NCBI GenBank assembly: GCA_944324255.1
Contig: CALUVM010000001.1
Span: 1 to 64,000 of the forward strand
Direction of reading: 5' to 3'
Length of the DNA stretch: 64,000 nucleotides
Origin: Candidatus Gastranaerophilales bacterium
Lineage (GTDB): Bacteria; Cyanobacteriota; Vampirovibrionia; Gastranaerophilales; Gastranaerophilaceae
The notes below the pieces were generated by a model. That model did no database searches and had not been told where the DNA came from. It saw only the letters and a program-made list of their open reading frames with translations. The translations under genes and the position numbers were made by a program. Of this stretch, positions 1 to 64,000 are shown in pieces. Numbering within the stretch: position 1 is the first letter of the stretch; each line of letters starts with the position of its first letter.

Positions 1-5
1 AAAAG

Positions 6-50
6 AGTGTTAAATGAATGGATTTTCATTTAACACTTTTTTTATTTTAT
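6..50. terminator. Intrinsic terminator hairpin
   Basis: A perfect 13-bp stem (arms 6-18 and 25-37, 6-base loop) is followed by a run of T on the + strand, as expected for a Rho-independent terminator. It probably ends a + strand gene lying before the window. A-richness on the left side would also allow it to work on the minus strand. Confidence 0.75.
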
Positions 51-60
51 TAGGTAGTAG

Positions 61-113
61 GTAGGGTAGACTTTAGTTTATCAAATAACAAGCTAGACTA
101 AAGTCTACCCTAC
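61..113. repeat. 17-bp-stem intergenic palindrome (REP/MITE-like)
   Basis: Arms 61-77 and 97-113 are perfect reverse complements around a 19-base loop. There is no T-tract, so a simple terminator is unlikely. Such long intergenic palindromes are typical of repetitive extragenic elements. A smaller 7-bp hairpin follows at 122-140. Only one copy is present in the window, so its repeated nature is inferred. Confidence 0.5.
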
Positions 114-258
114 TAACTGAAAATTTCCTTATAGGAAATTACCATGGGGATAATTTTTAAACAGTTAAAATAATTTGTTAATATTTCTTAATATTAGCGC
201 AAAATATTTAGTATTTTTGTTTTATAATAATGTGTAAATTTTGAAAGGTGGTATAAAT

Positions 259-564
259 ATGACATTAACTTTAACTCCGGTTACTCAACAGCCTGCAGGT
301 GCTATTGCTTTTCATGGTTCTAAAGATAATGCTGTTAGATCTTTACTAAAAGCTATGAAAGGTAAAAAATTAACTCCTCAACAAGCTATTTTAGAACAAA
401 ATGCAGGTATGACTTATGCTTTGGATGCAATAAAAAAATATCCTAAAGAAGTGATTAAGCAAAGATTAATGCAAGAAGCTTTAATGGGGCATCATGATTT
501 TGTAAAAGGCGCAAATGAAGTTCTGGCAAAAGATGCCGCAAAAAACATTTATAAAGCTAAATAG
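259..564 (+). CDS. Small protein of unknown function (101 aa)
   Basis: I do not recognise this protein. The ATG at 259 is preferred over an upstream in-frame TTG at 241 because a GAAAGGTGG ribosome-binding site lies just before it; a TATAAT-like -10 sits near 223-228. The product is lysine/alanine-rich and looks helical, with no signal peptide or membrane segment. The first 20 residues are low-complexity (TLTPVTQQPAG...) and resemble a flexible tail. It is flanked by terminator hairpins on both sides, so it is probably a single-gene transcript. Confidence 0.7.
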   Translation: MTLTLTPVTQQPAGAIAFHGSKDNAVRSLLKAMKGKKLTPQQAILEQNAGMTYALDAIKKYPKEVIKQRLMQEALMGHHDFVKGANEVLAKDAAKNIYKAK

Positions 565-590
565 TGTATTTTACTAGAGTTATAATTTAT

Positions 591-626
591 AAAGCGGAAT
601 GACTAAGTCATTCCGCTTTAGTTTTT
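591..626. terminator. Bidirectional terminator
   Basis: Arms 591-602 and 608-619 form a perfect 12-bp stem with a 5-base loop, flanked by A-rich sequence on the left and a T-run on the right. It separates the convergent genes ending at 564 (+) and 630 (-) and can serve both. Confidence 0.8.
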
Positions 627-629
627 ACC

Positions 630-869
630 TTACAAATTACAATTTCCGTATTCGCAGGTTTCATCATATTCGATTTTTTCGCAGTGATGCATTGTAAGTG
701 CTGTTATAACTGCACTAATACCGACCAGTGAATAAATAATTCTTGATAATATTGTCATATCACCAAAAACTGCTTCTACAAGGTCAAATCCGAATAAACC
801 GATTAACCCCCAGTTTAGTGCACCTATAAGAACAAGAGCGTATGCACCATATTTTAGGATATTCATCAT
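630..869 (-). CDS. DUF378 family small membrane protein
   Basis: A 79-residue protein with two hydrophobic segments (about residues 5-28 and 40-62). The N-terminal pattern ALVLIGALNWGLIGLFGFDLV is characteristic of the DUF378 (YuzA-like) family, whose function is unknown. The C-terminus carries a short Cys/His/acidic tail (HHCEK...CEYGNC), which could bind metal; that is inference. The start is the first of two adjacent ATGs, preceded by a strong AGGAGG site on the minus strand. It stands alone, ending at the shared terminator. Confidence 0.8.
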   Translation of the reverse strand: MMNILKYGAYALVLIGALNWGLIGLFGFDLVEAVFGDMTILSRIIYSLVGISAVITALTMHHCEKIEYDETCEYGNCNL

Positions 870-969
870 TTCTAATACCTCCTTTTCATGTTCCTTTTTT
901 ATTATTACCCACCTTTATATAAATAAATTAGAGAAAAGGAGTAAATAATTATATTAATTTTTCAGCATT

Positions 970-997
970 AAAAAAGCCCGAGAAATCGGGCTTTTTT
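970..997. terminator. Terminator downstream of the small motility-like gene
   Basis: A GC-rich hairpin (arms 970-981 and 986-997, GAAA tetraloop) bordered by A-runs and T-runs, immediately after the stop of the minus-strand gene at 1000. Symmetric, so it may act in both directions. Confidence 0.85.
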
Positions 998-999
998 AA

Positions 1000-1197
1000 T
1001 TATAAAAGTCTTTCCATACTTGCAGCCATCTCGGCTGTGTATTTTGCTAATGCTTCTGCAGATATTTCCACCGTATCCTGAATAACGTCACCTGCAATGT
1101 AGCTGGTCTGCTGCGCCATACTCATTAATTTGACGGCATACTGAGCTTGAACTTCCGGGGTTAGGGCGCTTCCATACCCTATAGAATTTACATCCAT
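1000..1197 (-). CDS. Small protein, possibly YjfB-like putative motility protein
   Basis: A 65-residue protein beginning MDVNSIGYGSAL, with a helical, Gln/Met/Ala-rich middle and a C-terminal helix. Length, the MD(I/V) start and general composition resemble the YjfB putative motility family, but no decisive motif is visible, so this is a tentative match. An AGAGGA site precedes the ATG at good spacing. The gene has its own terminator at 970-997. If the assignment is right it would pair with the flagellin at 12955-13827 as the only motility-related genes here. Confidence 0.55.
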   Translation of the reverse strand: MDVNSIGYGSALTPEVQAQYAVKLMSMAQQTSYIAGDVIQDTVEISAEALAKYTAEMAASMERLL

Positions 1198-1310
1198 AAT
1201 GTATCCTCTTTAACAAATCTTTTTACTCTTTTATTATAACGTACTTTACTGAACTCCGCAATATTATACAGAGTATTTTGTTGTACTTGATTCCTTTATT
1301 TAAAAAAGAT

Positions 1311-2033
1311 TTACTTAATTTTAAATGTTATATTTGCGACTGCCGTAACTTTTTTATCTATAGTTGTTGCGTCATTAATACCCATATCTGATACATCGTT
1401 GGAATTAACAGGTGTTATCTGGTAAACACCCATTCTCACTGACTGAATTTTGCCAACATTATTATGTGTTGCTTTCAACATTGATGAAGCTCTTGCTTTT
1501 GCATCTACAGAAGCTTTTTCAAGCAGTGATACTTTTAAATCCGGGAGTTTGGAATAATTGTAAGATACTGCAAAAACGTTTACATCAACCCCTTTATTGA
1601 TAAGTCCGGTTATATCATTTGAGATTTCTTTAATAAGTTCAACATTGTTAGACCCTATCATAAAAGGCTGTGAAAGATTATATGCTTCTGGAATATCTGT
1701 ATATGCACCATTTTTCGGATCTCTTTTATAGCTGTAGTATCCGTTAATAGTTTTTCTTTCTATATCAGTAATATTTTTATCTTTTAAATATTGCTCAACA
1801 ATTTTTATCTGGGATTGTAATGCCGTATAAGCTTCCTGCTTTGTTGGTCTTTTTACTGTGATATTAAAACTTAAAGTTCCTGAGTCGGATTTAACAATTT
1901 CATAGGCGGAGCCTGTTACAGAAATTGTATTGCCTGAAAATGAAGCTGATAGCATCTTTACACACACAAAAACTGTAAGCACCGCTAGAATCCCGACTGT
2001 TAAGACCTGTAGTTTTTCAATTCTTTCTAACAT
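1311..2033 (-). CDS. SIMPL domain (DUF541) protein, membrane-anchored
   Basis: A 240-residue protein with one N-terminal transmembrane segment (about residues 10-30) followed by a periplasmic SIMPL/DUF541 domain. The opening ISVTGSAYEIVKSDSGTLSFNITV and the later KASVDAKARASSML helix are typical of the family (BP26/OMP28-like). Family members oligomerise; their cellular role is poorly defined. An AAAGGAG site precedes the ATG. The gene lies 47 bases downstream of the RicT/gpsA pair on the same strand, so read-through is possible. Confidence 0.8.
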   Translation of the reverse strand: MLERIEKLQVLTVGILAVLTVFVCVKMLSASFSGNTISVTGSAYEIVKSDSGTLSFNITVKRPTKQEAYTALQSQIKIVEQYLKDKNITDIERKTINGYYSYKRDPKNGAYTDIPEAYNLSQPFMIGSNNVELIKEISNDITGLINKGVDVNVFAVSYNYSKLPDLKVSLLEKASVDAKARASSMLKATHNNVGKIQSVRMGVYQITPVNSNDVSDMGINDATTIDKKVTAVANITFKIK

Positions 2034-2080
2034 ATTAAACTCCTTTAGATATTTATTGAATACTTTATTCTTTTACCCCT

Positions 2081-3022
2081 TTATACATTACCGGTAGAGC
2101 TGTTTCTATCATCTTCCAGCTGTTTGAGCTGTTTTGCATCAACTTTTTCATCCGGTGCGTAATCTGTTGTTATTCTTGACACCTCAATATCTACATTGAC
2201 ATCCGCATCAACCATTTCAATTTCATTTTTGCCGAATTCTTTAATCTTGCCGTCTTCAAATTTTACGGCAACGGAATTATTTAAAAACTGTAAGAAACAA
2301 ACTTTTCCGAGTCCGGCTGGTGTCATAACCGTAGAGCCTACCGGAGGCATTCCTTTAGCAGCTTCTATATAATTTGAATATTCATAAGTAAGACAACATA
2401 AAAGTCTTCCGCAGGTTCCGGAAATCTTTGAAGGAGCAATCGGCATTCCCTGATCTTTTGCGAGTTTGACATTTATAGATTCAAACTTCCTTAAGTATGA
2501 AGAACAGCAAAAAGGTTTTCCGCAAATGCCGGTGCCGTCCATAATGGAAGATTCATCTCTTACTCCTATATGCCTTAAATCAATTCTCATTCTTTTAAAA
2601 ACCTGGGTCAAGTCTTTTAAAAGTTCCCTGAAATCGACTCTTTCCGGTGCTGTGTAGTAAAAAGAAATCTTTCTTCTGTCAAAAGTTAGTCTGCACTGAA
2701 CCAGATTCATATTAAGATTATGTTTTTTTACCAGTTCTTTACATTTAAAGAAAGATGTTACTTCTTCTTTTTTTATGTCTTCCCATATCATCATATCTTC
2801 CTGAGTCATAACCCTTATAAATTCAAAAGGTTCAGGAGTTTTTTTTGATTCTTCAAACTTTTTGGCGACTTCCGGACTGACAAGAAACGCTTTTAAGACT
2901 TCCTCTCCCTTTTCAGTCCTTGCCAGAATAAGTTTTCCGTCAATATTTGAAACAGATTCGCCGTCAGCTCCTTTTAAAGGAACGAAAGTATTTTTAAGGT
3001 AATGTACTGCATATTTAATCAT
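2081..3022 (-). CDS. ricT: PSP1 domain protein, RicT/YaaT-like
   Basis: A 313-residue PSP1-domain protein. The family hallmark is two CC-containing motifs, seen here as GKPFCCSSYL and GRLLCCLTYEY plus a nearby CG pair. In Bacillus subtilis RicT (YaaT) these cysteines bind an Fe-S cluster in the RicA-RicF-RicT complex, which influences RNase Y and phosphorelay activity. No ricA or ricF is seen here, so the role is inferred only at family level. The start overlaps the gpsA stop by 8 bases, indicating co-transcription and probable translational coupling. Confidence 0.85.
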   Translation of the reverse strand: MIKYAVHYLKNTFVPLKGADGESVSNIDGKLILARTEKGEEVLKAFLVSPEVAKKFEESKKTPEPFEFIRVMTQEDMMIWEDIKKEEVTSFFKCKELVKKHNLNMNLVQCRLTFDRRKISFYYTAPERVDFRELLKDLTQVFKRMRIDLRHIGVRDESSIMDGTGICGKPFCCSSYLRKFESINVKLAKDQGMPIAPSKISGTCGRLLCCLTYEYSNYIEAAKGMPPVGSTVMTPAGLGKVCFLQFLNNSVAVKFEDGKIKEFGKNEIEMVDADVNVDIEVSRITTDYAPDEKVDAKQLKQLEDDRNSSTGNV

Positions 3023-4016
3023 AACTTTCTTCCTTTTTAAGTTTTCTGTTCATTAATTTTGATAAGACTTCTTGAGGTGTAATATCTGTATAAACTGCTT
3101 CATATATAGCATTTGAAACAGGGACTTCTACACCGAGCTTTTGGGCAAGATCACAGACTGCTTTTGAAGTCTTAACACCTTCTGCAACAGAGCCCAGTTC
3201 ATTTAAAATATCATTAATTTTTTTGCCTTTACCAAGCATTGAGCCTACTGTATAGTTTCTGGACATAGGGCTTGAGCATGTTGCAATTAAATCTCCCATC
3301 CCGGAAAGTCCGTATAGTGTGGACGGGTTTGCTCCGAGTTTTACTGAAAGTCTTACAATTTCTGCCATTCCTCGTGTTAGAAGGCTCCCCATGCAATTAT
3401 CTCCTAAATCCATTGTATGAGCGAAACCTGAAGCTATAGCAATAACATTTTTAAGACTTCCGCCAAGTTCAACCCCGATAACATCCTGATTTGTGTATAG
3501 TCTGAACTTGTTTGGAACATTGCAGGCTTTTTGGACAAACTCTGCAGTTTTAATATCTTCGCAGGCAACAGAGGCTGCGGTAGGTTTACCCTGAAGTACT
3601 TCTTTTGCAAGCGTAGGACCTGAAAGAATTACAACTTTTTGTTCAGGCAGAACATCTTTTATAACCTGGGACATTCTCATTAAGGTGTTTAATTCAAGCC
3701 CCTTAGAAGCATTAACAAGAGGAGTATCAGGATTGATTCCTGCTGCTTTAAGCTGTTCACAAACCGGTCTTACTCCGGATGTTGCGACAACTGATAGAAT
3801 AATATCTGCTCCTTCAATGGCTTTTTTTAAGTCGGAAGTTATTTCGACTTTTTTATCCAGCTGTACTTCAAGAGGTTTTGAACAATGTTTATTTATGACT
3901 AAATCTTCATTAAGGTCGGATTCTCTTCCCCAGATTGTTATTTCTTCAAAGTTATTATTCATAAGCCAGGCTAGCGTTAAACCCCAGCATCCCGGACCAA
4001 GTACAGTTAGTTTCAT
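3015..4016 (-). CDS. gpsA: Glycerol-3-phosphate dehydrogenase [NAD(P)+]
   Basis: This 333-residue enzyme reduces dihydroxyacetone phosphate to sn-glycerol-3-phosphate, the backbone of phospholipids. The N-terminal Rossmann motif reads GPGCWG, the middle has LSGPTLAKEV, and the C-terminal catalytic domain begins with GSLKNVIAIASG and LYGLSGMGDL. Length is normal for GpsA. An AGGAGGG site lies about 11 bases before the ATG, and a TATAAT -10 is visible on the minus strand (complement of 4054-4059). It is the first gene of a unit running into the RicT-like gene. Confidence 0.95.
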   Translation of the reverse strand: MKLTVLGPGCWGLTLAWLMNNNFEEITIWGRESDLNEDLVINKHCSKPLEVQLDKKVEITSDLKKAIEGADIILSVVATSGVRPVCEQLKAAGINPDTPLVNASKGLELNTLMRMSQVIKDVLPEQKVVILSGPTLAKEVLQGKPTAASVACEDIKTAEFVQKACNVPNKFRLYTNQDVIGVELGGSLKNVIAIASGFAHTMDLGDNCMGSLLTRGMAEIVRLSVKLGANPSTLYGLSGMGDLIATCSSPMSRNYTVGSMLGKGKKINDILNELGSVAEGVKTSKAVCDLAQKLGVEVPVSNAIYEAVYTDITPQEVLSKLMNRKLKKEESYD

Positions 4017-4201
4017 ATAATAAGCCCCTCCTAGCGGTCTATCTGTATTAACTATTATACTATAAGTACGTACCAGAAGTTAGAATATATTTGAAATATT
4101 AAATTTTGTAACAATATTGAATAAATATCTCAAGTTTAAGAAAAATATGTCGTTAAGCATGTTGGTCTATTAAAAATCAACATTGGCTAGAAGGAGTTGT
4201 T

Positions 4202-5767
4202 TTGTTATATTCATTTATTAATACTGATTCAAATAAAGAATGTATTTTAGATTTGCCCAACTGTACAATAATTGCAAATAACAAAAAATACGTTATAAAA
4301 GATGCGACTATTCAGTTATTTGAATTGAATTCAGACGGAGAGGCAGTGGGTGAAGGGAAAATAGTTAATGATATTCATTTATCAGATGAGCAGGTTTCAA
4401 TATTCAGCCAGCTTTCTTCCAATGATAACTATAGCCGGAAGCTGGATTCTAATGATTTACATGATTTATCAAAAAAAGATTTAAAAGGAATTCTTAAAGA
4501 AAACTATGGAGAAGAAAAATCTATCAAATTACGTAAAGTTAAAGTAAGAGATTATTCTTTCAATTACAGGGTAAAAAATAAAGAAACCGGTGAGATTGAA
4601 GATGTGTCATATAAGGAGGAAAGACAAGGATTCTTCAAGCGCTTATGGAATAAGATAAAGCCTAAAAAGAAAATAAAATACAGAACATCCGAATTTTCAT
4701 ACAAGGTTGAAGCAGGTGAAACTTTGGAGCAAATTGCTGCAAAATTCGGGGTTTCTGAGGAAAAATTAATCAAAAAAAATCCAAGTTTGGTAGAAAACCC
4801 GGAATTATTTGCCGGAGCTACAGTAATAATACCTGCAATCAGGCATAAAACAAAAATTATTGCGGATAATATTCAAACTATTCCCGAACATGAATATATT
4901 GTAGAAGAAGGAATGAAGAATCCGGCAACTTTGGCAAATATAATTGGAATTTCTCAGTACAGATTGTTGGAAGCAAATCCCCAATTAAAATCTGTTAACA
5001 AAAAAGGAGAGACCGTAATCAGGGCTTTATCTCCCGGTGAATCTGTCAGAATTCCGGAATATGAAGTTGTTACAAAACTAAATAGTTCTTCTTTTAAAGG
5101 AATTTCTGAGCAGATAGGGGTTTCTGAAGCATATATTGAAGATATTTTATTTGGTATTGAAGGCCGTCATTCTAAACCGGACCTAAAGCCCTACTATGAT
5201 GGTGTAAAAGACAGATTACATCCAAAAGGATATTTAACAATAGGTTTTGGACATACCGGAAGAGTGTTTGGAGTTGAGATGAATTCCAAAAATAAAGATT
5301 CTATTGAAATAACAGAGGATGAAGCATACTTACTTCTAGCGCAGGATTTAATGATTGCAAAACAGGATGCAAGATATTATTTTGGTGAGACTTTTGATAA
5401 AGCTCCTTTATCTATTCAAGAAGCAATTATAGATATAGTTTTTAACAAAGGTGTTGAGGGATTGGAACGAGAAGATTCGCCCTGTCTGAATTTAAAGGAA
5501 AACTTGAATGATAAAGACTATGTTTCAGCAGCAGCAAACGCAATCGTCGATCCAACCATACGTGGATTAATGAAACGTAATGTATATAGAGTTATTATGG
5601 CAACAAGAGATTTAAGACCCAAAAAGCGGACAAAAGCTCTAAGTCAGGCAAAAGATTATTATGACAATACTCTGAAAAAATTCGATTCAGCCTCTGTAAC
5701 GTATAAACTCCTTGAAGAACATTGGGAGAACGCTATGGCTGGAAAAGTTACAGGGTTTTTCAAATAA
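4202..5767 (+). CDS. LysM-repeat protein with C-terminal GH24 lysozyme domain
   Basis: A 521-residue putative peptidoglycan hydrolase. An unrecognised N-terminal region (about 1-160) is followed by a clear LysM repeat (about 163-210, YKVEAGETLEQIAAKFGVS), a second degenerate LysM (about 228-285), and a phage-T4-type lysozyme domain. The catalytic E-D-T pattern is visible: IEGRH at about 320, YYDG at about 333 and LTIGFGH at about 346. No signal peptide is obvious, so export would need another route or lysis. The start is a TTG at 4202, chosen because AAGGAG lies 5 bases upstream. It ends 2 bases from convergent murQ. Confidence 0.8.
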   Translation: MLYSFINTDSNKECILDLPNCTIIANNKKYVIKDATIQLFELNSDGEAVGEGKIVNDIHLSDEQVSIFSQLSSNDNYSRKLDSNDLHDLSKKDLKGILKENYGEEKSIKLRKVKVRDYSFNYRVKNKETGEIEDVSYKEERQGFFKRLWNKIKPKKKIKYRTSEFSYKVEAGETLEQIAAKFGVSEEKLIKKNPSLVENPELFAGATVIIPAIRHKTKIIADNIQTIPEHEYIVEEGMKNPATLANIIGISQYRLLEANPQLKSVNKKGETVIRALSPGESVRIPEYEVVTKLNSSSFKGISEQIGVSEAYIEDILFGIEGRHSKPDLKPYYDGVKDRLHPKGYLTIGFGHTGRVFGVEMNSKNKDSIEITEDEAYLLLAQDLMIAKQDARYYFGETFDKAPLSIQEAIIDIVFNKGVEGLEREDSPCLNLKENLNDKDYVSAAANAIVDPTIRGLMKRNVYRVIMATRDLRPKKRTKALSQAKDYYDNTLKKFDSASVTYKLLEEHWENAMAGKVTGFFK

Positions 5768-5769
5768 TC

Positions 5770-6663
5770 TTAAGCTTTCGAAAAGTTTGCAAGAGCTCTT
5801 CTTAAAACCCCGCAATTTTTCCTCAAAAGTTCTTTTGCATCATCTTTAGAGAGTTTGCAAAGAATCATGATAATAGATGTTTTTACTGACCAGTCACAAT
5901 CAAGAAGGGTTTTAAGAGCATCAGTATGACTAACGTTTGCAATTTCCGATACAATCCTTATTGCTCTGTCTTTAAGTTTTTCATTAGTCGGAAGCAGGTC
6001 AATCATAAAGTTTTCATAGGTCTTGCCGATTTTAATCATAGCTCCTGTCGTCAGCATATTAAGAACCATTTTTTGTGCTGTTCCGGCTTTCATTCTGCTT
6101 GAGCCAGCAATGACTTCAGGTCCTACTTCTACACAGATACCCAGTCCGACTTCATCAAGTATTGCGGCTTTATGATTACAGGTAAGTGCAATAGTTTTGC
6201 ATCCGATTTTTTCTGCCTCGGAAAGGACTCCCAACAGGTATTTAGGGTTTCCGCTTGCAGAAATTGCAACACAGACATCATCCTTTGTAAGTACTTTTGC
6301 ATCCTCGACCCCGAGGTCAAAATTATCTTCTGTGCCTTCAATAGAGTGCCTGAGGGCAGCATCTCCGCCGCAAATAATTCCGACTACCATATCCGGGTGA
6401 ACGCCGAATGTAGGCGGGCATTCTGATGCATCTAATACGCCGAGTCTGCCGGATGTTCCTGCTCCAAAGTAATATAACTTCCCACCTACAAGGAACTGTT
6501 TTGCAATAATATCAATAGCACGGGCAATGTTTGCGGTTTCATCTTCAACCGCACGGGCTACTATCTGGTCTTCCTCATTGATTTTTCTTACAATATCAAT
6601 TGTGGAGAGTAAATCAATGTTTTTTGTGTTTTCGTTTCTGTACTCTGTAATAATATCGCTCAT
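5770..6663 (-). CDS. murQ: N-acetylmuramic acid 6-phosphate etherase
   Basis: MurQ cleaves the lactyl ether of MurNAc-6-phosphate to give GlcNAc-6-phosphate and D-lactate, a cytoplasmic step of peptidoglycan recycling. The 297-residue protein has the SIS-domain signature YFGAGTSGRLGVLDASECPPT containing the catalytic Glu, then GGDAALRHSIEGTED and the GSSRMKAGTAQK segment. Length matches the family. AAGGAG precedes the ATG. It is convergent with the lysozyme gene. No murK, anmK or MurNAc PTS gene is seen in the window. Confidence 0.95.
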   Translation of the reverse strand: MSDIITEYRNENTKNIDLLSTIDIVRKINEEDQIVARAVEDETANIARAIDIIAKQFLVGGKLYYFGAGTSGRLGVLDASECPPTFGVHPDMVVGIICGGDAALRHSIEGTEDNFDLGVEDAKVLTKDDVCVAISASGNPKYLLGVLSEAEKIGCKTIALTCNHKAAILDEVGLGICVEVGPEVIAGSSRMKAGTAQKMVLNMLTTGAMIKIGKTYENFMIDLLPTNEKLKDRAIRIVSEIANVSHTDALKTLLDCDWSVKTSIIMILCKLSKDDAKELLRKNCGVLRRALANFSKA

Positions 6664-6720
6664 TCACACACTCCTTCTGACCAATAATATTTAGCCGTTA
6701 CCTGAATAATAAACACTTTT

Positions 6721-7182
6721 TTATATTTTGCTGACTAAACTCGCCATTTCAATAGCTGATTTAGCTGCATCAGAACCTTTATTGCCGGATTTTGTTCCTG
6801 CTCTTTCAATAGCCTGTTCAATATTATCTGTTGTAAGCACTCCGAATATAACCGGAACGCCAGTTTCTAATGATACGGATGCTACACCTTTTGAAACTTC
6901 AGCGCAAACATAATCATAATGTGATGTAGAACCTTTAATCACTGCTCCTAAGGCAATAACAGCATTATATTTTCCAGTTTCAGCACATTTTTTTGAGATA
7001 AGAGGAATCTCAAAAGCTCCCGGACACCATACTACATCAATATTACTATCTTCTACCCCGTGTCTTTTCAGCTCATCAACAGCTCCGGATAAAAGTTTTG
7101 CAGAAATAAATTCATTAAATCTTGATACCACTATACAAAATTTTTCATTTGTGACAGTTAATAAACCTTCTATAATTTTCAT
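6721..7182 (-). CDS. ribH: 6,7-dimethyl-8-ribityllumazine synthase
   Basis: RibH condenses 5-amino-6-ribitylaminouracil with dihydroxybutanone phosphate in riboflavin synthesis. The 153-residue protein shows the substrate loop [14 protein letters not shown], the PGAFEIP segment, and [14 protein letters not shown] with the conserved His. It stands apart from other rib genes; only ribF (47.5 kb) is also present. An AAGAGGT site precedes the ATG, and I see no FMN riboswitch in the short upstream region, which is shared with the divergent rsgA. Confidence 0.95.
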
Positions 7183-7268
7183 TTTTACCTCTTAACCAAT
7201 GTCTTAAGTATAATTATTATACACCATTTTTTTTATTTCGTATACAAGATTAAGCTTTGTTTCTAAAC

Positions 7269-7298
7269 TTGTAACAAAATTTCTATACGTGGTAGAAT
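7269..7298 (+). promoter_or_regulatory. rsgA promoter predicting a leaderless transcript
   Basis: TTGTAA (7269-7274), an 18-base spacer and TAGAAT (7293-7298) stand just 7 bases before the ATG at 7306. Transcription would begin at or next to the start codon, and no Shine-Dalgarno is present. Confidence 0.6.
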
Positions 7299-7305
7299 AA
7301 AACCT

Positions 7306-8310
7306 ATGCAGAAAGGACAAATTTTTAAAATTCATTCAGACTTTTATTATGTAAATTCAAAGGGAAAATCCTACGAATGTAAGCTTCGTGAGATTTTAAA
7401 AAAGCAAAAACAAAAAGTCTATGTGGGAGATTTTGTAGAGTTTAAAGACGGCGCAATTGAAAAAATTCTTCCTCGTTATAATTATATATCACGTCCTTCT
7501 GTTTCAAATGTTGACAGAGTGATAATAATATCTGCAGTTAAGGAGCCGGAACTAAGTTTTTCTCAGCTTAACAGATATATTGCTTTTGCGAAATATCATG
7601 GAATTGAAACTGTTTTATGCTTCAATAAAAATGATTTATCAAATGATGATTCTACTATAGAAAAAGTTTTTTCAATATATGAGCCGCTCGGGTTTGATAT
7701 ATTATTTACCTCTGCTCTGGAAGGAGATGGTGTCGAGGAGTTTAAAGAGTTATTGAAAGGCAAAACTTCTGTCCTCTGCGGTGCTTCCGGAGTCGGAAAA
7801 TCAAGTCTGATTAATGCAATTTGTCCCGGAATAAATATAAAAACTAAAAATGTAAGTGAAAAAACTCAACGTGGAACTCATACAACAAGACACTGTGAAA
7901 TTATTGATATAGATAATGATTCCAGAATAGTTGATACTCCCGGATTTAGCAATTTAAAGTTTGATTTTCTGCTTCCGACCCGAATTGATACTTTATTTGA
8001 TGAGATTTATAAATATAAAGGTCAATGTAAGTTTCAGGATTGTCTGCATCTGACAGAAACAGGCTGTGCTGTAAAAGAACATCTGGGTAGCTGCATTGAC
8101 CCAACAAGATACGAAAGCTATAAAGAATTTGTGGAAGAAGCCCGTGAATACAAGGAAAAAATCAAATATCAGGGGATTAAAACCGAAACTTCGCATAAAA
8201 AAATTAATGAGAGAACCGCTGCCAAAATAAGTACAAGAAAAAGACAGAGCTCAAGAAACACAATAAAACAGAATGTATATAAGGATATGGAAAATGAAAG
8301 AACTGATTAA
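7306..8310 (+). CDS. rsgA: Ribosome small-subunit-dependent GTPase A
   Basis: RsgA is a circularly permuted GTPase acting late in 30S subunit maturation. The 334-residue protein has an N-terminal OB-fold, the G4 motif FNKND, then G1 GASGVGKSS and G3 DTPGFS, in the permuted order. The C-terminal zinc site is seen as CKFQDCLHLTETGC. A basic, Arg/Lys-rich tail follows. There is no ribosome-binding site; the promoter at 7269-7298 suggests a leaderless mRNA. Its 3' end overlaps the next gene by 17 bases. Confidence 0.95.
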   Translation: MQKGQIFKIHSDFYYVNSKGKSYECKLREILKKQKQKVYVGDFVEFKDGAIEKILPRYNYISRPSVSNVDRVIIISAVKEPELSFSQLNRYIAFAKYHGIETVLCFNKNDLSNDDSTIEKVFSIYEPLGFDILFTSALEGDGVEEFKELLKGKTSVLCGASGVGKSSLINAICPGINIKTKNVSEKTQRGTHTTRHCEIIDIDNDSRIVDTPGFSNLKFDFLLPTRIDTLFDEIYKYKGQCKFQDCLHLTETGCAVKEHLGSCIDPTRYESYKEFVEEAREYKEKIKYQGIKTETSHKKINERTAAKISTRKRQSSRNTIKQNVYKDMENERTD

Positions 8311-9163
8311 ACTTGTAGATGAGCATTTAGATAAATATTTACCCGTTATTTATCCTGAGGATATATTTAAAGCGATGAAATATACTCTATCTCTTCCGGG
8401 GAAAAGATTGCGCCCTGTTTTTTGTTTGGAAACAACAAGAATGCTGGGCGGTGATATTATGAAAGCGATTCCGGCAGCGTGTGCAATAGAGATGCTCCAT
8501 GTACAGAGTTTAATCCATGATGATTTGCCATGTATGGATAATGATGATTTCCGAAGAGGAAAACCTTCCAACCATAAGGTGTTCGGGGAAGCTGCTGCTG
8601 TTCTGGCAGGAGATGCGCTTTTAACTCTGGCCCCTCAAATAATTATTGAAAAATCAGAAGGCTTGACTTCTGAACAGCTTGTAAGGCTTATTCATGAATA
8701 TACAAAATTTGCCGGTGCTTACGGTTTAATAGCAGGTCAGGTCGTTGATATAGAGTCAGAGGGAGGAAAATATGTAAAATCTCCCGCTGAAACTCTTGAT
8801 TTTATTCATCTAAATAAAACCGCCGTTTTATTCAGGCTTGCTGTAAGATGCGGAGCGATAATTGCAGATACAGACGAGGCGGGCATGCTTAAAATTGATG
8901 AATTTGCAAAGAAATTCGGACTGGCGTTCCAGATATATGACGATATCATGGACGAAATTTCTACATTTGAAGAGCTTGGTAAGACTGCAGGCAAAGATAA
9001 AAACAGCGGAAAGCTTACCTATGTTTCGTTGTACGGGCTTGAAGAAGCTAAAAATAAATTCCATTTACTGATTGAAGATTGTTATGATATAATCAATAAG
9101 TACAATTCAATAGTAATAAAAGAAATATTGGATAAACTGAAAAATAGAATTTTAGGAGTATAA
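8294..9163 (+). CDS. ispA: Polyprenyl synthetase (farnesyl/geranylgeranyl diphosphate synthase)
   Basis: This trans-prenyltransferase condenses IPP with allylic diphosphates to make C15/C20 precursors for undecaprenol, quinones or other lipids. The 289-residue protein has the first Asp-rich motif DDLPCMDNDD followed by RRG, and the second as YDDIMD. The two residues between the Asp pairs of the first motif fit bacterial type II FPP/GGPP synthases; product length cannot be fixed from sequence. The ATG at 8294 is chosen over one at 8273 because AAGGA lies 8 bases upstream of it. It overlaps rsgA by 17 bases. Confidence 0.9.
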   Translation: MKELIKLVDEHLDKYLPVIYPEDIFKAMKYTLSLPGKRLRPVFCLETTRMLGGDIMKAIPAACAIEMLHVQSLIHDDLPCMDNDDFRRGKPSNHKVFGEAAAVLAGDALLTLAPQIIIEKSEGLTSEQLVRLIHEYTKFAGAYGLIAGQVVDIESEGGKYVKSPAETLDFIHLNKTAVLFRLAVRCGAIIADTDEAGMLKIDEFAKKFGLAFQIYDDIMDEISTFEELGKTAGKDKNSGKLTYVSLYGLEEAKNKFHLLIEDCYDIINKYNSIVIKEILDKLKNRILGV

Positions 9164-9637
9164 ATGGATATCGGTCAGTTTTATAACACGGGATACGAGG
9201 TAATCATAGTCGCATTTTCCGCGGTAGCCGTTACCCAGATTATTAAATTTTTCTTTCACTTAATAGTCAAAAGACAGGTTGATTTGAGGTTGTTTACGAC
9301 AACGGGCGGAATGCCAAGCTCGCATGCTGCAGGTGTTATGAGTTTGTCTACTGCTGTCGGTTTAATTAAAGGTTTTGATTCAATAGTATTTGCCATTGCT
9401 CTGGGCTATGCGTTTATTGTAATGTATGATGCTGCCGGTGTGAGGCGTGCAGCAGGTAAGCAGGCTGCCTGCTTAAACAGAATTATAATGGATATTTATA
9501 AACAGGACTTACAGGAAGCCGGGGGAAAATTGAAAGAGCTTCTGGGACATACACCTTTGCAGGTATTTGTCGGTGCGTTGTTCGGGATTGCTTATGCATA
9601 TTACCTGCATTATTTATTTGCTGCCTGTGCCGCTTAA
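9164..9637 (+). CDS. Divergent PAP2-family (DUF212) membrane protein
   Basis: A 157-residue integral membrane protein of the DUF212 family, known from Cyanobacteria, plants and Firmicutes. The core GGMPSSHAAGVMSL resembles the PSGH-type phosphatase motif of PAP2 enzymes, and MYDAAGVRRAAGKQA is the second family motif. Four hydrophobic stretches are visible. Its ATG follows the stop of the prenyl synthase directly, with TTAGGAG upstream, so the two form an operon. A role in isoprenoid (pyro)phosphate metabolism is a plausible inference, not shown. Confidence 0.85.
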   Translation: MDIGQFYNTGYEVIIVAFSAVAVTQIIKFFFHLIVKRQVDLRLFTTTGGMPSSHAAGVMSLSTAVGLIKGFDSIVFAIALGYAFIVMYDAAGVRRAAGKQAACLNRIIMDIYKQDLQEAGGKLKELLGHTPLQVFVGALFGIAYAYYLHYLFAACAA

Positions 9638-9815
9638 GGATTCTTTACAAAACTATTGCGTTTTAGACTTGTTTGGGTTAGAATTTTTTTGTCAGAAAAG
9701 TAACCCACAATTGAATATTCTGTAAATGCCGGTTTTCGGGCGTTTTGTTTGTTTAGATATTTGATTGTTTATTAAAATAGAAGTACTAAATGTTAGAAAA
9801 ACAGAAAGGTATAAC

Positions 9816-10463
9816 ATGTCAGAAGAAAAATTAGAGACACAAGTCGAAGAAACAGCTGTAGAAACTGAAGAAACAGCAGAAGCAGCAGTTGAAGAAACAG
9901 TTGCAGAAGAAGTTGTAACTGAACTTCCTGCTAAAAAACAACGTTCAAGAAAGAAAAAAGTAGAAACTCAAGAAGTTAAACCTGAATCAGAATGGAAAGA
10001 ACAGGTTGTTCAAATCCGCCGTGTAACAAAAGTTGTTAAAGGTGGTAAGAAATTGAGCTTCAGAGCTATTGTTATTGTCGGAAACCAAAAAGGTCAAGTC
10101 GGTGTAGGATGCGCAAAAGCTTCAGAAGTTATTATTGCTATTCAAAAAGCTATTGCCGACGGAAGAAAGAACTTAATTACAGTTCCTATATTCAAAACAA
10201 CTATTCCTCACCCTATTACAGGTCGTTCAGGAGCCGGTGCTGTTATGTTAAGACCGGCATCTCAAGGTACCGGTATTATTGCGGGCGGTGCAGTTCGTTC
10301 TGTACTTGAACTTGCAGGTATTGAAAATATTCTTTCAAAATCTTTGGGTTCAAAATCTCCGCTTAACGCAGCAAATGCTACATTGGAAGCTCTTAAATCT
10401 TTAAGACCGTTCCATGAAGTTGCTAAAAAACGTGGTTTAACAATGGCTGAATTATTAAACTAA
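9816..10463 (+). CDS. rpsE: 30S ribosomal protein S5 with acidic N-terminal extension
   Basis: S5 lies at the ribosomal A-site/decoding region and the mRNA entry tunnel. The family core begins at [25 protein letters not shown] and continues with GKASEV-like and [12 protein letters not shown] motifs. The first ~50 residues are an added low-complexity tail, rich in Glu, Thr and Val and ending in a basic KKQRSRKKK patch. The ATG at 9816 is chosen over an upstream in-frame codon at 9765 because GAAAGG lies before it. It heads an rpsE-rpmD-rplO-secY operon without rplR upstream. Confidence 0.95.
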
Positions 10464-10511
10464 TAGGCTATTTAAGTTAAAGTTTGAAATGAAATAATAA
10501 GGATAATAAAA

Positions 10512-10700
10512 ATGGCTAATAAAACAAAACAAATTAAAATAAAACTTGTAAGAAGTTTAATCGGCTGCCCTGAAACACAGCGCAAAATCGCTCAATCATT
10601 AGGGCTAAAGAAACTTAATCAAGTTGTTGAACACTATGAAACCCCTACAATTATGGGTATGGCTAAAAAAATCTCTCATTTAGTAGAGGTTAGTGAATAG
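10512..10700 (+). CDS. rpmD: 50S ribosomal protein L30
   Basis: L30 is a small 50S protein. The 62-residue product carries the family pattern KIKLVRSLIGCPETQRKIAQSLGLKKLNQVVEH and MGMAKKISHLV. The last codons fall within a short TAGTGAATAG repeat that is inverted at 10744-10753, so the C-terminal VSE residues are encoded by repeat sequence. AAGGATAA before the ATG acts as the ribosome site. It sits between rpsE and rplO in the standard order. Confidence 0.95.
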   Translation: MANKTKQIKIKLVRSLIGCPETQRKIAQSLGLKKLNQVVEHYETPTIMGMAKKISHLVEVSE

Positions 10701-10753
10701 TTAGTGTAAAGGGGCTAAAGACTCTAATCACTATAACAATTCACTATTCACTA
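10691..10753 (+). repeat. Inverted repeat across the rpmD stop
   Basis: TAGTGAATAG (10691-10700) is perfectly complementary to CTATTCACTA (10744-10753), and further TTAGTG/CACTAT copies lie between them. The RNA hairpin would place the rpmD stop codon in one arm and end before the rplO ribosome site. Confidence 0.6.
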
Positions 10754-10773
10754 TATTAGAAAGGAAAATAAAA

Positions 10774-11226
10774 ATGGCAGATAAAATTACATTAGAAGAT
10801 TTGAGACCTGCAGAAGGCTCAACAGGAAAATCAAAAAGAGTCGGACGCGGACGTTCTTCAGGATGCGGTAAAACATCAAGCCGCGGGCATAACGGTGAAG
10901 GTCAACGTTCCGGCAGAGCTTCAAAAAGAGGTTTTGAAGGCGGTCAGATGCCTGCTTACAGAAGATTACCTAAATTAAAAGGATTCCAGATTATTAATTC
11001 AAGAAATTATGCTGAAATCAACGTAGGCAGACTTGAAGCTTTAAACCTTAAAGAAGTTTCTCTTGCTTCATTAAAAGAGATTAGAAAAGCTCATCCGTCT
11101 TGTGATGGTTTGAGAATTTTAGGCAATGGCGAAATCAAAAAAGCTATCACTGTAATAGCTAATTATGTAACTCCATCAGCAAAAGAAAAAATTGAAGCAG
11201 CAGGCGGAAAGGTTGAATTAGTATAA
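10774..11226 (+). CDS. rplO: 50S ribosomal protein L15
   Basis: L15 is a core 50S assembly protein. The 150-residue sequence shows the Gly/Arg-rich N-terminal segment KRVGRGRSSGCGKTSSRGHNG, the EGGQMPAYRRLPKLKGF motif and a C-terminal VNVxxL-like fold. AGAAAGGAAA precedes the ATG. The final A of its stop codon is the first base of the secY ATG, so the two are translationally coupled. Confidence 0.97.
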   Translation: MADKITLEDLRPAEGSTGKSKRVGRGRSSGCGKTSSRGHNGEGQRSGRASKRGFEGGQMPAYRRLPKLKGFQIINSRNYAEINVGRLEALNLKEVSLASLKEIRKAHPSCDGLRILGNGEIKKAITVIANYVTPSAKEKIEAAGGKVELV

Positions 11227-12587
11227 TGACCGGAGGAATTAATTCAGGTAAAATGAGAATGCCTACCACGGCAGATTTAATGTCGATGTGGAATGCATCA
11301 GGCTTGAAAGAAAAGTTAATCTTTACTTTTGGTATGCTTGTTTTATTCCGTTTAGGTATTCATCTTCCGTTATTCGGTATCAATGGTGAAGTTTTTTCAA
11401 ACATTCTTAACGGAAATAACGGAAACAATATTCTGGGATTTTTGGACTTATTTGCAGGCGGTGCCTTAAGAAATGTGTCTATATTTTCATTAGGCATAGG
11501 GCCATATATTACATCATCAATTATTATGCAATTGATGGCGGTAATTATACCGTCCCTTGAAAAATTACAGAAAGAAGATGGTGAGGCAGGCAGGAGAAAA
11601 CTTTCTCAATATACAAGAATATTTACTGTTGTACTTGCCGTATTCCAGTCTGTAATATTTATGGCATATCTGGCTCACTTGCAGGGTGCGATTCTCCCGG
11701 GCTTGAACCACACAATGTTTTATATTTCTTCCGTAATAACATTGACAGCCGGTTCTATTCTTGTAATGTGGATGTCTGAACTTATTACGGAAAAAGGTAT
11801 TGGTAACGGCGGTTCTCTGATAATCTTTGTCGGTATACTTGCAGGTATCCCGCTTTATTCATCAAGAACTGCTCAAATGATAGCAGGACAGCCGTCTTTG
11901 GGTTGGAATCTGCTCTTGTTGCTTACGATATTCTTTATAACAATGATTTTCATTGTTATCATGCAGGAAGCAATAAGAAAGGTTATTATTGTTAACCCTA
12001 AAAGACAGGTCGGAAACAAGGTTTATGGCGGAGTTAATACATTTATTCCGTTCAAACTTAATCCGGGCGGTGTAATGCCTATCATCTTTGCGGTTGCAAT
12101 TTTACTGTTCCCGTCTACAATATTGAGTCTTGTAGGTCAGGCAAACTTACCGGAAGGCTGGATATATAATGTCGTAACAGCTTTGACAAGGTTCTTTAAT
12201 CCGAGCGGCGGAACTTATTATGCGATATATTTTGTAATGATTGTAGCGTTAACTTTCTTCTATGCTTCAATAATGCCGAATATGCAGCCGAAAGAAATTG
12301 CTAATAACCTTAAGAAATACGGTTCTTCAATTCCTGGTATTAAACCGGGAAAACCGACAGCGGATGCACTGGATAATATTCTCACCAAAACTACATTTAT
12401 AGGAGCATTAGGGCTTGGTATAATTGCTCTCGTGCCGGCATTTGCAAGTTTTATAACTAATATAACAACTCTGCAAGGTATTGGTGCAACCTCTCTTATA
12501 ATTATGGTTGGTGTTGCCCTTGATTTTATTAATCAAATAAGGACACATCTGCTGGCAAGAAACTATGAAACATTCTTGAAAGAATAA
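11226..12587 (+). CDS. secY: Protein translocase subunit SecY
   Basis: SecY forms the channel of the Sec translocon in the inner membrane. The 453-residue protein shows about ten transmembrane segments, with the family signatures LGIGPYITSSIIMQL, EKGIGNGGSLIIFVGI and the cytoplasmic loop NPKRQVGNKVYGG. It is a little longer than E. coli SecY. The stop is followed by a strong terminator, so the ribosomal operon ends here without adk, map or infA. Confidence 0.97.
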   Translation: MTGGINSGKMRMPTTADLMSMWNASGLKEKLIFTFGMLVLFRLGIHLPLFGINGEVFSNILNGNNGNNILGFLDLFAGGALRNVSIFSLGIGPYITSSIIMQLMAVIIPSLEKLQKEDGEAGRRKLSQYTRIFTVVLAVFQSVIFMAYLAHLQGAILPGLNHTMFYISSVITLTAGSILVMWMSELITEKGIGNGGSLIIFVGILAGIPLYSSRTAQMIAGQPSLGWNLLLLLTIFFITMIFIVIMQEAIRKVIIVNPKRQVGNKVYGGVNTFIPFKLNPGGVMPIIFAVAILLFPSTILSLVGQANLPEGWIYNVVTALTRFFNPSGGTYYAIYFVMIVALTFFYASIMPNMQPKEIANNLKKYGSSIPGIKPGKPTADALDNILTKTTFIGALGLGIIALVPAFASFITNITTLQGIGATSLIIMVGVALDFINQIRTHLLARNYETFLKE

Positions 12588-12590
12588 AAT

Positions 12591-12622
12591 AAAAGGCGGG
12601 ATTTTAAATCCCGCCTTTTTTA
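12591..12622 (+). terminator. Terminator of the rpsE-secY operon
   Basis: Perfect 12-bp stem (12591-12602 with 12608-12619), GC-rich at the top and followed by T residues, starting 4 bases after the secY stop. Confidence 0.9.
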
Positions 12623-12892
12623 TTAAGAGTTGTAACAAAAAATAAGCCCTTTGAAATCTCTTATAATAAATAAACTTTATTAATATATAAGACATTAATT
12701 AACGTTAGAGAGAGAGCAGAGAAAATTACAAAAAGTCCCGGAAACGGGATTTTTTTATTGGAAACAGAGGACATTGAGCAGTACTTCAAGTTAGCGGGGA
12801 GTGAGTAGAGGTGAATAGTGACTGTGTGGTTGAGTGGCTAAGTGAATAGTAGTGGTCTTGAACCGGAATATGTCAATGATGTTTGAATATCT
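12623..12892. other. Gene-free interval with a second hairpin and GTGAATA-like repeats
   Basis: No open reading frame with a ribosome site is visible. It contains an AT-rich start (12630-12700), a hairpin with GAAA tetraloop at about 12730-12757 followed by seven T residues, and a region (12805-12860) with several GTGAATAG/GAGTGG-like words resembling those after rpmD. A short transcript from the AT-rich start to the hairpin is possible; TTATAA at 12661 and TATATA at 12684 are 17 bases apart, but this is weak. Confidence 0.4.
12730..12757 (+). terminator. Orphan terminator-like hairpin
   Basis: AAAAAGTCCCG pairs with CGGGATTTTTT (one G-U) around a GAAA loop, followed by T residues. SecY already has a terminator at 12591-12622, so this one either ends a small transcript starting after 12623 or is a second-stage stop. 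Confidence 0.6.
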
Positions 12893-12920
12893 AAAAAAAA
12901 GCAAGGATAAAAATCCTTGC
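12893..12920 (-). terminator. Flagellin gene terminator
   Basis: GCAAGGAT (12901-12908) and ATCCTTGC (12913-12920) form an 8-bp stem with an AAAA loop. The eight A residues at 12893-12900 give a U-tract on the minus-strand transcript, just downstream of the flagellin gene. Confidence 0.85.
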
Positions 12921-12954
12921 CCTCTTTTAGAGTAAATATATATAGTGTTACTTA

Positions 12955-13827
12955 TTATAGTAAGTTTAAAGCAATGCTTGGAGTTTGGTTTGCAGTTGCT
13001 AATAATGTTGCTGCAGCTTGCTGCAGAATCTGAGCTTGAATATAGTTTGAAGATTCTTCTGCAATATCTGCATCTCTTAATGTTGATAATGAAGAAGTAA
13101 TATTTTCAGATTGAACTCCGATTGATTCTACTGCTGATTCAATTCTGTTCTGTGCAGCACCAAGTGTAGTTACACGATCTGAAATCTCATTAATAACTTT
13201 ATCAATTTCTTCAAGCATTGCACTTGGTTTATCAGTTGTATTAATATGTCCGGCATCATCAATACCTGAGCATAATTGAGCAACTTCCTCAATATCTTTA
13301 CCGAATAATGATTGAACGCTTGCTTCGTTAAACAGATTTTCTTTAAGAACAATCTGGCTGTCTGCAGTTCCGTACAAACCTACTTGAAGAGAAATTTCTC
13401 CCATTGAACCGTCCATCATCTTTAAACCGTTGAATTCACAGTTAGCAGCGATACGGTCAATTTCTTCCAATCTTGCTGTAATTTCTGATTGAATTGCTTT
13501 TAGTGATTGTGAACCGTAAGTTCCGTTACCGGCTTGTTCGGTCAAATCTCTTACACGTTGTAAGTGAGATGTTAACAGGGAATAAGTATCTTCCAGTGTT
13601 GTTAACATGTCTGCGCCTGTTGCTGCGTTGTCAGCTGCTACGTCTAATGAACCCAATTGAGTTTCCCAGTTTGTAGCAATTGAGTAGCCTGCTGCGTTGT
13701 CTGAAGCGTGGTTAATTTTGTAACCGGTTGTCATTCTTTCGATAGCTTGATTCAAAGACGATGTTGCTTTGCTCAAATTGTTTTGTGCTACCAGTGACGA
13801 AATGTTTGTGTTAATTGTAAGTGCCAT
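12955..13827 (-). CDS. fliC: Flagellin (short form, D0/D1 only)
   Basis: Flagellin polymerises into the flagellar filament. The N-terminus MALTINTNISSLVAQNNL and the C-terminus QILQQAAATLLATANQTPSIALNLL are canonical D0 helices. The 290-residue length leaves only a small central region, so the outer variable D2/D3 domains are almost absent. The ATG at 13827 is chosen over an earlier codon because AAGGAG lies just upstream and because flagellins start MALTINTN. No other flagellar gene is adjacent. A small hairpin lies in its 5' leader (13861-13876). It has its own terminator. Confidence 0.95.
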   Translation of the reverse strand: MALTINTNISSLVAQNNLSKATSSLNQAIERMTTGYKINHASDNAAGYSIATNWETQLGSLDVAADNAATGADMLTTLEDTYSLLTSHLQRVRDLTEQAGNGTYGSQSLKAIQSEITARLEEIDRIAANCEFNGLKMMDGSMGEISLQVGLYGTADSQIVLKENLFNEASVQSLFGKDIEEVAQLCSGIDDAGHINTTDKPSAMLEEIDKVINEISDRVTTLGAAQNRIESAVESIGVQSENITSSLSTLRDADIAEESSNYIQAQILQQAAATLLATANQTPSIALNLL

Positions 13828-13950
13828 TTTTTTACTCCTTTCTGGCCTTTGCATCCCTCAGATGCTTCCGTGCATCATTTATATTTTCTTAATTCCACAT
13901 TTTGGCAATTTGATAACGCTTTTTTTTAAAATTTTTACAATTTGTTACAA

Positions 13951-13982
13951 TTGAGGCCTCAAATGCTTGTTGATGCTATAAT
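13951..13982 (+). promoter_or_regulatory. kor operon promoter with 12-bp palindromic operator
   Basis: An extended -10 (TGC then TATAAT, 13977-13982) precedes korD. The expected -35 position is occupied by TTGAGGCCTCAA (13951-13962), a perfect 12-bp palindrome. This layout suits a dimeric regulator acting at the -35 region; the regulator is unknown. Confidence 0.55.
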
Positions 13983-14006
13983 ATTTTTCTGGAAGTAGGA
14001 GTAAGT

Positions 14007-14216
14007 ATGGGAAAAATTGTTATAGACAGTAATCGCTGCAAGTCTTGTTACTTATGCGTTTCTACCTGTCCAAAAGGGTTGATAAAGAAAAGCAGCAAGA
14101 CCAACAGACTTGGAGATTACCTTGTAGAGTTTGATGATAAGAATAATGAGTGTATCGGATGTGCAATGTGCGCTAAACGATGCCCTGACATGGCTATTAC
14201 GGAAGTTTACAGATAA
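14007..14216 (+). CDS. korD: 2-oxoacid:ferredoxin oxidoreductase, ferredoxin-like delta subunit
   Basis: A 69-residue protein with two 4Fe-4S motifs, CKSCYLCVSTCP and CIGCAMCAKRCP, that carries electrons out of the oxidoreductase. It leads the four-gene korDABC cluster, 17 bases before korA. AGTAGGAG precedes the ATG. Homologous clusters are annotated for 2-oxoglutarate (Kor) or branched-chain 2-oxoacids (Vor); the substrate cannot be read from this subunit. Confidence 0.9.
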   Translation: MGKIVIDSNRCKSCYLCVSTCPKGLIKKSSKTNRLGDYLVEFDDKNNECIGCAMCAKRCPDMAITEVYR

Positions 14217-14233
14217 GTCAGGCTGGAGGATTA

Positions 14234-15325
14234 ATGACTGATAGTAATGAAAAAGTATTGATAAAAGGGAATTATGCTATTGCGCAGGCGGCTATAAATG
14301 CCGGATGCCAGTGCTATTTTGGTTATCCGATTACCCCGCAGACCGAAATAGGCGAGTATTTGTCTGCCCAAATGCCGAAACTTGGCAGAGGTTATGTATG
14401 TGCAGAAAGTGAAATTGCGGCTATAAATATGGTAGTAGGTGCTGTTTCAACAGGTGTAAGAGCTATGACATCATCATCATCTCTTGCAGTTGCTCTGATG
14501 CAGGAAGCTTTGTCATATGCTGCATCTGATGAATTACCTGTCGTTTTAGTTAATGTTATGCGTGCGGGGCCGGGCTTAGGTTATATTTATCCTGCTCAGG
14601 GTGATTATAACCAATCCGTAACCGGCGGCGGAAACGGCGACTATAAGATAATTGTTCTAGCGCCTTCAACGGTTCAGGAATGTATTGATTATACATACAG
14701 GGCATTTTATCTTGCACAAAAATACAGAAACCCTGTAATTCTTCTTGCAGACGGACTTCTCGGACAAATGATGGAACCGGCATGCTTCGGCAAAGATCCT
14801 TATCCTGAAGTTGATGTATCTTCCTGGGCTTTAACCGGTGCTAAAGGCAGAGAATCAAGAGCTATTTATTCGCTTGGTACTGATGAGAAAAAACAGGTTC
14901 AGCATATATATAATCTGTTCAAGAAATTCGAAGTGATAGCTGAAAATGAAACTTCTTATGAGGAGTTCGAAACAGAAGATGCTGATATTATCCTGACAGC
15001 TTTCGGTTCAATGACCCGTAATATCAAAGCTGCAATGAAAGTATTAAGAAATAAGGGGATTAAAGCCGGATGCTTCAGACCGATTACACTTTCGCCGTTC
15101 CCGTATAAAAGGATTTCTGAACTCGCTGCTAAAGGTAAGGATTTTGCAGTTGTTGAGATGAATATGGGACAGATGTTTAAAGACGTAAAATATGCAATAG
15201 ACGGTAAATCCAGAGTCGGACTTATTAACAGACCTGTTGGCGAATGGTTAAGTGTAGAAGAAATAGTTGAAGCAGTTGAAAAAATTATGGAGAAAAGTTA
15301 TGCAACAAGTATTCAGTATTCCTAA
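14234..15325 (+). CDS. korA: 2-oxoacid:ferredoxin oxidoreductase alpha subunit (KorA/VorB type)
   Basis: The alpha subunit holds the pyrimidine-binding and transketolase C-terminal-like domains of this TPP enzyme, which makes acyl-CoA, CO2 and reduced ferredoxin. The 363-residue protein shows GCQCYFGYPITPQTEI, a conserved AESEIAAINMVVGA and MTSSSSLAVALMQEALSYA. Length and lack of a fused gamma domain match the separate-subunit VorB/KorA class. A GGAGG-like site precedes the ATG. It overlaps korB by 26 bases. Confidence 0.9.
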   Translation: MTDSNEKVLIKGNYAIAQAAINAGCQCYFGYPITPQTEIGEYLSAQMPKLGRGYVCAESEIAAINMVVGAVSTGVRAMTSSSSLAVALMQEALSYAASDELPVVLVNVMRAGPGLGYIYPAQGDYNQSVTGGGNGDYKIIVLAPSTVQECIDYTYRAFYLAQKYRNPVILLADGLLGQMMEPACFGKDPYPEVDVSSWALTGAKGRESRAIYSLGTDEKKQVQHIYNLFKKFEVIAENETSYEEFETEDADIILTAFGSMTRNIKAAMKVLRNKGIKAGCFRPITLSPFPYKRISELAAKGKDFAVVEMNMGQMFKDVKYAIDGKSRVGLINRPVGEWLSVEEIVEAVEKIMEKSYATSIQYS

Positions 15326-16055
15326 ATCAATGAAAAAGGGCTTTAGATATACCTTTTGCCCCGGATGCGATCACGGGGTCGCAATAAGGCTTGTTGCGGA
15401 GCTTTTAGATGAATTAAATTTGCAGGATAAAGCAATCTGCTCAACATCAATAGGCTGTTCGGTATTTTTATATGATTTCCTTGATGTGGATTGCGTGGAA
15501 GCTCCTCATGGAAGAGCTTGCGCATCTGCTACCGGTGTTAAAAGAGCAAGACCGGATAAGTTTGTATTTACTTATCAAGGCGACGGAGATTTTGCTTCAA
15601 TCGGGCTGGCAGAGTCTATGCATACAGCTTTAAGAGGAGAATGCGTTTCAGCTGTTTGTATAAATAATACTACTTACGGAATGACAGGCGGGCAGCTCGG
15701 GCCTACTACCATTATGGGACAGGTAACTACAACATCGCCTTACGGAAGAAACAAAGAATACTACGGTTATCCTATAAGAATAGCCGAACAAATAGCTCTT
15801 TGTGACGGCACTGCATATTCTGCCAGAGTTGCGCTGGATACTATTCCGCATATTAATCAGGCGAAACAAGCACTAAAAAAGGCTTTTGAAGTTCAGCTTC
15901 AAGGCTTAGGGTTCGGGTTTGTGGAAATATTATCATCATGCCCGACAAACTGGCACATGACTCCTCAGGAGGCTCATATTAGAGTTAAGGAAGAGATGAT
16001 GCCGGTATTCCCGCTCGGGGTTTATAAAGATGTAACAACAGAAAAAGGTGAATAA
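15300..16055 (+). CDS. korB: 2-oxoacid:ferredoxin oxidoreductase beta subunit (TPP-binding)
   Basis: The beta subunit binds thiamine diphosphate. The 251-residue protein has YTFCPGCDHG, the GDGDFASIG metal/TPP motif and NNTTYGMTGGQLGPTT. The ATG at 15300 is preferred over one at 15267 because GGAG lies 7 bases upstream and the extra N-terminus is not family-like; an ATG at 15330 is a further possibility. The start lies inside korA, indicating coupling. Confidence 0.9.
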   Translation: MQQVFSIPKSMKKGFRYTFCPGCDHGVAIRLVAELLDELNLQDKAICSTSIGCSVFLYDFLDVDCVEAPHGRACASATGVKRARPDKFVFTYQGDGDFASIGLAESMHTALRGECVSAVCINNTTYGMTGGQLGPTTIMGQVTTTSPYGRNKEYYGYPIRIAEQIALCDGTAYSARVALDTIPHINQAKQALKKAFEVQLQGLGFGFVEILSSCPTNWHMTPQEAHIRVKEEMMPVFPLGVYKDVTTEKGE

Positions 16056-16600
16056 TGGAAACAAATTTTATATTAGCAGGTTTTGGCGGTCAGGGAATTC
16101 TTTTAGCGGGCACGATTCTCGCCAACTCATTTATGCTTGAGGGTAAAAATGTAACCTGGTACCCGTGTTATGGTGCTGAAATGAGAGGCGGTACGGTTAA
16201 CTGCGAGATTGTTGTGTCTGATTCTGATGTCAGTTCTGTACACAAGCAGGATACAGATTATGCTCTTGTTTTAAATCAGCAATCTTTTGATAAGTTTGTT
16301 CATAGGGTTAAGCCGGGAGGAACTATTGTTTCCAATTCTACTCTTGTTGAACAAACCCGTCCCAGAAGTGATATTAAATATGTGTTCGCTCCGATGACTC
16401 AAATTGCGAATGAGCTCGGAAACGGCAAGGTTGCGAATATGGCAGCTCTCGGTGTACTAGCTTCCGTTTGCGGTGTTGTTTCAAAAGAATTTCTTGCAAA
16501 AGGGTTTGAAAAAGTTATGAGCGGTAAGAAAAAAGAATTACTTCCGCTGAATATAAAAGCTCTTGAGTCCGGTTATAATATTTTAGCTCAGGCTAAATAG
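16055..16600 (+). CDS. korC: 2-oxoacid:ferredoxin oxidoreductase gamma subunit
   Basis: The gamma subunit helps bind CoA. The 181-residue protein opens with the family motif LAGFGGQGILLAGTILA and contains YGAEMRGGTVNCEIVVSD. Its ATG shares one base with the korB stop. Its last 13 bases overlap the convergent unknown gene at 16588-16998, and no terminator is visible between them. Confidence 0.92.
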   Translation: METNFILAGFGGQGILLAGTILANSFMLEGKNVTWYPCYGAEMRGGTVNCEIVVSDSDVSSVHKQDTDYALVLNQQSFDKFVHRVKPGGTIVSNSTLVEQTRPRSDIKYVFAPMTQIANELGNGKVANMAALGVLASVCGVVSKEFLAKGFEKVMSGKKKELLPLNIKALESGYNILAQAK

Positions 16601-16998
16601 TCAAGTATTGCACCGCCGATTTCTTCGTTCGGGTCAAAAGGACAGTTTTCGGGAGGATTCATAGAGTTCTGTATAAGCATGCTTATGAGAGGTCCAAACG
16701 CATCGGGAACTTTGGTTTTGCGGTATATCCCCGCAAGATAGGTTTGGATATTCGGCGATTGGGTGTTGTTATATTTTGATAATACCGGATATAGTTTGTC
16801 AATTCCGCCTACTCCTTCATCAAGCATCCTGTTTAAGATATACAAATCTTCCAGCACTTCCTCTTCATTTTTAGGGTTTTCTAATGATTTCTGAATGCTG
16901 CCAAGTCCGGACTCTCTCTCCCGTACTTTTGCAGATACCCGTTTTTCATCAAAAGTGCAGTAATTCCTGTATTGAGTTGGATAAGTTACATATGTCAT
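16588..16998 (-). CDS. Unknown protein (136 aa), HEAT-like helical
   Basis: I do not recognise this protein. It is mainly helical, with segments such as EEVLEDLYILNRMLDEGVGGIDKLYPVLSKY and FGPLISMLIQNSMN that could form HEAT-like repeats; this is a structural guess. There is no signal peptide or membrane segment. No clear ribosome site precedes the ATG; a TTTATA lies 6 bases upstream but with a poor -35. It follows the prepilin peptidase by 36 bases on the same strand and overlaps korC by 13 bases tail to tail. Confidence 0.7.
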   Translation of the reverse strand: MTYVTYPTQYRNYCTFDEKRVSAKVRERESGLGSIQKSLENPKNEEEVLEDLYILNRMLDEGVGGIDKLYPVLSKYNNTQSPNIQTYLAGIYRKTKVPDAFGPLISMLIQNSMNPPENCPFDPNEEIGGAILDYLA

Positions 16999-17034
16999 AC
17001 TTTTTATAAACCTTGTAAATTTAAAATTTTCTAC

Positions 17035-17922
17035 CTAGAAAAAGATAAAATAAAGAGTTCCTGCCGCAAGTGCCGGTACAAACGGAAGATAGGTGCAGTC
17101 AGAATCTTTTTTAATATTTTTCAGAATAAATATTGTAAGCAAAATACCGGTTAAGATTACAGCCCCGAGTGTGAAATAATTCTGGCTGACTGTTTTAAAT
17201 GTAAGAACTGCAAGCGTAAATAGTATAAACATTATGCAGGTAATTTTGTTGTTATTTTTATACTGACTATATAAAAATACAGGCAATGCAAGAATCATAG
17301 AGGCTATAAGAGAATAAATGAGTACAATACAAAGACCTTTAAGCCCAAAGTATGCTCCTAAAGCTGCGGCGACAAAAGTGTCAGCTTCACCCATAACCCT
17401 TAATTTTTGAGGAAATAAGTATCCCAGTCTTGCAATAACTTCCATAATTATAATTCCGGCAGCTATTCCGAGCAAAGAATCTGTGATATTCCCTGTTCGT
17501 ATATAGCTGAAAATAACCCCTAAGACTGCTAAAGCAATAGCAATATTGCAGTCAACAAGTCTTTCTTTTATATCGGTACCTGTCATTATAATAAGTCCGG
17601 ATATTAGAAATAGTGCAAAAAGGGTTTCAATTCTCGGACCAAATTTAAGATATGTTAATCCGAAAAGCAGCATTGTAGTTAATTCAACTAACGGATACTG
17701 TATACTTATACTTTCTTTGCAGAAATGGCATTTCCCACGAAGAAATATGTACGAAATTACCGGAATATTATGCCAGGGATAAAGTTTGTGTCCGCATTTA
17801 GGACATTTTGAAGCCGGAAATACTATACTTTCTCCGCTAAGAGAGCGCAGAATAACTACATTAAAAAAACTTCCGAGGCAAAGCCCTATAATAGAAACCA
17901 GGATAAGAAAATAATTATCCAT
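17035..17922 (-). CDS. pilD: Prepilin peptidase (type IV leader peptidase)
   Basis: PilD cleaves type IV pilin/pseudopilin leader peptides and methylates the new N-terminus. The 295-residue protein opens with the LGSFFNVVILR motif, then the cytoplasmic tetra-Cys zinc domain (CPKC...CHFC), the first aspartate motif GTDIKERLVD and the second GEADTF. About eight transmembrane segments follow. The start at 17922 is preferred over 17955 because GGAG precedes it and the family starts here. It overlaps the sigma-factor gene by 8 bases. No pilin genes are in the window. Confidence 0.93.
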   Translation of the reverse strand: MDNYFLILVSIIGLCLGSFFNVVILRSLSGESIVFPASKCPKCGHKLYPWHNIPVISYIFLRGKCHFCKESISIQYPLVELTTMLLFGLTYLKFGPRIETLFALFLISGLIIMTGTDIKERLVDCNIAIALAVLGVIFSYIRTGNITDSLLGIAAGIIIMEVIARLGYLFPQKLRVMGEADTFVAAALGAYFGLKGLCIVLIYSLIASMILALPVFLYSQYKNNNKITCIMFILFTLAVLTFKTVSQNYFTLGAVILTGILLTIFILKNIKKDSDCTYLPFVPALAAGTLYFIFF

Positions 17923-18727
17923 TTTTAGTCTCCGATTTTGTTTCCAGCTCTGCAATCATTTTATATATGGCTGCAAAAGCTTTTTTCATCCTTCTTGAAA
18001 TTTGCATCTGGGTAAGATTCAACTCTTTAGCAATTTCTTTCTGGTTCATATCTTTGTAGTAGTACAAACCTATAATGGTTTTTTGTTCATCCGGAAGCTT
18101 GTTTATAACTTCGTTCAGTAGTATTTTTGAGTCGTTTATATCAACAAGATCTTTATAATTTTCTCCCGGAAGCAGTTCTTCATAATTCAAACTGTCTTTA
18201 TCAGCCCTGAATGCATCTTCCAGCGATATTGTATCCTTTCTTCTATCCATCTGGAGCGCAAAATCAACATCCTTAGCCGGTATTTGAAGGGCTGATGCAA
18301 CTTCTTCATTAGTAAGTTCATTTAATTCATCTACCGTTAAATCTTTTGTAAAATTACTTATACGGTAAGATAATTCTTGTATATGACGGGGAACTCTTAT
18401 AGCATTTAATCGATCTCTTAAATAATGTTTCATTTCACCGATTATAAGATAACCGGCATATATCTTGAAATTATCATTTTTACATTTCGAATAACTGTCG
18501 ATAGCTTTCAATAAACCAATAGAACCTGCCTGAACCATATCTTCAATAGGGTCGTTTGCACGTCTTGCAATGGTTTTTGCGATATGCTTAACAATTGGAA
18601 TCATTTTAGAAACTATGAGAGTTTTGGCTTTTGCACGTTCCAGCTTGTTTTTTGAAGTCCGGTATACTTCCAGCCATTCCATAATAGATATGTAAAAAGT
18701 ATCGTCAGTATTATCAAGATTTGCCAA
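17915..18727 (-). CDS. Sigma-70 family sigma factor, SigB/SigF/FliA-like
   Basis: An alternative sigma factor with region 2 (DPIEDMVQAGSIGLLKAIDSYS), region 3 and region 4 (LPDEQKTIIGLYYYKDMNQKEIAKELNLTQMQISRRMKKA). It lacks region 1.1, like SigB/F/G and FliA. I place the start at a TTG (18727) because GGAG stands upstream; an ATG at 18763 would lengthen it by 12 residues and an internal ATG at 18682 would shorten it. Co-transcription with prepilin peptidase hints at a link with pili, as seen for SigF in Cyanobacteria. No anti-sigma factor is adjacent. Confidence 0.88.
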   Translation of the reverse strand: MANLDNTDDTFYISIMEWLEVYRTSKNKLERAKAKTLIVSKMIPIVKHIAKTIARRANDPIEDMVQAGSIGLLKAIDSYSKCKNDNFKIYAGYLIIGEMKHYLRDRLNAIRVPRHIQELSYRISNFTKDLTVDELNELTNEEVASALQIPAKDVDFALQMDRRKDTISLEDAFRADKDSLNYEELLPGENYKDLVDINDSKILLNEVINKLPDEQKTIIGLYYYKDMNQKEIAKELNLTQMQISRRMKKAFAAIYKMIAELETKSETKNG

Positions 18728-18783
18728 AATATTACTCCGATTATAATAAGAGCATGATATCACAGAGAACAGGCTTTTTCAAA

Positions 18784-19515
18784 CTAGAGGTAGAATATAA
18801 GATTGATTATAAAATCCGCAAATAACATATAAACAGTAGACAAAACAGCCGCTCTTGTTGTTGAGATACCAACATCTTTAGCTCCGCCTTTTGTTTCGTA
18901 CCCCTGTGTTGCACAAACAAGAGCTATTAAAATCCCGAAAACAAATGCTTTTAAAAGGCTTATATAAATATCTTTAGCACTCAGCCATAGCCAGACAGAG
19001 GTAATATATCTTGCAGGATGCAGCCCGATTGTAAAATAAGAAACAATTAATCCTCCCAGAATACCCACAACTTCCGCTATAAGGACAACCATGGGAACAG
19101 TTATGCCTGCTGCAACTATTCTTGGAGAGAAAAAGTATCCGACAGGATCAACTTTTAAAGTTTTTATTGCGTCAACTTGAGATGTGACCTGCATGTTTGC
19201 AATTTCAGCTGAAATTGCGGTTCCGGCTCTTGCGCCAATAGCCAGAGCTACAAACCCCGGTGCAATCTCTCTTATCATAACAATTGCAATTGAGCCTCCT
19301 ACATAAGCTTCGGCTCCTGACATTAAAAATTGTTTGGAAACCTGTATTGCAATAACTGCAGCTGATACAAAAACGATTACCAGAGAAATAATTAATGAGT
19401 CATAACTTATAGATGCGGCTTGAGCTATAACAGACGTGAATCTTGAGCGTCCTGATAAGGTATAGCAGGCGCTTTTATAAAGATTCATCATACATTTTCC
19501 CAGAAAATTAATCAT
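18784..19515 (-). CDS. mlaE: MlaE-family ABC transporter permease
   Basis: The permease of the Mla system, which moves phospholipids between the inner and outer membranes of diderms. The 243-residue protein contains IREIAPGFVALAIGARAGTAISAEIANMQVTSQVDAIKTLKVDP, the central MlaE/YrbE signature, and five or so hydrophobic segments. The ATG at 19515 overlaps the ilvE stop by 8 bases; a longer reading from 19644 only reads ilvE out of frame. The ATPase (MlaF) and MCE protein (MlaD) genes are not adjacent. Confidence 0.9.
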   Translation of the reverse strand: MINFLGKCMMNLYKSACYTLSGRSRFTSVIAQAASISYDSLIISLVIVFVSAAVIAIQVSKQFLMSGAEAYVGGSIAIVMIREIAPGFVALAIGARAGTAISAEIANMQVTSQVDAIKTLKVDPVGYFFSPRIVAAGITVPMVVLIAEVVGILGGLIVSYFTIGLHPARYITSVWLWLSAKDIYISLLKAFVFGILIALVCATQGYETKGGAKDVGISTTRAAVLSTVYMLFADFIINLIFYL

Positions 19516-20422
19516 ATACAGGTACGCACCATTCTTTATACTTGGATATTTTACCCTTAACGGCATCAAAATACAGTGATTGAATTTGTTTTGTAACCTT
19601 CCCCGCTTTACCGTCGCCAATAATTCTGTAGTCAACGCTTTCAACCGGAACTATTTGAGCCCCCGTTCCGCAGCAGAACAGTTCATCAGCGGTATAAAGC
19701 TCAGTCCTGTCAACGGCTCTTTCTTCAACAGGGATTCCTAAATCTTTAGCAAGTTCTATAACGGTATTTCTTGTAACCCCTATCAAAATATCGTCCGTTG
19801 TGTTTGTGGTTACAAGTTTTCCGTTTGTAACCATAAAGAAATTCATTGCAGAACCTTCCGTAACCTGCCCGGATTCGGATAGTACAATAGCATCATCAAA
19901 TCCGGCTTTATGAGCATCAGTATTGATTAATGATGCATTTGCATAAGCTCCTCCGATTTTTGCTCTTGGCGGAATTGCATTATCGGAAGTTCTTCTCCAG
20001 GAAGAAACACAAAGTCTTAAACCTCTTTCTGAGTCAAAATAATCTCCAAAAGGCGTTGTGAATATAAGTAACGATTCTTTAACGTCGCATAGAGTAGGGC
20101 TTATATTTGTTGAGTTATTGTAAAGTGTCGGGCGAATATAAACATCTGTTTTGTATTCGCATTTTTTTAATAATTCTTTTGTTATATTAATGTATTCGTC
20201 AATAGAGTATTTACTTTTCATCCACATAACTTTTGCGCTGGCAAGAAGTCTTTCAAAGTGTTCTTTAGCTCTGAATATGTAAAGTTGAGAATCTTCTTTG
20301 TTGTAATAAGCTCTAATGCCTTCAAAGACGGAGGTTCCGTATAAAAACGCATGCGTTCTAACCGGAATTACGGCTTTATCAGCTTCAATATATTCTCCGT
20401 CTAAAAAAATATACTCGGTCAT
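19508..20422 (-). CDS. ilvE: Branched-chain amino acid aminotransferase
   Basis: IlvE transfers the amino group between glutamate and branched-chain 2-oxoacids. The 304-residue fold-type IV PLP enzyme shows HAFLYGTSVFEGIRAY, the PLP lysine in PRAKIGGAYANASL, and EGSAMNFFMV with TGTAAEI replaced by CGTGAQIVPV. A strong AAGGAGAG site and TATAAT lie upstream on the minus strand. It may link with the kor oxidoreductase if that enzyme uses branched-chain 2-oxoacids; this is inference. Confidence 0.93.
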   Translation of the reverse strand: MTEYIFLDGEYIEADKAVIPVRTHAFLYGTSVFEGIRAYYNKEDSQLYIFRAKEHFERLLASAKVMWMKSKYSIDEYINITKELLKKCEYKTDVYIRPTLYNNSTNISPTLCDVKESLLIFTTPFGDYFDSERGLRLCVSSWRRTSDNAIPPRAKIGGAYANASLINTDAHKAGFDDAIVLSESGQVTEGSAMNFFMVTNGKLVTTNTTDDILIGVTRNTVIELAKDLGIPVEERAVDRTELYTADELFCCGTGAQIVPVESVDYRIIGDGKAGKVTKQIQSLYFDAVKGKISKYKEWCVPVYD

Positions 20423-20559
20423 AATATCTCTCCTTAGTCTATTATAATATAATTCAGTATGATTCCAATCATTAACTTTTGTAAAGCTTTTTTGTATTAA
20501 AAAAGCAATAATTTTTCATTTGCGGGTTTTAATATAATATAAAGTGTGGAGGTTAAAGT

Positions 20560-21231
20560 ATGTCTGTTTCAAATATTAATGGAAATAACGGCAAATATGA
20601 CGGCAAAGTGACCGATTCGTCCGTAAGATACGGGAGAAATGCCGTAGAGAATCACCTTACATATTTAGAAAAACCTCTTGCGAATGACAATTTTGCAACT
20701 CCGCCGATTTTGGAATTTAATTCCAGTCCGGATGCTCAACAGCGTAATATTGCCAAATTGGATGAATTTACATATCAAAATGATGTATATTTAAATTCCC
20801 TGCCTCCGATAGAATATGAATACCGTTACATGCCTCAAAACATAGCGGGTAAAATTGATTCAAAAGCCCTTTTAGGAGCTGCATATGAAGAAATGGGCGC
20901 ATTAGAATATCCGACAAAAGATTTTGAGAAAAACTTTGTAATTGATAATACATTTACGGCTGAACCTCTTGATATTAATAAAGACGGTAAGATTGATATA
21001 TCCGAATACAGTACGAATATACTTGCTGCAGATATGTTAAGCAAACCTGCTCCCGATGCTTCAAAAATCGATGGTACTATAAATTCAAAAGGTTTCAATG
21101 CTGTAATTGAATATAGTAAAAAAGCCAGAGCAGCTGAGGCTGCCAAAATGTACGGAGAACTCTATAAAACTTATGATTTAGCTTCTGCATATGATTCTTT
21201 CAAAGCCAATAACAATAATACTGTTAAGTAA
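20560..21231 (+). CDS. Unknown protein with one EF-hand loop (223 aa)
   Basis: I do not recognise the family. Residues 138-149 (DINKDGKIDISE) are a textbook 12-residue EF-hand calcium loop with Asp at 1, 3-like Asn, 5, Gly at 6 and Glu at 12. The rest is polar, with a Gly/Asn-rich N-terminus and helical C-terminus. There is no signal peptide, so the site of action is unclear. GGAGG precedes the ATG and a TATAAT lies about 20 bases further up. It is divergent from ilvE. Confidence 0.8.
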   Translation: MSVSNINGNNGKYDGKVTDSSVRYGRNAVENHLTYLEKPLANDNFATPPILEFNSSPDAQQRNIAKLDEFTYQNDVYLNSLPPIEYEYRYMPQNIAGKIDSKALLGAAYEEMGALEYPTKDFEKNFVIDNTFTAEPLDINKDGKIDISEYSTNILAADMLSKPAPDASKIDGTINSKGFNAVIEYSKKARAAEAAKMYGELYKTYDLASAYDSFKANNNNTVK

Positions 21232-21298
21232 GCGGGTCGTTCATTTGAAATATTGTTTTTTAATATGATATAATTATTTTAAATGAGGAGTGTATATT

Positions 21299-21601
21299 AT
21301 GAGCGAAGTTAATATAAAAGAAGTTAACGGTGTTGATATAGTACAATATCAGCCAAAAGGTGTTTGCAGCAAAATGATGCAAATAAGAATCAAAGATAAT
21401 ATTATTCAAGATTTTGAATTTGTAGGCGGATGCAACGGAAATCTTACAGGTATAGGCATGCTTGTACGAGGGATGAATATAAATGAAGTTATCTCAAGGC
21501 TTCAAGGACTGCCTTGCGGAAGCCGTCCGACCAGCTGTCCGGATCAGCTTACTAAAGCTCTTGCTGCGTATATAGAAGCTAAACAGGCTGTCAGTGCATA
21601 G
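21299..21601 (+). CDS. TSCPD domain protein (TIGR03905 type)
   Basis: A 100-residue protein with the TSCPD domain that also occurs at the C-terminus of B12-dependent ribonucleotide reductases. The core reads QIRIKDNIIQDFEFVGGCNGNLTGIGMLVRGM and GLPCGSRPTSCPDQLTKAL, with the GGC and TSCPD cysteine motifs. Stand-alone members have no firm function. The ATG at 21299 is preferred over one at 21290 because GAGGAG lies at good spacing. It precedes the isocitrate-type dehydrogenase by 12 bases. Confidence 0.88.
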   Translation: MSEVNIKEVNGVDIVQYQPKGVCSKMMQIRIKDNIIQDFEFVGGCNGNLTGIGMLVRGMNINEVISRLQGLPCGSRPTSCPDQLTKALAAYIEAKQAVSA

Positions 21602-21613
21602 TAAGAAGGTTAT

Positions 21614-22618
21614 ATGAAGAGAATAACACTTATAAAAGGAGATGGGATCGGGCCGGAAATTTCTGATGCTGTATTGAAGATTATTAATGCTTCAGGACTT
21701 TCTATAGACTGGGATATACAAACAGCAGGGGCGGATGTTATAGAAAAAGAACATACCCCGCTGCCAGACAGGGTTATAAAATCCGTTATGGCAAACGGTA
21801 TTGCATTGAAATCTCCTGTCACTACTCCTATCGGTAAAGGTTTCCGCTCTGTTAATGTCCAGTTGAGGAAAGAGCTTGATTTATATGCAAATTTGCGCCC
21901 TTGCTATAATCTTCCGGGGATAAAAACACGGTACGAGGGTGTGGATATAGTAGTTGTCCGTGAAAATACCGAGGATTTATATGCAGGTATTGAAAATCAG
22001 ATAGATGAAGATACTGCTGAAAGTATAAAAAGGATTACACGTCCTGCCTCAACACGAATTGCAGAGTTTGCGTTTGATTATGCTCTTAAAAATAACAGAA
22101 AAGAGGTTTGTGTAGTTACAAAGGCTAATATATGCAAGCTCTCCGACGGGTTATTTTTAAATTGTGCACGAGAAGTTTCACAAAAATTTCCTCAAATTAA
22201 GTTTAGAGAAATCCTTGTTGATAATTGCTGCATGCAGTTAGTGCAGAATCCGAACCAGTTTGATGTATTATTATTACCAAATTTATACGGGGATATAGTT
22301 TCGGACTTGTGTGCAGGATTAATCGGCGGACTGGGGATTGCTCAGGGTGCAAATATCGGGAAAGACTATGCAGTATTTGAACCGGTTCACGGCTCTGCTC
22401 CGGATATAGCAGGATTGGATAAAGCAAACCCTACAGCGATGCTTATGTCGGCGATTGAGATGCTTAATTATATCGGAGAAAACAATACCGCTTTAAAGAT
22501 TAAAACGGCATTGTTTGATACATTGAGAAACGGAATTAAGACTGCGGATATCGGAGGCGATTATTCCTGCAGTCAATTTACGGATGAGATTATTAAAAGA
22601 TTACGTTGTATAATATAA
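21614..22618 (+). CDS. Isocitrate/isopropylmalate family dehydrogenase, probably NAD-isocitrate dehydrogenase
   Basis: A decarboxylating beta-hydroxyacid dehydrogenase of 334 residues. GDGIGPEI opens the protein; SVNVQLRKELDLYANLRPC, ENTEDLYAGIE and LYGDIVSDLCAGLIGG are conserved, and GSAPDIAG closes the NAD-binding side. The ENTEDLYAGIE substrate segment favours isocitrate (or homoisocitrate) over isopropylmalate. Together with the kor operon it could supply and use 2-oxoglutarate. An AAGG site precedes the ATG. It is followed by a tRNA gene. Confidence 0.88.
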   Translation: MKRITLIKGDGIGPEISDAVLKIINASGLSIDWDIQTAGADVIEKEHTPLPDRVIKSVMANGIALKSPVTTPIGKGFRSVNVQLRKELDLYANLRPCYNLPGIKTRYEGVDIVVVRENTEDLYAGIENQIDEDTAESIKRITRPASTRIAEFAFDYALKNNRKEVCVVTKANICKLSDGLFLNCAREVSQKFPQIKFREILVDNCCMQLVQNPNQFDVLLLPNLYGDIVSDLCAGLIGGLGIAQGANIGKDYAVFEPVHGSAPDIAGLDKANPTAMLMSAIEMLNYIGENNTALKIKTALFDTLRNGIKTADIGGDYSCSQFTDEIIKRLRCII

Positions 22619-22625
22619 ATAACTT

Positions 22626-22698
<73 letters not shown>

Positions 22699-22734
22699 GT
22701 TATTTTTTTTTAGGGGGGATATTCGTCCTTCTTG

Positions 22735-22752
22735 AGGCTTTAGCCGAAGAAT
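22735..22752. repeat. Interspersed short repeat, copy 1
   Basis: The 18-base word AGGCTTTAGCCGAAGAAT, with an internal GGCT-TT-AGCC hairpin, occurs here and again at 40189-40206, both times in an intergenic position beside a gene end. This suggests a REP-like extragenic element. Confidence 0.6.
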
Positions 22753-22766
22753 AGCAATGGCTTTTT

Positions 22767-23087
22767 CTAATTATGCCAGTTAAAATATTTATCAAAATCG
22801 ACGTCTTCAAAGTTGCATAAGAGGTGGAATATTTCATCATCGTCATCAAGTCTTTGAAAATTATACTCGTCGAAACGCCAGTACTTAGGATTAATACCTT
22901 TTACACGAACAATGTTTTTATCTTTTAGTATTTGCAGCTTTTTTTTAACCTCTTCCAGAGGTAAATCCACTAATTTTGCAAGTTCAACTGCAGTAATGCC
23001 TTCTTCATTACTGTATTTATCAGGGGTAAGGAACATGAGTTCCAGACCAACCATTTTTAGATTTTTGTCTTCTGCTTCCGAACTCAT
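22767..23087 (-). CDS. Winged-helix DNA-binding-like protein (106 aa)
   Basis: Residues about 28-68 (GITAVELAKLVDLPLEEVKKKLQILKDKNIVRVKG) read as a helix-turn-helix with a wing, as in MarR/ScpB-like winged-helix proteins. The C-terminal tail is acidic. I cannot name a family. It is divergent from the MFS transporter gene with only 95 bases between the starts, so it may regulate it. There is no ribosome site; a perfect TATAAT lies 6 bases before the ATG. Confidence 0.75.
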   Translation of the reverse strand: MSSEAEDKNLKMVGLELMFLTPDKYSNEEGITAVELAKLVDLPLEEVKKKLQILKDKNIVRVKGINPKYWRFDEYNFQRLDDDDEIFHLLCNFEDVDFDKYFNWHN

Positions 23088-23093
23088 ATTTTT

Positions 23094-23099
23094 ATTATA
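23094..23099 (-). promoter_or_regulatory. -10 element of the winged-helix gene
   Basis: Minus-strand TATAAT ends 6 bases before the ATG at 23087, so the mRNA would be leaderless. The matching -35 is poor, which suggests an activator or weak expression. Confidence 0.5.
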
Positions 23100-23147
23100 A
23101 CTTACTTTTGAAAAATTTTATCGTTTTTTTATAGGAAACTCTTTAGT

Positions 23148-23176
23148 TTGATAAGTTTTGGTGCTTGAAATATAAT
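23148..23176 (+). promoter_or_regulatory. MFS gene promoter predicting a leaderless transcript
   Basis: TTGATA (23148-23153), a 17-base spacer and TATAAT (23171-23176) form a near-consensus promoter ending 6 bases before the ATG at 23183. No Shine-Dalgarno is present. Confidence 0.7.
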
Positions 23177-23182
23177 GTGGAT

Positions 23183-24352
23183 ATGAATCGTCTTGAAAAA
23201 AATGGTACAACCTCAATAATTTGGCTTAGTACAGCACATCTTTTATGTGATGTATACGGCGGATTTTTAAATCCGATTATGCCATTTATTGCTGCCAAAC
23301 TCGGATTTACAATGGCTGTCGCCACTGTAATTATAAGTATTGCACAAATTTGCTCAAATATGCTCCAGCCGATTTTTGGTTTTTTTGCAGATAATATTCT
23401 TAAACGTTTTTTTATATTCTGGGGTTTAATTCTTGCCTCTGTATTTATTCCGCTTGCACCTTCCGCTCCTAATATTGGAGTGCTTATTATTTTTATGATT
23501 TTAGGAAGTCTGGGCGGAAGCTTTTTTCATCCGCAATCTCTCGGGTTTATAAATTTCTTTTCCGGTAAAAACTGTTCAAATAATATGGGCTTTTTTGTGA
23601 GTATGGGTTCGGCAGGTTTTGCGCTCGGACCTCTGCTTGCTGCATATATTACCCAGTTTGTCGGGCTGGATAATCTCTTTTATGCTTCTTCTCTCGGGGT
23701 TTTCTGGGCATTATTAATGTTTGCTTTTGTGCCAAAACTCTCAAGGACGGAAAGAAAGCCGGAACATAAGGAATTTTTCAATTCTTTTAAAGAAATTTTA
23801 GCAAACCGGCAGATGAATTGTTTGATGCTGGTTGCAATGTTAAAATCTCTGGTCACTAACAGCTCTTGTATATTACTTCCGTTTTTATGGAAATCAATGG
23901 GATATTCTCCGTTTTATATCGGAACAGCTTTGTTCCTGTTTGTATTTACAGGGGCTGTCGGCTCATTCTTAAGCCCCCGTATCGAAAAACTTACAGGTTC
24001 AAAACCTATAATCTATTTTTCTATGTGGGCAACTTTCCCTTTAATGCTAGTATTTGCTCTGACATACAAAACAATGCCGGTATTTTCAATGGTAGTGTTT
24101 GCTCTTGTAGGACTTACTACAATGCTTGCCCAGCCGGTTGTTCTTGTCTGGGCGCAAAAAACTCTTCCTGAGTATAAGAGTATTGTAGCAGGGTTTATAA
24201 ACGGATTCTGCTGGGGAATTGTTGCACTTGCGCTTTCTGTTCTGGGAGCTGTCGCCCAAAAATACGGTATTATGAATTCCCTTCTTGTTTTAACTTTAAT
24301 TCCTGCAATTTCTTCTTATTTTGTAAGGTATTTAAAAGCGTATAATGATTAA
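23183..24352 (+). CDS. MFS transporter, fosmidomycin-resistance-like
   Basis: A 389-residue major facilitator protein with about twelve transmembrane segments. The opening STAHLLCDVYGGFLNPIMPFIAAKLG and the following IFGFFADN resemble the Fsr fosmidomycin-resistance subgroup. The substrate is unknown. The ATG at 23183 is chosen over the TTG at 23165 because the promoter's -10 lies between them, so the TTG would not be transcribed. It is divergent from a winged-helix gene that may control it. Confidence 0.85.
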   Translation: MNRLEKNGTTSIIWLSTAHLLCDVYGGFLNPIMPFIAAKLGFTMAVATVIISIAQICSNMLQPIFGFFADNILKRFFIFWGLILASVFIPLAPSAPNIGVLIIFMILGSLGGSFFHPQSLGFINFFSGKNCSNNMGFFVSMGSAGFALGPLLAAYITQFVGLDNLFYASSLGVFWALLMFAFVPKLSRTERKPEHKEFFNSFKEILANRQMNCLMLVAMLKSLVTNSSCILLPFLWKSMGYSPFYIGTALFLFVFTGAVGSFLSPRIEKLTGSKPIIYFSMWATFPLMLVFALTYKTMPVFSMVVFALVGLTTMLAQPVVLVWAQKTLPEYKSIVAGFINGFCWGIVALALSVLGAVAQKYGIMNSLLVLTLIPAISSYFVRYLKAYND

Positions 24353-24394
24353 ATTTTATGGTATAATTTTCTCATAGATTTATGGGAGAGAATT

Positions 24395-25681
24395 ATGACA
24401 ACTCAGATTATTGAAGCACAAAATAAAAGATTAACTCCGGAAATGGAGGCTGTTGCATTAAAAGAAGGTGTGAGTAAAGAAGATATTCTTGATAAAGTAG
24501 CTTCAGGAAGGGTTGTTATACTTAAAAATAACCGCCGTTCCGATGTGATTCCTACTGCTGTCGGTGAAGGTATGACGGTTAAAATTAATGCTAATATCGG
24601 GACTTCTATGGAACGTTCAGGCTTATCAGAAGAACTTGATAAGGTTAAGGTTATTGAATCCGCAGGAGCTGACGTATTAATGGATTTGTCAACCGGAGAT
24701 AATATTGATGAAACAAGAAAAGCAATAATCTCGGCAACAAAGCTTCCTATCGGAACGGTTCCTATGTATCAGGCAGGCAAAGAAGCCATTGATGTTTATA
24801 ACGATATCTCTAAACTTTCTAAGGATAAGTTGTTTTCTGATATAGAAAAACAATGTAAAGACGGAATTGATTTTATAACTGTTCATTGCGGTGTAACAAA
24901 ATTTGTGGTTGACCAGCTTGAAAAACAGGGTCGTGTAACAGATATTGTTTCTCGTGGAGGCTCAATGCTGGCATGCTGGATTAAAGCTACAGGAAGAGAG
25001 AATCCTCTCTATGAATATTATGATGAACTTTTAGAGCTGGTAAGAGAGTATGATTGTACTCTATCTCTGGGCGACGGTTTAAGACCGGGCTGTACAGCCG
25101 ATGCCGGTGATAGAGCTCAGGTTGCTGAAACAATGGTGCTGGGCGAACTCGTTAAACGTGCACGTGCAGCCGGAGTACAGACCATGGTTGAGGGACCGGG
25201 ACATGTTCCTTTAAATAAAATCCCCTCTATGATAGAAACAATAAAGGTGCTTACAGATTATGCTCCTTTGTATGTTCTGGGTCCGCTGGTCACTGATATA
25301 GCTCCGGGGTATGATCATATAACAGCTGCGATAGGCGGTACTCTTGCTGCATATCATGGTGCGGATTTCTTATGCTATGTAACCCCTGCAGAACATATCG
25401 GACTTCCGGATGTGAAACAGGTAAGAGAAGGTATTATATCAAGTAAGATAGCCGCACATGCCGCCGACCTTGCAAGAGGAAATAAGAAAGCTTACGAAAT
25501 GGATTATAACATGTCTGTAGCAAGAAAAAATCTTGATTGGGAAGGTCAGAAAAAGTATGCAATAGATAAATGTGTTTTCCATAATGTTGCGGATGGCAAA
25601 CCTTGCACAATGTGCGGGAAATATTGCAGTATGAAAATTTTTAACGAATACTTTAGTGAAAATAAAGCGGGTATGATATAA
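24395..25681 (+). CDS. thiC: Phosphomethylpyrimidine synthase
   Basis: ThiC is a radical SAM enzyme that turns aminoimidazole ribotide into the HMP-phosphate part of thiamine. The 428-residue protein is the short form common in anaerobes and ends with the cluster motif CTMCGKYCSMKIF. Other landmarks are ANIGTS, GTVPMYQA, and VEGPGHVPLNKI. It has GGGAGAG before the ATG and TATAAT at 24362-24367. The short upstream region has no room for a TPP riboswitch, and no other thi gene is near. Confidence 0.95.
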   Translation: MTTQIIEAQNKRLTPEMEAVALKEGVSKEDILDKVASGRVVILKNNRRSDVIPTAVGEGMTVKINANIGTSMERSGLSEELDKVKVIESAGADVLMDLSTGDNIDETRKAIISATKLPIGTVPMYQAGKEAIDVYNDISKLSKDKLFSDIEKQCKDGIDFITVHCGVTKFVVDQLEKQGRVTDIVSRGGSMLACWIKATGRENPLYEYYDELLELVREYDCTLSLGDGLRPGCTADAGDRAQVAETMVLGELVKRARAAGVQTMVEGPGHVPLNKIPSMIETIKVLTDYAPLYVLGPLVTDIAPGYDHITAAIGGTLAAYHGADFLCYVTPAEHIGLPDVKQVREGIISSKIAAHAADLARGNKKAYEMDYNMSVARKNLDWEGQKKYAIDKCVFHNVADGKPCTMCGKYCSMKIFNEYFSENKAGMI

Positions 25682-25696
25682 ACTACCGGAGGAATT

Positions 25697-26824
25697 TTGA
25701 GTAATCCGATTGATGAAAAACAAAATGAAATAAGAGAATTAAAGCTTCTTGATAAATATATTCTTAAATCTGTAATTGAGATGTTTATTATGGGAGTTCT
25801 TGTTTTTACATCTATTATTTTTGCATCGGATACTTTCATTACTTTAATTAAACAAATATCAATGTACGGAATTCCGTTTAAGATTGCGTTTATAATTATT
25901 ATTCTTCACCTTCCTGCGGTTTTTGTAATGACAATACCTATGGGCGTGCTGCTCGCAACGGTAATGACTTTAAACGGTTTAAGTTTAAGTTCTGAAATAA
26001 CTGTGATGCGGGCTTGCGGAATTGGTTTAAACAGAATAGCGGCTCCGATTTTCGTGTTTGCAATAGTAATGTCGCTTGTCAGCTTTGTTGTTAATGAAAC
26101 AATCGTACCGGTTATGACTAAACAGTCTACGGATTTAGCTCTGTACGCATTCGGTCAGAAAAATATTCCGGAAGGGAAACAGAATTTTACGTTCAAAGAA
26201 GTTAAAGAGGGCGGGCTTTTAAAACGTTTGTTTTATGTAGGCGACTGTACTGATAAGACTCTTCACGATATAACCGTCATGGATGCTTCTAAAGAAGGAA
26301 CTATCCAGATTCTGCAAGCAAAAGAGGGTAAAACCTCTCCTATGGGATGGAATTTTCAAAAAGGTGCAATTTATACAATTACAGATAGCGGTAAGACGCT
26401 TGATACAACACTTTTTAATGATACTACAATAATGTTTGGTATGGATTTGTCCAGAGAAATGAATAAAAATCTTGCAAATGAACATAATTTCGTACAGCTT
26501 TTAAAATTTATTGCAAAGTCTGACAGACCGGATAAGCATGAATTAGAAATTAACTTGTTTGATAAGATTGCGCTTCCTCTTACAACAATTGTTCTTGTTT
26601 TAATAGGTGTTCCTCTTGCAATAACTCCGCCCAGAGTCAGATATAACAGAGGCTTTTTGTTCAGTATTTTAATTATTTTTGCATATTATCTCATTAGAGC
26701 TTTGTCGATATCTTTTGGTGAAGCCGGTTCTTTAATTCCTGTTCTGGCTGCCTTTATGCCTAATATTATACTTACAATAATAGGGATAGGGCTTTATTAT
26801 AGAAAAGTATATACAATTTGTTAA
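25697..26824 (+). CDS. LptF/LptG (YjgP/YjgQ) family permease
   Basis: A 375-residue permease of the lipopolysaccharide export family. LDKYILKSVIEMFIMGVLVFTSII is the first membrane helix, followed by two more, the periplasmic beta-jellyroll, and three C-terminal helices around KIALPLTTIVLVLIGVPLAITPPR. Only one permease gene is present, as in some cyanobacterial-type systems, where partners are elsewhere. The start is a TTG at 25697 with GGAGG 4 bases upstream. It lies 15 bases after thiC. Confidence 0.88.
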   Translation: MSNPIDEKQNEIRELKLLDKYILKSVIEMFIMGVLVFTSIIFASDTFITLIKQISMYGIPFKIAFIIIILHLPAVFVMTIPMGVLLATVMTLNGLSLSSEITVMRACGIGLNRIAAPIFVFAIVMSLVSFVVNETIVPVMTKQSTDLALYAFGQKNIPEGKQNFTFKEVKEGGLLKRLFYVGDCTDKTLHDITVMDASKEGTIQILQAKEGKTSPMGWNFQKGAIYTITDSGKTLDTTLFNDTTIMFGMDLSREMNKNLANEHNFVQLLKFIAKSDRPDKHELEINLFDKIALPLTTIVLVLIGVPLAITPPRVRYNRGFLFSILIIFAYYLIRALSISFGEAGSLIPVLAAFMPNIILTIIGIGLYYRKVYTIC

Positions 26825-26846
26825 GAATATATGATATATTATAATT

Positions 26847-27620
26847 ATGCAAGCCAGAACCTATCTTAATGGAAGTGTAAAAAACGGAAATATAATGAGA
26901 TGGTCAATTAATCCTCTCATAGTTTATATTGCTCCGATGAAGTTCTATTCCAAACCGGGAGAGGATGCAAAATTCAGAAAAATGGTTTTTGATGCATTTT
27001 CAACGTGGTCGGCTGCAAGCGGGGGGAAATTAAAGTTTAAAGTAACCAATGTGCTTTTAGAATCAAATATAAATATTGATTGGAAAAGAGTTGACCGTCA
27101 GGCCCTCGGACACTGTTATTTTAACTGGGATAATTCAGGCAGGTTATACGGAGCAGAAGTTTCTATAGGACTTACAGACGGGAAAATTCATCAGCAGTAT
27201 GACAGTGATATAGAAGTTTATCATACGATTTTACATGAAGTGGGGCATGCTCTCGGCTTAGGGCACAGTCCTTATAAAGAGGATATTATGTATACGCCTC
27301 ACCAGTATGGAGTGGCAGCTTTATCTGCAAATGATAAGCATTCAATACAATGGTTATACAGGCTCCCTGCCGGTATGCCGGTTATGAGTATTGCATCAAA
27401 GTATTCTATTTCAACTTCAACAGATATTGATGCGGTAATAAGAAAAATTGATTCGGAAAATGAACCGAAAGAATCAAACGAGCATATGCAAATTAAAACA
27501 AGCAGGGATTTGCTTGAAGAATCCTCTAATATCGGGGATTTGAAGAGGTATAATATGCTTCTTCAAAATATTTCATTGTCACCAAATGTAAAGAATTATC
27601 TTAACAAAAATAGAAAATAG
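26847..27620 (+). CDS. Matrixin-like zinc metalloprotease
   Basis: A 257-residue putative M10A protease. The zinc motif HEVGHALGLGHSP (about residue 130) is followed by the Met-turn DIMYTP. The catalytic domain opens around WSINPLIVYI and includes a typical AFSTWSAASGGKLKF segment. No signal peptide or propeptide cysteine switch is visible, so export and activation are unclear. The C-terminal ~80 residues are unlike known domains. TATAAT abuts the ATG, so the exact start is uncertain; an ATG 16 codons in (about 26895) is an alternative. Confidence 0.82.
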   Translation: MQARTYLNGSVKNGNIMRWSINPLIVYIAPMKFYSKPGEDAKFRKMVFDAFSTWSAASGGKLKFKVTNVLLESNINIDWKRVDRQALGHCYFNWDNSGRLYGAEVSIGLTDGKIHQQYDSDIEVYHTILHEVGHALGLGHSPYKEDIMYTPHQYGVAALSANDKHSIQWLYRLPAGMPVMSIASKYSISTSTDIDAVIRKIDSENEPKESNEHMQIKTSRDLLEESSNIGDLKRYNMLLQNISLSPNVKNYLNKNRK

Positions 27621-27689
27621 GCAATTTTAATAAAAATAATGTTTTAATAATTATATAAGGTTAGTTTTAAGATAAAGGTATTTTTATTT

Positions 27690-28466
27690 ATGGCAGATAT
27701 CAATCAATTTAGGGCCAGTTTAAGAATTGACAGAAAGAATATTTCCGAATACTTGGAACAATCTTCAAATCCGCTTTCCGCAGAAGCAGAGGCTGGAACT
27801 CTTGCATTAAGTAATTATAATCAGGTATTACCACGTCCAAAATATGATAAAGATATTTTTGACATAATTGAAACATCAAGAGTTTTGAATAATTTAGCTC
27901 CGGTTAAAATTCCGATGCCGAGTTTCAAGTTAGATGAAATAAACGGTGACAGAATCTATAATAATGACGGAACCCTCTCTTTAATAAGAGAAGAAGAGTC
28001 TGATGTTATAAAAGATTATTACCCTCTTTCAAAGCCTCTGGATAACGGTGTTGAGATAGATAAGATTTACGAAATTGATAAAAATACCGGAAAAATTCTG
28101 GTTGCGGTTGAACCAATAAAGCGTGCAGGCAGCCGTTTAAAAACGAATGTAACCTTTTTAAACAGCAAGGTTAATGATAAATATATCCTTGTTCAGCTTG
28201 GTGAAGACGATATTGTGAATAATATTACTGAATTTTCAGGTAACGGAAAATACTTTAAAACAATATTTAGAGATCACTACAATTATCGTCCTGTAAGATA
28301 CTTAGAAGGCAGAGATGGTGCTGACGGAAATTTTGAAATGATTGACTGTCTGTTTGATAAATTCGGCGGAATTGCCAGAATAAAACGTTATACAAATAAA
28401 CGGGAAGTCAGTATCGATTATACGGAAGATACAAAAAATATTAATGTTAAGAATAAAGAAGTCTAA
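27690..28466 (+). CDS. Unknown protein (258 aa)
   Basis: I do not recognise this protein. It is soluble and polar, with no signal peptide or membrane segment. The second half (about 100-250) is beta-rich and contains repeated strand-like pieces (KIYEIDKNTGKILVAVEP, DKYILVQLGEDD, EFSGNGKYFKTIFRD), reminiscent of RHS/YD-like wrapped strands, but this is a loose impression. AAAGG lies 11 bases before the ATG. It ends exactly where convergent dnaX ends. Confidence 0.75.
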   Translation: MADINQFRASLRIDRKNISEYLEQSSNPLSAEAEAGTLALSNYNQVLPRPKYDKDIFDIIETSRVLNNLAPVKIPMPSFKLDEINGDRIYNNDGTLSLIREEESDVIKDYYPLSKPLDNGVEIDKIYEIDKNTGKILVAVEPIKRAGSRLKTNVTFLNSKVNDKYILVQLGEDDIVNNITEFSGNGKYFKTIFRDHYNYRPVRYLEGRDGADGNFEMIDCLFDKFGGIARIKRYTNKREVSIDYTEDTKNINVKNKEV

Positions 28467-30320
28467 TTATTCAACATACTTTCCGTCAAATAATTCAAGA
28501 ATCATTTTTTCCTGATCGGTTTCTATCCGGTCTTTATTCTTTTTTGTTTCTTCTCCGGATTCATCCTCATTGCGGATACTTGTTGATTCAGAAGCCGGTT
28601 TTACCTCTTCTTTTGTTACTTTTATTTCTTGAGCTTTTTCTGTTTTCCGTACTGCGGGAGCAGGTTCATCCGGCTCACTGTCTTCTTCCTGCGATTCGGT
28701 AGTATGCTGTACTGAAGTCTGTTTATTTTCTCCGAATTGAACCATCTTTACAGTTACCGGAGTCGATGATTGATTAAACATAGTGTTTGCCGCATCAATA
28801 ATCATTTGCTTTTTATTGGTATCATTTATTTGAGAAACAAGTCTTTCATTTCTGAATGCAATAATAACTCCGTCAGGTTCAATTTTTACAGGTTTGGCAA
28901 GTTTCAATAGAGCCTGAGTTGAAGGACTTTTTATATTTGCAAGCAGCATCTGCCACATAGAGCCGATATCTTTGCCGTCAGATTTCTTGGCAACCGGAGG
29001 TGGAGTGAAGTCTTCATTTGCTGCAACTTTTTCAACGGCAGGTTTTTCTTCCTGTTTAGGCATAGACTGGGGTTCGACCGGTGCGGGTCTTGTTACAACT
29101 TCAACAGGCTGCGGGGCTTTTATTTCTACAGATGCAGGTTTTTGTACCTGTGGAATTATTTCACTTCCGCTTTCCAGTGCGGCAATTCTGTTCTGTAAAT
29201 CCAGTAATGTTGAATTCTCAGCCATATTAGCCAGATCAATGATTCCTACTTCCAGCCAGAGATGCTGGTTCGCAGCCAGTTTGATTTCTTTTATATAATA
29301 GGAAATTCTTTCTATTAGAAATACAATCTGATGAGCTTCCAGTGATTCTTTTTGAGTAAGCAGTTCTTTTATCTGCGGCTCATTCAATCCTGTTAAATCC
29401 GATAAAAGATTATCGGAACATGTTTTTACAATAAGCAGATTTTTAAAATATTCACAAAGGTTTGTCAGTATCTGCAGCGGCTCATTTCCGGAATTGTAGA
29501 TATCATTCAATATTTCTATTGCACCGGCAGGGTTTGAGTCAATAATCTTTGAACTTAAATGATAAAGTGTATCAAAAGAAATCCTGCCCAGAATAGAATT
29601 GACATCGTCTACGGTTATTTGTTTTGAAATCCCCAGAATGCTTAATTGGTCTAAGAGCGATATACTATCTCTCATTCCGCCTGCGGAATTCTTTGCAATG
29701 GCAAAAAGTGCATCATCCGTAATATTAATTCCTTCATTATCGGAAATATATCGAAGATGTTTAACTATATCATCTGTCGTAATTCTTCTGAAATCAAATC
29801 TTTGGCAGCGGCTTTTAATTGTATCGAGAACTTTATGAACTTCTGTTGTTGCAAGAATAAATATAACATTTTCAGGCGGTTCTTCAAGGGTTTTTAAAAG
29901 CGCATTGAATGCATGGTTTGTTAGCATATGCACTTCATCTATAATATAGATTTTGTATCTTCCGTTAACCGGTACATATTGAATTTTTTCAAGAAGATTT
30001 TGAGTATCTTCAACTTTTCTGTTACTTGCTGCATCAATTTCTATAACATCAATCGGGATGGAATTTGTAATATCTTTACAGCTTTCACATTCTCCGCATG
30101 GATGGATAGTCGGGCCATTTTTACAGTTTAAAGATTTTGCTAAAATTCTAGCGGTAGATGTTTTACCTGTCCCTCTCGGACCTGTAAAAAGATAAGCATG
30201 AGATATTTTACCAAGCTCAATTGCGCTTGTAAGAGTCTTTTTAATATGTTCCTGACCTACAAGCGTATCAAGTGATTGTGGACGATATTTTCTGTATAAA
30301 GGTATATAATTCCCGCTCAT
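28467..30320 (-). CDS. dnaX: DNA polymerase III subunit gamma/tau
   Basis: DnaX is the ATPase of the clamp loader. The 617-residue protein shows Walker A (GPRGTGKTSTARILAK), the zinc module CGECESC, Walker B (IIDEVHML) and sensor region (TTEVHKVLDTIKSRCQRFDF). A long Pro/Glu-rich linker (about 375-450) and an acidic-basic tail follow, giving tau-type length. I saw no A-AAA-AAG slippery heptamer in the linker. The upstream region is shared with the divergent amidase gene. Confidence 0.95.
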   Translation of the reverse strand: MSGNYIPLYRKYRPQSLDTLVGQEHIKKTLTSAIELGKISHAYLFTGPRGTGKTSTARILAKSLNCKNGPTIHPCGECESCKDITNSIPIDVIEIDAASNRKVEDTQNLLEKIQYVPVNGRYKIYIIDEVHMLTNHAFNALLKTLEEPPENVIFILATTEVHKVLDTIKSRCQRFDFRRITTDDIVKHLRYISDNEGINITDDALFAIAKNSAGGMRDSISLLDQLSILGISKQITVDDVNSILGRISFDTLYHLSSKIIDSNPAGAIEILNDIYNSGNEPLQILTNLCEYFKNLLIVKTCSDNLLSDLTGLNEPQIKELLTQKESLEAHQIVFLIERISYYIKEIKLAANQHLWLEVGIIDLANMAENSTLLDLQNRIAALESGSEIIPQVQKPASVEIKAPQPVEVVTRPAPVEPQSMPKQEEKPAVEKVAANEDFTPPPVAKKSDGKDIGSMWQMLLANIKSPSTQALLKLAKPVKIEPDGVIIAFRNERLVSQINDTNKKQMIIDAANTMFNQSSTPVTVKMVQFGENKQTSVQHTTESQEEDSEPDEPAPAVRKTEKAQEIKVTKEEVKPASESTSIRNEDESGEETKKNKDRIETDQEKMILELFDGKYVE

Positions 30321-30368
30321 AGATTCAGTTTATCATAAAAATTGCAAGGAGTTAAGTTTTATAATAAT

Positions 30369-31742
30369 ATGAAGAACATGAAAAAACTTGTAATATTATT
30401 TTTATCATTGTTTTTAGGGATGAATTCGGTTTTTGCGTATAATCTGATTCTGCCCAAAGAAAAGAAAACTGTTACGACAAACCAGTATGCATTTTTTGTT
30501 GGAAAAGCTCAAAATACTGAGATTATTACAATTAATGATAAAAGAATATTTACTGCTTCAAACGGAGCTTTCGCACACAGCGTAAAATTAAAAGACGGAA
30601 AAAACAGGGTGGTTGTGCGTTCAAATTACAGTACACAGATTTATAATTTTTATAAAACACCTTCTTCCATAGAAAAATCCCCGCTTAAAGAATTTGAACA
30701 AAGAAGAGTTGTTGTGAACAAAGACAGGGCACCGCTGCGAGAACTTCCGCAAAATAAAGGAATGAACAGAATTTCACATCTTTTTAAAGGTACAAATCTT
30801 CTGATTAACGGACAGCAGGGAGAGTTTTACAGGGTATTTTTATCAAAAAATAAAATAGCCTGGATAGCCGTAAAAGATGTCGATGAACCTGAAAAAAATG
30901 AAGATTATACAATTCCGACTTTTATAACGATGAAGAGTGATACTTTTAAAAACGCATCTGTTCATACAATAGAATTTACGGGAAAATTGCCTTATACCAT
31001 TGATGAAACAGATAAGGAAATTATCTTTAAAGTTTATAATCCGGAATATTCTGATAATTCTGTATACACGGTTAATATAAGAAAGCCTGAAAAATATGTT
31101 TACAGGACTTTGCTTTCAAACGGCACCTATATTTTTAAAGTAAATGAACTTTTACTTCCGGAAGGCGCAACTCTGGACGGAATTACAGTGGTAATTGATC
31201 CCGGACATGGAGGTTTTGAGTCAGGAGCTATAGGCTGTCTGGGAGATAAAGAAAAAGACATTGCTCTAAAAATAGGATTAGAGTTACAGGACAGATTAAG
31301 ATTAATGGGTGCTAATACGATTATGACAAGGGAATGTGACGGTCATGTTTCTTTGGATGACAGAATTGAGATTGCACAAAAAAATTGTCCGCAGATTTTT
31401 GTCAGTATACATCTTAATTCAATTCCGGATATTAATATGAATGTGAGAAAGAACAGAGGTTCTAGTGTATATTATTATAATCCGAATTCAAAAGAACTCG
31501 CAAAAGATGTTCAGAAGAGCCTTCTGAAAGAACTTTCCACCAGAAACGAAGGAGTCCGTGAAGGCAGTTTTAAGGTGCTAAGACGCAGTGAATATTTAAG
31601 TATTCTTGTAGAAGCTGCGTATATGACAAACCCTGTAGACAGTGTAATATACAGAAAAGAAAATTTTGCATACAATACTGCAAGAGCTATAGCCGAGGGT
31701 ATTTATAACTACCTGATTTGTGATGATAATAAAACAAAATAG
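30369..31742 (+). CDS. N-acetylmuramoyl-L-alanine amidase (Amidase_3), exported
   Basis: A zinc amidase that cuts the MurNAc-L-Ala bond for cell separation. The 457-residue protein has a signal peptide (KKLVILFLSLFLGMNSVFA), an SH3-like/AMIN-like N-terminal part, and the catalytic domain from about residue 285: VVIDPGHGGFESGA, SIHLNS and the late Glu in ILVEAAYMTN. The start is uncertain: ATG 30369 or ATG 30378; a TTG at 30342 lies before the only TATAAT. It begins a run of envelope genes, with cysS inserted. Confidence 0.9.
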   Translation: MKNMKKLVILFLSLFLGMNSVFAYNLILPKEKKTVTTNQYAFFVGKAQNTEIITINDKRIFTASNGAFAHSVKLKDGKNRVVVRSNYSTQIYNFYKTPSSIEKSPLKEFEQRRVVVNKDRAPLRELPQNKGMNRISHLFKGTNLLINGQQGEFYRVFLSKNKIAWIAVKDVDEPEKNEDYTIPTFITMKSDTFKNASVHTIEFTGKLPYTIDETDKEIIFKVYNPEYSDNSVYTVNIRKPEKYVYRTLLSNGTYIFKVNELLLPEGATLDGITVVIDPGHGGFESGAIGCLGDKEKDIALKIGLELQDRLRLMGANTIMTRECDGHVSLDDRIEIAQKNCPQIFVSIHLNSIPDINMNVRKNRGSSVYYYNPNSKELAKDVQKSLLKELSTRNEGVREGSFKVLRRSEYLSILVEAAYMTNPVDSVIYRKENFAYNTARAIAEGIYNYLICDDNKTK

Positions 31743-31795
31743 ACATCTTTCGGGGTTTGTTATAAAATTAATTCTATTCAGGGAGTGATATTTTT

Positions 31796-33169
31796 ATGAG
31801 ATTACATAATTCTTACACAAATCAGATTGAACAATTTGAAACAATCGAGCCGAATAAGGTTAAAATGTATGTTTGCGGTCCAACTGTTTATGATAATGCA
31901 CATTTGGGACATGCAAGATGCTATATAACCTGGGATGTGTTATACAGATACCTTAAGTTTAGAGGGTATGATGTTACATATTGCAGAAATGTTACGGACG
32001 TTGATGATAAAATACTTAAAAAAGCTGAAAAAGAAGGAAAAACTCCCGAAGAAATTTCTAAATACTGGTATGAAAGATTCTCTGAAAGTATGAAAGCCTT
32101 AAATAATCTTAAGCCGGATATAGAACCTTTTGCTACAAAAACTCTCGGAGAGATGATTTCTATAATAAAAGATTTGATAAATAAAGGTTATGCATATGAA
32201 GCAAACGGTGATGTTTATTTCAGAGTAAAAAAGTTCCCTAAATACGGCTATCTTTCAAAACAGCCGATTGATCAGCTTGAGAGCGGGGCGAGGATAGAAG
32301 TCGGAGAACACAAAGAAGACCCTCTCGACTTTGCACTCTGGAAAAAAGATGAAAAATTCGGCTATAATTCACCCTGGGGAGTCGGACGCCCGGGATGGCA
32401 CATTGAATGTTCCGCTATGAGCAGAAAGTATTTAGGTAAAACTATTGATATTCACGCAGGCGGAGCGGATTTAATTTTTCCTCATCACGAAAACGAAATA
32501 GCACAATCTGAATGCGCTAACGGCTGCAGGTTTGTTAATTACTGGCTGCATAATGGTTTTGTAACCATCAATAAAGAAAAAATGTCAAAATCTCTCGGAA
32601 ACTTTCTGACAATTGATGACTTGCTGAAAAATTATGACGCAAATACCATAAGATTCTTTATCTTAACTAATCATTACAGAATGCCTGTAGAATTCTCCGA
32701 TGAAGCTTTACAGGCAGCTTCTAACGGAGTTAAGAGAATGCTCAATGCAAAACAGTCTAAACTGGATGAATCTCTTGATATAACTCAATATGAAGAGTAT
32801 AAAGAGTTTGTAAATGCAATGGATGATGATTTGAATACATCAAAAGCTCTGGCTGTATTATTTGATCTTGCAAATAAAGCCAATAAGGATGCGGATTATG
32901 CTTATACCCTCCTTTACAAACTCGGAACGGTTTTAGGTTTTACTTTTGAAAAAGCAACTTTATCTAAAGATGAGCTTAAAGATGTGTTGAGTCGTGTGAG
33001 TGCTGAACTCGGCGAAAACTTTGATTCAATGGACGATATTATTGAAAAAAGAAAGCAGGCCAGAGCTGAAAAAAACTGGGATTTAGCTGACAAAATAAGA
33101 ATAGGTCTTGATAAAGCGGGTATTGTGCTCAAGGATTCAAAGGAAGGTACAATTTGGGAGCTAAAATAA
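31796..33169 (+). CDS. cysS: Cysteinyl-tRNA synthetase
   Basis: CysS charges tRNA-Cys. The 457-residue class I enzyme shows the HIGH box as NAHLGHARCY, zinc ligands in YVCGPTVY, the PGWHIECSAMS segment, HAGGADLIFPHHENE and the KMSKS loop EKMSKSLGNF. GGGAG precedes the ATG. Its 3' end overlaps the SpoIID-domain gene by 16 bases. Confidence 0.97.
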   Translation: MRLHNSYTNQIEQFETIEPNKVKMYVCGPTVYDNAHLGHARCYITWDVLYRYLKFRGYDVTYCRNVTDVDDKILKKAEKEGKTPEEISKYWYERFSESMKALNNLKPDIEPFATKTLGEMISIIKDLINKGYAYEANGDVYFRVKKFPKYGYLSKQPIDQLESGARIEVGEHKEDPLDFALWKKDEKFGYNSPWGVGRPGWHIECSAMSRKYLGKTIDIHAGGADLIFPHHENEIAQSECANGCRFVNYWLHNGFVTINKEKMSKSLGNFLTIDDLLKNYDANTIRFFILTNHYRMPVEFSDEALQAASNGVKRMLNAKQSKLDESLDITQYEEYKEFVNAMDDDLNTSKALAVLFDLANKANKDADYAYTLLYKLGTVLGFTFEKATLSKDELKDVLSRVSAELGENFDSMDDIIEKRKQARAEKNWDLADKIRIGLDKAGIVLKDSKEGTIWELK

Positions 33170-34800
33170 TTAAATTAGTACTGTTTTTTATACTTCTGGC
33201 TTGTTCTCAACTTTCAATCATAGCGCAGGACAGTGACTACGGGCTTGTAAGAGTCGGAATTACTGATAATAAATTTCAAAACGTTTTAAGACAAAATATA
33301 ATACTATATGGTACGGCTGATTGTGATATTTGCGACAAAGCGACCAAGAAAGTTTTAACCCGTGTTCCGGCAAACAGTGATATCGTTGTTAGAAATAATC
33401 TTACCGGCATAGATGTTATTGTGAATAATACCGGCGCAACTCTCAGAGATTTTGTTATTGTTTGTCCGACAGGGCTTCTCGGGGTTCGGGATTTGAAAAG
33501 AAAAGGTGAACCTGCTGTTTACCACGGGGCTTTTGAATTAATTCAAAAGCCGGATCATAAAGGTTTTTATCTTGTAAATCTTGTTGAATTACAAGAATAT
33601 TTAAAAGGGGTTGTCCCGAATGAAATGCCTGTAAGGTTTGGTTTAGAAGCTCTAAAAGCTCAAACGGTTGCCGCAAGGAACTATGTTCTTGCTCCGAGAA
33701 AAAAAGCGTATGATGAGTTTGATGTTGTAGACAGTGTTGCAAGTCAGGTTTACTATGGTGCAAATACAGAAACGGATATTTCAACCCGTGCTGTTATGGA
33801 AACGGACGGGGTAGTTGCATTATATGATAATGAAATGATTTTAGCCCTTTATAGTTCAACAGCCGGCGGATATACGGAGAGTTACGCAAATGCTTTTTCC
33901 GATCCTAATTCCAAAATGTTTCCGTCGGAGCATAAGCCTTATCTTATAGCGGTTCCTGATAAGGAAGAGTTCCCAAAGCTTAATGAGGAAGAAAAAGCTA
34001 AAGATTTCTATTCTCAAAAAACTCCGTCTTATGATATAGAATCCCCATACTACAGATGGCAAAAAGAATGGGCTGTCGGGGAATTAGAGAATATTTTGAA
34101 AAAAACTCTTGTTGCACAATCTAAAACAGGGTTTATAACTCCTGCTTTTAAATCGACGGATGAACTCGGAAATATTAAAGATATTAAAGTTATGAAAAGA
34201 GGCGAATCCGGAAAAGCGATAGAAGTTGAATTAATGACAACAAAGGGCTGTTATAGAATTTCAAAAGAACTTGTAATAAGAAGGGTTTTCCAAAAAGACG
34301 GAATATCTCTTCCGAGTGCCAATGTTGTATTTGAAAAGAAATTGGATAATTACGGTAATGTAACTGATATTACAGCATATGGAGGCGGCTTCGGGCACGG
34401 AGTCGGGATGAGTCAGTATGGTGCAGGGTATATGGCAACAAAGTTAAACCAGCCGTATTATAACATTTTAAGACATTATTATACAGGAATTTGCCTTGGG
34501 ACGCCTCCGGTTGAAATATGGAATGAAGCTTTACGCCAAACTTTCTGGGCACCTGCCGGCAGGGCTTCAATTGTATTAATAGACCCCGGAGTTTCTAAAA
34601 TTAAAGTTATATTGAACGGGAAGGAACGAGAGTTTAATGTATCTAAATCACTGTTTCAAAAAGAAGTAAAAATTGATATTTCAAGATATATTGAGGATGG
34701 TGAAAATAATATAGTATTCTGTCCGAATGAAAGAATGATGAAAGTATATATTGAATTAGTCGAAAAATACTCTCAATTAGAAAGTGACAGGAGCGAGTAA
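33154..34800 (+). CDS. SpoIID/LytB-domain protein, predicted lipoprotein
   Basis: A 548-residue protein with a SpoIID domain (about 130-300; LQEYLKGVVPNEMP, ALKAQTVAARNYVL, STAGGYTES), known from the lytic transglycosylase of spore formers and from non-sporulating Cyanobacteria and others. The N-terminus ends in a lipobox-like LLAC with Cys17, so it is probably a lipoprotein. The start is a TTG at 33154 with AGGAAGG 6 bases before it. The C-terminal YGGGFGHGVGMSQYGA is the second family signature. It overlaps cysS and murJ. Confidence 0.85.
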   Translation: MGAKIIKLVLFFILLACSQLSIIAQDSDYGLVRVGITDNKFQNVLRQNIILYGTADCDICDKATKKVLTRVPANSDIVVRNNLTGIDVIVNNTGATLRDFVIVCPTGLLGVRDLKRKGEPAVYHGAFELIQKPDHKGFYLVNLVELQEYLKGVVPNEMPVRFGLEALKAQTVAARNYVLAPRKKAYDEFDVVDSVASQVYYGANTETDISTRAVMETDGVVALYDNEMILALYSSTAGGYTESYANAFSDPNSKMFPSEHKPYLIAVPDKEEFPKLNEEEKAKDFYSQKTPSYDIESPYYRWQKEWAVGELENILKKTLVAQSKTGFITPAFKSTDELGNIKDIKVMKRGESGKAIEVELMTTKGCYRISKELVIRRVFQKDGISLPSANVVFEKKLDNYGNVTDITAYGGGFGHGVGMSQYGAGYMATKLNQPYYNILRHYYTGICLGTPPVEIWNEALRQTFWAPAGRASIVLIDPGVSKIKVILNGKEREFNVSKSLFQKEVKIDISRYIEDGENNIVFCPNERMMKVYIELVEKYSQLESDRSE

Positions 34801-36371
34801 TGCAAAAAGACGAAACTCCAAGTGTATTAAAAGCAGCCTGGCTTATTGCTCTTGTAACAATTGCAAGTAAGTTTATGGGGTTTGCACGAGATATGGTTGT
34901 CGCTAATTTTTACGGAGCAACCCTTGTTTCGGATGCATATTTTTATGCCCTTCAGATTCCATCACTTGCAATAATTATCTTAGGCGGTGTGGGAGGACCT
35001 TTTCACAGCGCAACTGTTGCGGTTTTTTCAAAGCTTATTCCTGATTTTGATTCCAAACCAACAGAAGAGGTGAATAGATTATATAGTACGTTTATGACTA
35101 TAACGTTTCTGTTCTTTGCCGTTATTGCAGTTCTTGGATTCTTTTTTGCCGATAAAATTATGGGATTAATCATATCAGCAGGGGCTCCGGAACTTGTGGC
35201 ACTGGCTTCTGCTCATTTTAAAATAATGACCCCTATTATATTGATTGGTGGAATAATCGGTATTTATTACGGGCTCTTGATTTGTCATAAAGAGTATATT
35301 TTACCGAATCTTTCTCCCATGATTTTAAGTACGGTTGTAATTATTGTTCTTTTTTGTGTGCACAATGATAAATCGGGTGTAGTGCTTGCAGGAGCAACAA
35401 CTCTCGGGGCTATCTGCCAGTTAATTGTGCAGTTTCCGAAGCTAAGAAGAATCGGATACAGAATTAAACCTAATTTTGATATTAAAAATAATAAGAATCT
35501 AAACAGTCTTTTTGAGCTTCTTTTCCCTGCAATATTAAGTTCAACAATAGGTCAGATAAGTATTTATATAGATATGTTTTTTGCTTCAACCCTTGTTGAA
35601 GGCGCATGGACTTCTGTTGTGTTTGCAAACAGAATATTTCAGTTTCCTGTAGGAATTTTAGTAACGGCATTTCTTGTACCGTTGTTTCCGATATTTTCAA
35701 GACTCGCCGGAGAGGGAAAGTTTGATGATATAAAAACCTATTTCAACAAAGGAGTCGGAGTTCTTTTCTTTGCTGCAATTCCAATGGTAATTTTAATATT
35801 AACCCTTGCAAATGACGGAATTTCACTTGTTTTTGAAAGAGGTGCATTTAATGCAAATGCTGTTGTTATGGTATCAGAAGCACTGTGTTTTTTATCTTTT
35901 TCAATCTTGCCATACGTATTCAGAGATTCTATAACAAGAGTTTATTATGCGTTTAATGATTCTAAAACTCCGTTTATTATTGCAATATCTTCAATCGCAC
36001 TAAAAGCTGTTTTGAATTATCTTTTAATAATCAGACTAAATATGGGTATAGCAGGAATTACACTTTCTACTTCAATTATAACTTTAGTCAATGCAACCCT
36101 TCTCGGTATATTTATACATAAAAGAATAAGACTGGATTATAAGAATTTATTTAAGAATTTTGGAAAAATGATTATTGCCGGTGCTTTGACTTTTGTGCTA
36201 TGTCTGTTTACAGGTTTATGTTTTGATAAAATTGCAATGCCTAAATATGTGTTTGAAGGAGTAAAAATACTGGTTGTTTCAGCTATATGTTTATCGGTTT
36301 ATACAGGCTTGAATTTATTGTTCAGAATGGAATATGCCCGTGAACTGGTTAACAGGATAGTAAAAAAGTAA
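34800..36371 (+). CDS. murJ: Lipid II flippase MurJ
   Basis: MurJ flips lipid II across the inner membrane for peptidoglycan synthesis. The 523-residue MOP-superfamily protein has about fourteen membrane segments and the family features SKFMGFARDMVVANFYGA, AFLVPLFPIFSRLAGEG and FERGAFNA, with the conserved Arg residues near the start. Its ATG shares a base with the SpoIID-domain stop, linking flippase and cell-wall enzyme. Confidence 0.95.
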   Translation: MQKDETPSVLKAAWLIALVTIASKFMGFARDMVVANFYGATLVSDAYFYALQIPSLAIIILGGVGGPFHSATVAVFSKLIPDFDSKPTEEVNRLYSTFMTITFLFFAVIAVLGFFFADKIMGLIISAGAPELVALASAHFKIMTPIILIGGIIGIYYGLLICHKEYILPNLSPMILSTVVIIVLFCVHNDKSGVVLAGATTLGAICQLIVQFPKLRRIGYRIKPNFDIKNNKNLNSLFELLFPAILSSTIGQISIYIDMFFASTLVEGAWTSVVFANRIFQFPVGILVTAFLVPLFPIFSRLAGEGKFDDIKTYFNKGVGVLFFAAIPMVILILTLANDGISLVFERGAFNANAVVMVSEALCFLSFSILPYVFRDSITRVYYAFNDSKTPFIIAISSIALKAVLNYLLIIRLNMGIAGITLSTSIITLVNATLLGIFIHKRIRLDYKNLFKNFGKMIIAGALTFVLCLFTGLCFDKIAMPKYVFEGVKILVVSAICLSVYTGLNLLFRMEYARELVNRIVKK

Positions 36372-36424
36372 TATCGACTAATTAACGGATTTAATTTTTT
36401 TTAAATAAGGTAGGATAGGTTATT

Positions 36425-36814
36425 ATGAATATTGATTTTGAATTATTAATGAATAAGGCTAAAGAGGCTTCAAAGTTTTCTTATTCGCAGTTCTCAAAAT
36501 TTGCGGTCGGAGCTGCTGTTTTGATGTCTAACGGAGAAATTTATACAGGATGTAATATAGAAAACTCCAGTTTAGGGCTAACAATATGTGCAGAAAGGTG
36601 TGCAATATTTAAAGCCGTGTCAGCAGGGCAAAAAGAAATCCTTGCAGTTGCAATCTATTCTCCGAACCAGAAAGACTGCTATCCTTGCGGAGCTTGCAGG
36701 CAGGTTATGTTTGAGTTTCAGGCTCAGGATGACTTATTTGTTATAACAGAAGCTGAAGAAGGACTTCATATAAGAAAATTAAGCGATTTTCTTCCGTACG
36801 GATTCAGAATTTAA
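36425..36814 (+). CDS. cdd: Cytidine deaminase
   Basis: Cdd deaminates (deoxy)cytidine in pyrimidine salvage. The 129-residue protein contains the substrate site NIENSSLGLTICAERCAIFKA with catalytic Glu and zinc Cys, and the second zinc motif PCGACRQV. Length is normal for the homotetrameric type. TAGGATAGG lies before the ATG. Confidence 0.95.
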   Translation: MNIDFELLMNKAKEASKFSYSQFSKFAVGAAVLMSNGEIYTGCNIENSSLGLTICAERCAIFKAVSAGQKEILAVAIYSPNQKDCYPCGACRQVMFEFQAQDDLFVITEAEEGLHIRKLSDFLPYGFRI

Positions 36815-36823
36815 ACAACTATT

Positions 36824-37015
36824 ATGTATATCTTAGAAGTTTTTATAAAGTGGCTTAATAAAAGGGAAACAAAAGAAGTAATTCCTCCAAAGCCGGATTT
36901 TAAAGAAGTAGACGAGGCTTTAACCTGTGAACATAACTTCATGCCTGTAGACAGTACCGGAGAAGTTCTGGCTTGTACAAAATGCGGGTTTGTAGTAAAA
37001 AAGGGTAGTGGGTAA
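36824..37015 (+). CDS. Small zinc-ribbon-like protein (63 aa)
   Basis: A 63-residue protein with CEHNF...CTKCGF in its C-terminal half, a likely CxnH/CxxC zinc site. The N-terminal part is amphipathic. The function is unknown. It has no visible ribosome site and begins 9 bases after cdd. Its gene ends in a GTAGTGGGTAAGGGG-type low-complexity stretch similar to those after rpmD and secY. Confidence 0.65.
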   Translation: MYILEVFIKWLNKRETKEVIPPKPDFKEVDEALTCEHNFMPVDSTGEVLACTKCGFVVKKGSG

Positions 37016-37098
37016 GGGGTAAATAAAAAGTAAACGAGATGTTATTTAATCCGAACTCATAATAAAATGAAATCAAATTAAAACAAACGAGGGCATAT

Positions 37099-39276
37099 AT
37101 GCAAAAAGTATTAGATTTTATATCATCAAAAACTTTCAGAAATGTAATGTGTTTTATAGTATTTACTTTTCTGATAACTATTACCATATCTTCTCAGAAC
37201 TATTTCTTTCAAAAGGTTATAGAAAATGGTATAAGCAAACGTGATATAATAGCTCAAAAAGATATTAAAGTTATTGATACTAAAAAGACTGAACTACATA
37301 AAAAAGAAGCAGCTCAAGCAGTAGAGCCAATCTTAACACAGGCAGAAGATGATTTTGTAACATCAAGTCTTACTACTCTTCAAAAATCAGTTATTAAAAT
37401 CAGAGCAAAAAATGTTTCAGATGATATAAAAGAAGATGAGCTCAGCGTTTTGTTTGACGAGTCCGGAAGAAGAGGAGTTATAGAATTCCTTTTGAAATCC
37501 AGCGATAGTGATTTATATGCGCTTTTTGATAAATGTAAAGTGGTTCTTGCAGGAGTTCTAAATACCGGAATTTCAAATGATGATTTTGAAAACAATAATG
37601 TGACGGCAATTATTAAGAAAAATATCCCGAATACAACCCCTCGTTCTCAGGTTAATCTTATAACAGGTGTTTTAAATCAGGTAATTGTTCCGAATCTTGT
37701 TGTAGATGAATTTGCAACAGAAATTGCCAGAAAGAATGCTGCTAATGCAGTTAAACCTTATGAAGTATCTTTTAAAAAAGGTTCTAAAATTGTATTTGAA
37801 GGTGAACCAGTAACAAAATTAAAAAGAGATGCTCTCAGAGCTGCCGGATATAACGTTTTGGAAGTAAATTTCGGCGGATTAGCAGGAATTTATCTTCTTG
37901 TCGCATTTTTCACTTTTGTATTTTTGCAATATGAAAAGAATTTTGAAAAACAGTATTATAATTCAAAATACCTGCTAATAATGGCATCATTTACTATTTT
38001 ACTTGCATTTACCGGAGCTTTGCTGCCGACCGGATTCTCGCCGTATATTTTGCCGATACCGGCTTATACAATATTACTTTCTATATTTACGACCCCGAGG
38101 AATGCTTTTTTTGCTTCAACCATTGTTCTTGCGTGGCTTGCGATAGGTATGCACTGGAACATGGAACTGCTGGTCGCTTTTATGCTTTTGAATACGGTTG
38201 TAATGACTTCTGTTTCAAAGCTTAAGTTCTCAAAACGCTCGGATTTACTTATAACAAGCTTAAAAATTTCACTTGCCGGAGTTTTAGTTGTCGGAGGAAT
38301 TTATTTCCTTGAGAAATACATGATGGATATTAACAATATGCTAATCCTGAGAGATTTAGGACTTATACTGTTTAACTGTTTTGTAATAAGCGGTGTGGGT
38401 ATATTGGGAGTACTTCCGATTATTGAAAATATATTCAGAGTAATGACGCCATACGGTCTGGCAGAACTGGCGGATCATAATCAACCTCTATTGAAAAAGC
38501 TTCTTTCAGATGCTCCGGGAACATTTAACCATAGTTTAATTGTTTCTCATCTTGCAGAAGCGGCTGCAGAAGCAATAGGAGCTAATCCGATTTTAGCAAG
38601 AGTCGGGACAATGTATCATGATATAGGCAAACTTTTACGTCCTATGTTTTTTGTGGAAAATCAATCCTTCTATGGTATTGAAAATCCGCACAAGACATGT
38701 ACTCCAAGGTTTAGCAAAATGCTTATTACCGCGCACCCTAAAGACGGTCTTGAGCTTGCTAAGGAATATCATCTTCCGCAGGTTATTCATAATTTTATTA
38801 CCCAGCACCACGGAACGAGTCTGGTAAGTTATTTCTATAACGAAGCACTGAAAGAAGAAGGCGAGGAAAACGTTAAGGAAGAACAATTCCGTTATCCGGG
38901 TCCTAAGCCTAATACAAAAGAAACAGCAATTCTTATGATAGCAGATGCGGTTGAATCAGCTGTAAGAGCTGCTAAAAATCCATCTAATGAGCAGATTGAC
39001 GCTATAATTCAAAAAATCATAAAAGAACGCTTAAATGACGGACAGCTAGAAGATTCCCCGCTTACATTAAAAGATTTAAAAACGATAGCGGAAACTTTCT
39101 CAAGAATGCTCAGAGGTATGCATCATAAGAGAATTAAATATCATAATGACCTTGTTCAGGAGCTTGATAAAAACAGACAGCATCTGGATGTTGAAGGTAA
39201 TTCAATTCCGGCTCTTGATAAGGATTTGGAGTCAAAAATCAAGGAATTAGAAGAAAAGAAGAATGGCAATAATTAA
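37099..39276 (+). CDS. pgpH: 7TM-HD phosphodiesterase (PgpH/YqfF family)
   Basis: A 725-residue membrane protein with an N-terminal 7TMR-HDED extracellular domain, seven transmembrane helices (about 260-440) and a cytoplasmic HD domain. HD motifs are HSLIVSHLAEAAA, YHDIGKL and FITQHHG. In Listeria PgpH hydrolyses c-di-AMP. No diadenylate cyclase is in the window. CGAGGG precedes the ATG. It overlaps ybeY by 14 bases, the standard pgpH-ybeY-dgkA order. Confidence 0.93.
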   Translation: MQKVLDFISSKTFRNVMCFIVFTFLITITISSQNYFFQKVIENGISKRDIIAQKDIKVIDTKKTELHKKEAAQAVEPILTQAEDDFVTSSLTTLQKSVIKIRAKNVSDDIKEDELSVLFDESGRRGVIEFLLKSSDSDLYALFDKCKVVLAGVLNTGISNDDFENNNVTAIIKKNIPNTTPRSQVNLITGVLNQVIVPNLVVDEFATEIARKNAANAVKPYEVSFKKGSKIVFEGEPVTKLKRDALRAAGYNVLEVNFGGLAGIYLLVAFFTFVFLQYEKNFEKQYYNSKYLLIMASFTILLAFTGALLPTGFSPYILPIPAYTILLSIFTTPRNAFFASTIVLAWLAIGMHWNMELLVAFMLLNTVVMTSVSKLKFSKRSDLLITSLKISLAGVLVVGGIYFLEKYMMDINNMLILRDLGLILFNCFVISGVGILGVLPIIENIFRVMTPYGLAELADHNQPLLKKLLSDAPGTFNHSLIVSHLAEAAAEAIGANPILARVGTMYHDIGKLLRPMFFVENQSFYGIENPHKTCTPRFSKMLITAHPKDGLELAKEYHLPQVIHNFITQHHGTSLVSYFYNEALKEEGEENVKEEQFRYPGPKPNTKETAILMIADAVESAVRAAKNPSNEQIDAIIQKIIKERLNDGQLEDSPLTLKDLKTIAETFSRMLRGMHHKRIKYHNDLVQELDKNRQHLDVEGNSIPALDKDLESKIKELEEKKNGNN

Positions 39277-39772
39277 TATTTTTACCGAAAATATTTTTGA
39301 AGGCTGGGATGTTAATGAAAAGGATGTTATAGAAAAAACCCGTAAGATGGTTCAGTTTTATATAAGAGAGCTTGGGGAAAGAAGCTGTCTTGCCGGAAGA
39401 GAATATGATTCTATAACTTTGGATATTGTTTTTTGTGATTCTGATAAGACACATGAACTAAATCGGGATTACAGGGATAAAGATTATCCTGCTGATATTA
39501 TAACGTTTGCTATATTTGCAGATGACGAGAATAGCTTTGTATTTGACGGGGATATAAATCTCGGAGAAATCGTAATTGCACTGGATAAAGTTATAGAAGG
39601 GGTAAATAGGGATGTGAGTTTATCAAAAAATAAAGAACAAGAACTGTTTTTTTTGATAAGTCACGGGCTGATGCACCTTTTGGGATTTGACCATAGGGAT
39701 GAAGAGGAATACAATTTTGTTATAAGGGAACAAAGAAAAGCGCTGGAGTGTATCGGATATGACAAAATTTAA
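39263..39772 (+). CDS. ybeY: Endoribonuclease YbeY
   Basis: YbeY is a metal-dependent RNase needed for 16S rRNA 3' end maturation and ribosome quality control. The 169-residue protein has the zinc motif HGLMHLLGFDH near the C-terminus and the earlier RDYRDKDYPADIITFA segment. It overlaps pgpH by 14 bases and dgkA by 14 bases, so all three are co-expressed. Confidence 0.95.
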   Translation: MAIINIFTENIFEGWDVNEKDVIEKTRKMVQFYIRELGERSCLAGREYDSITLDIVFCDSDKTHELNRDYRDKDYPADIITFAIFADDENSFVFDGDINLGEIVIALDKVIEGVNRDVSLSKNKEQELFFLISHGLMHLLGFDHRDEEEYNFVIREQRKALECIGYDKI

Positions 39773-40124
39773 ATCACAGGGATTCAGTAATACTTTTAAA
39801 AATGCCAGAAAAGGTTTTAGACTTGTTTTGAAAAGCGAAATGAATATAAGAATTCATATAACTGCAGCCTGTTTTGTTATATTACTGGCGTATATTTTAA
39901 GATTCACTGCTATTGAGTATTGCCTTTTGTTATTTGCAATCGGGTTTGTTATAGTATCGGAAATGCTCAATTCGGCAATAGAATTTGCTCTTGATTCCAT
40001 TTATCATAACAGGTATTCTAAGATGGTCGGAATGGCAAAAGATATTTCAGCGGGTGCCGTTATGTTTGCATCATTTATAAGCCTTATTATAGGTTTGATT
40101 TTGTTTGGCAAACATCTTTTGTAA
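39759..40124 (+). CDS. dgkA: Undecaprenol/diacylglycerol kinase
   Basis: A 121-residue membrane kinase with three transmembrane helices. The family pattern NARKGFRLVLKSEMNIRIH and the EMLNSAIEFALD catalytic segment are conserved. Gram-positive-type members phosphorylate undecaprenol. It ends the pgpH-ybeY-dgkA operon; the next gene is convergent, separated by a large hairpin. Confidence 0.93.
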   Translation: MTKFKSQGFSNTFKNARKGFRLVLKSEMNIRIHITAACFVILLAYILRFTAIEYCLLLFAIGFVIVSEMLNSAIEFALDSIYHNRYSKMVGMAKDISAGAVMFASFISLIIGLILFGKHLL

Positions 40125-40188
40125 ACAATTTTACGATATTTTACAAAACCGGAATGACGGGTTAAATAAAGTGAACCCCCTCAATATA

Positions 40189-40206
40189 AGGCTTTAGCCG
40201 AAGAAT
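40189..40206. repeat. Interspersed short repeat, copy 2
   Basis: Same 18-base word as at 22735-22752, again in an intergenic interval, here between dgkA and clpB ends. Confidence 0.6.
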
Positions 40207-40212
40207 CACAAA

Positions 40213-40248
40213 AATTATAGGGTGAGCATAATTACTCACCCTATAATT
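40213..40248. terminator. Bidirectional terminator between dgkA and clpB
   Basis: A perfect 14-bp stem (40213-40226 with 40235-40248) and 8-base loop, AT-rich at the base. It lies between the convergent operons. A smaller hairpin (CCTGAA/TTCAGG, 40262-40278) follows. Confidence 0.75.
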
Positions 40249-40304
40249 AAATGGATAGCTCCTGAAACAAATTCAGGATGATAACCTATTCCGCTTTTTG
40301 TATA

Positions 40305-42905
40305 TTACACCTTATCAAAGACAAGTTCATCATCTTTGACATCAATTTTTAGATGGTCGCCGTCAGTAAATTTCTGTGCAAGAATTAGCTTAGAAAGCGG
40401 GTTTTCAACCATTTGTCTTATTACTCTCTTAAGCGGTCTTGCACCATAGACAGGATTGAACCCTCTTGTTGCAAGGAATTCTTTAGCATCATCGGTTATA
40501 TCAAATGTAATATTGTGGTCTTTGAGCAGGCTTCTCAAATGTTCCATCTGAATATCAACGATTGATGATAACTGCTGCAGCGTCAGAGCCTTGAAGAAGA
40601 TAATCTCATCAACTCTGTTAAGGAATTCCGGTTTAAATTTTTCTCTCATTATCGTCATAACTTTTTCTTTTGTTTTGTCAAAGTTACCCTGATTAAGAGC
40701 TGAATTTAAAGAATCCTCAAGGATTATATCACTTCCTATGTTGCTTGTCATAATGATTACGGTATTTTTGAAATCTATTGTTCTGCCTTTAGAATCAGTT
40801 AAACGTCCATCATCAAAGATTTGCAGCATAAGATTGAATACATCCGGATGAGCTTTTTCAATCTCATCAAACAATACTACGGAATATGGTTTTCTTCTGA
40901 CAGCTTCTGTCAACTGTCCGCCTTCTTCGTAGCCGACATATCCCGGAGGAGCTCCGACTAATCTGGAAACATTATGTTTTTCCATATATTCTGACATATC
41001 AATCCTTATGATTGCATCCTCGTCATTAAACAGAAATTCTGCAAGAGTCTTTGCAAGTTCTGTTTTACCGACACCGGTCGGACCTAAGAAAATAAATGTA
41101 CCAATCGGTCGTTTAGGGTCTTTTAATCCGGAACGAGCACGGCGTATTGCGTCAGAAACTGTATCAACAGCCTCATCCTGTCCTATCAGACGATTATGAA
41201 GTACATCTTCCATCTTAAGAAGTTTCTGCATTTCGCTTTCGACAAGTTTGTTAACAGGAATTCCTGTCCACTTACTGACAACTTCCGCTATATCATCGCC
41301 GTCAATTTCTTCTTTAAGAAGTTGATTTTCACTTCTTTCTTTACCTTGCATAGATTGAAGTTTCTTTTCAAGCTCCATTAATTTGCCGTACTTAAGCTCT
41401 GCTGCGGTCTGCAAATCCGTATTTCTTTCTGCTTCCGCAATCTTGTTTTTCACCTTATCAATTTCATCTTTGATTCCGGCTTCGCCTGAAATATTCTCTT
41501 TTTCAACTTCCCATTGAGCTTTGAGTTTAGAAATTTTACCTTCCAAATCATCTATTTCGGAAGTTAATTTATCAATTTTTGCAATACATTCAGGCGAAGT
41601 TTCTTTTTTAAGAGCTTCTCTTTCGATTTCAAGCTGAATTTTCTGCCTCATCATTGTGTCAATTTCTTCCGGCATAGAATCAATTTCAATTCTTAGTGCG
41701 GATGCTGCTTCATCAATAAGGTCAATAGCCTTATCCGGCAGAAATCTGTCTGTAATATATCTGTCAGAAAGTCTGGCAGCTTGAATAAGAGCGCTGTCTA
41801 AGATTCTGATTCCGTGATGGACTTCATATTTTTCTTTTAAGCCTCTTAAAATTGAAATAGTATCCTCAACAGACGGCTCATCCACCATTACAGGCTGAAA
41901 TCTTCTTTCAAGAGCCGGGTCTTTTTCTATATACTTACGGTATTCATTAATAGTTGTAGCACCGATTGTTCTTAATTCACCTCTTGCAAGCATCGGTTTG
42001 AGGAGGTTTCCGGCATCCATTGAACCTTCTGTTGCTCCGGCGCCAACGACAGTATGAAGTTCATCAATAAACATAACAATTTCCCCGTTTGATTCCTGAA
42101 CTTCTTTGAGAACGGCTTTTAAACGCTCTTCAAACTCGCCTCTAAACTTAGCACCTGCGACCAGTGCACCTAAATCAAGAGAGATGAGTTTAACATCTTT
42201 CAAACTTTCAGGGACATCGCCTCTTATAATTCTCTGGGCAAGTCCTTCAACGATGGCGGTTTTACCGACTCCCGGTTCGCCGATTAGAACCGGATTGTTT
42301 TTTGTTCTTCTGTTAAGCACCTGAATTATTCTTCTGACCTCTTCATCACGCCCGATAACCGGATCTAATTTGCCCTTGCGGGCCATTTCTGTCAGGTCGG
42401 TTGAATATTTTTCAAGAGCCTTCATATTTTCTTCTGCATTTTTTGTATCCACTTTTTTATTACCTCTTATTTTTTTCATAGCACTCAAAACAGAGTTTGT
42501 AGTTACTCCCTGTTTTCTCATTAAATCCTGAATAAAAGAACCTTCCAGCTTTGTCATACCTAAAAGTATGCATTCAATCCCGATAAATTCATCCTTTAGG
42601 CTCTGTGCTTCTTGGGTTGCAATTTCAAGAAGAGAGTTAGTTTCTCTTGACAAAAATACCTGCTGGGAGGAAGGCGGTGTTGAAATAGTCGGATAAGATT
42701 TAATTTTTGCGACAACTTCGTTTATAAAATGCTGATTAAGAAGTTTGAGTTCTTCTAAGTAATCCTTTGCGATTCCCTTATCCTCAATCATCGCCATAAC
42801 AATATGTTCAGGCTGAACTTCCGTATTCTTGTAAAAATCTTTTTTAGCGTTTGCAGCAAATATAATTTCCTGCGAATAGTTAGTAAATTTTTCAAAATCA
42901 ATCAT
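40305..42905 (-). CDS. clpB: ATP-dependent chaperone ClpB
   Basis: ClpB is a hexameric AAA+ disaggregase working with DnaK. The 866-residue protein has the N domain (1-145), NBD1 with [13 protein letters not shown], a coiled-coil middle domain (about 400-520) and NBD2 with [13 protein letters not shown] and the TSNIGS sensor. An internal-start short form is possible but not clear. Upstream there is a TATAAT and a small GGGTAA/TTACCC hairpin near the CCGGAG site, and no CIRCE element is visible. Confidence 0.96.
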
Positions 42906-43026
42906 AGTCTAAACTCCGGAGGGTAATATTTTCTTTTGTATTTACCCTTACAATTATATTTTAATGATATTTTTGAAAAATCAACTTATTTTTAATGATT
43001 AATTAATAATTTATTTTGAAACAGTT

Positions 43027-43629
43027 CTATTCTTCTATTGTTTCTTCTTCATCCGGATCGAGTTCAGAAGTCTTAAATCTCAGGTAGAAAATATCATTTT
43101 CATAGATATAAAGATCTTCACCTTTTTCAATATAAGCAAGCGGAGAATCTTCATAAACCTGAACGACTCCGGATTTTAGGCGGTTTCCCTGTTCGTTTTT
43201 GACCATCCCTTTAGCAAGAGATATTCCCTGCCCGAATCCTTTAACAAAATAACTCCCGACGGTTGATGCTGCAGAGAGTGCAAGTTCTCCCTTATCAAGA
43301 GGTTTTTTAGCTTTATATTTTGCAGTGAATTCAAAATCCTCAATCGGTTTTCTTACTCCGTGAGTAATGAAGGCTGTCGGTCTTACCGTAAACGAAGCAT
43401 TCCTTTTTCCTCTTTTAGGGAATTTGACATCTATAATTTTTGTTTCAACAACTGTTCCCGGTTCAAATTCGATACCGTTTTCAAAAGTAACTTTTTCCAT
43501 TGATTTAAAATTCAATATTTCAGGAGGTTCTGTTGAACTGAACGGAGATAAAGCCTGTACTTCAACAGTTACACCCGCATATGCAGGAATTGTGATTAAG
43601 CTGAACAACAATACTAAAAACTTTTTCAT
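43027..43629 (-). CDS. Exported protein of unknown function (200 aa)
   Basis: I do not recognise this protein. A signal peptide (MKKFLVLLFSLITIPAYA) precedes a mature part that is beta-rich: VTVEVQAL, KVTFENGIEFEPGTVVETKIIDV and FTVRPTAFITHG. This suits a periplasmic or outer-surface beta-sandwich. The tail is acidic. It has a near-consensus TTGACA-17-TTAAAT promoter, with a predicted leader of only about two bases and no ribosome site. Its start faces away from dnaB. Confidence 0.75.
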   Translation of the reverse strand: MKKFLVLLFSLITIPAYAGVTVEVQALSPFSSTEPPEILNFKSMEKVTFENGIEFEPGTVVETKIIDVKFPKRGKRNASFTVRPTAFITHGVRKPIEDFEFTAKYKAKKPLDKGELALSAASTVGSYFVKGFGQGISLAKGMVKNEQGNRLKSGVVQVYEDSPLAYIEKGEDLYIYENDIFYLRFKTSELDPDEEETIEE

Positions 43630-43638
43630 AATAGTATT

Positions 43639-43667
43639 ATTTAACCTTTTTTTTTTCTATCTGTCAA
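43639..43667 (-). promoter_or_regulatory. Promoter of the exported protein gene
   Basis: Minus-strand TTGACA (complement of 43662-43667), 17-base spacer, TTAAAT (complement of 43639-43644), ending 9 bases before the ATG. Near-leaderless. Confidence 0.6.
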
Positions 43668-43761
43668 TAAATTAAATAGAGTTCTTCTTAATTTTTATTA
43701 ACAACCTCTTGTTTTAACTGTTTTTTGCTGTCAAAATAGTTAGAACAAGGGGAGGTTATTC

Positions 43762-45162
43762 ATGCCGGCAGCTTATACAACCAGACAGAAAAAATCAAAC
43801 CAGCAGGGGGAACTTTCGCAGCTGATGCCTCAAAATATTGATGCAGAAGAAGCGATTCTCGGTGCTATTCTTGTAAGTCCTGCCTGCATGAACAGAGTAG
43901 TTGAACATTTAAAACCCGAGTCTTTTTATAAACCTGCTCACAGGTATGTATATGAAGCAATGCTTCAGCTTTATAACGGTGAAGATAAGATTGATATTGT
44001 ATCTGTTTCCGATGTTTTGAATGTTAATCAAAAACTCGAACTTGTCGGCGGGCGTGCCTTTATAAATGACTTGAGTTATAAAACCATAACTACTACCAAC
44101 GTTGAATATTATGCGAAAATAGTTCAAGAAAAAGCTATAAAAAGAGCTTTGATAGATGCCGGTTCTGAAATTGTTAATACTGGTTATGATTTAAATCCGA
44201 TTGAAGAATCTCTGGAAACTGCTGAGAAATTGATTTTTGATATCGCTTCTCAAAAAGCATCAAAAGCTTTAAGCCCGATCAAAGATCTTGTGTATGATAC
44301 ATATGCAAAAATTGAAGAAAGATATAATAATAAAGATACATTAACAGGTGTTCCGACAGCTTTCTATGATTTGGATACAATTACAAACGGGCTTCAAAAG
44401 TCAGATTTAGTAATACTTGCAGCCCGTCCTGCAATGGGTAAAACCTCATTTGCGCTCAACATAGCACAAAATGTTGCTCTGAAAGCCAATGTTCCTGTTG
44501 CCATATTTTCTCTTGAAATGTCAAAAGAACAGCTTGTTCAAAGATTATTATGCTCTGAAGCCGAAGTTGATACTCAGAGATTAAAAACCGGTAATATGCA
44601 GTCAAAAGACTGGGAAAAATTAGCTGTAGCAATGGACAAATTTTCTCAGGCACCTATTTATATTGATGATACCGCCGGGGTTACAATAACGGATTTGAGA
44701 GCAAAATGCAGACGTCTTGCAATGGCTGAGAAAAAACTCGGATTAATTGTAATAGACTATTTGCAGCTTATTGAAGGTACTGGAAGAGAAGACCGTATGC
44801 AGCAGATTTCAAGTATTTCAAGAGGTTTGAAGATTCTTGCTAAAGAATTGAATGTTCCGATTATTGCACTTTCGCAGCTATCCCGTGCTGTTGAAGGCAG
44901 AACTGATAAACGTCCTATGCTTTCTGATTTAAGAGAATCCGGTTCTATCGAGCAGGATGCAGATATTGTTGTATTTATTTATCGTGATGAATATTATAAA
45001 AATAATAACGATGAAGAAGAAATGTCAGAAAAAGCAGCAAATAAAGGTGAGGCTGAAATTATCATTGCAAAACACAGAAACGGCCCTGTCGGTACTGTAA
45101 AACTTCTGTTCCAGAGCAATATTACCAAATTTAAAAACCCTATTAAAACTGATGTATTTTAG
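43762..45162 (+). CDS. dnaB: Replicative DNA helicase DnaB
   Basis: DnaB unwinds DNA at the fork. The 466-residue protein has the N-terminal domain (PQNIDAEEAILGAIL), the linker, and a RecA-like domain with Walker A ARPAMGKTSFALN, IFSLEMSKEQLV, IVIDYLQLI and QLSRAVEGRTDKRPMLSDLRESG. No intein is present. GGGGAGGT precedes the ATG. mntP follows 8 bases after the stop. Confidence 0.96.
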   Translation: MPAAYTTRQKKSNQQGELSQLMPQNIDAEEAILGAILVSPACMNRVVEHLKPESFYKPAHRYVYEAMLQLYNGEDKIDIVSVSDVLNVNQKLELVGGRAFINDLSYKTITTTNVEYYAKIVQEKAIKRALIDAGSEIVNTGYDLNPIEESLETAEKLIFDIASQKASKALSPIKDLVYDTYAKIEERYNNKDTLTGVPTAFYDLDTITNGLQKSDLVILAARPAMGKTSFALNIAQNVALKANVPVAIFSLEMSKEQLVQRLLCSEAEVDTQRLKTGNMQSKDWEKLAVAMDKFSQAPIYIDDTAGVTITDLRAKCRRLAMAEKKLGLIVIDYLQLIEGTGREDRMQQISSISRGLKILAKELNVPIIALSQLSRAVEGRTDKRPMLSDLRESGSIEQDADIVVFIYRDEYYKNNNDEEEMSEKAANKGEAEIIIAKHRNGPVGTVKLLFQSNITKFKNPIKTDVF

Positions 45163-45170
45163 AGGTTTGA

Positions 45171-45713
45171 ATGTCCTATATTGAAATAATACTTTTAGCT
45201 TTAGCTTTGTCCGTTGATGCTTGTGTTGTGTCATTTTCTTACGGGCTTGTTTCTCATAATATGCGGGCAAGAAATTCAATGCTGTTAGCTCTTTTTACAG
45301 GAGTTTTTCAAGGTATAATGCCTGTTATCGGTTATTTTCTTACCGGAATTGTGAAATCGTATATTGAACCTTATTCGGGACTTCTAATTTTTATTATATT
45401 TTGTTATTTAGGTGTAAAGTTTATAAAAGAAGCTTTTGAAGAGAAAAAACTTCAGAATCCAACCTGTTTAGGAGCAGGATGTTTATTGCTTGTCGGGGTT
45501 GCAACAAGTATTGATGCTTTTTCTGCCGGAATCTCTCTTTCACTTCTGGGAAATAAAATCCTAAAACCGGCAGTCTTAATTGCTGCGGTAACTTTTATAA
45601 ATTCGCACCTTGGTTTCTGGTTTGGCGGCAAGTTTAAAAATATTCCGTCCCGCCCGCTTGAAGTAACTGCAGGTTTAATACTTGTAGGGTTGGGTATAAA
45701 AGCTGTATTATGA
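45171..45713 (+). CDS. mntP: Manganese efflux pump MntP
   Basis: A 180-residue, six-helix membrane protein of the MntP family that exports Mn2+. Conserved acidic membrane residues are seen in ALALSVDACVVSFSYG and GVATSIDAFSAGISL. AGAGGT precedes the ATG. The purL-like gene overlaps by 4 bases (ATGA). I see no yybP-ykoY riboswitch upstream, because dnaB ends only 8 bases before. Confidence 0.92.
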   Translation: MSYIEIILLALALSVDACVVSFSYGLVSHNMRARNSMLLALFTGVFQGIMPVIGYFLTGIVKSYIEPYSGLLIFIIFCYLGVKFIKEAFEEKKLQNPTCLGAGCLLLVGVATSIDAFSAGISLSLLGNKILKPAVLIAAVTFINSHLGFWFGGKFKNIPSRPLEVTAGLILVGLGIKAVL

Positions 45714-47212
45714 TAAGTTATGTAGAAAAAAAACTGAACAGAAATTTAAATGAGTTTGAAAAAGCTCTTTTTAGTGCAACATATTCGGAACATTGCGGGT
45801 ATTTGCATTCAAGAAAACTCTTAAATACTCTTTACAGGCAGGGTTCTGTCTATTATAAAGAGAACGCAGGAGGGTTCAGACTCGGGAACCATGCGATACT
45901 TTTTAAGATGGAATCACATAATCATCCTTGTGCAGTTGAACCTTTTAATGGTGCAGCCACCGGAATAGGCGGAATTATAAGAGATGTACTTGCTATGAAT
46001 GCGGAACCTGTTGCCCTTTGTAATTCTTTGAAATTTGGTGATAATGAAAGAATTAAAAAAGGTGTTGTTGAAGGGATTTCGTTTTACGGTAACTGTATCG
46101 GGGTTCCGACTGTTTCAACAGAAGTTTTGTATGATAAATCTTATACTTTCAATCCGCTTGTAAATGTCACGGCTGTTGGTTTGGCAAAGTTTGAGGATAT
46201 TGTTACTTCTTCTTGTGCAAAACCCGGTCAAAAACTATTACTTGCAGGTTCTGCAACAATGAAGGACGGGCTTGGCGGTGCGGCTTTTGCTTCAAAGAAT
46301 CTTAAAAATGATAAAGATGACAAGCTTTCTATCCAGATAGCTAATCCTTTTATGAAAAAGAAACTTATAGAGGCTACTCTTGAAATATTCAGGCGAAAAC
46401 TGGTTGTATGTGCTCAAGATTGCGGTGCTGCCGGAATATTATCTTCAACGAGTGAAATAGCATACAAAAGCGGAGCAGGAGTTCATCTGGAGCTTGCGAA
46501 TCTGCATATAGGCGATTCATCAATATTGCCGGAAGAGATGCTGCTTTCCGAAACTCAGGAGAGAATGCTTTTTTCAGCAGATGAAAAAAATATCTCCGAA
46601 ATAAAGGCGATACTGGATAAGTATCAGATAGAGGTTTCAATTATTGGGGATGTTATTTCTGAAAAAGTTTACAAGGTATATTATAAAGGCAGGCTTTGCG
46701 GAGCGGTTCCGACAGATATCCTTGTTACGCCTCCGGATGTTGAAATTGATTTTTCCGGTGATTTATCGGATTTTAAAGGTGAAAAGATTAAGGATATAAA
46801 TTCTGAAGAAATTTTTGAACAATACGATTCAACTGTAGGTGCAAGAACTCTGCTGGAACCGTACGAAAATCCTAATTATAATGAGCTTTTAATAAGGGAA
46901 GAGAATACCTCTGTTTGCATTTATACTTTTTCTTCCGTAAACGGCGGAACTTACGAGGTATTAAAAGATGCAGTAAGTTTTATTAACCGGCATGGATATA
47001 ATCCAAAGGGGATTACAAATTGTCTTAATTTCCCTAATCCTGAACATGCTCCGACTATGCTTAAATTTAAGAAAACAATCGACGATATAAATAAAGCATG
47101 TTATGAATTTAAACTCCCTGTTTGTTCCGGAAATGTATCTTTTTATAATGAAGCAGAATACTATAAAATCAAACCCTCAGCTTCTTTTACACTTATCGGG
47201 GTAAAAAAATAA
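45710..47212 (+). CDS. Phosphoribosylformylglycinamidine synthase II-like, C-terminally short
   Basis: The N-terminal half matches PurL: the catalytic SEHC motif (ATYSEHCGYLHS), ESHNHPCAVEPFNGAATGIGGIIRDV, GNCIGIPTV-like GNCIGVPTVSTE and AQDCGAAGILSSTSE. The protein stops at 500 residues, within the second AIRS domain just after SGNVSFYNE, so it lacks the C-terminal part of normal PurL (about 600-740). The second half is also divergent. It is either a minimal PurL or a changed paralogue. No purS or purQ is near. It overlaps mntP by 4 bases. Confidence 0.8.
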   Translation: MISYVEKKLNRNLNEFEKALFSATYSEHCGYLHSRKLLNTLYRQGSVYYKENAGGFRLGNHAILFKMESHNHPCAVEPFNGAATGIGGIIRDVLAMNAEPVALCNSLKFGDNERIKKGVVEGISFYGNCIGVPTVSTEVLYDKSYTFNPLVNVTAVGLAKFEDIVTSSCAKPGQKLLLAGSATMKDGLGGAAFASKNLKNDKDDKLSIQIANPFMKKKLIEATLEIFRRKLVVCAQDCGAAGILSSTSEIAYKSGAGVHLELANLHIGDSSILPEEMLLSETQERMLFSADEKNISEIKAILDKYQIEVSIIGDVISEKVYKVYYKGRLCGAVPTDILVTPPDVEIDFSGDLSDFKGEKIKDINSEEIFEQYDSTVGARTLLEPYENPNYNELLIREENTSVCIYTFSSVNGGTYEVLKDAVSFINRHGYNPKGITNCLNFPNPEHAPTMLKFKKTIDDINKACYEFKLPVCSGNVSFYNEAEYYKIKPSASFTLIGVKK

Positions 47213-47238
47213 ATCTGTTAAATTCTCCAATTCTCTTA

Positions 47239-47267
47239 TTGCAAAAAAAGATGGTGTGTGATAAAAT
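47239..47267 (+). promoter_or_regulatory. Promoter of the unknown-ribF-formyltransferase operon
   Basis: TTGCAA (47239-47244), 17-base spacer and TAAAAT (47262-47267), followed by an AAAGGGG ribosome site before the ATG at 47289. Confidence 0.5.
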
Positions 47268-47288
47268 TTTCATAAGAAAGGGGTGAAT

Positions 47289-47513
47289 ATGCTAGTTTCT
47301 GCAATATCTGCTAACAGTGTAAAAGCAGTCAATTTAAACTCAAAAAGATCAGAGAATATTGGAGATACTGCATTTAATTCTTTAAACACCTATTCTAATG
47401 CCAAAAGATCGTATATAACTGATAATTCCAGACAGGTTTTTGATTCTATCAACCAGTGGAAACATTTCTGTGAGAAAAAAGTTATCGGGGAAAAACTTAA
47501 CGTTTTAGCATAG
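47289..47513 (+). CDS. Small protein of unknown function (74 aa)
   Basis: I do not recognise it. Its Ser/Asn-rich N-terminus (SAISANSVKAVNLNSKRS) seems disordered, and the C-terminal third (RQVFDSINQWKHFCEKKVIGEKL) is probably a helix. The ATG at 47289 has AAAGGGG upstream; a GTG at 47283 is less likely. It lies 7 bases before ribF on the same strand, so it is likely translated from the same mRNA. Confidence 0.65.
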   Translation: MLVSAISANSVKAVNLNSKRSENIGDTAFNSLNTYSNAKRSYITDNSRQVFDSINQWKHFCEKKVIGEKLNVLA

Positions 47514-47520
47514 TTTTGTT

Positions 47521-48375
47521 ATGAAAAGTGTTTGTCTGATTTTGGGCTTTTTTGACGGTGTGCATAAAGGGCACAGCTCTGTTATTTCTTCAGCTGTAGA
47601 TTTTGCAAGGCAAAATTCTTCCCGAACAGTTTTAATTACATTTAGAACTTCTCCGGCAGTGTATTTTAATTCAAAGGTTGAGTATATATATCCCAGAGAG
47701 GTTTCATATAATATTATAAAAAAACTCGGTGTAGACTATATTGTTGAAAAAGATTTCTCTGAATTAGTTAATATTACAGCACAAGATTATCTTAAATCTT
47801 TGTTTGCCGATTTTACCCCGATATCAATATCAACAGGATTCAACCATACATTCGGACACAACAGAGAAGGCAATGCAGAGTTTTTAAAAAAATATCAGGA
47901 CGAATATAATTATAAATATTTTTGTGCTCCGGCATATTATTCGGAAAACGAGGTAGTATCATCTACTCTTATAAAAAAATATTTAAAGGCAGGAAATTTG
48001 ATAAGAGTTAACGAGATGCTTACAGAACCTTATACAATAGAATCTGAAGTAGTTCACGGTCAGAAACTCGGCAGAAAACTGGGCTTTCCTACTGCTAATA
48101 TGATGTATCCGGCAGATTGTGTAAAGATTCCGCACGGGGTTTATCTAGTTTCTACGTCTTTTGGAAAAGGTGTTCTAAACTGGGGGGTAAAACCGACCCT
48201 TGACAGTAAGTCAGAGGTATTGGAGGTTCATATTCCCGGGTTTGAAAAGAATATTTACGGAGAAAAACTTAAGATTCAAATCTTAAAAAAGATTCGTGAC
48301 GAGAAAAAATTTAGTTCTCTTGATGAGCTGAAAGAACAAATAAATAAGGATGTTAAAGAATGCTTAGAGTTGTAA
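47521..48375 (+). CDS. ribF: Bifunctional riboflavin kinase/FAD synthetase
   Basis: RibF makes FMN and FAD from riboflavin. The 284-residue protein has the nucleotidyltransferase motif GFFDGVHKGH, GFNHTFGHNREG and SSTLIKKYL, then the C-terminal kinase motif GQKLGRKLGFPTANM and LNWGVKPT. The first motif has Phe where Asn is usual. There is no clear ribosome site. It overlaps the formyltransferase by 16 bases. Confidence 0.93.
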   Translation: MKSVCLILGFFDGVHKGHSSVISSAVDFARQNSSRTVLITFRTSPAVYFNSKVEYIYPREVSYNIIKKLGVDYIVEKDFSELVNITAQDYLKSLFADFTPISISTGFNHTFGHNREGNAEFLKKYQDEYNYKYFCAPAYYSENEVVSSTLIKKYLKAGNLIRVNEMLTEPYTIESEVVHGQKLGRKLGFPTANMMYPADCVKIPHGVYLVSTSFGKGVLNWGVKPTLDSKSEVLEVHIPGFEKNIYGEKLKIQILKKIRDEKKFSSLDELKEQINKDVKECLEL

Positions 48376-49322
48376 TAATAGGATACGGTGAAATGTTTAC
48401 AAATCTTATTGCGGCAGCTCTTGATGCTGAATGTAATATTGTTGGAGTCTTGCGAAGAGAAACCGTTAAATACCACCCTGTAATAAGAAAACTGAAAGAT
48501 ATTTTTTGCCCATCTCTTGAGTACAATTATATAAGAAGTTATAAATTACCTGAAATATATACTACTAAAGGGGTAAACAGCCCTGAATTTAAAAAAGCGA
48601 TGCTAAAACTTAATCCGGATATTATACTTGTAGGCTCATGGGGTGAAAAAATAAAAAAAGAAATTTATGACTTGCCTAAAATTGCTTCAATTAATGCTCA
48701 TCCGTCGCTTTTACCCAAATATAGGGGTCCAAATCCGTATTTTTGGACAATAAGGAATCAGGAACAAGTAAGCGGCATAACTTTCCATCTTATTGACAGC
48801 GGCTATGATACAGGAGCAATTTTAGCTCAGGAAGAAGTTAAAATCTACCCTTCCGATACGGGTGAAACGCTTAAGCAGCGGACCGTTTTAACTGCCAGAG
48901 GGGTTGCATGCGAACTCTTAAAGGCTTTAAGCGAGGACATAATAATTCCGCTGCAGCAAAGAGAGGATAAAGCGTCATACTATTCTTATCCGGAGGGCTT
49001 GGAGCTGGATTTTAAAAAAACTGCAGAAGAAAATTATGCAATTATTCGGGGAATACATCCATGGGGAAGAGCTTATTTCTTTCACAAGACAACTCCGTTT
49101 GCCCCGAAGGCAGTGTCTACATATATTGAAGACAATGATTCAATTTACACTGATGCCGGCAGAATAACGAATGTTAATACTAAATCTAAAACTATTTCTG
49201 TTTTGTGCGGAAATAACAAAATCCTGAGAATGAGTGATATAGATTTATATAACAGATTTGACCGTCCGTTTACGAGAAATTATATAAGTCTTGATGTAAA
49301 GGAAGGCGATTTTATTCTTTAG
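48360..49322 (+). CDS. Formyltransferase, methionyl-tRNA formyltransferase-like
   Basis: A 320-residue protein of the formyltransferase family. The catalytic Asn-His-Asp pattern is visible as INAHPSLLPKYRGPNP and HLIDSGYDTGAIL. C-terminal FMT_C-like residues are weak. Canonical Fmt has an SLLP-RYRGA(A) loop; here it is KYRGPNPYFW, which also resembles sugar-nucleotide formyltransferases. It could be the cell's fmt or a specialised paralogue. It overlaps ribF by 16 bases and the convergent aroB by 11. Confidence 0.8.
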   Translation: MLRVVIIGYGEMFTNLIAAALDAECNIVGVLRRETVKYHPVIRKLKDIFCPSLEYNYIRSYKLPEIYTTKGVNSPEFKKAMLKLNPDIILVGSWGEKIKKEIYDLPKIASINAHPSLLPKYRGPNPYFWTIRNQEQVSGITFHLIDSGYDTGAILAQEEVKIYPSDTGETLKQRTVLTARGVACELLKALSEDIIIPLQQREDKASYYSYPEGLELDFKKTAEENYAIIRGIHPWGRAYFFHKTTPFAPKAVSTYIEDNDSIYTDAGRITNVNTKSKTISVLCGNNKILRMSDIDLYNRFDRPFTRNYISLDVKEGDFIL

Positions 49323-50394
49323 TTTGAAACATTTGAAAAACTTCATCTTCGGTTAATTTAAGTTCTTGAACCCGTTTTTTATCGGAAGGAATTATAAAAG
49401 TAATTTTGCCGTCTGCAGCTTTTTTATCTCTGCGCATGATAGATATTAAATCTTCCGGAGAATATTTAAAGGTTTCTTCTTTAAATCCGTATTTATTCAA
49501 TAGTTCGGAAGAAAGCCTATAGTAAGAATAAGATATCATTTCTTTAGAATATGCCCATCTCAATACAAAGAATATTCCCTGAATAACGGCTTCTCCATGG
49601 GTGTATTTGCGGTATCTGGTAATCGTTTCAAGGGCATGGGCAAGAGTATGTCCGAGATTTAGAATCTTTCTTAATCCGGATTCTTTTTCATCTTCTCTTA
49701 CTACGGAAATTTTGAGATTTAAGCAGTATTCAATAATTCTCATAATTGTTAACGGTTCTTGTTCAAAAACCTTTTCACAACCGAGGGTTAAATATTCAAA
49801 TAAAAAGAGTGAATGTTTATACCCGCAGTTATCTTCAATGAAAGCGTATTTAAGAACTTCTCCCAGTCCGGATTTGAACTGCTTTTTATCCAGAGTTTTA
49901 AGAAAATTTATATTTATAAATACAGCTTTAGGCTGATAAAAAGAACCGATAAGATTTTTTGCGTCTTTCAGGTCAATAGCGGTTTTCCCGCCTACTGACG
50001 AGTCAACCATTGAAAGAAGTGTTGTTGGAATTTGAATGTAGTCAATTCCTCTCATATAAGTAGAAGCGGCAAAACCTGTAATATCACCTATAACCCCTCC
50101 CCCGAGAGCAATTAAAACATCTTTCCTTGTAAGCCCGAGTTCTTCAGCTTTCTTAATGATTTTTAAATAATTTTTAAAATTCTTCTCTTTTTCTCCGTCA
50201 TTAAGAATAAGAACCTCCTGCGGATTCAGCTCTAATTCTTGAGAGTATAATTTATAAACCTTTTTTGATACAACAAATAATCTTTTCTGCGTTTTTGTAA
50301 AAGAATCAACTGTTTCTTTAAGTGCAGAAAATTTTTCGTCAGAAATGGTAATAAGATATTCGTTTTTTAACGGTACGTTAAGAATTTGTCGCAT
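49312..50394 (-). CDS. aroB: 3-dehydroquinate synthase
   Basis: AroB makes 3-dehydroquinate from DAHP, the second shikimate step. The 360-residue protein shows ALGGGVIGDITGFAASTYMRGI, PTTLLSMVDSSVGGKTAID and the zinc ligands in NLGHTLAHALE and TRYRKYTHGEAV. It overlaps aroK by 17 bases, and is last in aroC-aroK-aroB. Confidence 0.95.
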   Translation of the reverse strand: MRQILNVPLKNEYLITISDEKFSALKETVDSFTKTQKRLFVVSKKVYKLYSQELELNPQEVLILNDGEKEKNFKNYLKIIKKAEELGLTRKDVLIALGGGVIGDITGFAASTYMRGIDYIQIPTTLLSMVDSSVGGKTAIDLKDAKNLIGSFYQPKAVFININFLKTLDKKQFKSGLGEVLKYAFIEDNCGYKHSLFLFEYLTLGCEKVFEQEPLTIMRIIEYCLNLKISVVREDEKESGLRKILNLGHTLAHALETITRYRKYTHGEAVIQGIFFVLRWAYSKEMISYSYYRLSSELLNKYGFKEETFKYSPEDLISIMRRDKKAADGKITFIIPSDKKRVQELKLTEDEVFQMFQTKE

Positions 50395-50896
50395 TTATAC
50401 TTCCTAATATAAAGTTTACTGTTTCTTCTTCGCTTAAGGAACTTGTATCAATAATACAGTGCGCTTTTTGATAGTTTTCTTCACGTTTTTTTAAGAGTTT
50501 AGACAGGACTTCCCGCGGATTTTCTGTTTGCAGAAGAGGTCTTGCAGAATCCTCTGATAATCTATAATATAATACATCAAGGTCAGATTTCAAATAAAAA
50601 ACTTTTCCGAAATTTAAAAGTGTCGCTCTGTTATCAGGGTTTTCAAAAGCTCCGCCGCCAATAGATATAATTTTATTTTTACCGGTACATACAAGCTTTA
50701 TTGTATCATATTCCAGTTTCCTGAAATAGTCTTCCGAGTATTTAGAGAAAATTTCATATATTTTTAATCCGGAGGTCTTTTCAATCACGGCATCTGTATC
50801 TATAAAAGTATAGATTGGTAATTTTTCCGCAAGCAGACTTCCGATTGTAGTTTTTCCCGAGCAAGGCATTCCTACCAGCACAATATTATGATTCAT
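50378..50896 (-). CDS. aroK: Shikimate kinase
   Basis: AroK phosphorylates shikimate. The 172-residue protein has the P-loop GMPCSGKTTIGSLL, FIDTDAVIEK, and the substrate segments FRKLE and SIGGGAFENP. It overlaps aroC by 11 bases and aroB by 17, so the three enzymes are translationally coupled. Confidence 0.95.
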   Translation of the reverse strand: MNHNIVLVGMPCSGKTTIGSLLAEKLPIYTFIDTDAVIEKTSGLKIYEIFSKYSEDYFRKLEYDTIKLVCTGKNKIISIGGGAFENPDNRATLLNFGKVFYLKSDLDVLYYRLSEDSARPLLQTENPREVLSKLLKKREENYQKAHCIIDTSSLSEEETVNFILGSINATNS

Positions 50897-52055
50897 AGTG
50901 TGCCTTCATCTCCACAAAATTATCTCCGCCGACTTTTGCTAGGAATTCATCTGCCAGGATAATGGCAACACGAGCTTCTGCAACAACGGAACAGGCAGGC
51001 ACCGCACAAACATCTGATCTCTCGAAATGTGCACTTGCAGGCTGCATATCTTTTAAATCAACAGTAGCTAGAGATTTTCTCATTGTCGGAATAGGTTTCA
51101 TTGTCCCTTTTACGACAAGGGCCTCTCCGTTAGTCATTCCGCCTTCAATTCCACCGGCGTTGTTAGTTTTGCGGTAAATTTCTTTATTTTTTACAAAAAT
51201 CTCATCATGCATTTGTGAACCTGGAAGAGAGGCTGCATCTACTCCAGCACCTATTTCTACAGCTTTAACTCCGGGTATGCTCATAACTGCCTGTGCTAAT
51301 CTCCCGTCTAAGGTCATATCCCAGTGGACATAGGAACCCAGACCGATAGGCAGATTCCCGAATATAACTTCAAATTTTCCGCCTAAAGTATCTCCCGCTT
51401 GAGCAGCTTCATCTATTGCATTTCTCATTCTGTCAGCAGTTAAGTCATCTGCACATCTTACGTCTGATTTCTCTGCTTTCTCTTTTATAAGTGTATATGT
51501 TTTTGGATAAAAATCCAGTTTAACTCTGCCTATTTGAACAACGTGAGAGAAACCTGTTATTCCGAAAGATTTCAATATCTGTTTAGCAACCGAGCCGACT
51601 GCAACTTCAATAGCGGTTTTTCTGGCACTTGATCTCTCAAGCACATCTCTTAAGTCGGTATGATTATATTTTATAGAGCCTGCATAATCAGCATGCCCCG
51701 GACGGACTTTTGTAAAAGACTTATCTTCAATTTTTTTGAGCATTTCTTCTGTCGGGTATTCGTATTTTTCAACCGGCATAACATCCTGCCAGTTAATATA
51801 ATCACTGTTCTTGATTTCAAGACAAATAGGAGCTCCGGTAGTTTTGCCGAAACGAACTCCTGATTTTATTTCGACAGTATCTTTTTCAATTTGCATCCTT
51901 CCGCCTCTGCCATATCCAATCTGGCGGCGTGCAAGATCTTCGTTTATTATTTCAGCTTTTATTCTAATTCCGGCAGGAACACCTTCAATAATTGCATTAA
52001 GGCATTTACCATGGCTCTCTCCGGAAGTTAAAAATCTAAATCTTTTCATAGTCAT
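50886..52055 (-). CDS. aroC: Chorismate synthase
   Basis: AroC converts EPSP to chorismate using reduced FMN. The 389-residue protein has the family patterns TSGESHGKCL, RRQIGYGRGGRMQIEKD, RPGHADYAG, RSSARKT and GGISNG-type GGMTNGEALVV. The ATG at 52055 follows a TATAAT by 6 bases without a ribosome site, which predicts a leaderless mRNA; an ATG two codons later is the alternative. aroA, aroE and aroD are not here. Confidence 0.95.
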   Translation of the reverse strand: MTMKRFRFLTSGESHGKCLNAIIEGVPAGIRIKAEIINEDLARRQIGYGRGGRMQIEKDTVEIKSGVRFGKTTGAPICLEIKNSDYINWQDVMPVEKYEYPTEEMLKKIEDKSFTKVRPGHADYAGSIKYNHTDLRDVLERSSARKTAIEVAVGSVAKQILKSFGITGFSHVVQIGRVKLDFYPKTYTLIKEKAEKSDVRCADDLTADRMRNAIDEAAQAGDTLGGKFEVIFGNLPIGLGSYVHWDMTLDGRLAQAVMSIPGVKAVEIGAGVDAASLPGSQMHDEIFVKNKEIYRKTNNAGGIEGGMTNGEALVVKGTMKPIPTMRKSLATVDLKDMQPASAHFERSDVCAVPACSVVAEARVAIILADEFLAKVGGDNFVEMKAHYES

Positions 52056-52061
52056 ACCAGT

Positions 52062-52090
52062 ATTATATAAAATAAAAATTTTTTATACAA
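52062..52090 (-). promoter_or_regulatory. aroC-aroK-aroB promoter predicting a leaderless transcript
   Basis: Minus-strand TTGTAT (complement of 52085-52090), 17-base spacer, TATAAT (complement of 52062-52067), then ACTGGT and the ATG. It begins right after the terminator of the upstream gene. Confidence 0.65.
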
Positions 52091-52091
52091 C

Positions 52092-52120
52092 AAAAGACGC
52101 CGGCAAAACCGGCGTCTTTT
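52092..52120 (-). terminator. Terminator of the ispG unit
   Basis: Perfect 12-bp GC-rich stem (52092-52103 with 52109-52120), CAAAA loop, with A- and T-runs at the ends. Downstream of the small exported protein on the minus strand. Confidence 0.9.
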
Positions 52121-52135
52121 ACAAAAACTTTTATA

Positions 52136-52450
52136 TTATAAATCTGATAATGAAGGGGATGGATTAATATCATGATGTAATCTGTCAACTCCATCAATCC
52201 CCGGATCTAAATACGCATAAAATTTTCTGCAAGCTCTTACAAACTTATTTTGGTTCTTTTCATATAACGGTTCAATAGGTTTTCCGGCTGCTCTGCTTTT
52301 AAGCATGAAAACATCTTCAGCTGTTAACTGAGAATATCCTTGATTAATCATGTATTCCGGATCTGTTGTTTGTTCAGGTGTTACTGCAGCCATTGCTGAA
52401 CCTGATAAAAAGGCAATTACAGCCAAACTTAATAATAAATTTCTTTTCAT
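52136..52450 (-). CDS. Small exported protein of unknown function (104 aa)
   Basis: A signal peptide (MKRNLLLSLAVIAFLSGSAMA) precedes an 83-residue mature part without recognised motifs. It has one cysteine, a basic-aromatic patch (NKFVRACRKFYAYLD), and a Ser/Pro tail. The ATG at 52450 is taken as start; an ATG three codons earlier overlaps the ispG end region. It follows ispG directly and shares its terminator, but no functional link is evident. Confidence 0.75.
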   Translation of the reverse strand: MKRNLLLSLAVIAFLSGSAMAAVTPEQTTDPEYMINQGYSQLTAEDVFMLKSRAAGKPIEPLYEKNQNKFVRACRKFYAYLDPGIDGVDRLHHDINPSPSLSDL

Positions 52451-52461
52451 AGCACCCATTC

Positions 52462-53529
52462 TTATTTAACTAACTTACTGTATGATTCCATTATAATCTT
52501 TTCTAAATAATTAATCAAGTCTGCTTCGGGTACTCGTGCAATAATCTCTCCTTTTTTAAAAATATAGCCTTCTCCAATAGCTCCGGCTATACCGAAATCC
52601 GCATGCTTAGCTTCGCCTGGTCCGTTTACCGGACAACCCATAACAGCAATTGTTATAGGTAAATCTAAATTCTTGAATTTTTCTTCTACTTTTTTAGCAA
52701 GCGAGATTAAATCTATTTGAGTTCTGCCGCAGGTCGGGCAGGAAATAAAATTAATTCCTTTTTTACGCAGGTTTAAGGATTTTAATATGCCGAATCCTGC
52801 TTCTACTTCTTCAACAGGATTTTCTGTCAGGGAAACTCTTATTGTATCGCCAATCCCTTCACTAAGAAGTGTTCCCAGTCCTATTGAAGATTTTATTAAT
52901 CCCATTTTTAAAGTTCCTGCCTCTGTTACGCCAAGATGAAGCGGATAGTCTATTATTTTTGATATTTTTCTATAGGATTCAATTGTAGTCGGTACGTCAG
53001 AAGATTTTAAAGAAAGTTTTATATCGTAGAAGTTTAAGTCTTCTAAAATTTCAATATGCCTCAGTGCACTTTTTATCATTTTATCCTCAAGCGGAATATC
53101 AAGCGATGCAAATTCTTTTTCAAGTGAGCCTGCATTAATCCCTATTCTAACAGGGACATTATGAGCTTTAGCGGCTTCAACCACTTTTTGAGTGTGTTCC
53201 TTTTTACCGATGTTTCCCGGATTGATTCTAAGTGCATGGATTCCGTTTTCTATACACAGAATTGCAAGTCTGTAATCAAAATGGATGTCTGCAACCAGAG
53301 GAACCGGAGATTTTTGAACAATGTCTTTGATTGCAGAGGCAGCATCTTTATTAAGAACTGCAAGTCTGACAATTTCACAGCCGGCAGATGCAAGTTCGTT
53401 AATCTGATTTAATGTAGCTTCGACATTTCGGGTGTCTGTATTACACATAGATTGTACGCTGATAGGCGCATCTCCGCCGATTTTTATATTTCCTATAGAA
53501 ATTTGTTTAGATTTTCTTCTGTTTATCAT
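52462..53529 (-). CDS. ispG: 4-hydroxy-3-methylbut-2-enyl diphosphate synthase (flavodoxin/ferredoxin)
   Basis: IspG reduces MEcPP to HMBPP in the MEP isoprenoid pathway. The 355-residue protein starts with RRKSKQISIGNIKIGG, has VQSMCNTDT, and carries the 4Fe-4S ligands in SCPTCGRTQ and MGCPVNGPGE. With ispH (54.8 kb) and the prenyl synthase it gives three pathway genes in the window. TACAAT lies 6 bases before the ATG and no ribosome site is visible. Confidence 0.96.
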   Translation of the reverse strand: MINRRKSKQISIGNIKIGGDAPISVQSMCNTDTRNVEATLNQINELASAGCEIVRLAVLNKDAASAIKDIVQKSPVPLVADIHFDYRLAILCIENGIHALRINPGNIGKKEHTQKVVEAAKAHNVPVRIGINAGSLEKEFASLDIPLEDKMIKSALRHIEILEDLNFYDIKLSLKSSDVPTTIESYRKISKIIDYPLHLGVTEAGTLKMGLIKSSIGLGTLLSEGIGDTIRVSLTENPVEEVEAGFGILKSLNLRKKGINFISCPTCGRTQIDLISLAKKVEEKFKNLDLPITIAVMGCPVNGPGEAKHADFGIAGAIGEGYIFKKGEIIARVPEADLINYLEKIIMESYSKLVK

Positions 53530-53535
53530 AAAATT

Positions 53536-53541
53536 ATTGTA
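53536..53541 (-). promoter_or_regulatory. -10 element of ispG
   Basis: Minus-strand TACAAT ends 6 bases before the ATG at 53529, giving a predicted leaderless start. The -35 position overlaps the ribosome site of the divergent phosphoesterase gene and is poor. Confidence 0.45.
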
Positions 53542-53569
53542 CTACTAAAATATTTTTAAGGAGAATAAT

Positions 53570-54313
53570 ATGAGAATTGCGGTATTGTCTGATATTCACG
53601 GAAATATGGAAGCTCTGGAAGCGGTTTTAGAAGATATTAAGACTCAAAACTGCGAAAAATATTTTGTACTTGGAGATTATGCAATGGCAGGCCCTGAACC
53701 TTATGCTGTAATTGACTATTTCGCGAAATATCAACTGGATTCAAACTATAAAATGATTCAGGGTAATACTGATTTAATGATTGCAAATTATTCAGATGAC
53801 GATTATGAGTATCTTAAGAAAAAAGCTCCTGTTATGGCAGAAGCTATGAAACATGACTTTTTTGGTATAAATCATCTTCAGAGAACGTTTTTGAAGAATC
53901 TTCCTATACAATTAGAAGTTGAAGAAGACGGGGTAAAAATTCTTCTTGTACACGGTTCTCCGAGAAGGAATAATGAAGATATTCTTCCTGATACACCTAT
54001 GGAAGAAATAGATAAGATGCTCGTAAATGTTGATGCAGATGTGGTTCTATGCGGTCACACGCATATACCGTGCGGATTTCAAACAAAAAACAAGAAAACC
54101 GTAGTGAATGCCGGCAGTGTCGGCAGACCGTTTACACCTGAGCCAAAAGCATGCTATCTTATTATGACAATTGAGCATGGCAGATATGCATTTGAACACA
54201 GATTTGTTGAATATAACAAAGAACGTGCTGCTGAAAAATTAAGAAAAAGAGGTTTTGATGGGGCTGATAGGCTTGCTGCTATGCTTTTAAATCCTAAAGA
54301 AAGACATTTTTAA
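53570..54313 (+). CDS. Calcineurin-like metallophosphoesterase
   Basis: A 247-residue two-metal phosphoesterase of the YfcE/diadenosine-hydrolase-like group. The metal motifs are visible in order: SDIHGNMEAL, VLGDYAM, QGNTD, LLVHGSP and CGHTHIP, with NAGSVGRP. The substrate is unknown. AAGGAG precedes the ATG. It is divergent from ispG with only 40 bases between starts. Confidence 0.88.
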   Translation: MRIAVLSDIHGNMEALEAVLEDIKTQNCEKYFVLGDYAMAGPEPYAVIDYFAKYQLDSNYKMIQGNTDLMIANYSDDDYEYLKKKAPVMAEAMKHDFFGINHLQRTFLKNLPIQLEVEEDGVKILLVHGSPRRNNEDILPDTPMEEIDKMLVNVDADVVLCGHTHIPCGFQTKNKKTVVNAGSVGRPFTPEPKACYLIMTIEHGRYAFEHRFVEYNKERAAEKLRKRGFDGADRLAAMLLNPKERHF

Positions 54314-54432
54314 CAGTTTATTTGAATAACAAAAAGAAAAAGGGTAAGAAATATAGGAAAAACTTACACTTCTATTTTGCTTTAATAATGCGCAATAATT
54401 ATAATATTCAAGAGTCTTTTATTGACCGCTTG

Positions 54433-54499
54433 TCGTGCTATTTACCTGTTACATCACAATGATTATACCATTAAAATCAAACTATGGCAAATAGCACGA
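54433..54499 (+). promoter_or_regulatory. Inverted repeat bracketing the HTH gene promoter and start
   Basis: TCGTGCTATTT (54433-54443) and AAATAGCACGA (54489-54499) are perfect 11-bp reverse complements. One arm lies upstream of the promoter; the other is within the first codons. A candidate -10 TAAAAT (54472-54477) stands between, 6 bases before the ATG. It may be a paired operator for autoregulation. Confidence 0.55.
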
Positions 54500-54696
54500 T
54501 TGAACTGGTAAAGTACAATATAAAAAAATACAGAGTAATGAACAACTTGACTCAAGATAAGCTCAGTGAACTAACGGGGATTTCTTCTGACTATTTGTCT
54601 GAAATAGAGAGAGGGAAACGTGTTCCAAGTTTAAAAAGGCTTATAATGATTGCTGATGCTATGAATATTCCTGCTTACAAGTTGTTAATGAAATAA
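54484..54696 (+). CDS. Small Cro/CI-type HTH regulator (70 aa)
   Basis: A complete HTH_3 domain: NIKKYRVMNNLTQDKLSELTGISSDYLSEIERGKRVPSLKRLIMIADAMNIP. Nothing else is in the protein, so it should bind DNA as a dimer without a ligand domain. The ATG lacks a ribosome site and lies 6 bases after TAAAAT. It sits between the phosphoesterase and ispH on the same strand, and its control region carries an 11-bp inverted repeat. Confidence 0.88.
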   Translation: MANSTIELVKYNIKKYRVMNNLTQDKLSELTGISSDYLSEIERGKRVPSLKRLIMIADAMNIPAYKLLMK

Positions 54697-54785
54697 CAAG
54701 CTCTTTACTTTTTTTCTTGTTTTAGTTTTAATATTGGTACTGAGGTTTTACCTCTAGTCCACTTCAGAAAGTGATTTAAAGATTT

Positions 54786-55658
54786 TTGAAAAATCAAAAT
54801 ATTATACTGGCCAAATTTGCAGGTTTCTGTTACGGTGTAAAAAGAGCCGTTGAAACTGCTAAGAAATTAAAAAATGAGAATCCTGACAAGAATATTTATA
54901 TCTTAGGTGAACTTATTCATAATACGGATGTAATACATGAACTTGAACTTCTCGGGATTAAGACAATATATGAAGTTCCGGAAAACGGGAACGGAATTTG
55001 TATTATAAGAAGTCATGGCGAACCTCCGGAAATTTTTGAGAAAATTAAAAACGCCGGATTTGAAGTAGTAGATTTGACCTGTCCGGATGTAAAAAAGGTT
55101 CAGCAAAGAGCAATAGAACTTGCAGAGAACGATTACTTTGTTGTAATAGTAGGAAAGCCTAATCATCCGGAAGTAATGGCTATAAAAGCAAATGCCGACC
55201 GCTATTCCAAAAATGTCGCAGTTGCTACTACGATTGAAGAGTTAAAGGAGTTTGAACCTGCAATAAAGTCACATAAAAGAGTCGGGGTTGTTGTTCAAAC
55301 TACTCAGATGGTTTCGTCTTTAAATCTGATAGTTAATTATCTAAACACTGTTGCTAAGGAAATTTTAATATACAATACAATCTGTCAATCAACCTCAATG
55401 AGGCAGGCAGAAGCTAAAGAGTTAGCTAAAGAAAGTGATTTAATGATAGTTGTAGGCTCAAAGAAAAGTGCAAATACAACACATCTCGCAGAAATTTTAA
55501 AGAATTGTACAAAAACAATTCATATTGAAAATGATTCGGAACTCATCGAATACAAAGATATGCTGAATAATGCCCGTAATATCGGGATAACAGCCGGAGC
55601 ATCAACTCCGCAAAATATTATAGATAAAGTTATAGAAACAATAAAAGGAGGAATATAA
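54786..55658 (+). CDS. ispH: 4-hydroxy-3-methylbut-2-enyl diphosphate reductase
   Basis: IspH makes IPP and DMAPP from HMBPP, the last MEP step. The 290-residue Fe-S enzyme has three conserved Cys (FAGFCYGVKRAVE, DLTCPDV, NTICQST) and substrate residues in IIRSHGEPP, GKPNHPEV and SANTTHL. The start is a TTG at 54786; no ATG fits, and the motif begins only 14 residues later. It lies 2 bases before the S1-domain gene, the same pairing seen as a fusion in some Clostridia. Confidence 0.94.
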   Translation: MKNQNIILAKFAGFCYGVKRAVETAKKLKNENPDKNIYILGELIHNTDVIHELELLGIKTIYEVPENGNGICIIRSHGEPPEIFEKIKNAGFEVVDLTCPDVKKVQQRAIELAENDYFVVIVGKPNHPEVMAIKANADRYSKNVAVATTIEELKEFEPAIKSHKRVGVVVQTTQMVSSLNLIVNYLNTVAKEILIYNTICQSTSMRQAEAKELAKESDLMIVVGSKKSANTTHLAEILKNCTKTIHIENDSELIEYKDMLNNARNIGITAGASTPQNIIDKVIETIKGGI

Positions 55659-55660
55659 AT

Positions 55661-56716
55661 ATGACAACAGCAGAAAAAACTCGTGACGAGTTTGAACAAT
55701 TACTTGAAGAAAGTTTTGCAAAATCAAACAGCGTAGCTGATATCGTAGAAGGTACAGTTATAAAAAAAGAATCAGAAGGTTATCTTGTAAGTGTAAAAGG
55801 TGCAAAGATGGAAGCATTCTTATCAAGCAAAGAGCTTTCAAGTGATTCTTCCGAACTTGAAATCGGTGATACAAGAGAATTCTATGTATTGAAAGAAGAA
55901 AGCAATGAAGATCCTATGCAATTATCGCTCAAGAGAATTGCATTTGCTCAAGCATGGGCACAGCTTAACGATGCCAAAATCCAAGGTGATACAATTCTTG
56001 CAAAAGTCGTATCAACTGTTAAAGGCGGTGTATTAGTAGATGTTGCCGATTTGAAAGGCTTTATCCCGTCATCTCAGCTTAGAACAGGAACTCCGTTTGA
56101 AGGTCTTATTGATCAAAAAATTGAAGTTAAAGTTCTTGAAGCTGATCCTAAGAAAAACAAACTTATCCTTTCTCAAAGACAGGCAGTTGCTGAACAAAGA
56201 GATCAAGTTGTTGACAATGTTCTTTCTTCTCTTGAAGAAGGTCAGGTTGTATCAGGTAATGTCGTAAGAATTACTGACTTCGGTGCTTTCGTTGATATCA
56301 ATGGTATTGACGGACTTCTTCCGATTTCTGAAATTTCTTGGCAGAGAATTAAACATCCTTCCGATGTCTTAACATTGGGTGATACAATCGAAGTTAAGAT
56401 TATTAAAATTGACAATGAACTTAAGAGAATTTCACTTTCACTTAAGAGAATGGGCGAAAACCCTTGGCAGCAAATCGAAGGACAGTTTGAAGAAGGTCAA
56501 ATCGTTAAAGGAACTGTTAACAAAGTAACTACTTTCGGTGCTTTCATTAACATATTCCCTGGTGTGGAAGCTCTTCTTCCTGTTTCTGAAATGTCTGATG
56601 AGAACGTTAATCCGTTCAATATGTTCAAAGTAGGTTCAGAAGTTGATGTATTAATCAAAAAATTCACTCCGAAAGAACACAGAATCGCATTATCTGTTAA
56701 AGATATTCAAAAATAG
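55661..56716 (+). CDS. rpsA: S1 RNA-binding domain protein (30S protein S1-like)
   Basis: Four S1 repeats fill the 351 residues (about 20-80, 100-170, 190-260, 275-350). The third and fourth are the best, with ITDFGAFVDINGIDGLLPISEISW and VTTFGAFINIFPGVEALLPVSEMS. Length and repeat number suit the short S1 of Cyanobacteria and Gram-positives rather than the six-domain E. coli type. AAGGAGG precedes the ATG. Confidence 0.92.
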   Translation: MTTAEKTRDEFEQLLEESFAKSNSVADIVEGTVIKKESEGYLVSVKGAKMEAFLSSKELSSDSSELEIGDTREFYVLKEESNEDPMQLSLKRIAFAQAWAQLNDAKIQGDTILAKVVSTVKGGVLVDVADLKGFIPSSQLRTGTPFEGLIDQKIEVKVLEADPKKNKLILSQRQAVAEQRDQVVDNVLSSLEEGQVVSGNVVRITDFGAFVDINGIDGLLPISEISWQRIKHPSDVLTLGDTIEVKIIKIDNELKRISLSLKRMGENPWQQIEGQFEEGQIVKGTVNKVTTFGAFINIFPGVEALLPVSEMSDENVNPFNMFKVGSEVDVLIKKFTPKEHRIALSVKDIQK

Positions 56717-56730
56717 AATAATATTAAAAT

Positions 56731-56766
56731 ACAGGGCGGGGTTTTGCTTGCAAAACCCCGCCCTGT
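56731..56766. repeat. 17-bp GC-rich hairpin
   Basis: Arms 56731-56747 and 56750-56766 are perfect complements with a 2-base loop. It follows the S1 gene by 14 bases. Its GC content contrasts sharply with the surrounding DNA, and the T-tract is weak. It may terminate transcription or be an extragenic repeat. Confidence 0.7.
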
Positions 56767-56770
56767 ACTA

Positions 56771-56799
56771 TTACCTCTTTAATAATTTCTTGATATAAT
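56771..56799 (+). promoter_or_regulatory. Promoter of the P-loop protein gene (leaderless)
   Basis: TATAAT (56794-56799) ends 6 bases before the ATG at 56806; TTACCT at 56771-56776 is a weak -35 with a 17-base spacer. No ribosome site. Confidence 0.5.
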
Positions 56800-56805
56800 C
56801 AATTT

Positions 56806-57486
56806 ATGAATGATAGATTTGTAGAAGTTTATACCGGTGCTTATGCAAGCGGAAAATCTGAAACAGCATTGAACAGAGCTTTGCAGTTTTCAAAGAAGGG
56901 TGAAAAAATAACCCTTGTAGATTTAGATACTGTTGAGCCTGCATACACGCTTCGTCCGATTGCAGGCGAACTTGAAAAATTAGGTGTAAGCGTTATTACC
57001 CAGCCGGACAGCTTCGGGCTGGGCGAGGCTGCGAGTTATATAACTCCGTTGCAGATGAACTGTCTGGCTCAGGAAGGAAATATTATAATTGATGTCGGAT
57101 ACGGTGCCGGAGGGTTGGATATTCTGGATATCGTTACCGGAATTGAAAAAGAGAAGAATTTAAAGATTTATATAGTTATAAATACGGCGAAATTTGAAAC
57201 TTCAGATAAAGAAAGTATTATTGATTATCTTAAATTTTCAGAGGGTGAGGTAAAACGGGAATGGAAGAAGTTTTCCGGAATCATTTCAAACACTCATCTC
57301 GGTGATGAAACCACAAAAGAAGATGTGATTAAAGGATATGAAAAATTAAAAACGGCAGCTCTTGAAGTCGGATTGCCAATAATTGCAATAGGTGTAGATT
57401 CCGGAATTAAAGATAAATTCGATGATACATATGACGGAGTTGATATTTGGACCTATAACCGTATGATGCCAAAGGCTTTGTGGTAG
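56806..57486 (+). CDS. P-loop ATP-binding protein of unknown function (226 aa)
   Basis: The N-terminus VYTGAYASGKSETALNRAL holds a Walker A motif, followed by a VDLDTVEPAYTLRP switch-like segment and IIIDVGYGAGGLDILD as a Walker B-like strand. This layout resembles the MinD/CobQ-type SIMIBI class. The rest has VINTAKFETSDKE, typical of a nucleotide-base contact. No partner is evident. It probably has a leaderless mRNA and is isolated between two non-coding hairpin regions. Confidence 0.8.
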   Translation: MNDRFVEVYTGAYASGKSETALNRALQFSKKGEKITLVDLDTVEPAYTLRPIAGELEKLGVSVITQPDSFGLGEAASYITPLQMNCLAQEGNIIIDVGYGAGGLDILDIVTGIEKEKNLKIYIVINTAKFETSDKESIIDYLKFSEGEVKREWKKFSGIISNTHLGDETTKEDVIKGYEKLKTAALEVGLPIIAIGVDSGIKDKFDDTYDGVDIWTYNRMMPKALW

Positions 57487-57524
57487 CATATAATATGTTT
57501 TCACGCCCCTCGTGTAATACCCTC

Positions 57525-57552
57525 TTGATAAATTTCAAAATTGTATTATAAT
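57525..57552 (+). promoter_or_regulatory. Promoter of the zinc-ribbon/RGG-like gene
   Basis: TTGATA (57525-57530), 16-base spacer and TATAAT (57547-57552). The predicted leader is about 110 bases, the longest in the window, and carries a CGGTTG-TTTTT-CAACCG hairpin at 57562-57578 followed by a T-rich stretch. Confidence 0.6.
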
Positions 57553-57668
57553 ATACATGTTCGGTTGTTTTTCAACCGTTGTTTTGATTAAATCTCATAT
57601 TATTACTTTATTTGATAGGATATTTAAGACTTAGTGAAATTTTTTATTGTGGTTAAGAGGCTTTTATT

Positions 57669-58604
57669 ATGTATGTAAACAAGTGCATTAAATGTGGTGC
57701 TGAGTTTGAGACAAAGAACCCCAAAAGAGTTATTTGCCCTAATTGCTTGTACGCAGATAAGGGAAATGAATCACCGGAAGAGAAACCTTTGCAGAGTTAC
57801 AGTTCTTATTCTGCAGAACCAAGACCGAGAAGTTATGACAGACCATCTCAGGGCGGTTATAGAAGTAACTACTCCAGAGATAATAGAGGCTCTCAACAGG
57901 GCGGTTATCAACGCCGGGATAACAATAACCGCAATTTTCAAAGGCGCCCTGACGGCAACAGAGGGTTTAGAAACAATTATGCAAGCGGTTCAAAAGGCGG
58001 TTTTCAGCAAAAACGTGCTAATAAAAGACCAAAACCGCAAAAGGCTGCTAAACCTTTATTAATTAGTAAAGAACAGTTAGAACAAATTGAAGTATTATAT
58101 AAAGCCATGCTTCCTTTGCCAAATCCTGATGCGCATGAAGTAATCGGGGCTAAATTAGGTATTGAACCTCAAAAAGTATTCTTCGGTATCAATCTTGTGC
58201 GTCAAAAAATGATGCTGCCAAAACTACCGTTCCCTAAACGTAAATTGGCAATTTCGCCGGATCAGTTAATGGCAATTAAGAGCTTGTATGAACCTCTTTT
58301 ACCATTACCTCCTATCGGGTGTCATAAAATCATTGCGGCTCAGCTTAAAATGGATGAGTGGCGTGTCCACGTCGGTATCAAACTCGTTCGTGCCCAGTTA
58401 GGTCTTGAAAGATGGAATGAAGACAGAGCTGATAAGCCGGCTGATTATATGGTAGCAAAACACGAAAAACAAGAGAAGCTGCCGGAGAAAACAGAAGAAA
58501 GTGCTCCTGAAAATTCAGCTCCGTCTGTAGAGGATATACAACAAGCTGAAGATGAAAAGCCGAAACGTGGAAGAAAACCTAAAAAGCAAGAAGATGAAGA
58601 ATAA
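57669..58604 (+). CDS. Zinc-ribbon, Arg/Gly-rich protein with duplicated helical module
   Basis: I do not recognise this 311-residue protein. It has a four-Cys zinc ribbon (CIKC at 6-9, CPNC at 23-26), then a disordered Arg/Gly/Tyr/Asn/Gln-rich part (about 44-125) like eukaryotic RGG boxes. Two copies of a ~52-residue module follow, at 132-183 and 195-246 (both (I)S..QL..I..LY...LPLP...). An acidic tail ends in KRGRKPKK, like an AT-hook. The composition suggests RNA or DNA binding. AAGAGG precedes the ATG; it overlaps rimM by 11 bases. Confidence 0.85.
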   Translation: MYVNKCIKCGAEFETKNPKRVICPNCLYADKGNESPEEKPLQSYSSYSAEPRPRSYDRPSQGGYRSNYSRDNRGSQQGGYQRRDNNNRNFQRRPDGNRGFRNNYASGSKGGFQQKRANKRPKPQKAAKPLLISKEQLEQIEVLYKAMLPLPNPDAHEVIGAKLGIEPQKVFFGINLVRQKMMLPKLPFPKRKLAISPDQLMAIKSLYEPLLPLPPIGCHKIIAAQLKMDEWRVHVGIKLVRAQLGLERWNEDRADKPADYMVAKHEKQEKLPEKTEESAPENSAPSVEDIQQAEDEKPKRGRKPKKQEDEE

Positions 58605-59106
58605 TTTTGTATCTGTAGGTAAGATTCTTAACTTCCATGGAGTGCACGGTGAAGCTAAGCTCGGATATTCTAAAAATCGTGAGGATTTTTTGTCCAAGCT
58701 CAGGGAAGTCTATGTTCAAGAAGACAATCAGTATACTTCCTTAGAAATTCAAAATATAAGGTTTACTCCAAAATGTGCAATTATAAAATTTAAAGGAATT
58801 GATTCTTTAAACGATATTTTAATGTATAAAGGAAAACTCCTTTTTGTATCAGAAGATGCTGCAAGAGAATTTTTGGAAGAAGATGAATTCTTAATAGATG
58901 AGCTTGTGGGGCTGGATGTATATGACGGAGAAACAAGGGTCGGTTCGGTTGTAGGTGTTTCAAATAACGGGGCGAGTGATTTATTATCGGTCAAAACTCT
59001 TTCTAAAAATATCTCTCTGGTTCCGTTTGTTAAAGCTATTGTTTTATCTGTCGATATAAAATCAAGACGGATTCAGATAAATAATATTGAGGGATTGCTT
59101 CAATGA
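58594..59106 (+). CDS. rimM: Ribosome maturation factor RimM
   Basis: RimM binds S19 and helps fold the 16S rRNA 3' domain. The 170-residue protein opens with VSVGKILNFHGVHGEAKL and has the C-terminal PRC-barrel (DELVGLDVYDGETRVG). The ATG at 58594 lies inside the end of the preceding gene and is chosen over one at 58552 since the family begins here. It overlaps trmD by 4 bases. Confidence 0.93.
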   Translation: MKNNFVSVGKILNFHGVHGEAKLGYSKNREDFLSKLREVYVQEDNQYTSLEIQNIRFTPKCAIIKFKGIDSLNDILMYKGKLLFVSEDAAREFLEEDEFLIDELVGLDVYDGETRVGSVVGVSNNGASDLLSVKTLSKNISLVPFVKAIVLSVDIKSRRIQINNIEGLLQ

Positions 59107-59789
59107 GGTTTGATGTTTTAACTCTTTTTCCTGAACTTATTCAATCCCACATGGATTTCAGTATAATGAAACGTGCTTCTGACAGCGGAATTATTGACGT
59201 TAGAACTGTAAATCCCAGAGATTATTCTCATGATAAACATAAAAGAGTTGATGACACTCCCTATGGGGGAGGAGCTGGCATGGTATTAGCTCCCCAGCCT
59301 TATGTGGAAGCCTATGAAGATATTGAAAAACTTGATAATTCAATAACTTTAATGATGACTCCTCAAGGAGAACCTTTTACAGATAAAATTTCAAATGAAC
59401 TTTCTAAGTATAAACAAATTATAATACTTTGCGGACACTATGAAGGTTTTGATGAACGAATCAGGGAGATTATAACCCCCCGTGAAATTTCTATAGGTGA
59501 TTTTGTGCTGACAGGAGGAGAGCTTCCGGCTTTATGCTTAATTGACAGTGTTTCAAGAAAAATCGAAGGGACTCTCGGTAAAATAGAATCCGCTCACGAT
59601 GACAGCTTCTCGGATGGTTTATTAGAATATCCCCAGTATACAAAACCTCGTGAATACAGAGGCTTGAAAGTCCCTGATGTTTTATTGAACGGAAATCACA
59701 AGCTTATTGAAGAGTTTAGATTCCAACAAAAAATAGAGCGAACTAAAAAAAGACGTCCTGATTTATGGGAAAAATATAACAATAAATAA
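59103..59789 (+). CDS. trmD: tRNA (guanine-N1)-methyltransferase
   Basis: TrmD methylates G37 of several tRNAs to prevent frameshifts. The 228-residue SPOUT protein has VDDTPYGGGAGMVL, the SAM knot LCGHYEGFDERI and the C-terminal YPQYTKPREYRG. rplS and rpsP, often next to rimM-trmD, are absent. It ends where a convergent unknown gene ends. Confidence 0.96.
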   Translation: MRFDVLTLFPELIQSHMDFSIMKRASDSGIIDVRTVNPRDYSHDKHKRVDDTPYGGGAGMVLAPQPYVEAYEDIEKLDNSITLMMTPQGEPFTDKISNELSKYKQIIILCGHYEGFDERIREIITPREISIGDFVLTGGELPALCLIDSVSRKIEGTLGKIESAHDDSFSDGLLEYPQYTKPREYRGLKVPDVLLNGNHKLIEEFRFQQKIERTKKRRPDLWEKYNNK

Positions 59790-60305
59790 TTATTTCTTTT
59801 CTCCATATTGTCGGGAAAGATTTTCAATAGCTTCTTCTTTCAGACGGCATTCTCTCTCATAAGTTTTCATGGTTTCATAATCGCTTATAAGAAGCTGGTT
59901 TCCCATCTTTTCGTCCAGTTTTTCTATTATTTCAGTCAAAGCCGGAACTTCATTGCTATCTTTTAACCTTGAATATGCAAGTTGAGCTTCTGCAGAATTT
60001 ACATAATAAATAGCATCTTTTTTTTCGGCACCATTATTTAAAAAAAGTAAATCTATACTTTTTGAATCCGGTTTATGAGAGATTTCTTTTAGTGTTTCCA
60101 ACGTATTAGAACATCTGCCGGCAATCTTCATACCATCCCCATCGACTTTTAAATTTAAAAATAGGGTATCTTTTAATCTTTCTCCTGATTTTCTGAGTTC
60201 TTCAAGTGTTTTCATATTAGCTTTTTCTTGCAAAAACTTCTTTCCTTCCGGAGTTATGACTAATGCCATTCCGAAATTTGGACCTTGAACCTTATTAATT
60301 TGCAT
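59790..60305 (-). CDS. Unknown protein (171 aa)
   Basis: I do not recognise it. It is a charged, helical, soluble protein beginning MQINKVQGPNFGMALVITPEG, with no cysteine cluster, signal or membrane segment; AAGGAG precedes the ATG. It lies 11 bases downstream of the uridine-kinase-like gene on the same strand. The C-terminal half looks like a coiled coil (YETMKTYERECRLKEEAIENL). Confidence 0.75.
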   Translation of the reverse strand: MQINKVQGPNFGMALVITPEGKKFLQEKANMKTLEELRKSGERLKDTLFLNLKVDGDGMKIAGRCSNTLETLKEISHKPDSKSIDLLFLNNGAEKKDAIYYVNSAEAQLAYSRLKDSNEVPALTEIIEKLDEKMGNQLLISDYETMKTYERECRLKEEAIENLSRQYGEKK

Positions 60306-60316
60306 ATTTGCTCCTT

Positions 60317-61180
60317 CTATAATTCAGAGAAATATATTTCCTGAATTATCCCTATAATCTTATTTAAGAAATTTTTATATTTAATTCTATCTGCGTATCC
60401 TGATAATACAATATCAGCATGAGCTTTACAAGGTCTTATATGAACCTCTGCTTTTTTATTAGCATTTTCATAAATGAATTCCGCAGAATCTCCCAAATCT
60501 CTTTCTGCTGCTCTTATAAAGAACCTTTTTCGTTTGATATCTTCCGGAATATCAACATATATTTTAAAATTGAAAGCATCTTTAACCTTAGATGTCAAAG
60601 TAAATAATCCTTCAGAAATAATAACTTTTGACGGTTTTGCAAGGGTATAATTATCATATCTTATTGCAGTACCGCTCATATCGTACTTAGGCAGATAAGT
60701 CTGCTTTCCTGCAAGAAGTTCTTTTATATGCCTGCTCATTAGTTCAAGCTCAAGAGCTTCCGGACTGTCAAGGTCATAATGCTTTGCAAATTCTGCAAAA
60801 CTTCCGGCTTTTTTAACCATTTCTGAACGGTCGTAATAATAATCATCCGTGTTAACCCGGGTGATGACTTCTTCTATCCCGAATTCTGCAGCAAAGGATT
60901 CAATAGTGTCTATCAAATCCTTTGTAATAGTTGATTTCCCGCTCGCCGTCTCTCCTGCGATACCTATTGATGCCGGCATCTGTATTTTACCTGATATATA
61001 TGCCGCAATCTTTTTTATTACAAAAGGATTGTATGCCAGTAATACAGAATCCGGTGTGTGGAGTTCTTTTTCAAAGATTCTGTTTAAATAAAGCTCAATC
61101 TCATCACATAATGAAGATGGTTTTGTTACGTATTGTGATTTAGTTGATATATTAGATTTGTTTGCGATATTTTGAAGCAT
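60317..61180 (-). CDS. Uridine kinase / phosphoribulokinase family protein
   Basis: A 287-residue P-loop kinase. Walker A is GIAGETASGKSTITKDL, and NTDDYYYDR is the typical uridine-kinase substrate segment; VIISEGLFTL and the RFFIRAAERDLG lid follow. A ~70-residue N-terminal extension precedes the kinase fold, so the exact substrate is uncertain. TATAAT lies about 25 bases before the ATG on the minus strand, with a weak ribosome site. The unknown gene at 59790-60305 follows. Confidence 0.82.
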   Translation of the reverse strand: MLQNIANKSNISTKSQYVTKPSSLCDEIELYLNRIFEKELHTPDSVLLAYNPFVIKKIAAYISGKIQMPASIGIAGETASGKSTITKDLIDTIESFAAEFGIEEVITRVNTDDYYYDRSEMVKKAGSFAEFAKHYDLDSPEALELELMSRHIKELLAGKQTYLPKYDMSGTAIRYDNYTLAKPSKVIISEGLFTLTSKVKDAFNFKIYVDIPEDIKRKRFFIRAAERDLGDSAEFIYENANKKAEVHIRPCKAHADIVLSGYADRIKYKNFLNKIIGIIQEIYFSEL

Positions 61181-61249
61181 AAAAACTATTCTCAGTTTTC
61201 CTTTGTTTTATTATACACTATTCAAAGTAAAAAAAAAGTTTTTTTTGCG

Positions 61250-61516
61250 GGGGTAAATGTAATCTTTACAATTGGAAATAAACCTACAAAATCATAGATA
61301 AGGATTTGGGGTAAATGTAATCTTTACAATTGGAAATAAACCTACAAAATCATAGATAAGGATTTGGGGTAAATGTAATCTTTACAATTGGAAATAAACC
61401 TACAAAATCATAGATAAGGATTTGGGGTAAAGTAATCTTTACAATTGGAGATAAACCTGCAAAATTGAAGATAAGAATTTGAGATAAATGTAATATTTAC
61501 AATTGAGAATATAAGC
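61250..61516 (+). repeat. 58-bp tandem repeat array with dyads, upstream of polA
   Basis: Three identical 58-bp units (61250-61307, 61308-61365, 61366-61423) are followed by a diverged 57-bp copy (61424-61480) and a partial fifth (61481-61516). Each unit holds the dyad TGTAA-N3-TTACA (61258-61270, 61316-61328, 61374-61386, 61489-61501; 61431-61443 has one change). The array occupies most of the gene-free interval before polA, ending just before a TAAAAT at 61528-61533. Confidence 0.9.
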
Positions 61517-61551
61517 TATTTTTTTGGTAAAATACATCTAGGGAGTAATAT

Positions 61552-64000
61552 ATGTCAGATAAAAAAACTTTGGTATTGATAGATGGTCATGCGTTAGCCT
61601 ACAGACAGTATTTTGCGCTTGAAAGAACAGGAATGAAGAATTCTGAAAATCAGCCGACCTGGGCGGTATACGGTTTTTTTAAAGCAATATTTGATTTGCT
61701 TTCCAAAATAAAGCCTGATTTTATAGCTGTAGCTTTTGATGTCGGCAGGCATACTTTCAGAACGGATAAATATGAGGAATACAAAGCAAACAGGGATGCC
61801 ATGCCGGATACTTTGAGATGTCAGATTTCTACAATTGTTGAAGGGTTGGAGGCTTTTGATATTCCTATTTATACTAAAGAAGGGTTTGAAGCTGATGATA
61901 TTATTGGTACAATTTCAAAAATAGCAGCCGAAAACGGAAACCATACTTTAATCTTGACCGGTGATCAGGATAGCTTTCAACTTGTAGACGAAGCCGGACT
62001 TGTAAAGGTTCTTATTCCTACCAAAGGAGAGCTTGTTGAGTATGATTGGACTAAGGTTTTCGAAAAATTGGGAGTTTATCCTAATCAGGTTATTGATTAT
62101 AAAGGTTTAAGGGGGGATACCTCCGATAATATCCCCGGGATTAAGGGGATAGGAGAAAAAACTGCTCAAAAATTATTAAGCCGGTATCCGCATCTTGAAG
62201 AGCTTCTTGCAGATTGCGAAAATATTCCCGAAAAAGCTGTAAAAGAAAAAATCTGTACTCAGAAAGATATTGCTGTTCTATCAAAAGAGCTTGCTACAAT
62301 TATAAGAGATGTTGATATCGATTTTGATATAAATACTGCAAGCGTAACACTTCCGCAGATGGCAAAAGTTTCTGCATTTCTAAGGAAGATGCAGTTCTAT
62401 ACTTTTATAAAAAATATAGATAAAATCCTCTCCTCATTTAACCCGGAAAGTATTTCAAACGGCGAAAATTTAAGCCTGTTTACTTCTGTAAAGCCGCAAA
62501 CAGGAGATTCTATCCAGCAAAATATCTTTACTCAAGCAATTAAAGAAACAGTACAGGATAGCGATTTGGAATATCTGGTTATTGATGCGAACCTGTTATC
62601 GTCTGCCCTTGAGGATATAAAGAATTCTGAACGCATAGGAATTAGATACTATTCAAAGGAAGGTATTCTTGACCATATTGCAGTTGCTGCCGGAAAGAAT
62701 TATTATTTCGGCAGGGATTTTATAGAATCTCTAAGACCTGTTATAGAAAATAAAAATATTAAAAAAGTTGCTTTCGATGCAAAATCTGAGTACCATGTGC
62801 TTTTAAATAACGGATTCTCTCCTAAAGGGCTTGAATATGATGTACTTTTAGCAAGTTATGTTAAAGACCCTAACAGAAAGCATACTCTTGAAGCTCAGGC
62901 TCTGGATTTTTTGAATCATATACTTGCACAGCCTGATGATATAGAGAAATTTAGCTGTGATGAGGCAAGAACTGCTTTAAGACTTTATGATTACTGGATT
63001 AAGAATCTTGATGAAAAAGAAGCCAAATTGGTAAACGATATAGAAATTCCTCTGACTGTTGTTCTTGCCAAAATGGAGCATACAGGTGTCGCAATAGATG
63101 TAAATTATCTAAAAGAACTATCTTCTTATATGACTGAAAAGCTTGCAGAACTTGAAGATATTATTTATCAGCTTGCCGGAGAACCTTTTAATATAAACTC
63201 TCCAAAGCAGGTTGCGGAGATTTTATTTGATAAACTGGAATTAAAATCCAAGAAGAAAAAATCCCGCTCTACAAGCGCAGAAGTTCTGGAAGAACTTGCT
63301 TCTGAATATGAAATATGTGATTATATACTTCAGCATAGAAAGTTCTCAAAACTCAAATCAACATACACTGATGCATTACCGGCATTAATAAGTAAACGTG
63401 ATGGCAGAATACATACAACATATAATCAGGCATTAACCGTTACCGGCAGGTTATCATCTTCCAATCCCAATTTACAAAATATTCCGATAAGGACAGAAGA
63501 AGGTAATAAAATACGTGCAGCTTTTTGTGCGGAAAATAAGGAAACTTCGTTAATTTTATCTGCTGATTATTCTCAAATTGAGTTAAGGCTTCTTGCGCAT
63601 GTATCAGGAGATGAAAATTTAATCCATGCTTTTACTTCAGGCGAAGATGTTCATACGATGACAGCTTCAAAAGTTTTCGGGGTTCCTTTGCCGGAAGTTA
63701 CTAAAGAAATGCGAAGAAAGGCGAAAGCCGTAAACTTCGGAATTGTCTACGGTCAATCCAAGTACGGACTTGCGAAGAATATCGGGATTTCCAATGATGA
63801 TGCCCAGCAATTTATAGATAAATATTTTGAGCATTATCCGGGTGTAAAAGAGTATATGAACTATGAAAAAGAATTTGTTAATAAAAACGGATATGTAGAA
63901 ACAATTTTCGGAAGAAAACGTTATCTTATGTCAGAACTCCAGAGCCCGAATTTTCAAATAAGAGAGTTTGCTCAAAGAGCTGCGATTAACCAGCCATTAC
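61552..64000 (+). CDS. polA: DNA polymerase I (5' part, cut by window end)
   Basis: The first 816 codons of PolA. The 5'-3' exonuclease domain (KTLVLIDGHALAYRQYFAL, EGFEADDIIGTI, TGDQDSFQLV, IPGIKGIGEKTAQ) is followed by a 3'-5' exonuclease-like domain (about 320-510), where catalytic acidic residues are not all obvious, and the polymerase domain with SADYSQIELRLLAHVSGD and RRKAKAVNFGIVYG. The C-terminal motif C lies outside the window. GGGAG precedes the ATG; TAAAAT at 61528-61533 is the likely -10. Confidence 0.95.
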   Translation, partial: MSDKKTLVLIDGHALAYRQYFALERTGMKNSENQPTWAVYGFFKAIFDLLSKIKPDFIAVAFDVGRHTFRTDKYEEYKANRDAMPDTLRCQISTIVEGLEAFDIPIYTKEGFEADDIIGTISKIAAENGNHTLILTGDQDSFQLVDEAGLVKVLIPTKGELVEYDWTKVFEKLGVYPNQVIDYKGLRGDTSDNIPGIKGIGEKTAQKLLSRYPHLEELLADCENIPEKAVKEKICTQKDIAVLSKELATIIRDVDIDFDINTASVTLPQMAKVSAFLRKMQFYTFIKNIDKILSSFNPESISNGENLSLFTSVKPQTGDSIQQNIFTQAIKETVQDSDLEYLVIDANLLSSALEDIKNSERIGIRYYSKEGILDHIAVAAGKNYYFGRDFIESLRPVIENKNIKKVAFDAKSEYHVLLNNGFSPKGLEYDVLLASYVKDPNRKHTLEAQALDFLNHILAQPDDIEKFSCDEARTALRLYDYWIKNLDEKEAKLVNDIEIPLTVVLAKMEHTGVAIDVNYLKELSSYMTEKLAELEDIIYQLAGEPFNINSPKQVAEILFDKLELKSKKKKSRSTSAEVLEELASEYEICDYILQHRKFSKLKSTYTDALPALISKRDGRIHTTYNQALTVTGRLSSSNPNLQNIPIRTEEGNKIRAAFCAENKETSLILSADYSQIELRLLAHVSGDENLIHAFTSGEDVHTMTASKVFGVPLPEVTKEMRRKAKAVNFGIVYGQSKYGLAKNIGISNDDAQQFIDKYFEHYPGVKEYMNYEKEFVNKNGYVETIFGRKRYLMSELQSPNFQIREFAQRAAINQPL

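Follow-up and report, generated by a model that had tools for sequence, protein, structure and literature searches.

What kind of protein is encoded by the gene at 57669..58604 (+), whose end runs into rimM, and does its place beside rimM and trmD point to the ribosome or do its domains point elsewhere? The gene was taken from the ORF list of the window (the whole stretch of 64,000 nucleotides analysed here) and is conserved across the order. Its 311-residue product is made up, from N- to C-terminus, of a zinc finger, a disordered tract, two copies of a module and a charged tail. A preliminary description had called this architecture unusual, and no family in Pfam, NCBIfam or PHROGs claims the protein above threshold, nor does any PDB sequence match it; the parts are of known kinds in a new combination. 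A literature search on the protein itself, or on homeodomains in Melainabacteria, found nothing. It is an undescribed, strongly conserved core protein of gut Gastranaerophilales, without an assigned family.

The zinc finger (residues 1-32; 57669..57764, +) has the pattern CX2C-X13-CX2C and is predicted to form a beta-hairpin and a helix, with pLDDT of about 90. Its putative zinc ligands, C6, C9, C23 and C26, are invariant (alignment A5). The disordered tract that follows (residues 33-129; 57765..58055, +) is rich in R, G, Y, N and Q and was delimited by composition (R 15%, S 12%, G 11%, N 11%, Q 9%; net charge +14) and by pLDDT below 50 at residues 37-118. The protein had been described as zinc-ribbon/RGG-like; the finger and the disordered tract are present, but as the tract contains no RGG triplet and only two RG dipeptides, 'RGG-like' is a loose label. 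GGY/GGF motifs are a recurrent feature of the tract among relatives, where its length ranges from 92 to 223 residues. In one relative (L142:1078-1376) a 48-bp tandem repeat (6.2 copies, 90% match) lies within the R/GGY tract, which implies that the low-complexity tract can lengthen by repeat expansion. The F/YGG motifs in the Tyr/Gly-rich disordered region of hnRNPA2 bind both RNA and DNA (PMC9067507). The disordered region of the window protein is likewise Tyr/Gly-rich but, unlike hnRNP-type tracts, it comes with neither an RRM domain nor RGG triplets. Binding of RNA through this tract is possible.

The protein ends in a disordered charged tail (58461..58601, +) with an AT-hook-like KPKRGRKPKK at 58557-58586. 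The core of the canonical AT-hook is RGRP. The proposal of an acidic tail with an AT-hook-like end stood as far as the charged tail is concerned, but the canonical, HMGA-like core is absent from the tail of the window protein, which has RGRKP, once, in its place; among 114 family members RGRKP occurs in 80 and RGRP in 9. A bacterial analogue of this tail is seen in CarD of Myxococcus xanthus, a regulator whose disordered acidic tail with RGRP AT-hooks has been termed HMGA-like (PMC4374960). The CarD tail differs in having four RGRP motifs, and its folded part, the N-terminal RNA-polymerase-binding domain CarD_CdnL_TRCF, gave no match in a Pfam scan of the window protein.

Between tract and tail lie module 1 (58056..58223, +; helices 134-147, 155-163 and 167-182) and module 2 (58245..58412, +; helices 197-210, 218-226 and 230-244). 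From their starts at residues 130 and 193, the two copies can be aligned gap-free along 56 residues with a score of 104 (z = 18.7; 5000 shuffles gave a mean of 22.3, sd 4.4 and maximum 53), and their profiles match each other with E = 2.6e-15 (hhalign), confirming the duplicated helical module of the preliminary description. AlphaFold2 predicts three helices for each. The full-length model is confident for the modules and the zinc finger and not for the tract (37-118) or the tail (265-311), and in the second AlphaFold2 model the module pLDDT is mostly 83-92. Both modules are predicted to fold as three-helix helix-turn-helix (HTH) domains resembling a homeodomain.

Several comparisons lead to this assignment. 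When 18 diverse tandem modules were scanned alone, 14 matched Pfam Homeodomain (PF00046), the only recurrent family, and one relative's isolated module exceeded the cut-off (27.9 vs 22.9 bits). The window module itself reached 19.2 bits, below the curated cut-off of 22.9; scanned alone, the module had no NCBIfam match and no strong PHROGs match. No whole genome of a relative gave a PF00046 match above cut-off, and weak matches to this family also turned up in 10 of the 14 control genomes, so sequence similarity by itself does not prove a homeodomain. A profile search of the PDB returned two chains only, both homeodomains (E 0.2 and 1), and hhalign of the two-copy profile against eight homeodomains gave 47% probability and P = 2e-4, which is suggestive only. 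The best Foldseek matches were the DUX4 double homeodomain, at the top, and tandem engrailed, with probability about 0.9 at best. VIA-align superposed a single domain on a paired homeodomain over 56 of 58 residues (Z 5.9, rmsd 2.7); with the second model the HTHs of phage small terminase and Lrp tied with homeodomains at Z about 6, and a structure search of viral proteins returned generic HTH-like matches only. The predicted helices and the structural matches thus agree with a three-helix homeodomain fold at the level of prediction, with other HTH folds tied in Z. The earlier view that the module is unlike known families holds insofar as nothing matches the window protein above threshold, but it missed the resemblance to the homeodomain-like HTH fold.

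Helix 3 of homeodomains carries the hallmark residues W48, F49, N51 and R53. In the alignment, positions 48, 49, 51 and 53 are Gly, Ile, Leu and Arg in both copies, so that R53 alone is kept. Because W48 and N51 are absent, replaced by Gly and Leu, the modules are not homeodomains proper, and a true homeodomain was rejected for them. The Arg at position 53 is invariant in both copies, and copy 1 has Asn and Lys at positions 50 and 55. Position 47 is Phe or Val and position 51 Leu, and with these hydrophobic residues the surface that helix 3 contacts might be protein and not DNA. Hydrophobic residues at positions expected to face DNA would suit a partner-binding scaffold, a reading we consider rather unlikely, in which the HTH pair and zinc finger would serve as docking sites for RNA polymerase or some other protein and condensates would form through the disordered parts, with little direct recognition of DNA. 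The variable length of the tract, and its partial make-up from a tandem repeat in one relative, would also fit a scaffold, but tract and modules are strongly positive in net charge, which, together with the Arg conserved in helix 3 of both copies, speaks against it.

Two known systems help to place the HTH pair. The window protein shares with DUX4 and other homeodomains a predicted tandem three-helix fold, the top Foldseek matches and a weak Pfam similarity (model positions 2-46 of 57); it differs in the absence of W48/N51, a loop one residue longer, the zinc finger and R/GGY tract placed in front, and its bacterial origin. Cbp1 is an archaeal CRISPR-repeat-binding protein with duplicated HTHs that coat DNA (PMC10883916; PDB 2lvs). 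It is likewise prokaryotic, with duplicated HTH domains, and is among the Foldseek matches to the window modules, but it has three HTHs and binds CRISPR repeats, and the likeness noted is at the level of structure. The HTH prediction makes a role on DNA or in transcription more plausible, and one in ribosome assembly less so. With moderate confidence we favour a core protein, specific to this lineage, that binds nucleic acid, most likely as a DNA-binding factor associated with the nucleoid or with transcription; nucleic-acid binding would involve DNA more likely than RNA.

The gene, whose absence from relatives would have told against the preliminary description, was found in 186 of 192 genomes of the window's order, including all those of good quality (182/182). 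Matches across GTDB that are named with a lineage are mostly from Gastranaerophilales. Elsewhere in the class, the three families f9, f14 and f15 have homologues with module identities of 61-71%, and none was found in families f8 and f10-f13 when a profile was also used; the profile search of class members initially without a match gave weak fragments only. In a 386-genome sample of the phylum, matches were confined to the gene's own order and one f9 genome, and no module matches were found in phages, plasmids or IMG/VR viral contigs. Within the family the median identity to the window protein is 100% for the zinc finger, and the modules are 92% identical, against 76.5% for RimM and 81% for TrmD. 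This greater conservation of finger and modules points to a core function. Two loci that carry a close homologue (L063 and L079) are from MAGs titled 'uncultured Acinetobacter sp.', whose gene content suggests mislabelled Gastranaerophilales bins.

The gene is followed by rimM (58594..59106, +; Pfam RimM domains, in a listed ORF that begins upstream at 58552) and trmD (59103..59789, +; Pfam PF01746). If rimM starts at the possible ATG at 58594 it overlaps the end of the gene by 11 nt, in agreement with the overlap already noted; the alternative in-frame ATG at 58552 would give a longer one. In the gene's own family rimM is directly downstream in all 138 loci with enough downstream sequence (138/138, some genomes being counted twice). 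By contrast, the 20 stretches examined from other families in the order or class, some of them short contigs, yielded nothing related to the window's rimM next to the gene. The neighbours in those families, read from sequence, are presumably serine dehydratase, D-Tyr-tRNA deacylase (dtd), gatB-like, glmS-like, gyrB-like and other genes. The suggested check of whether the gene always adjoins rimM came out positive for its own family but not for the others examined, and the constant rimM-trmD linkage that membership of that operon calls for is confined to the one family. The rpsP gene of this genome sits on a different contig (C7:51586-51756), apart from rimM-trmD.

This linkage bears on a second alternative, which we regard as possible but somewhat doubtful: that the protein is an RNA-binding factor of ribosome biogenesis or translation, whose zinc finger and R/GGY tract would bind rRNA or tRNA and whose HTH pair would be an RNA or protein platform. 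The overlap with rimM and the unbroken gene-rimM order in the 138 informative loci fit such a factor as well as they fit a DNA-binding one, but in the loci sampled from other families the gene has no rimM beside it, and the predicted fold is that of DNA-binding HTHs; both points argue against such a factor. Restricted to one family, the linkage is weak evidence for a role on the ribosome. The ribosome assembly or RNA handling proposed in the preliminary description is thus retained as a possibility, with the predicted fold favouring DNA or transcription; a role in ribosome assembly itself is conceivable, with weak support.

The leader with a hairpin, also noted previously, is present and conserved in the family. 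A promoter-like TTGATA-16-TATAAT (57525..57552, +; 11/12 matches in a consensus scan) is kept upstream of family relatives, and a conserved leader element (57556..57671, +) was defined by an alignment of 24 leaders (A4) and a sequence model. The element consists of a short hairpin, ATCTCAT...TGATAGGAT...TAGTGA, and then TTAAGAGGCTTTTATTATG at the start codon. The hairpin, CGGTTG-TTTTT-CAACCG (57562..57578, +), lies near the 5' end of the leader and its complementarity is kept in most relatives, the arm variants CG/CG, GA/TC, CA/TG and AA/TT all remaining complementary. The mean longest leader stem is 7.2 bp vs 5.9 in shuffles, which is modest support; RNAalifold returned no pairs on the leader alignment because the hairpin is misaligned, so support for the hairpin comes from per-sequence inspection and is likewise modest. 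The segment TTAAGAGGCTTTTATTATG, which includes the ribosome-binding site and start codon (57653..57671, +), is unusually conserved, strongly so across 82 unique family sequences, and no other TTAAGAGG..ATG site in the genome matches it exactly. In five of the six members of the genus, the leader model matched each genome strongly at a single place (E 5e-11 to 1e-20), the next-best matches having E above 0.01; the sixth member, without a strong match, is an 83% complete genome. No Rfam family matches the leader, and a shared upstream ORF within it was rejected, its reading frame not being kept. Conservation of the leader was established within the family, and relatedness is claimed for the family leaders only.

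A private, conserved leader that is strongly matched just once in a genome is what autoregulation would lead us to expect, and the protein probably controls its own gene through this dedicated element, either as a DNA operator or as mRNA. If the protein is the RNA-binding ribosomal or translation factor considered above, the leader would be bound as mRNA in a feedback of the ribosomal-protein type, in line with the strongly conserved start region of the mRNA and the complementary changes in the hairpin.

For the favoured DNA-binding reading we count the tandem HTH prediction, the homeodomain matches, the conserved R53, the charge of the tract together with its GGY motifs, the conserved leader, the presence in every good genome, and modules more conserved than RimM and TrmD. 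Against it we count the weak homeodomain scores, the replacement of W48/N51, the hydrophobic positions 47 and 51, a VIA-align Z of only about 6, a tail that is not a canonical AT-hook, and the family-wide rimM linkage. On the DNA-binding reading, the two homeodomain-like HTH domains would hold nucleic acid, the R/GGY-rich tract and basic AT-hook-like tail would supply further contacts, multivalent and of low specificity, and perhaps promote condensation, and a partner or a second nucleic-acid site would be docked by the zinc finger; bound to the conserved leader, the protein would keep its own production in check. A bolder version, which we think improbable, is a bacterial chromatin-like protein, in which the tandem domains and hnRNP-like tract would condense on the nucleoid or nascent transcripts throughout the order, and the domains would be a bacterial branch related to eukaryotic homeodomains. 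Throughout an order of bacteria from human and animal guts, the protein is universal, very strongly conserved and not assigned to any family. Should it bind DNA, Gastranaerophilales may have in it a main nucleoid or transcription factor, and it would offer a natural bacterial pairing of HTH domains with an R/GGY low-complexity tract, useful for testing tract-driven condensates in bacteria.

Finally, some flanking genes were noted. Directly upstream of the gene's promoter, the window encodes a 226-residue P-loop protein (56806-57486) with CbiA/ParA-like similarity below the Pfam cut-off, and at 59790-60305 (-) there is a 171-residue ORF without a family above threshold. In f9 and f15 a gene pair (~225 and ~295 residues), divergent at several loci, is found beside the homologue; the loci with such a pair are L170, L171, L173, L174, L175, L177, L178 and L179, and we take the pair at L170 to resemble serine dehydratase subunits.
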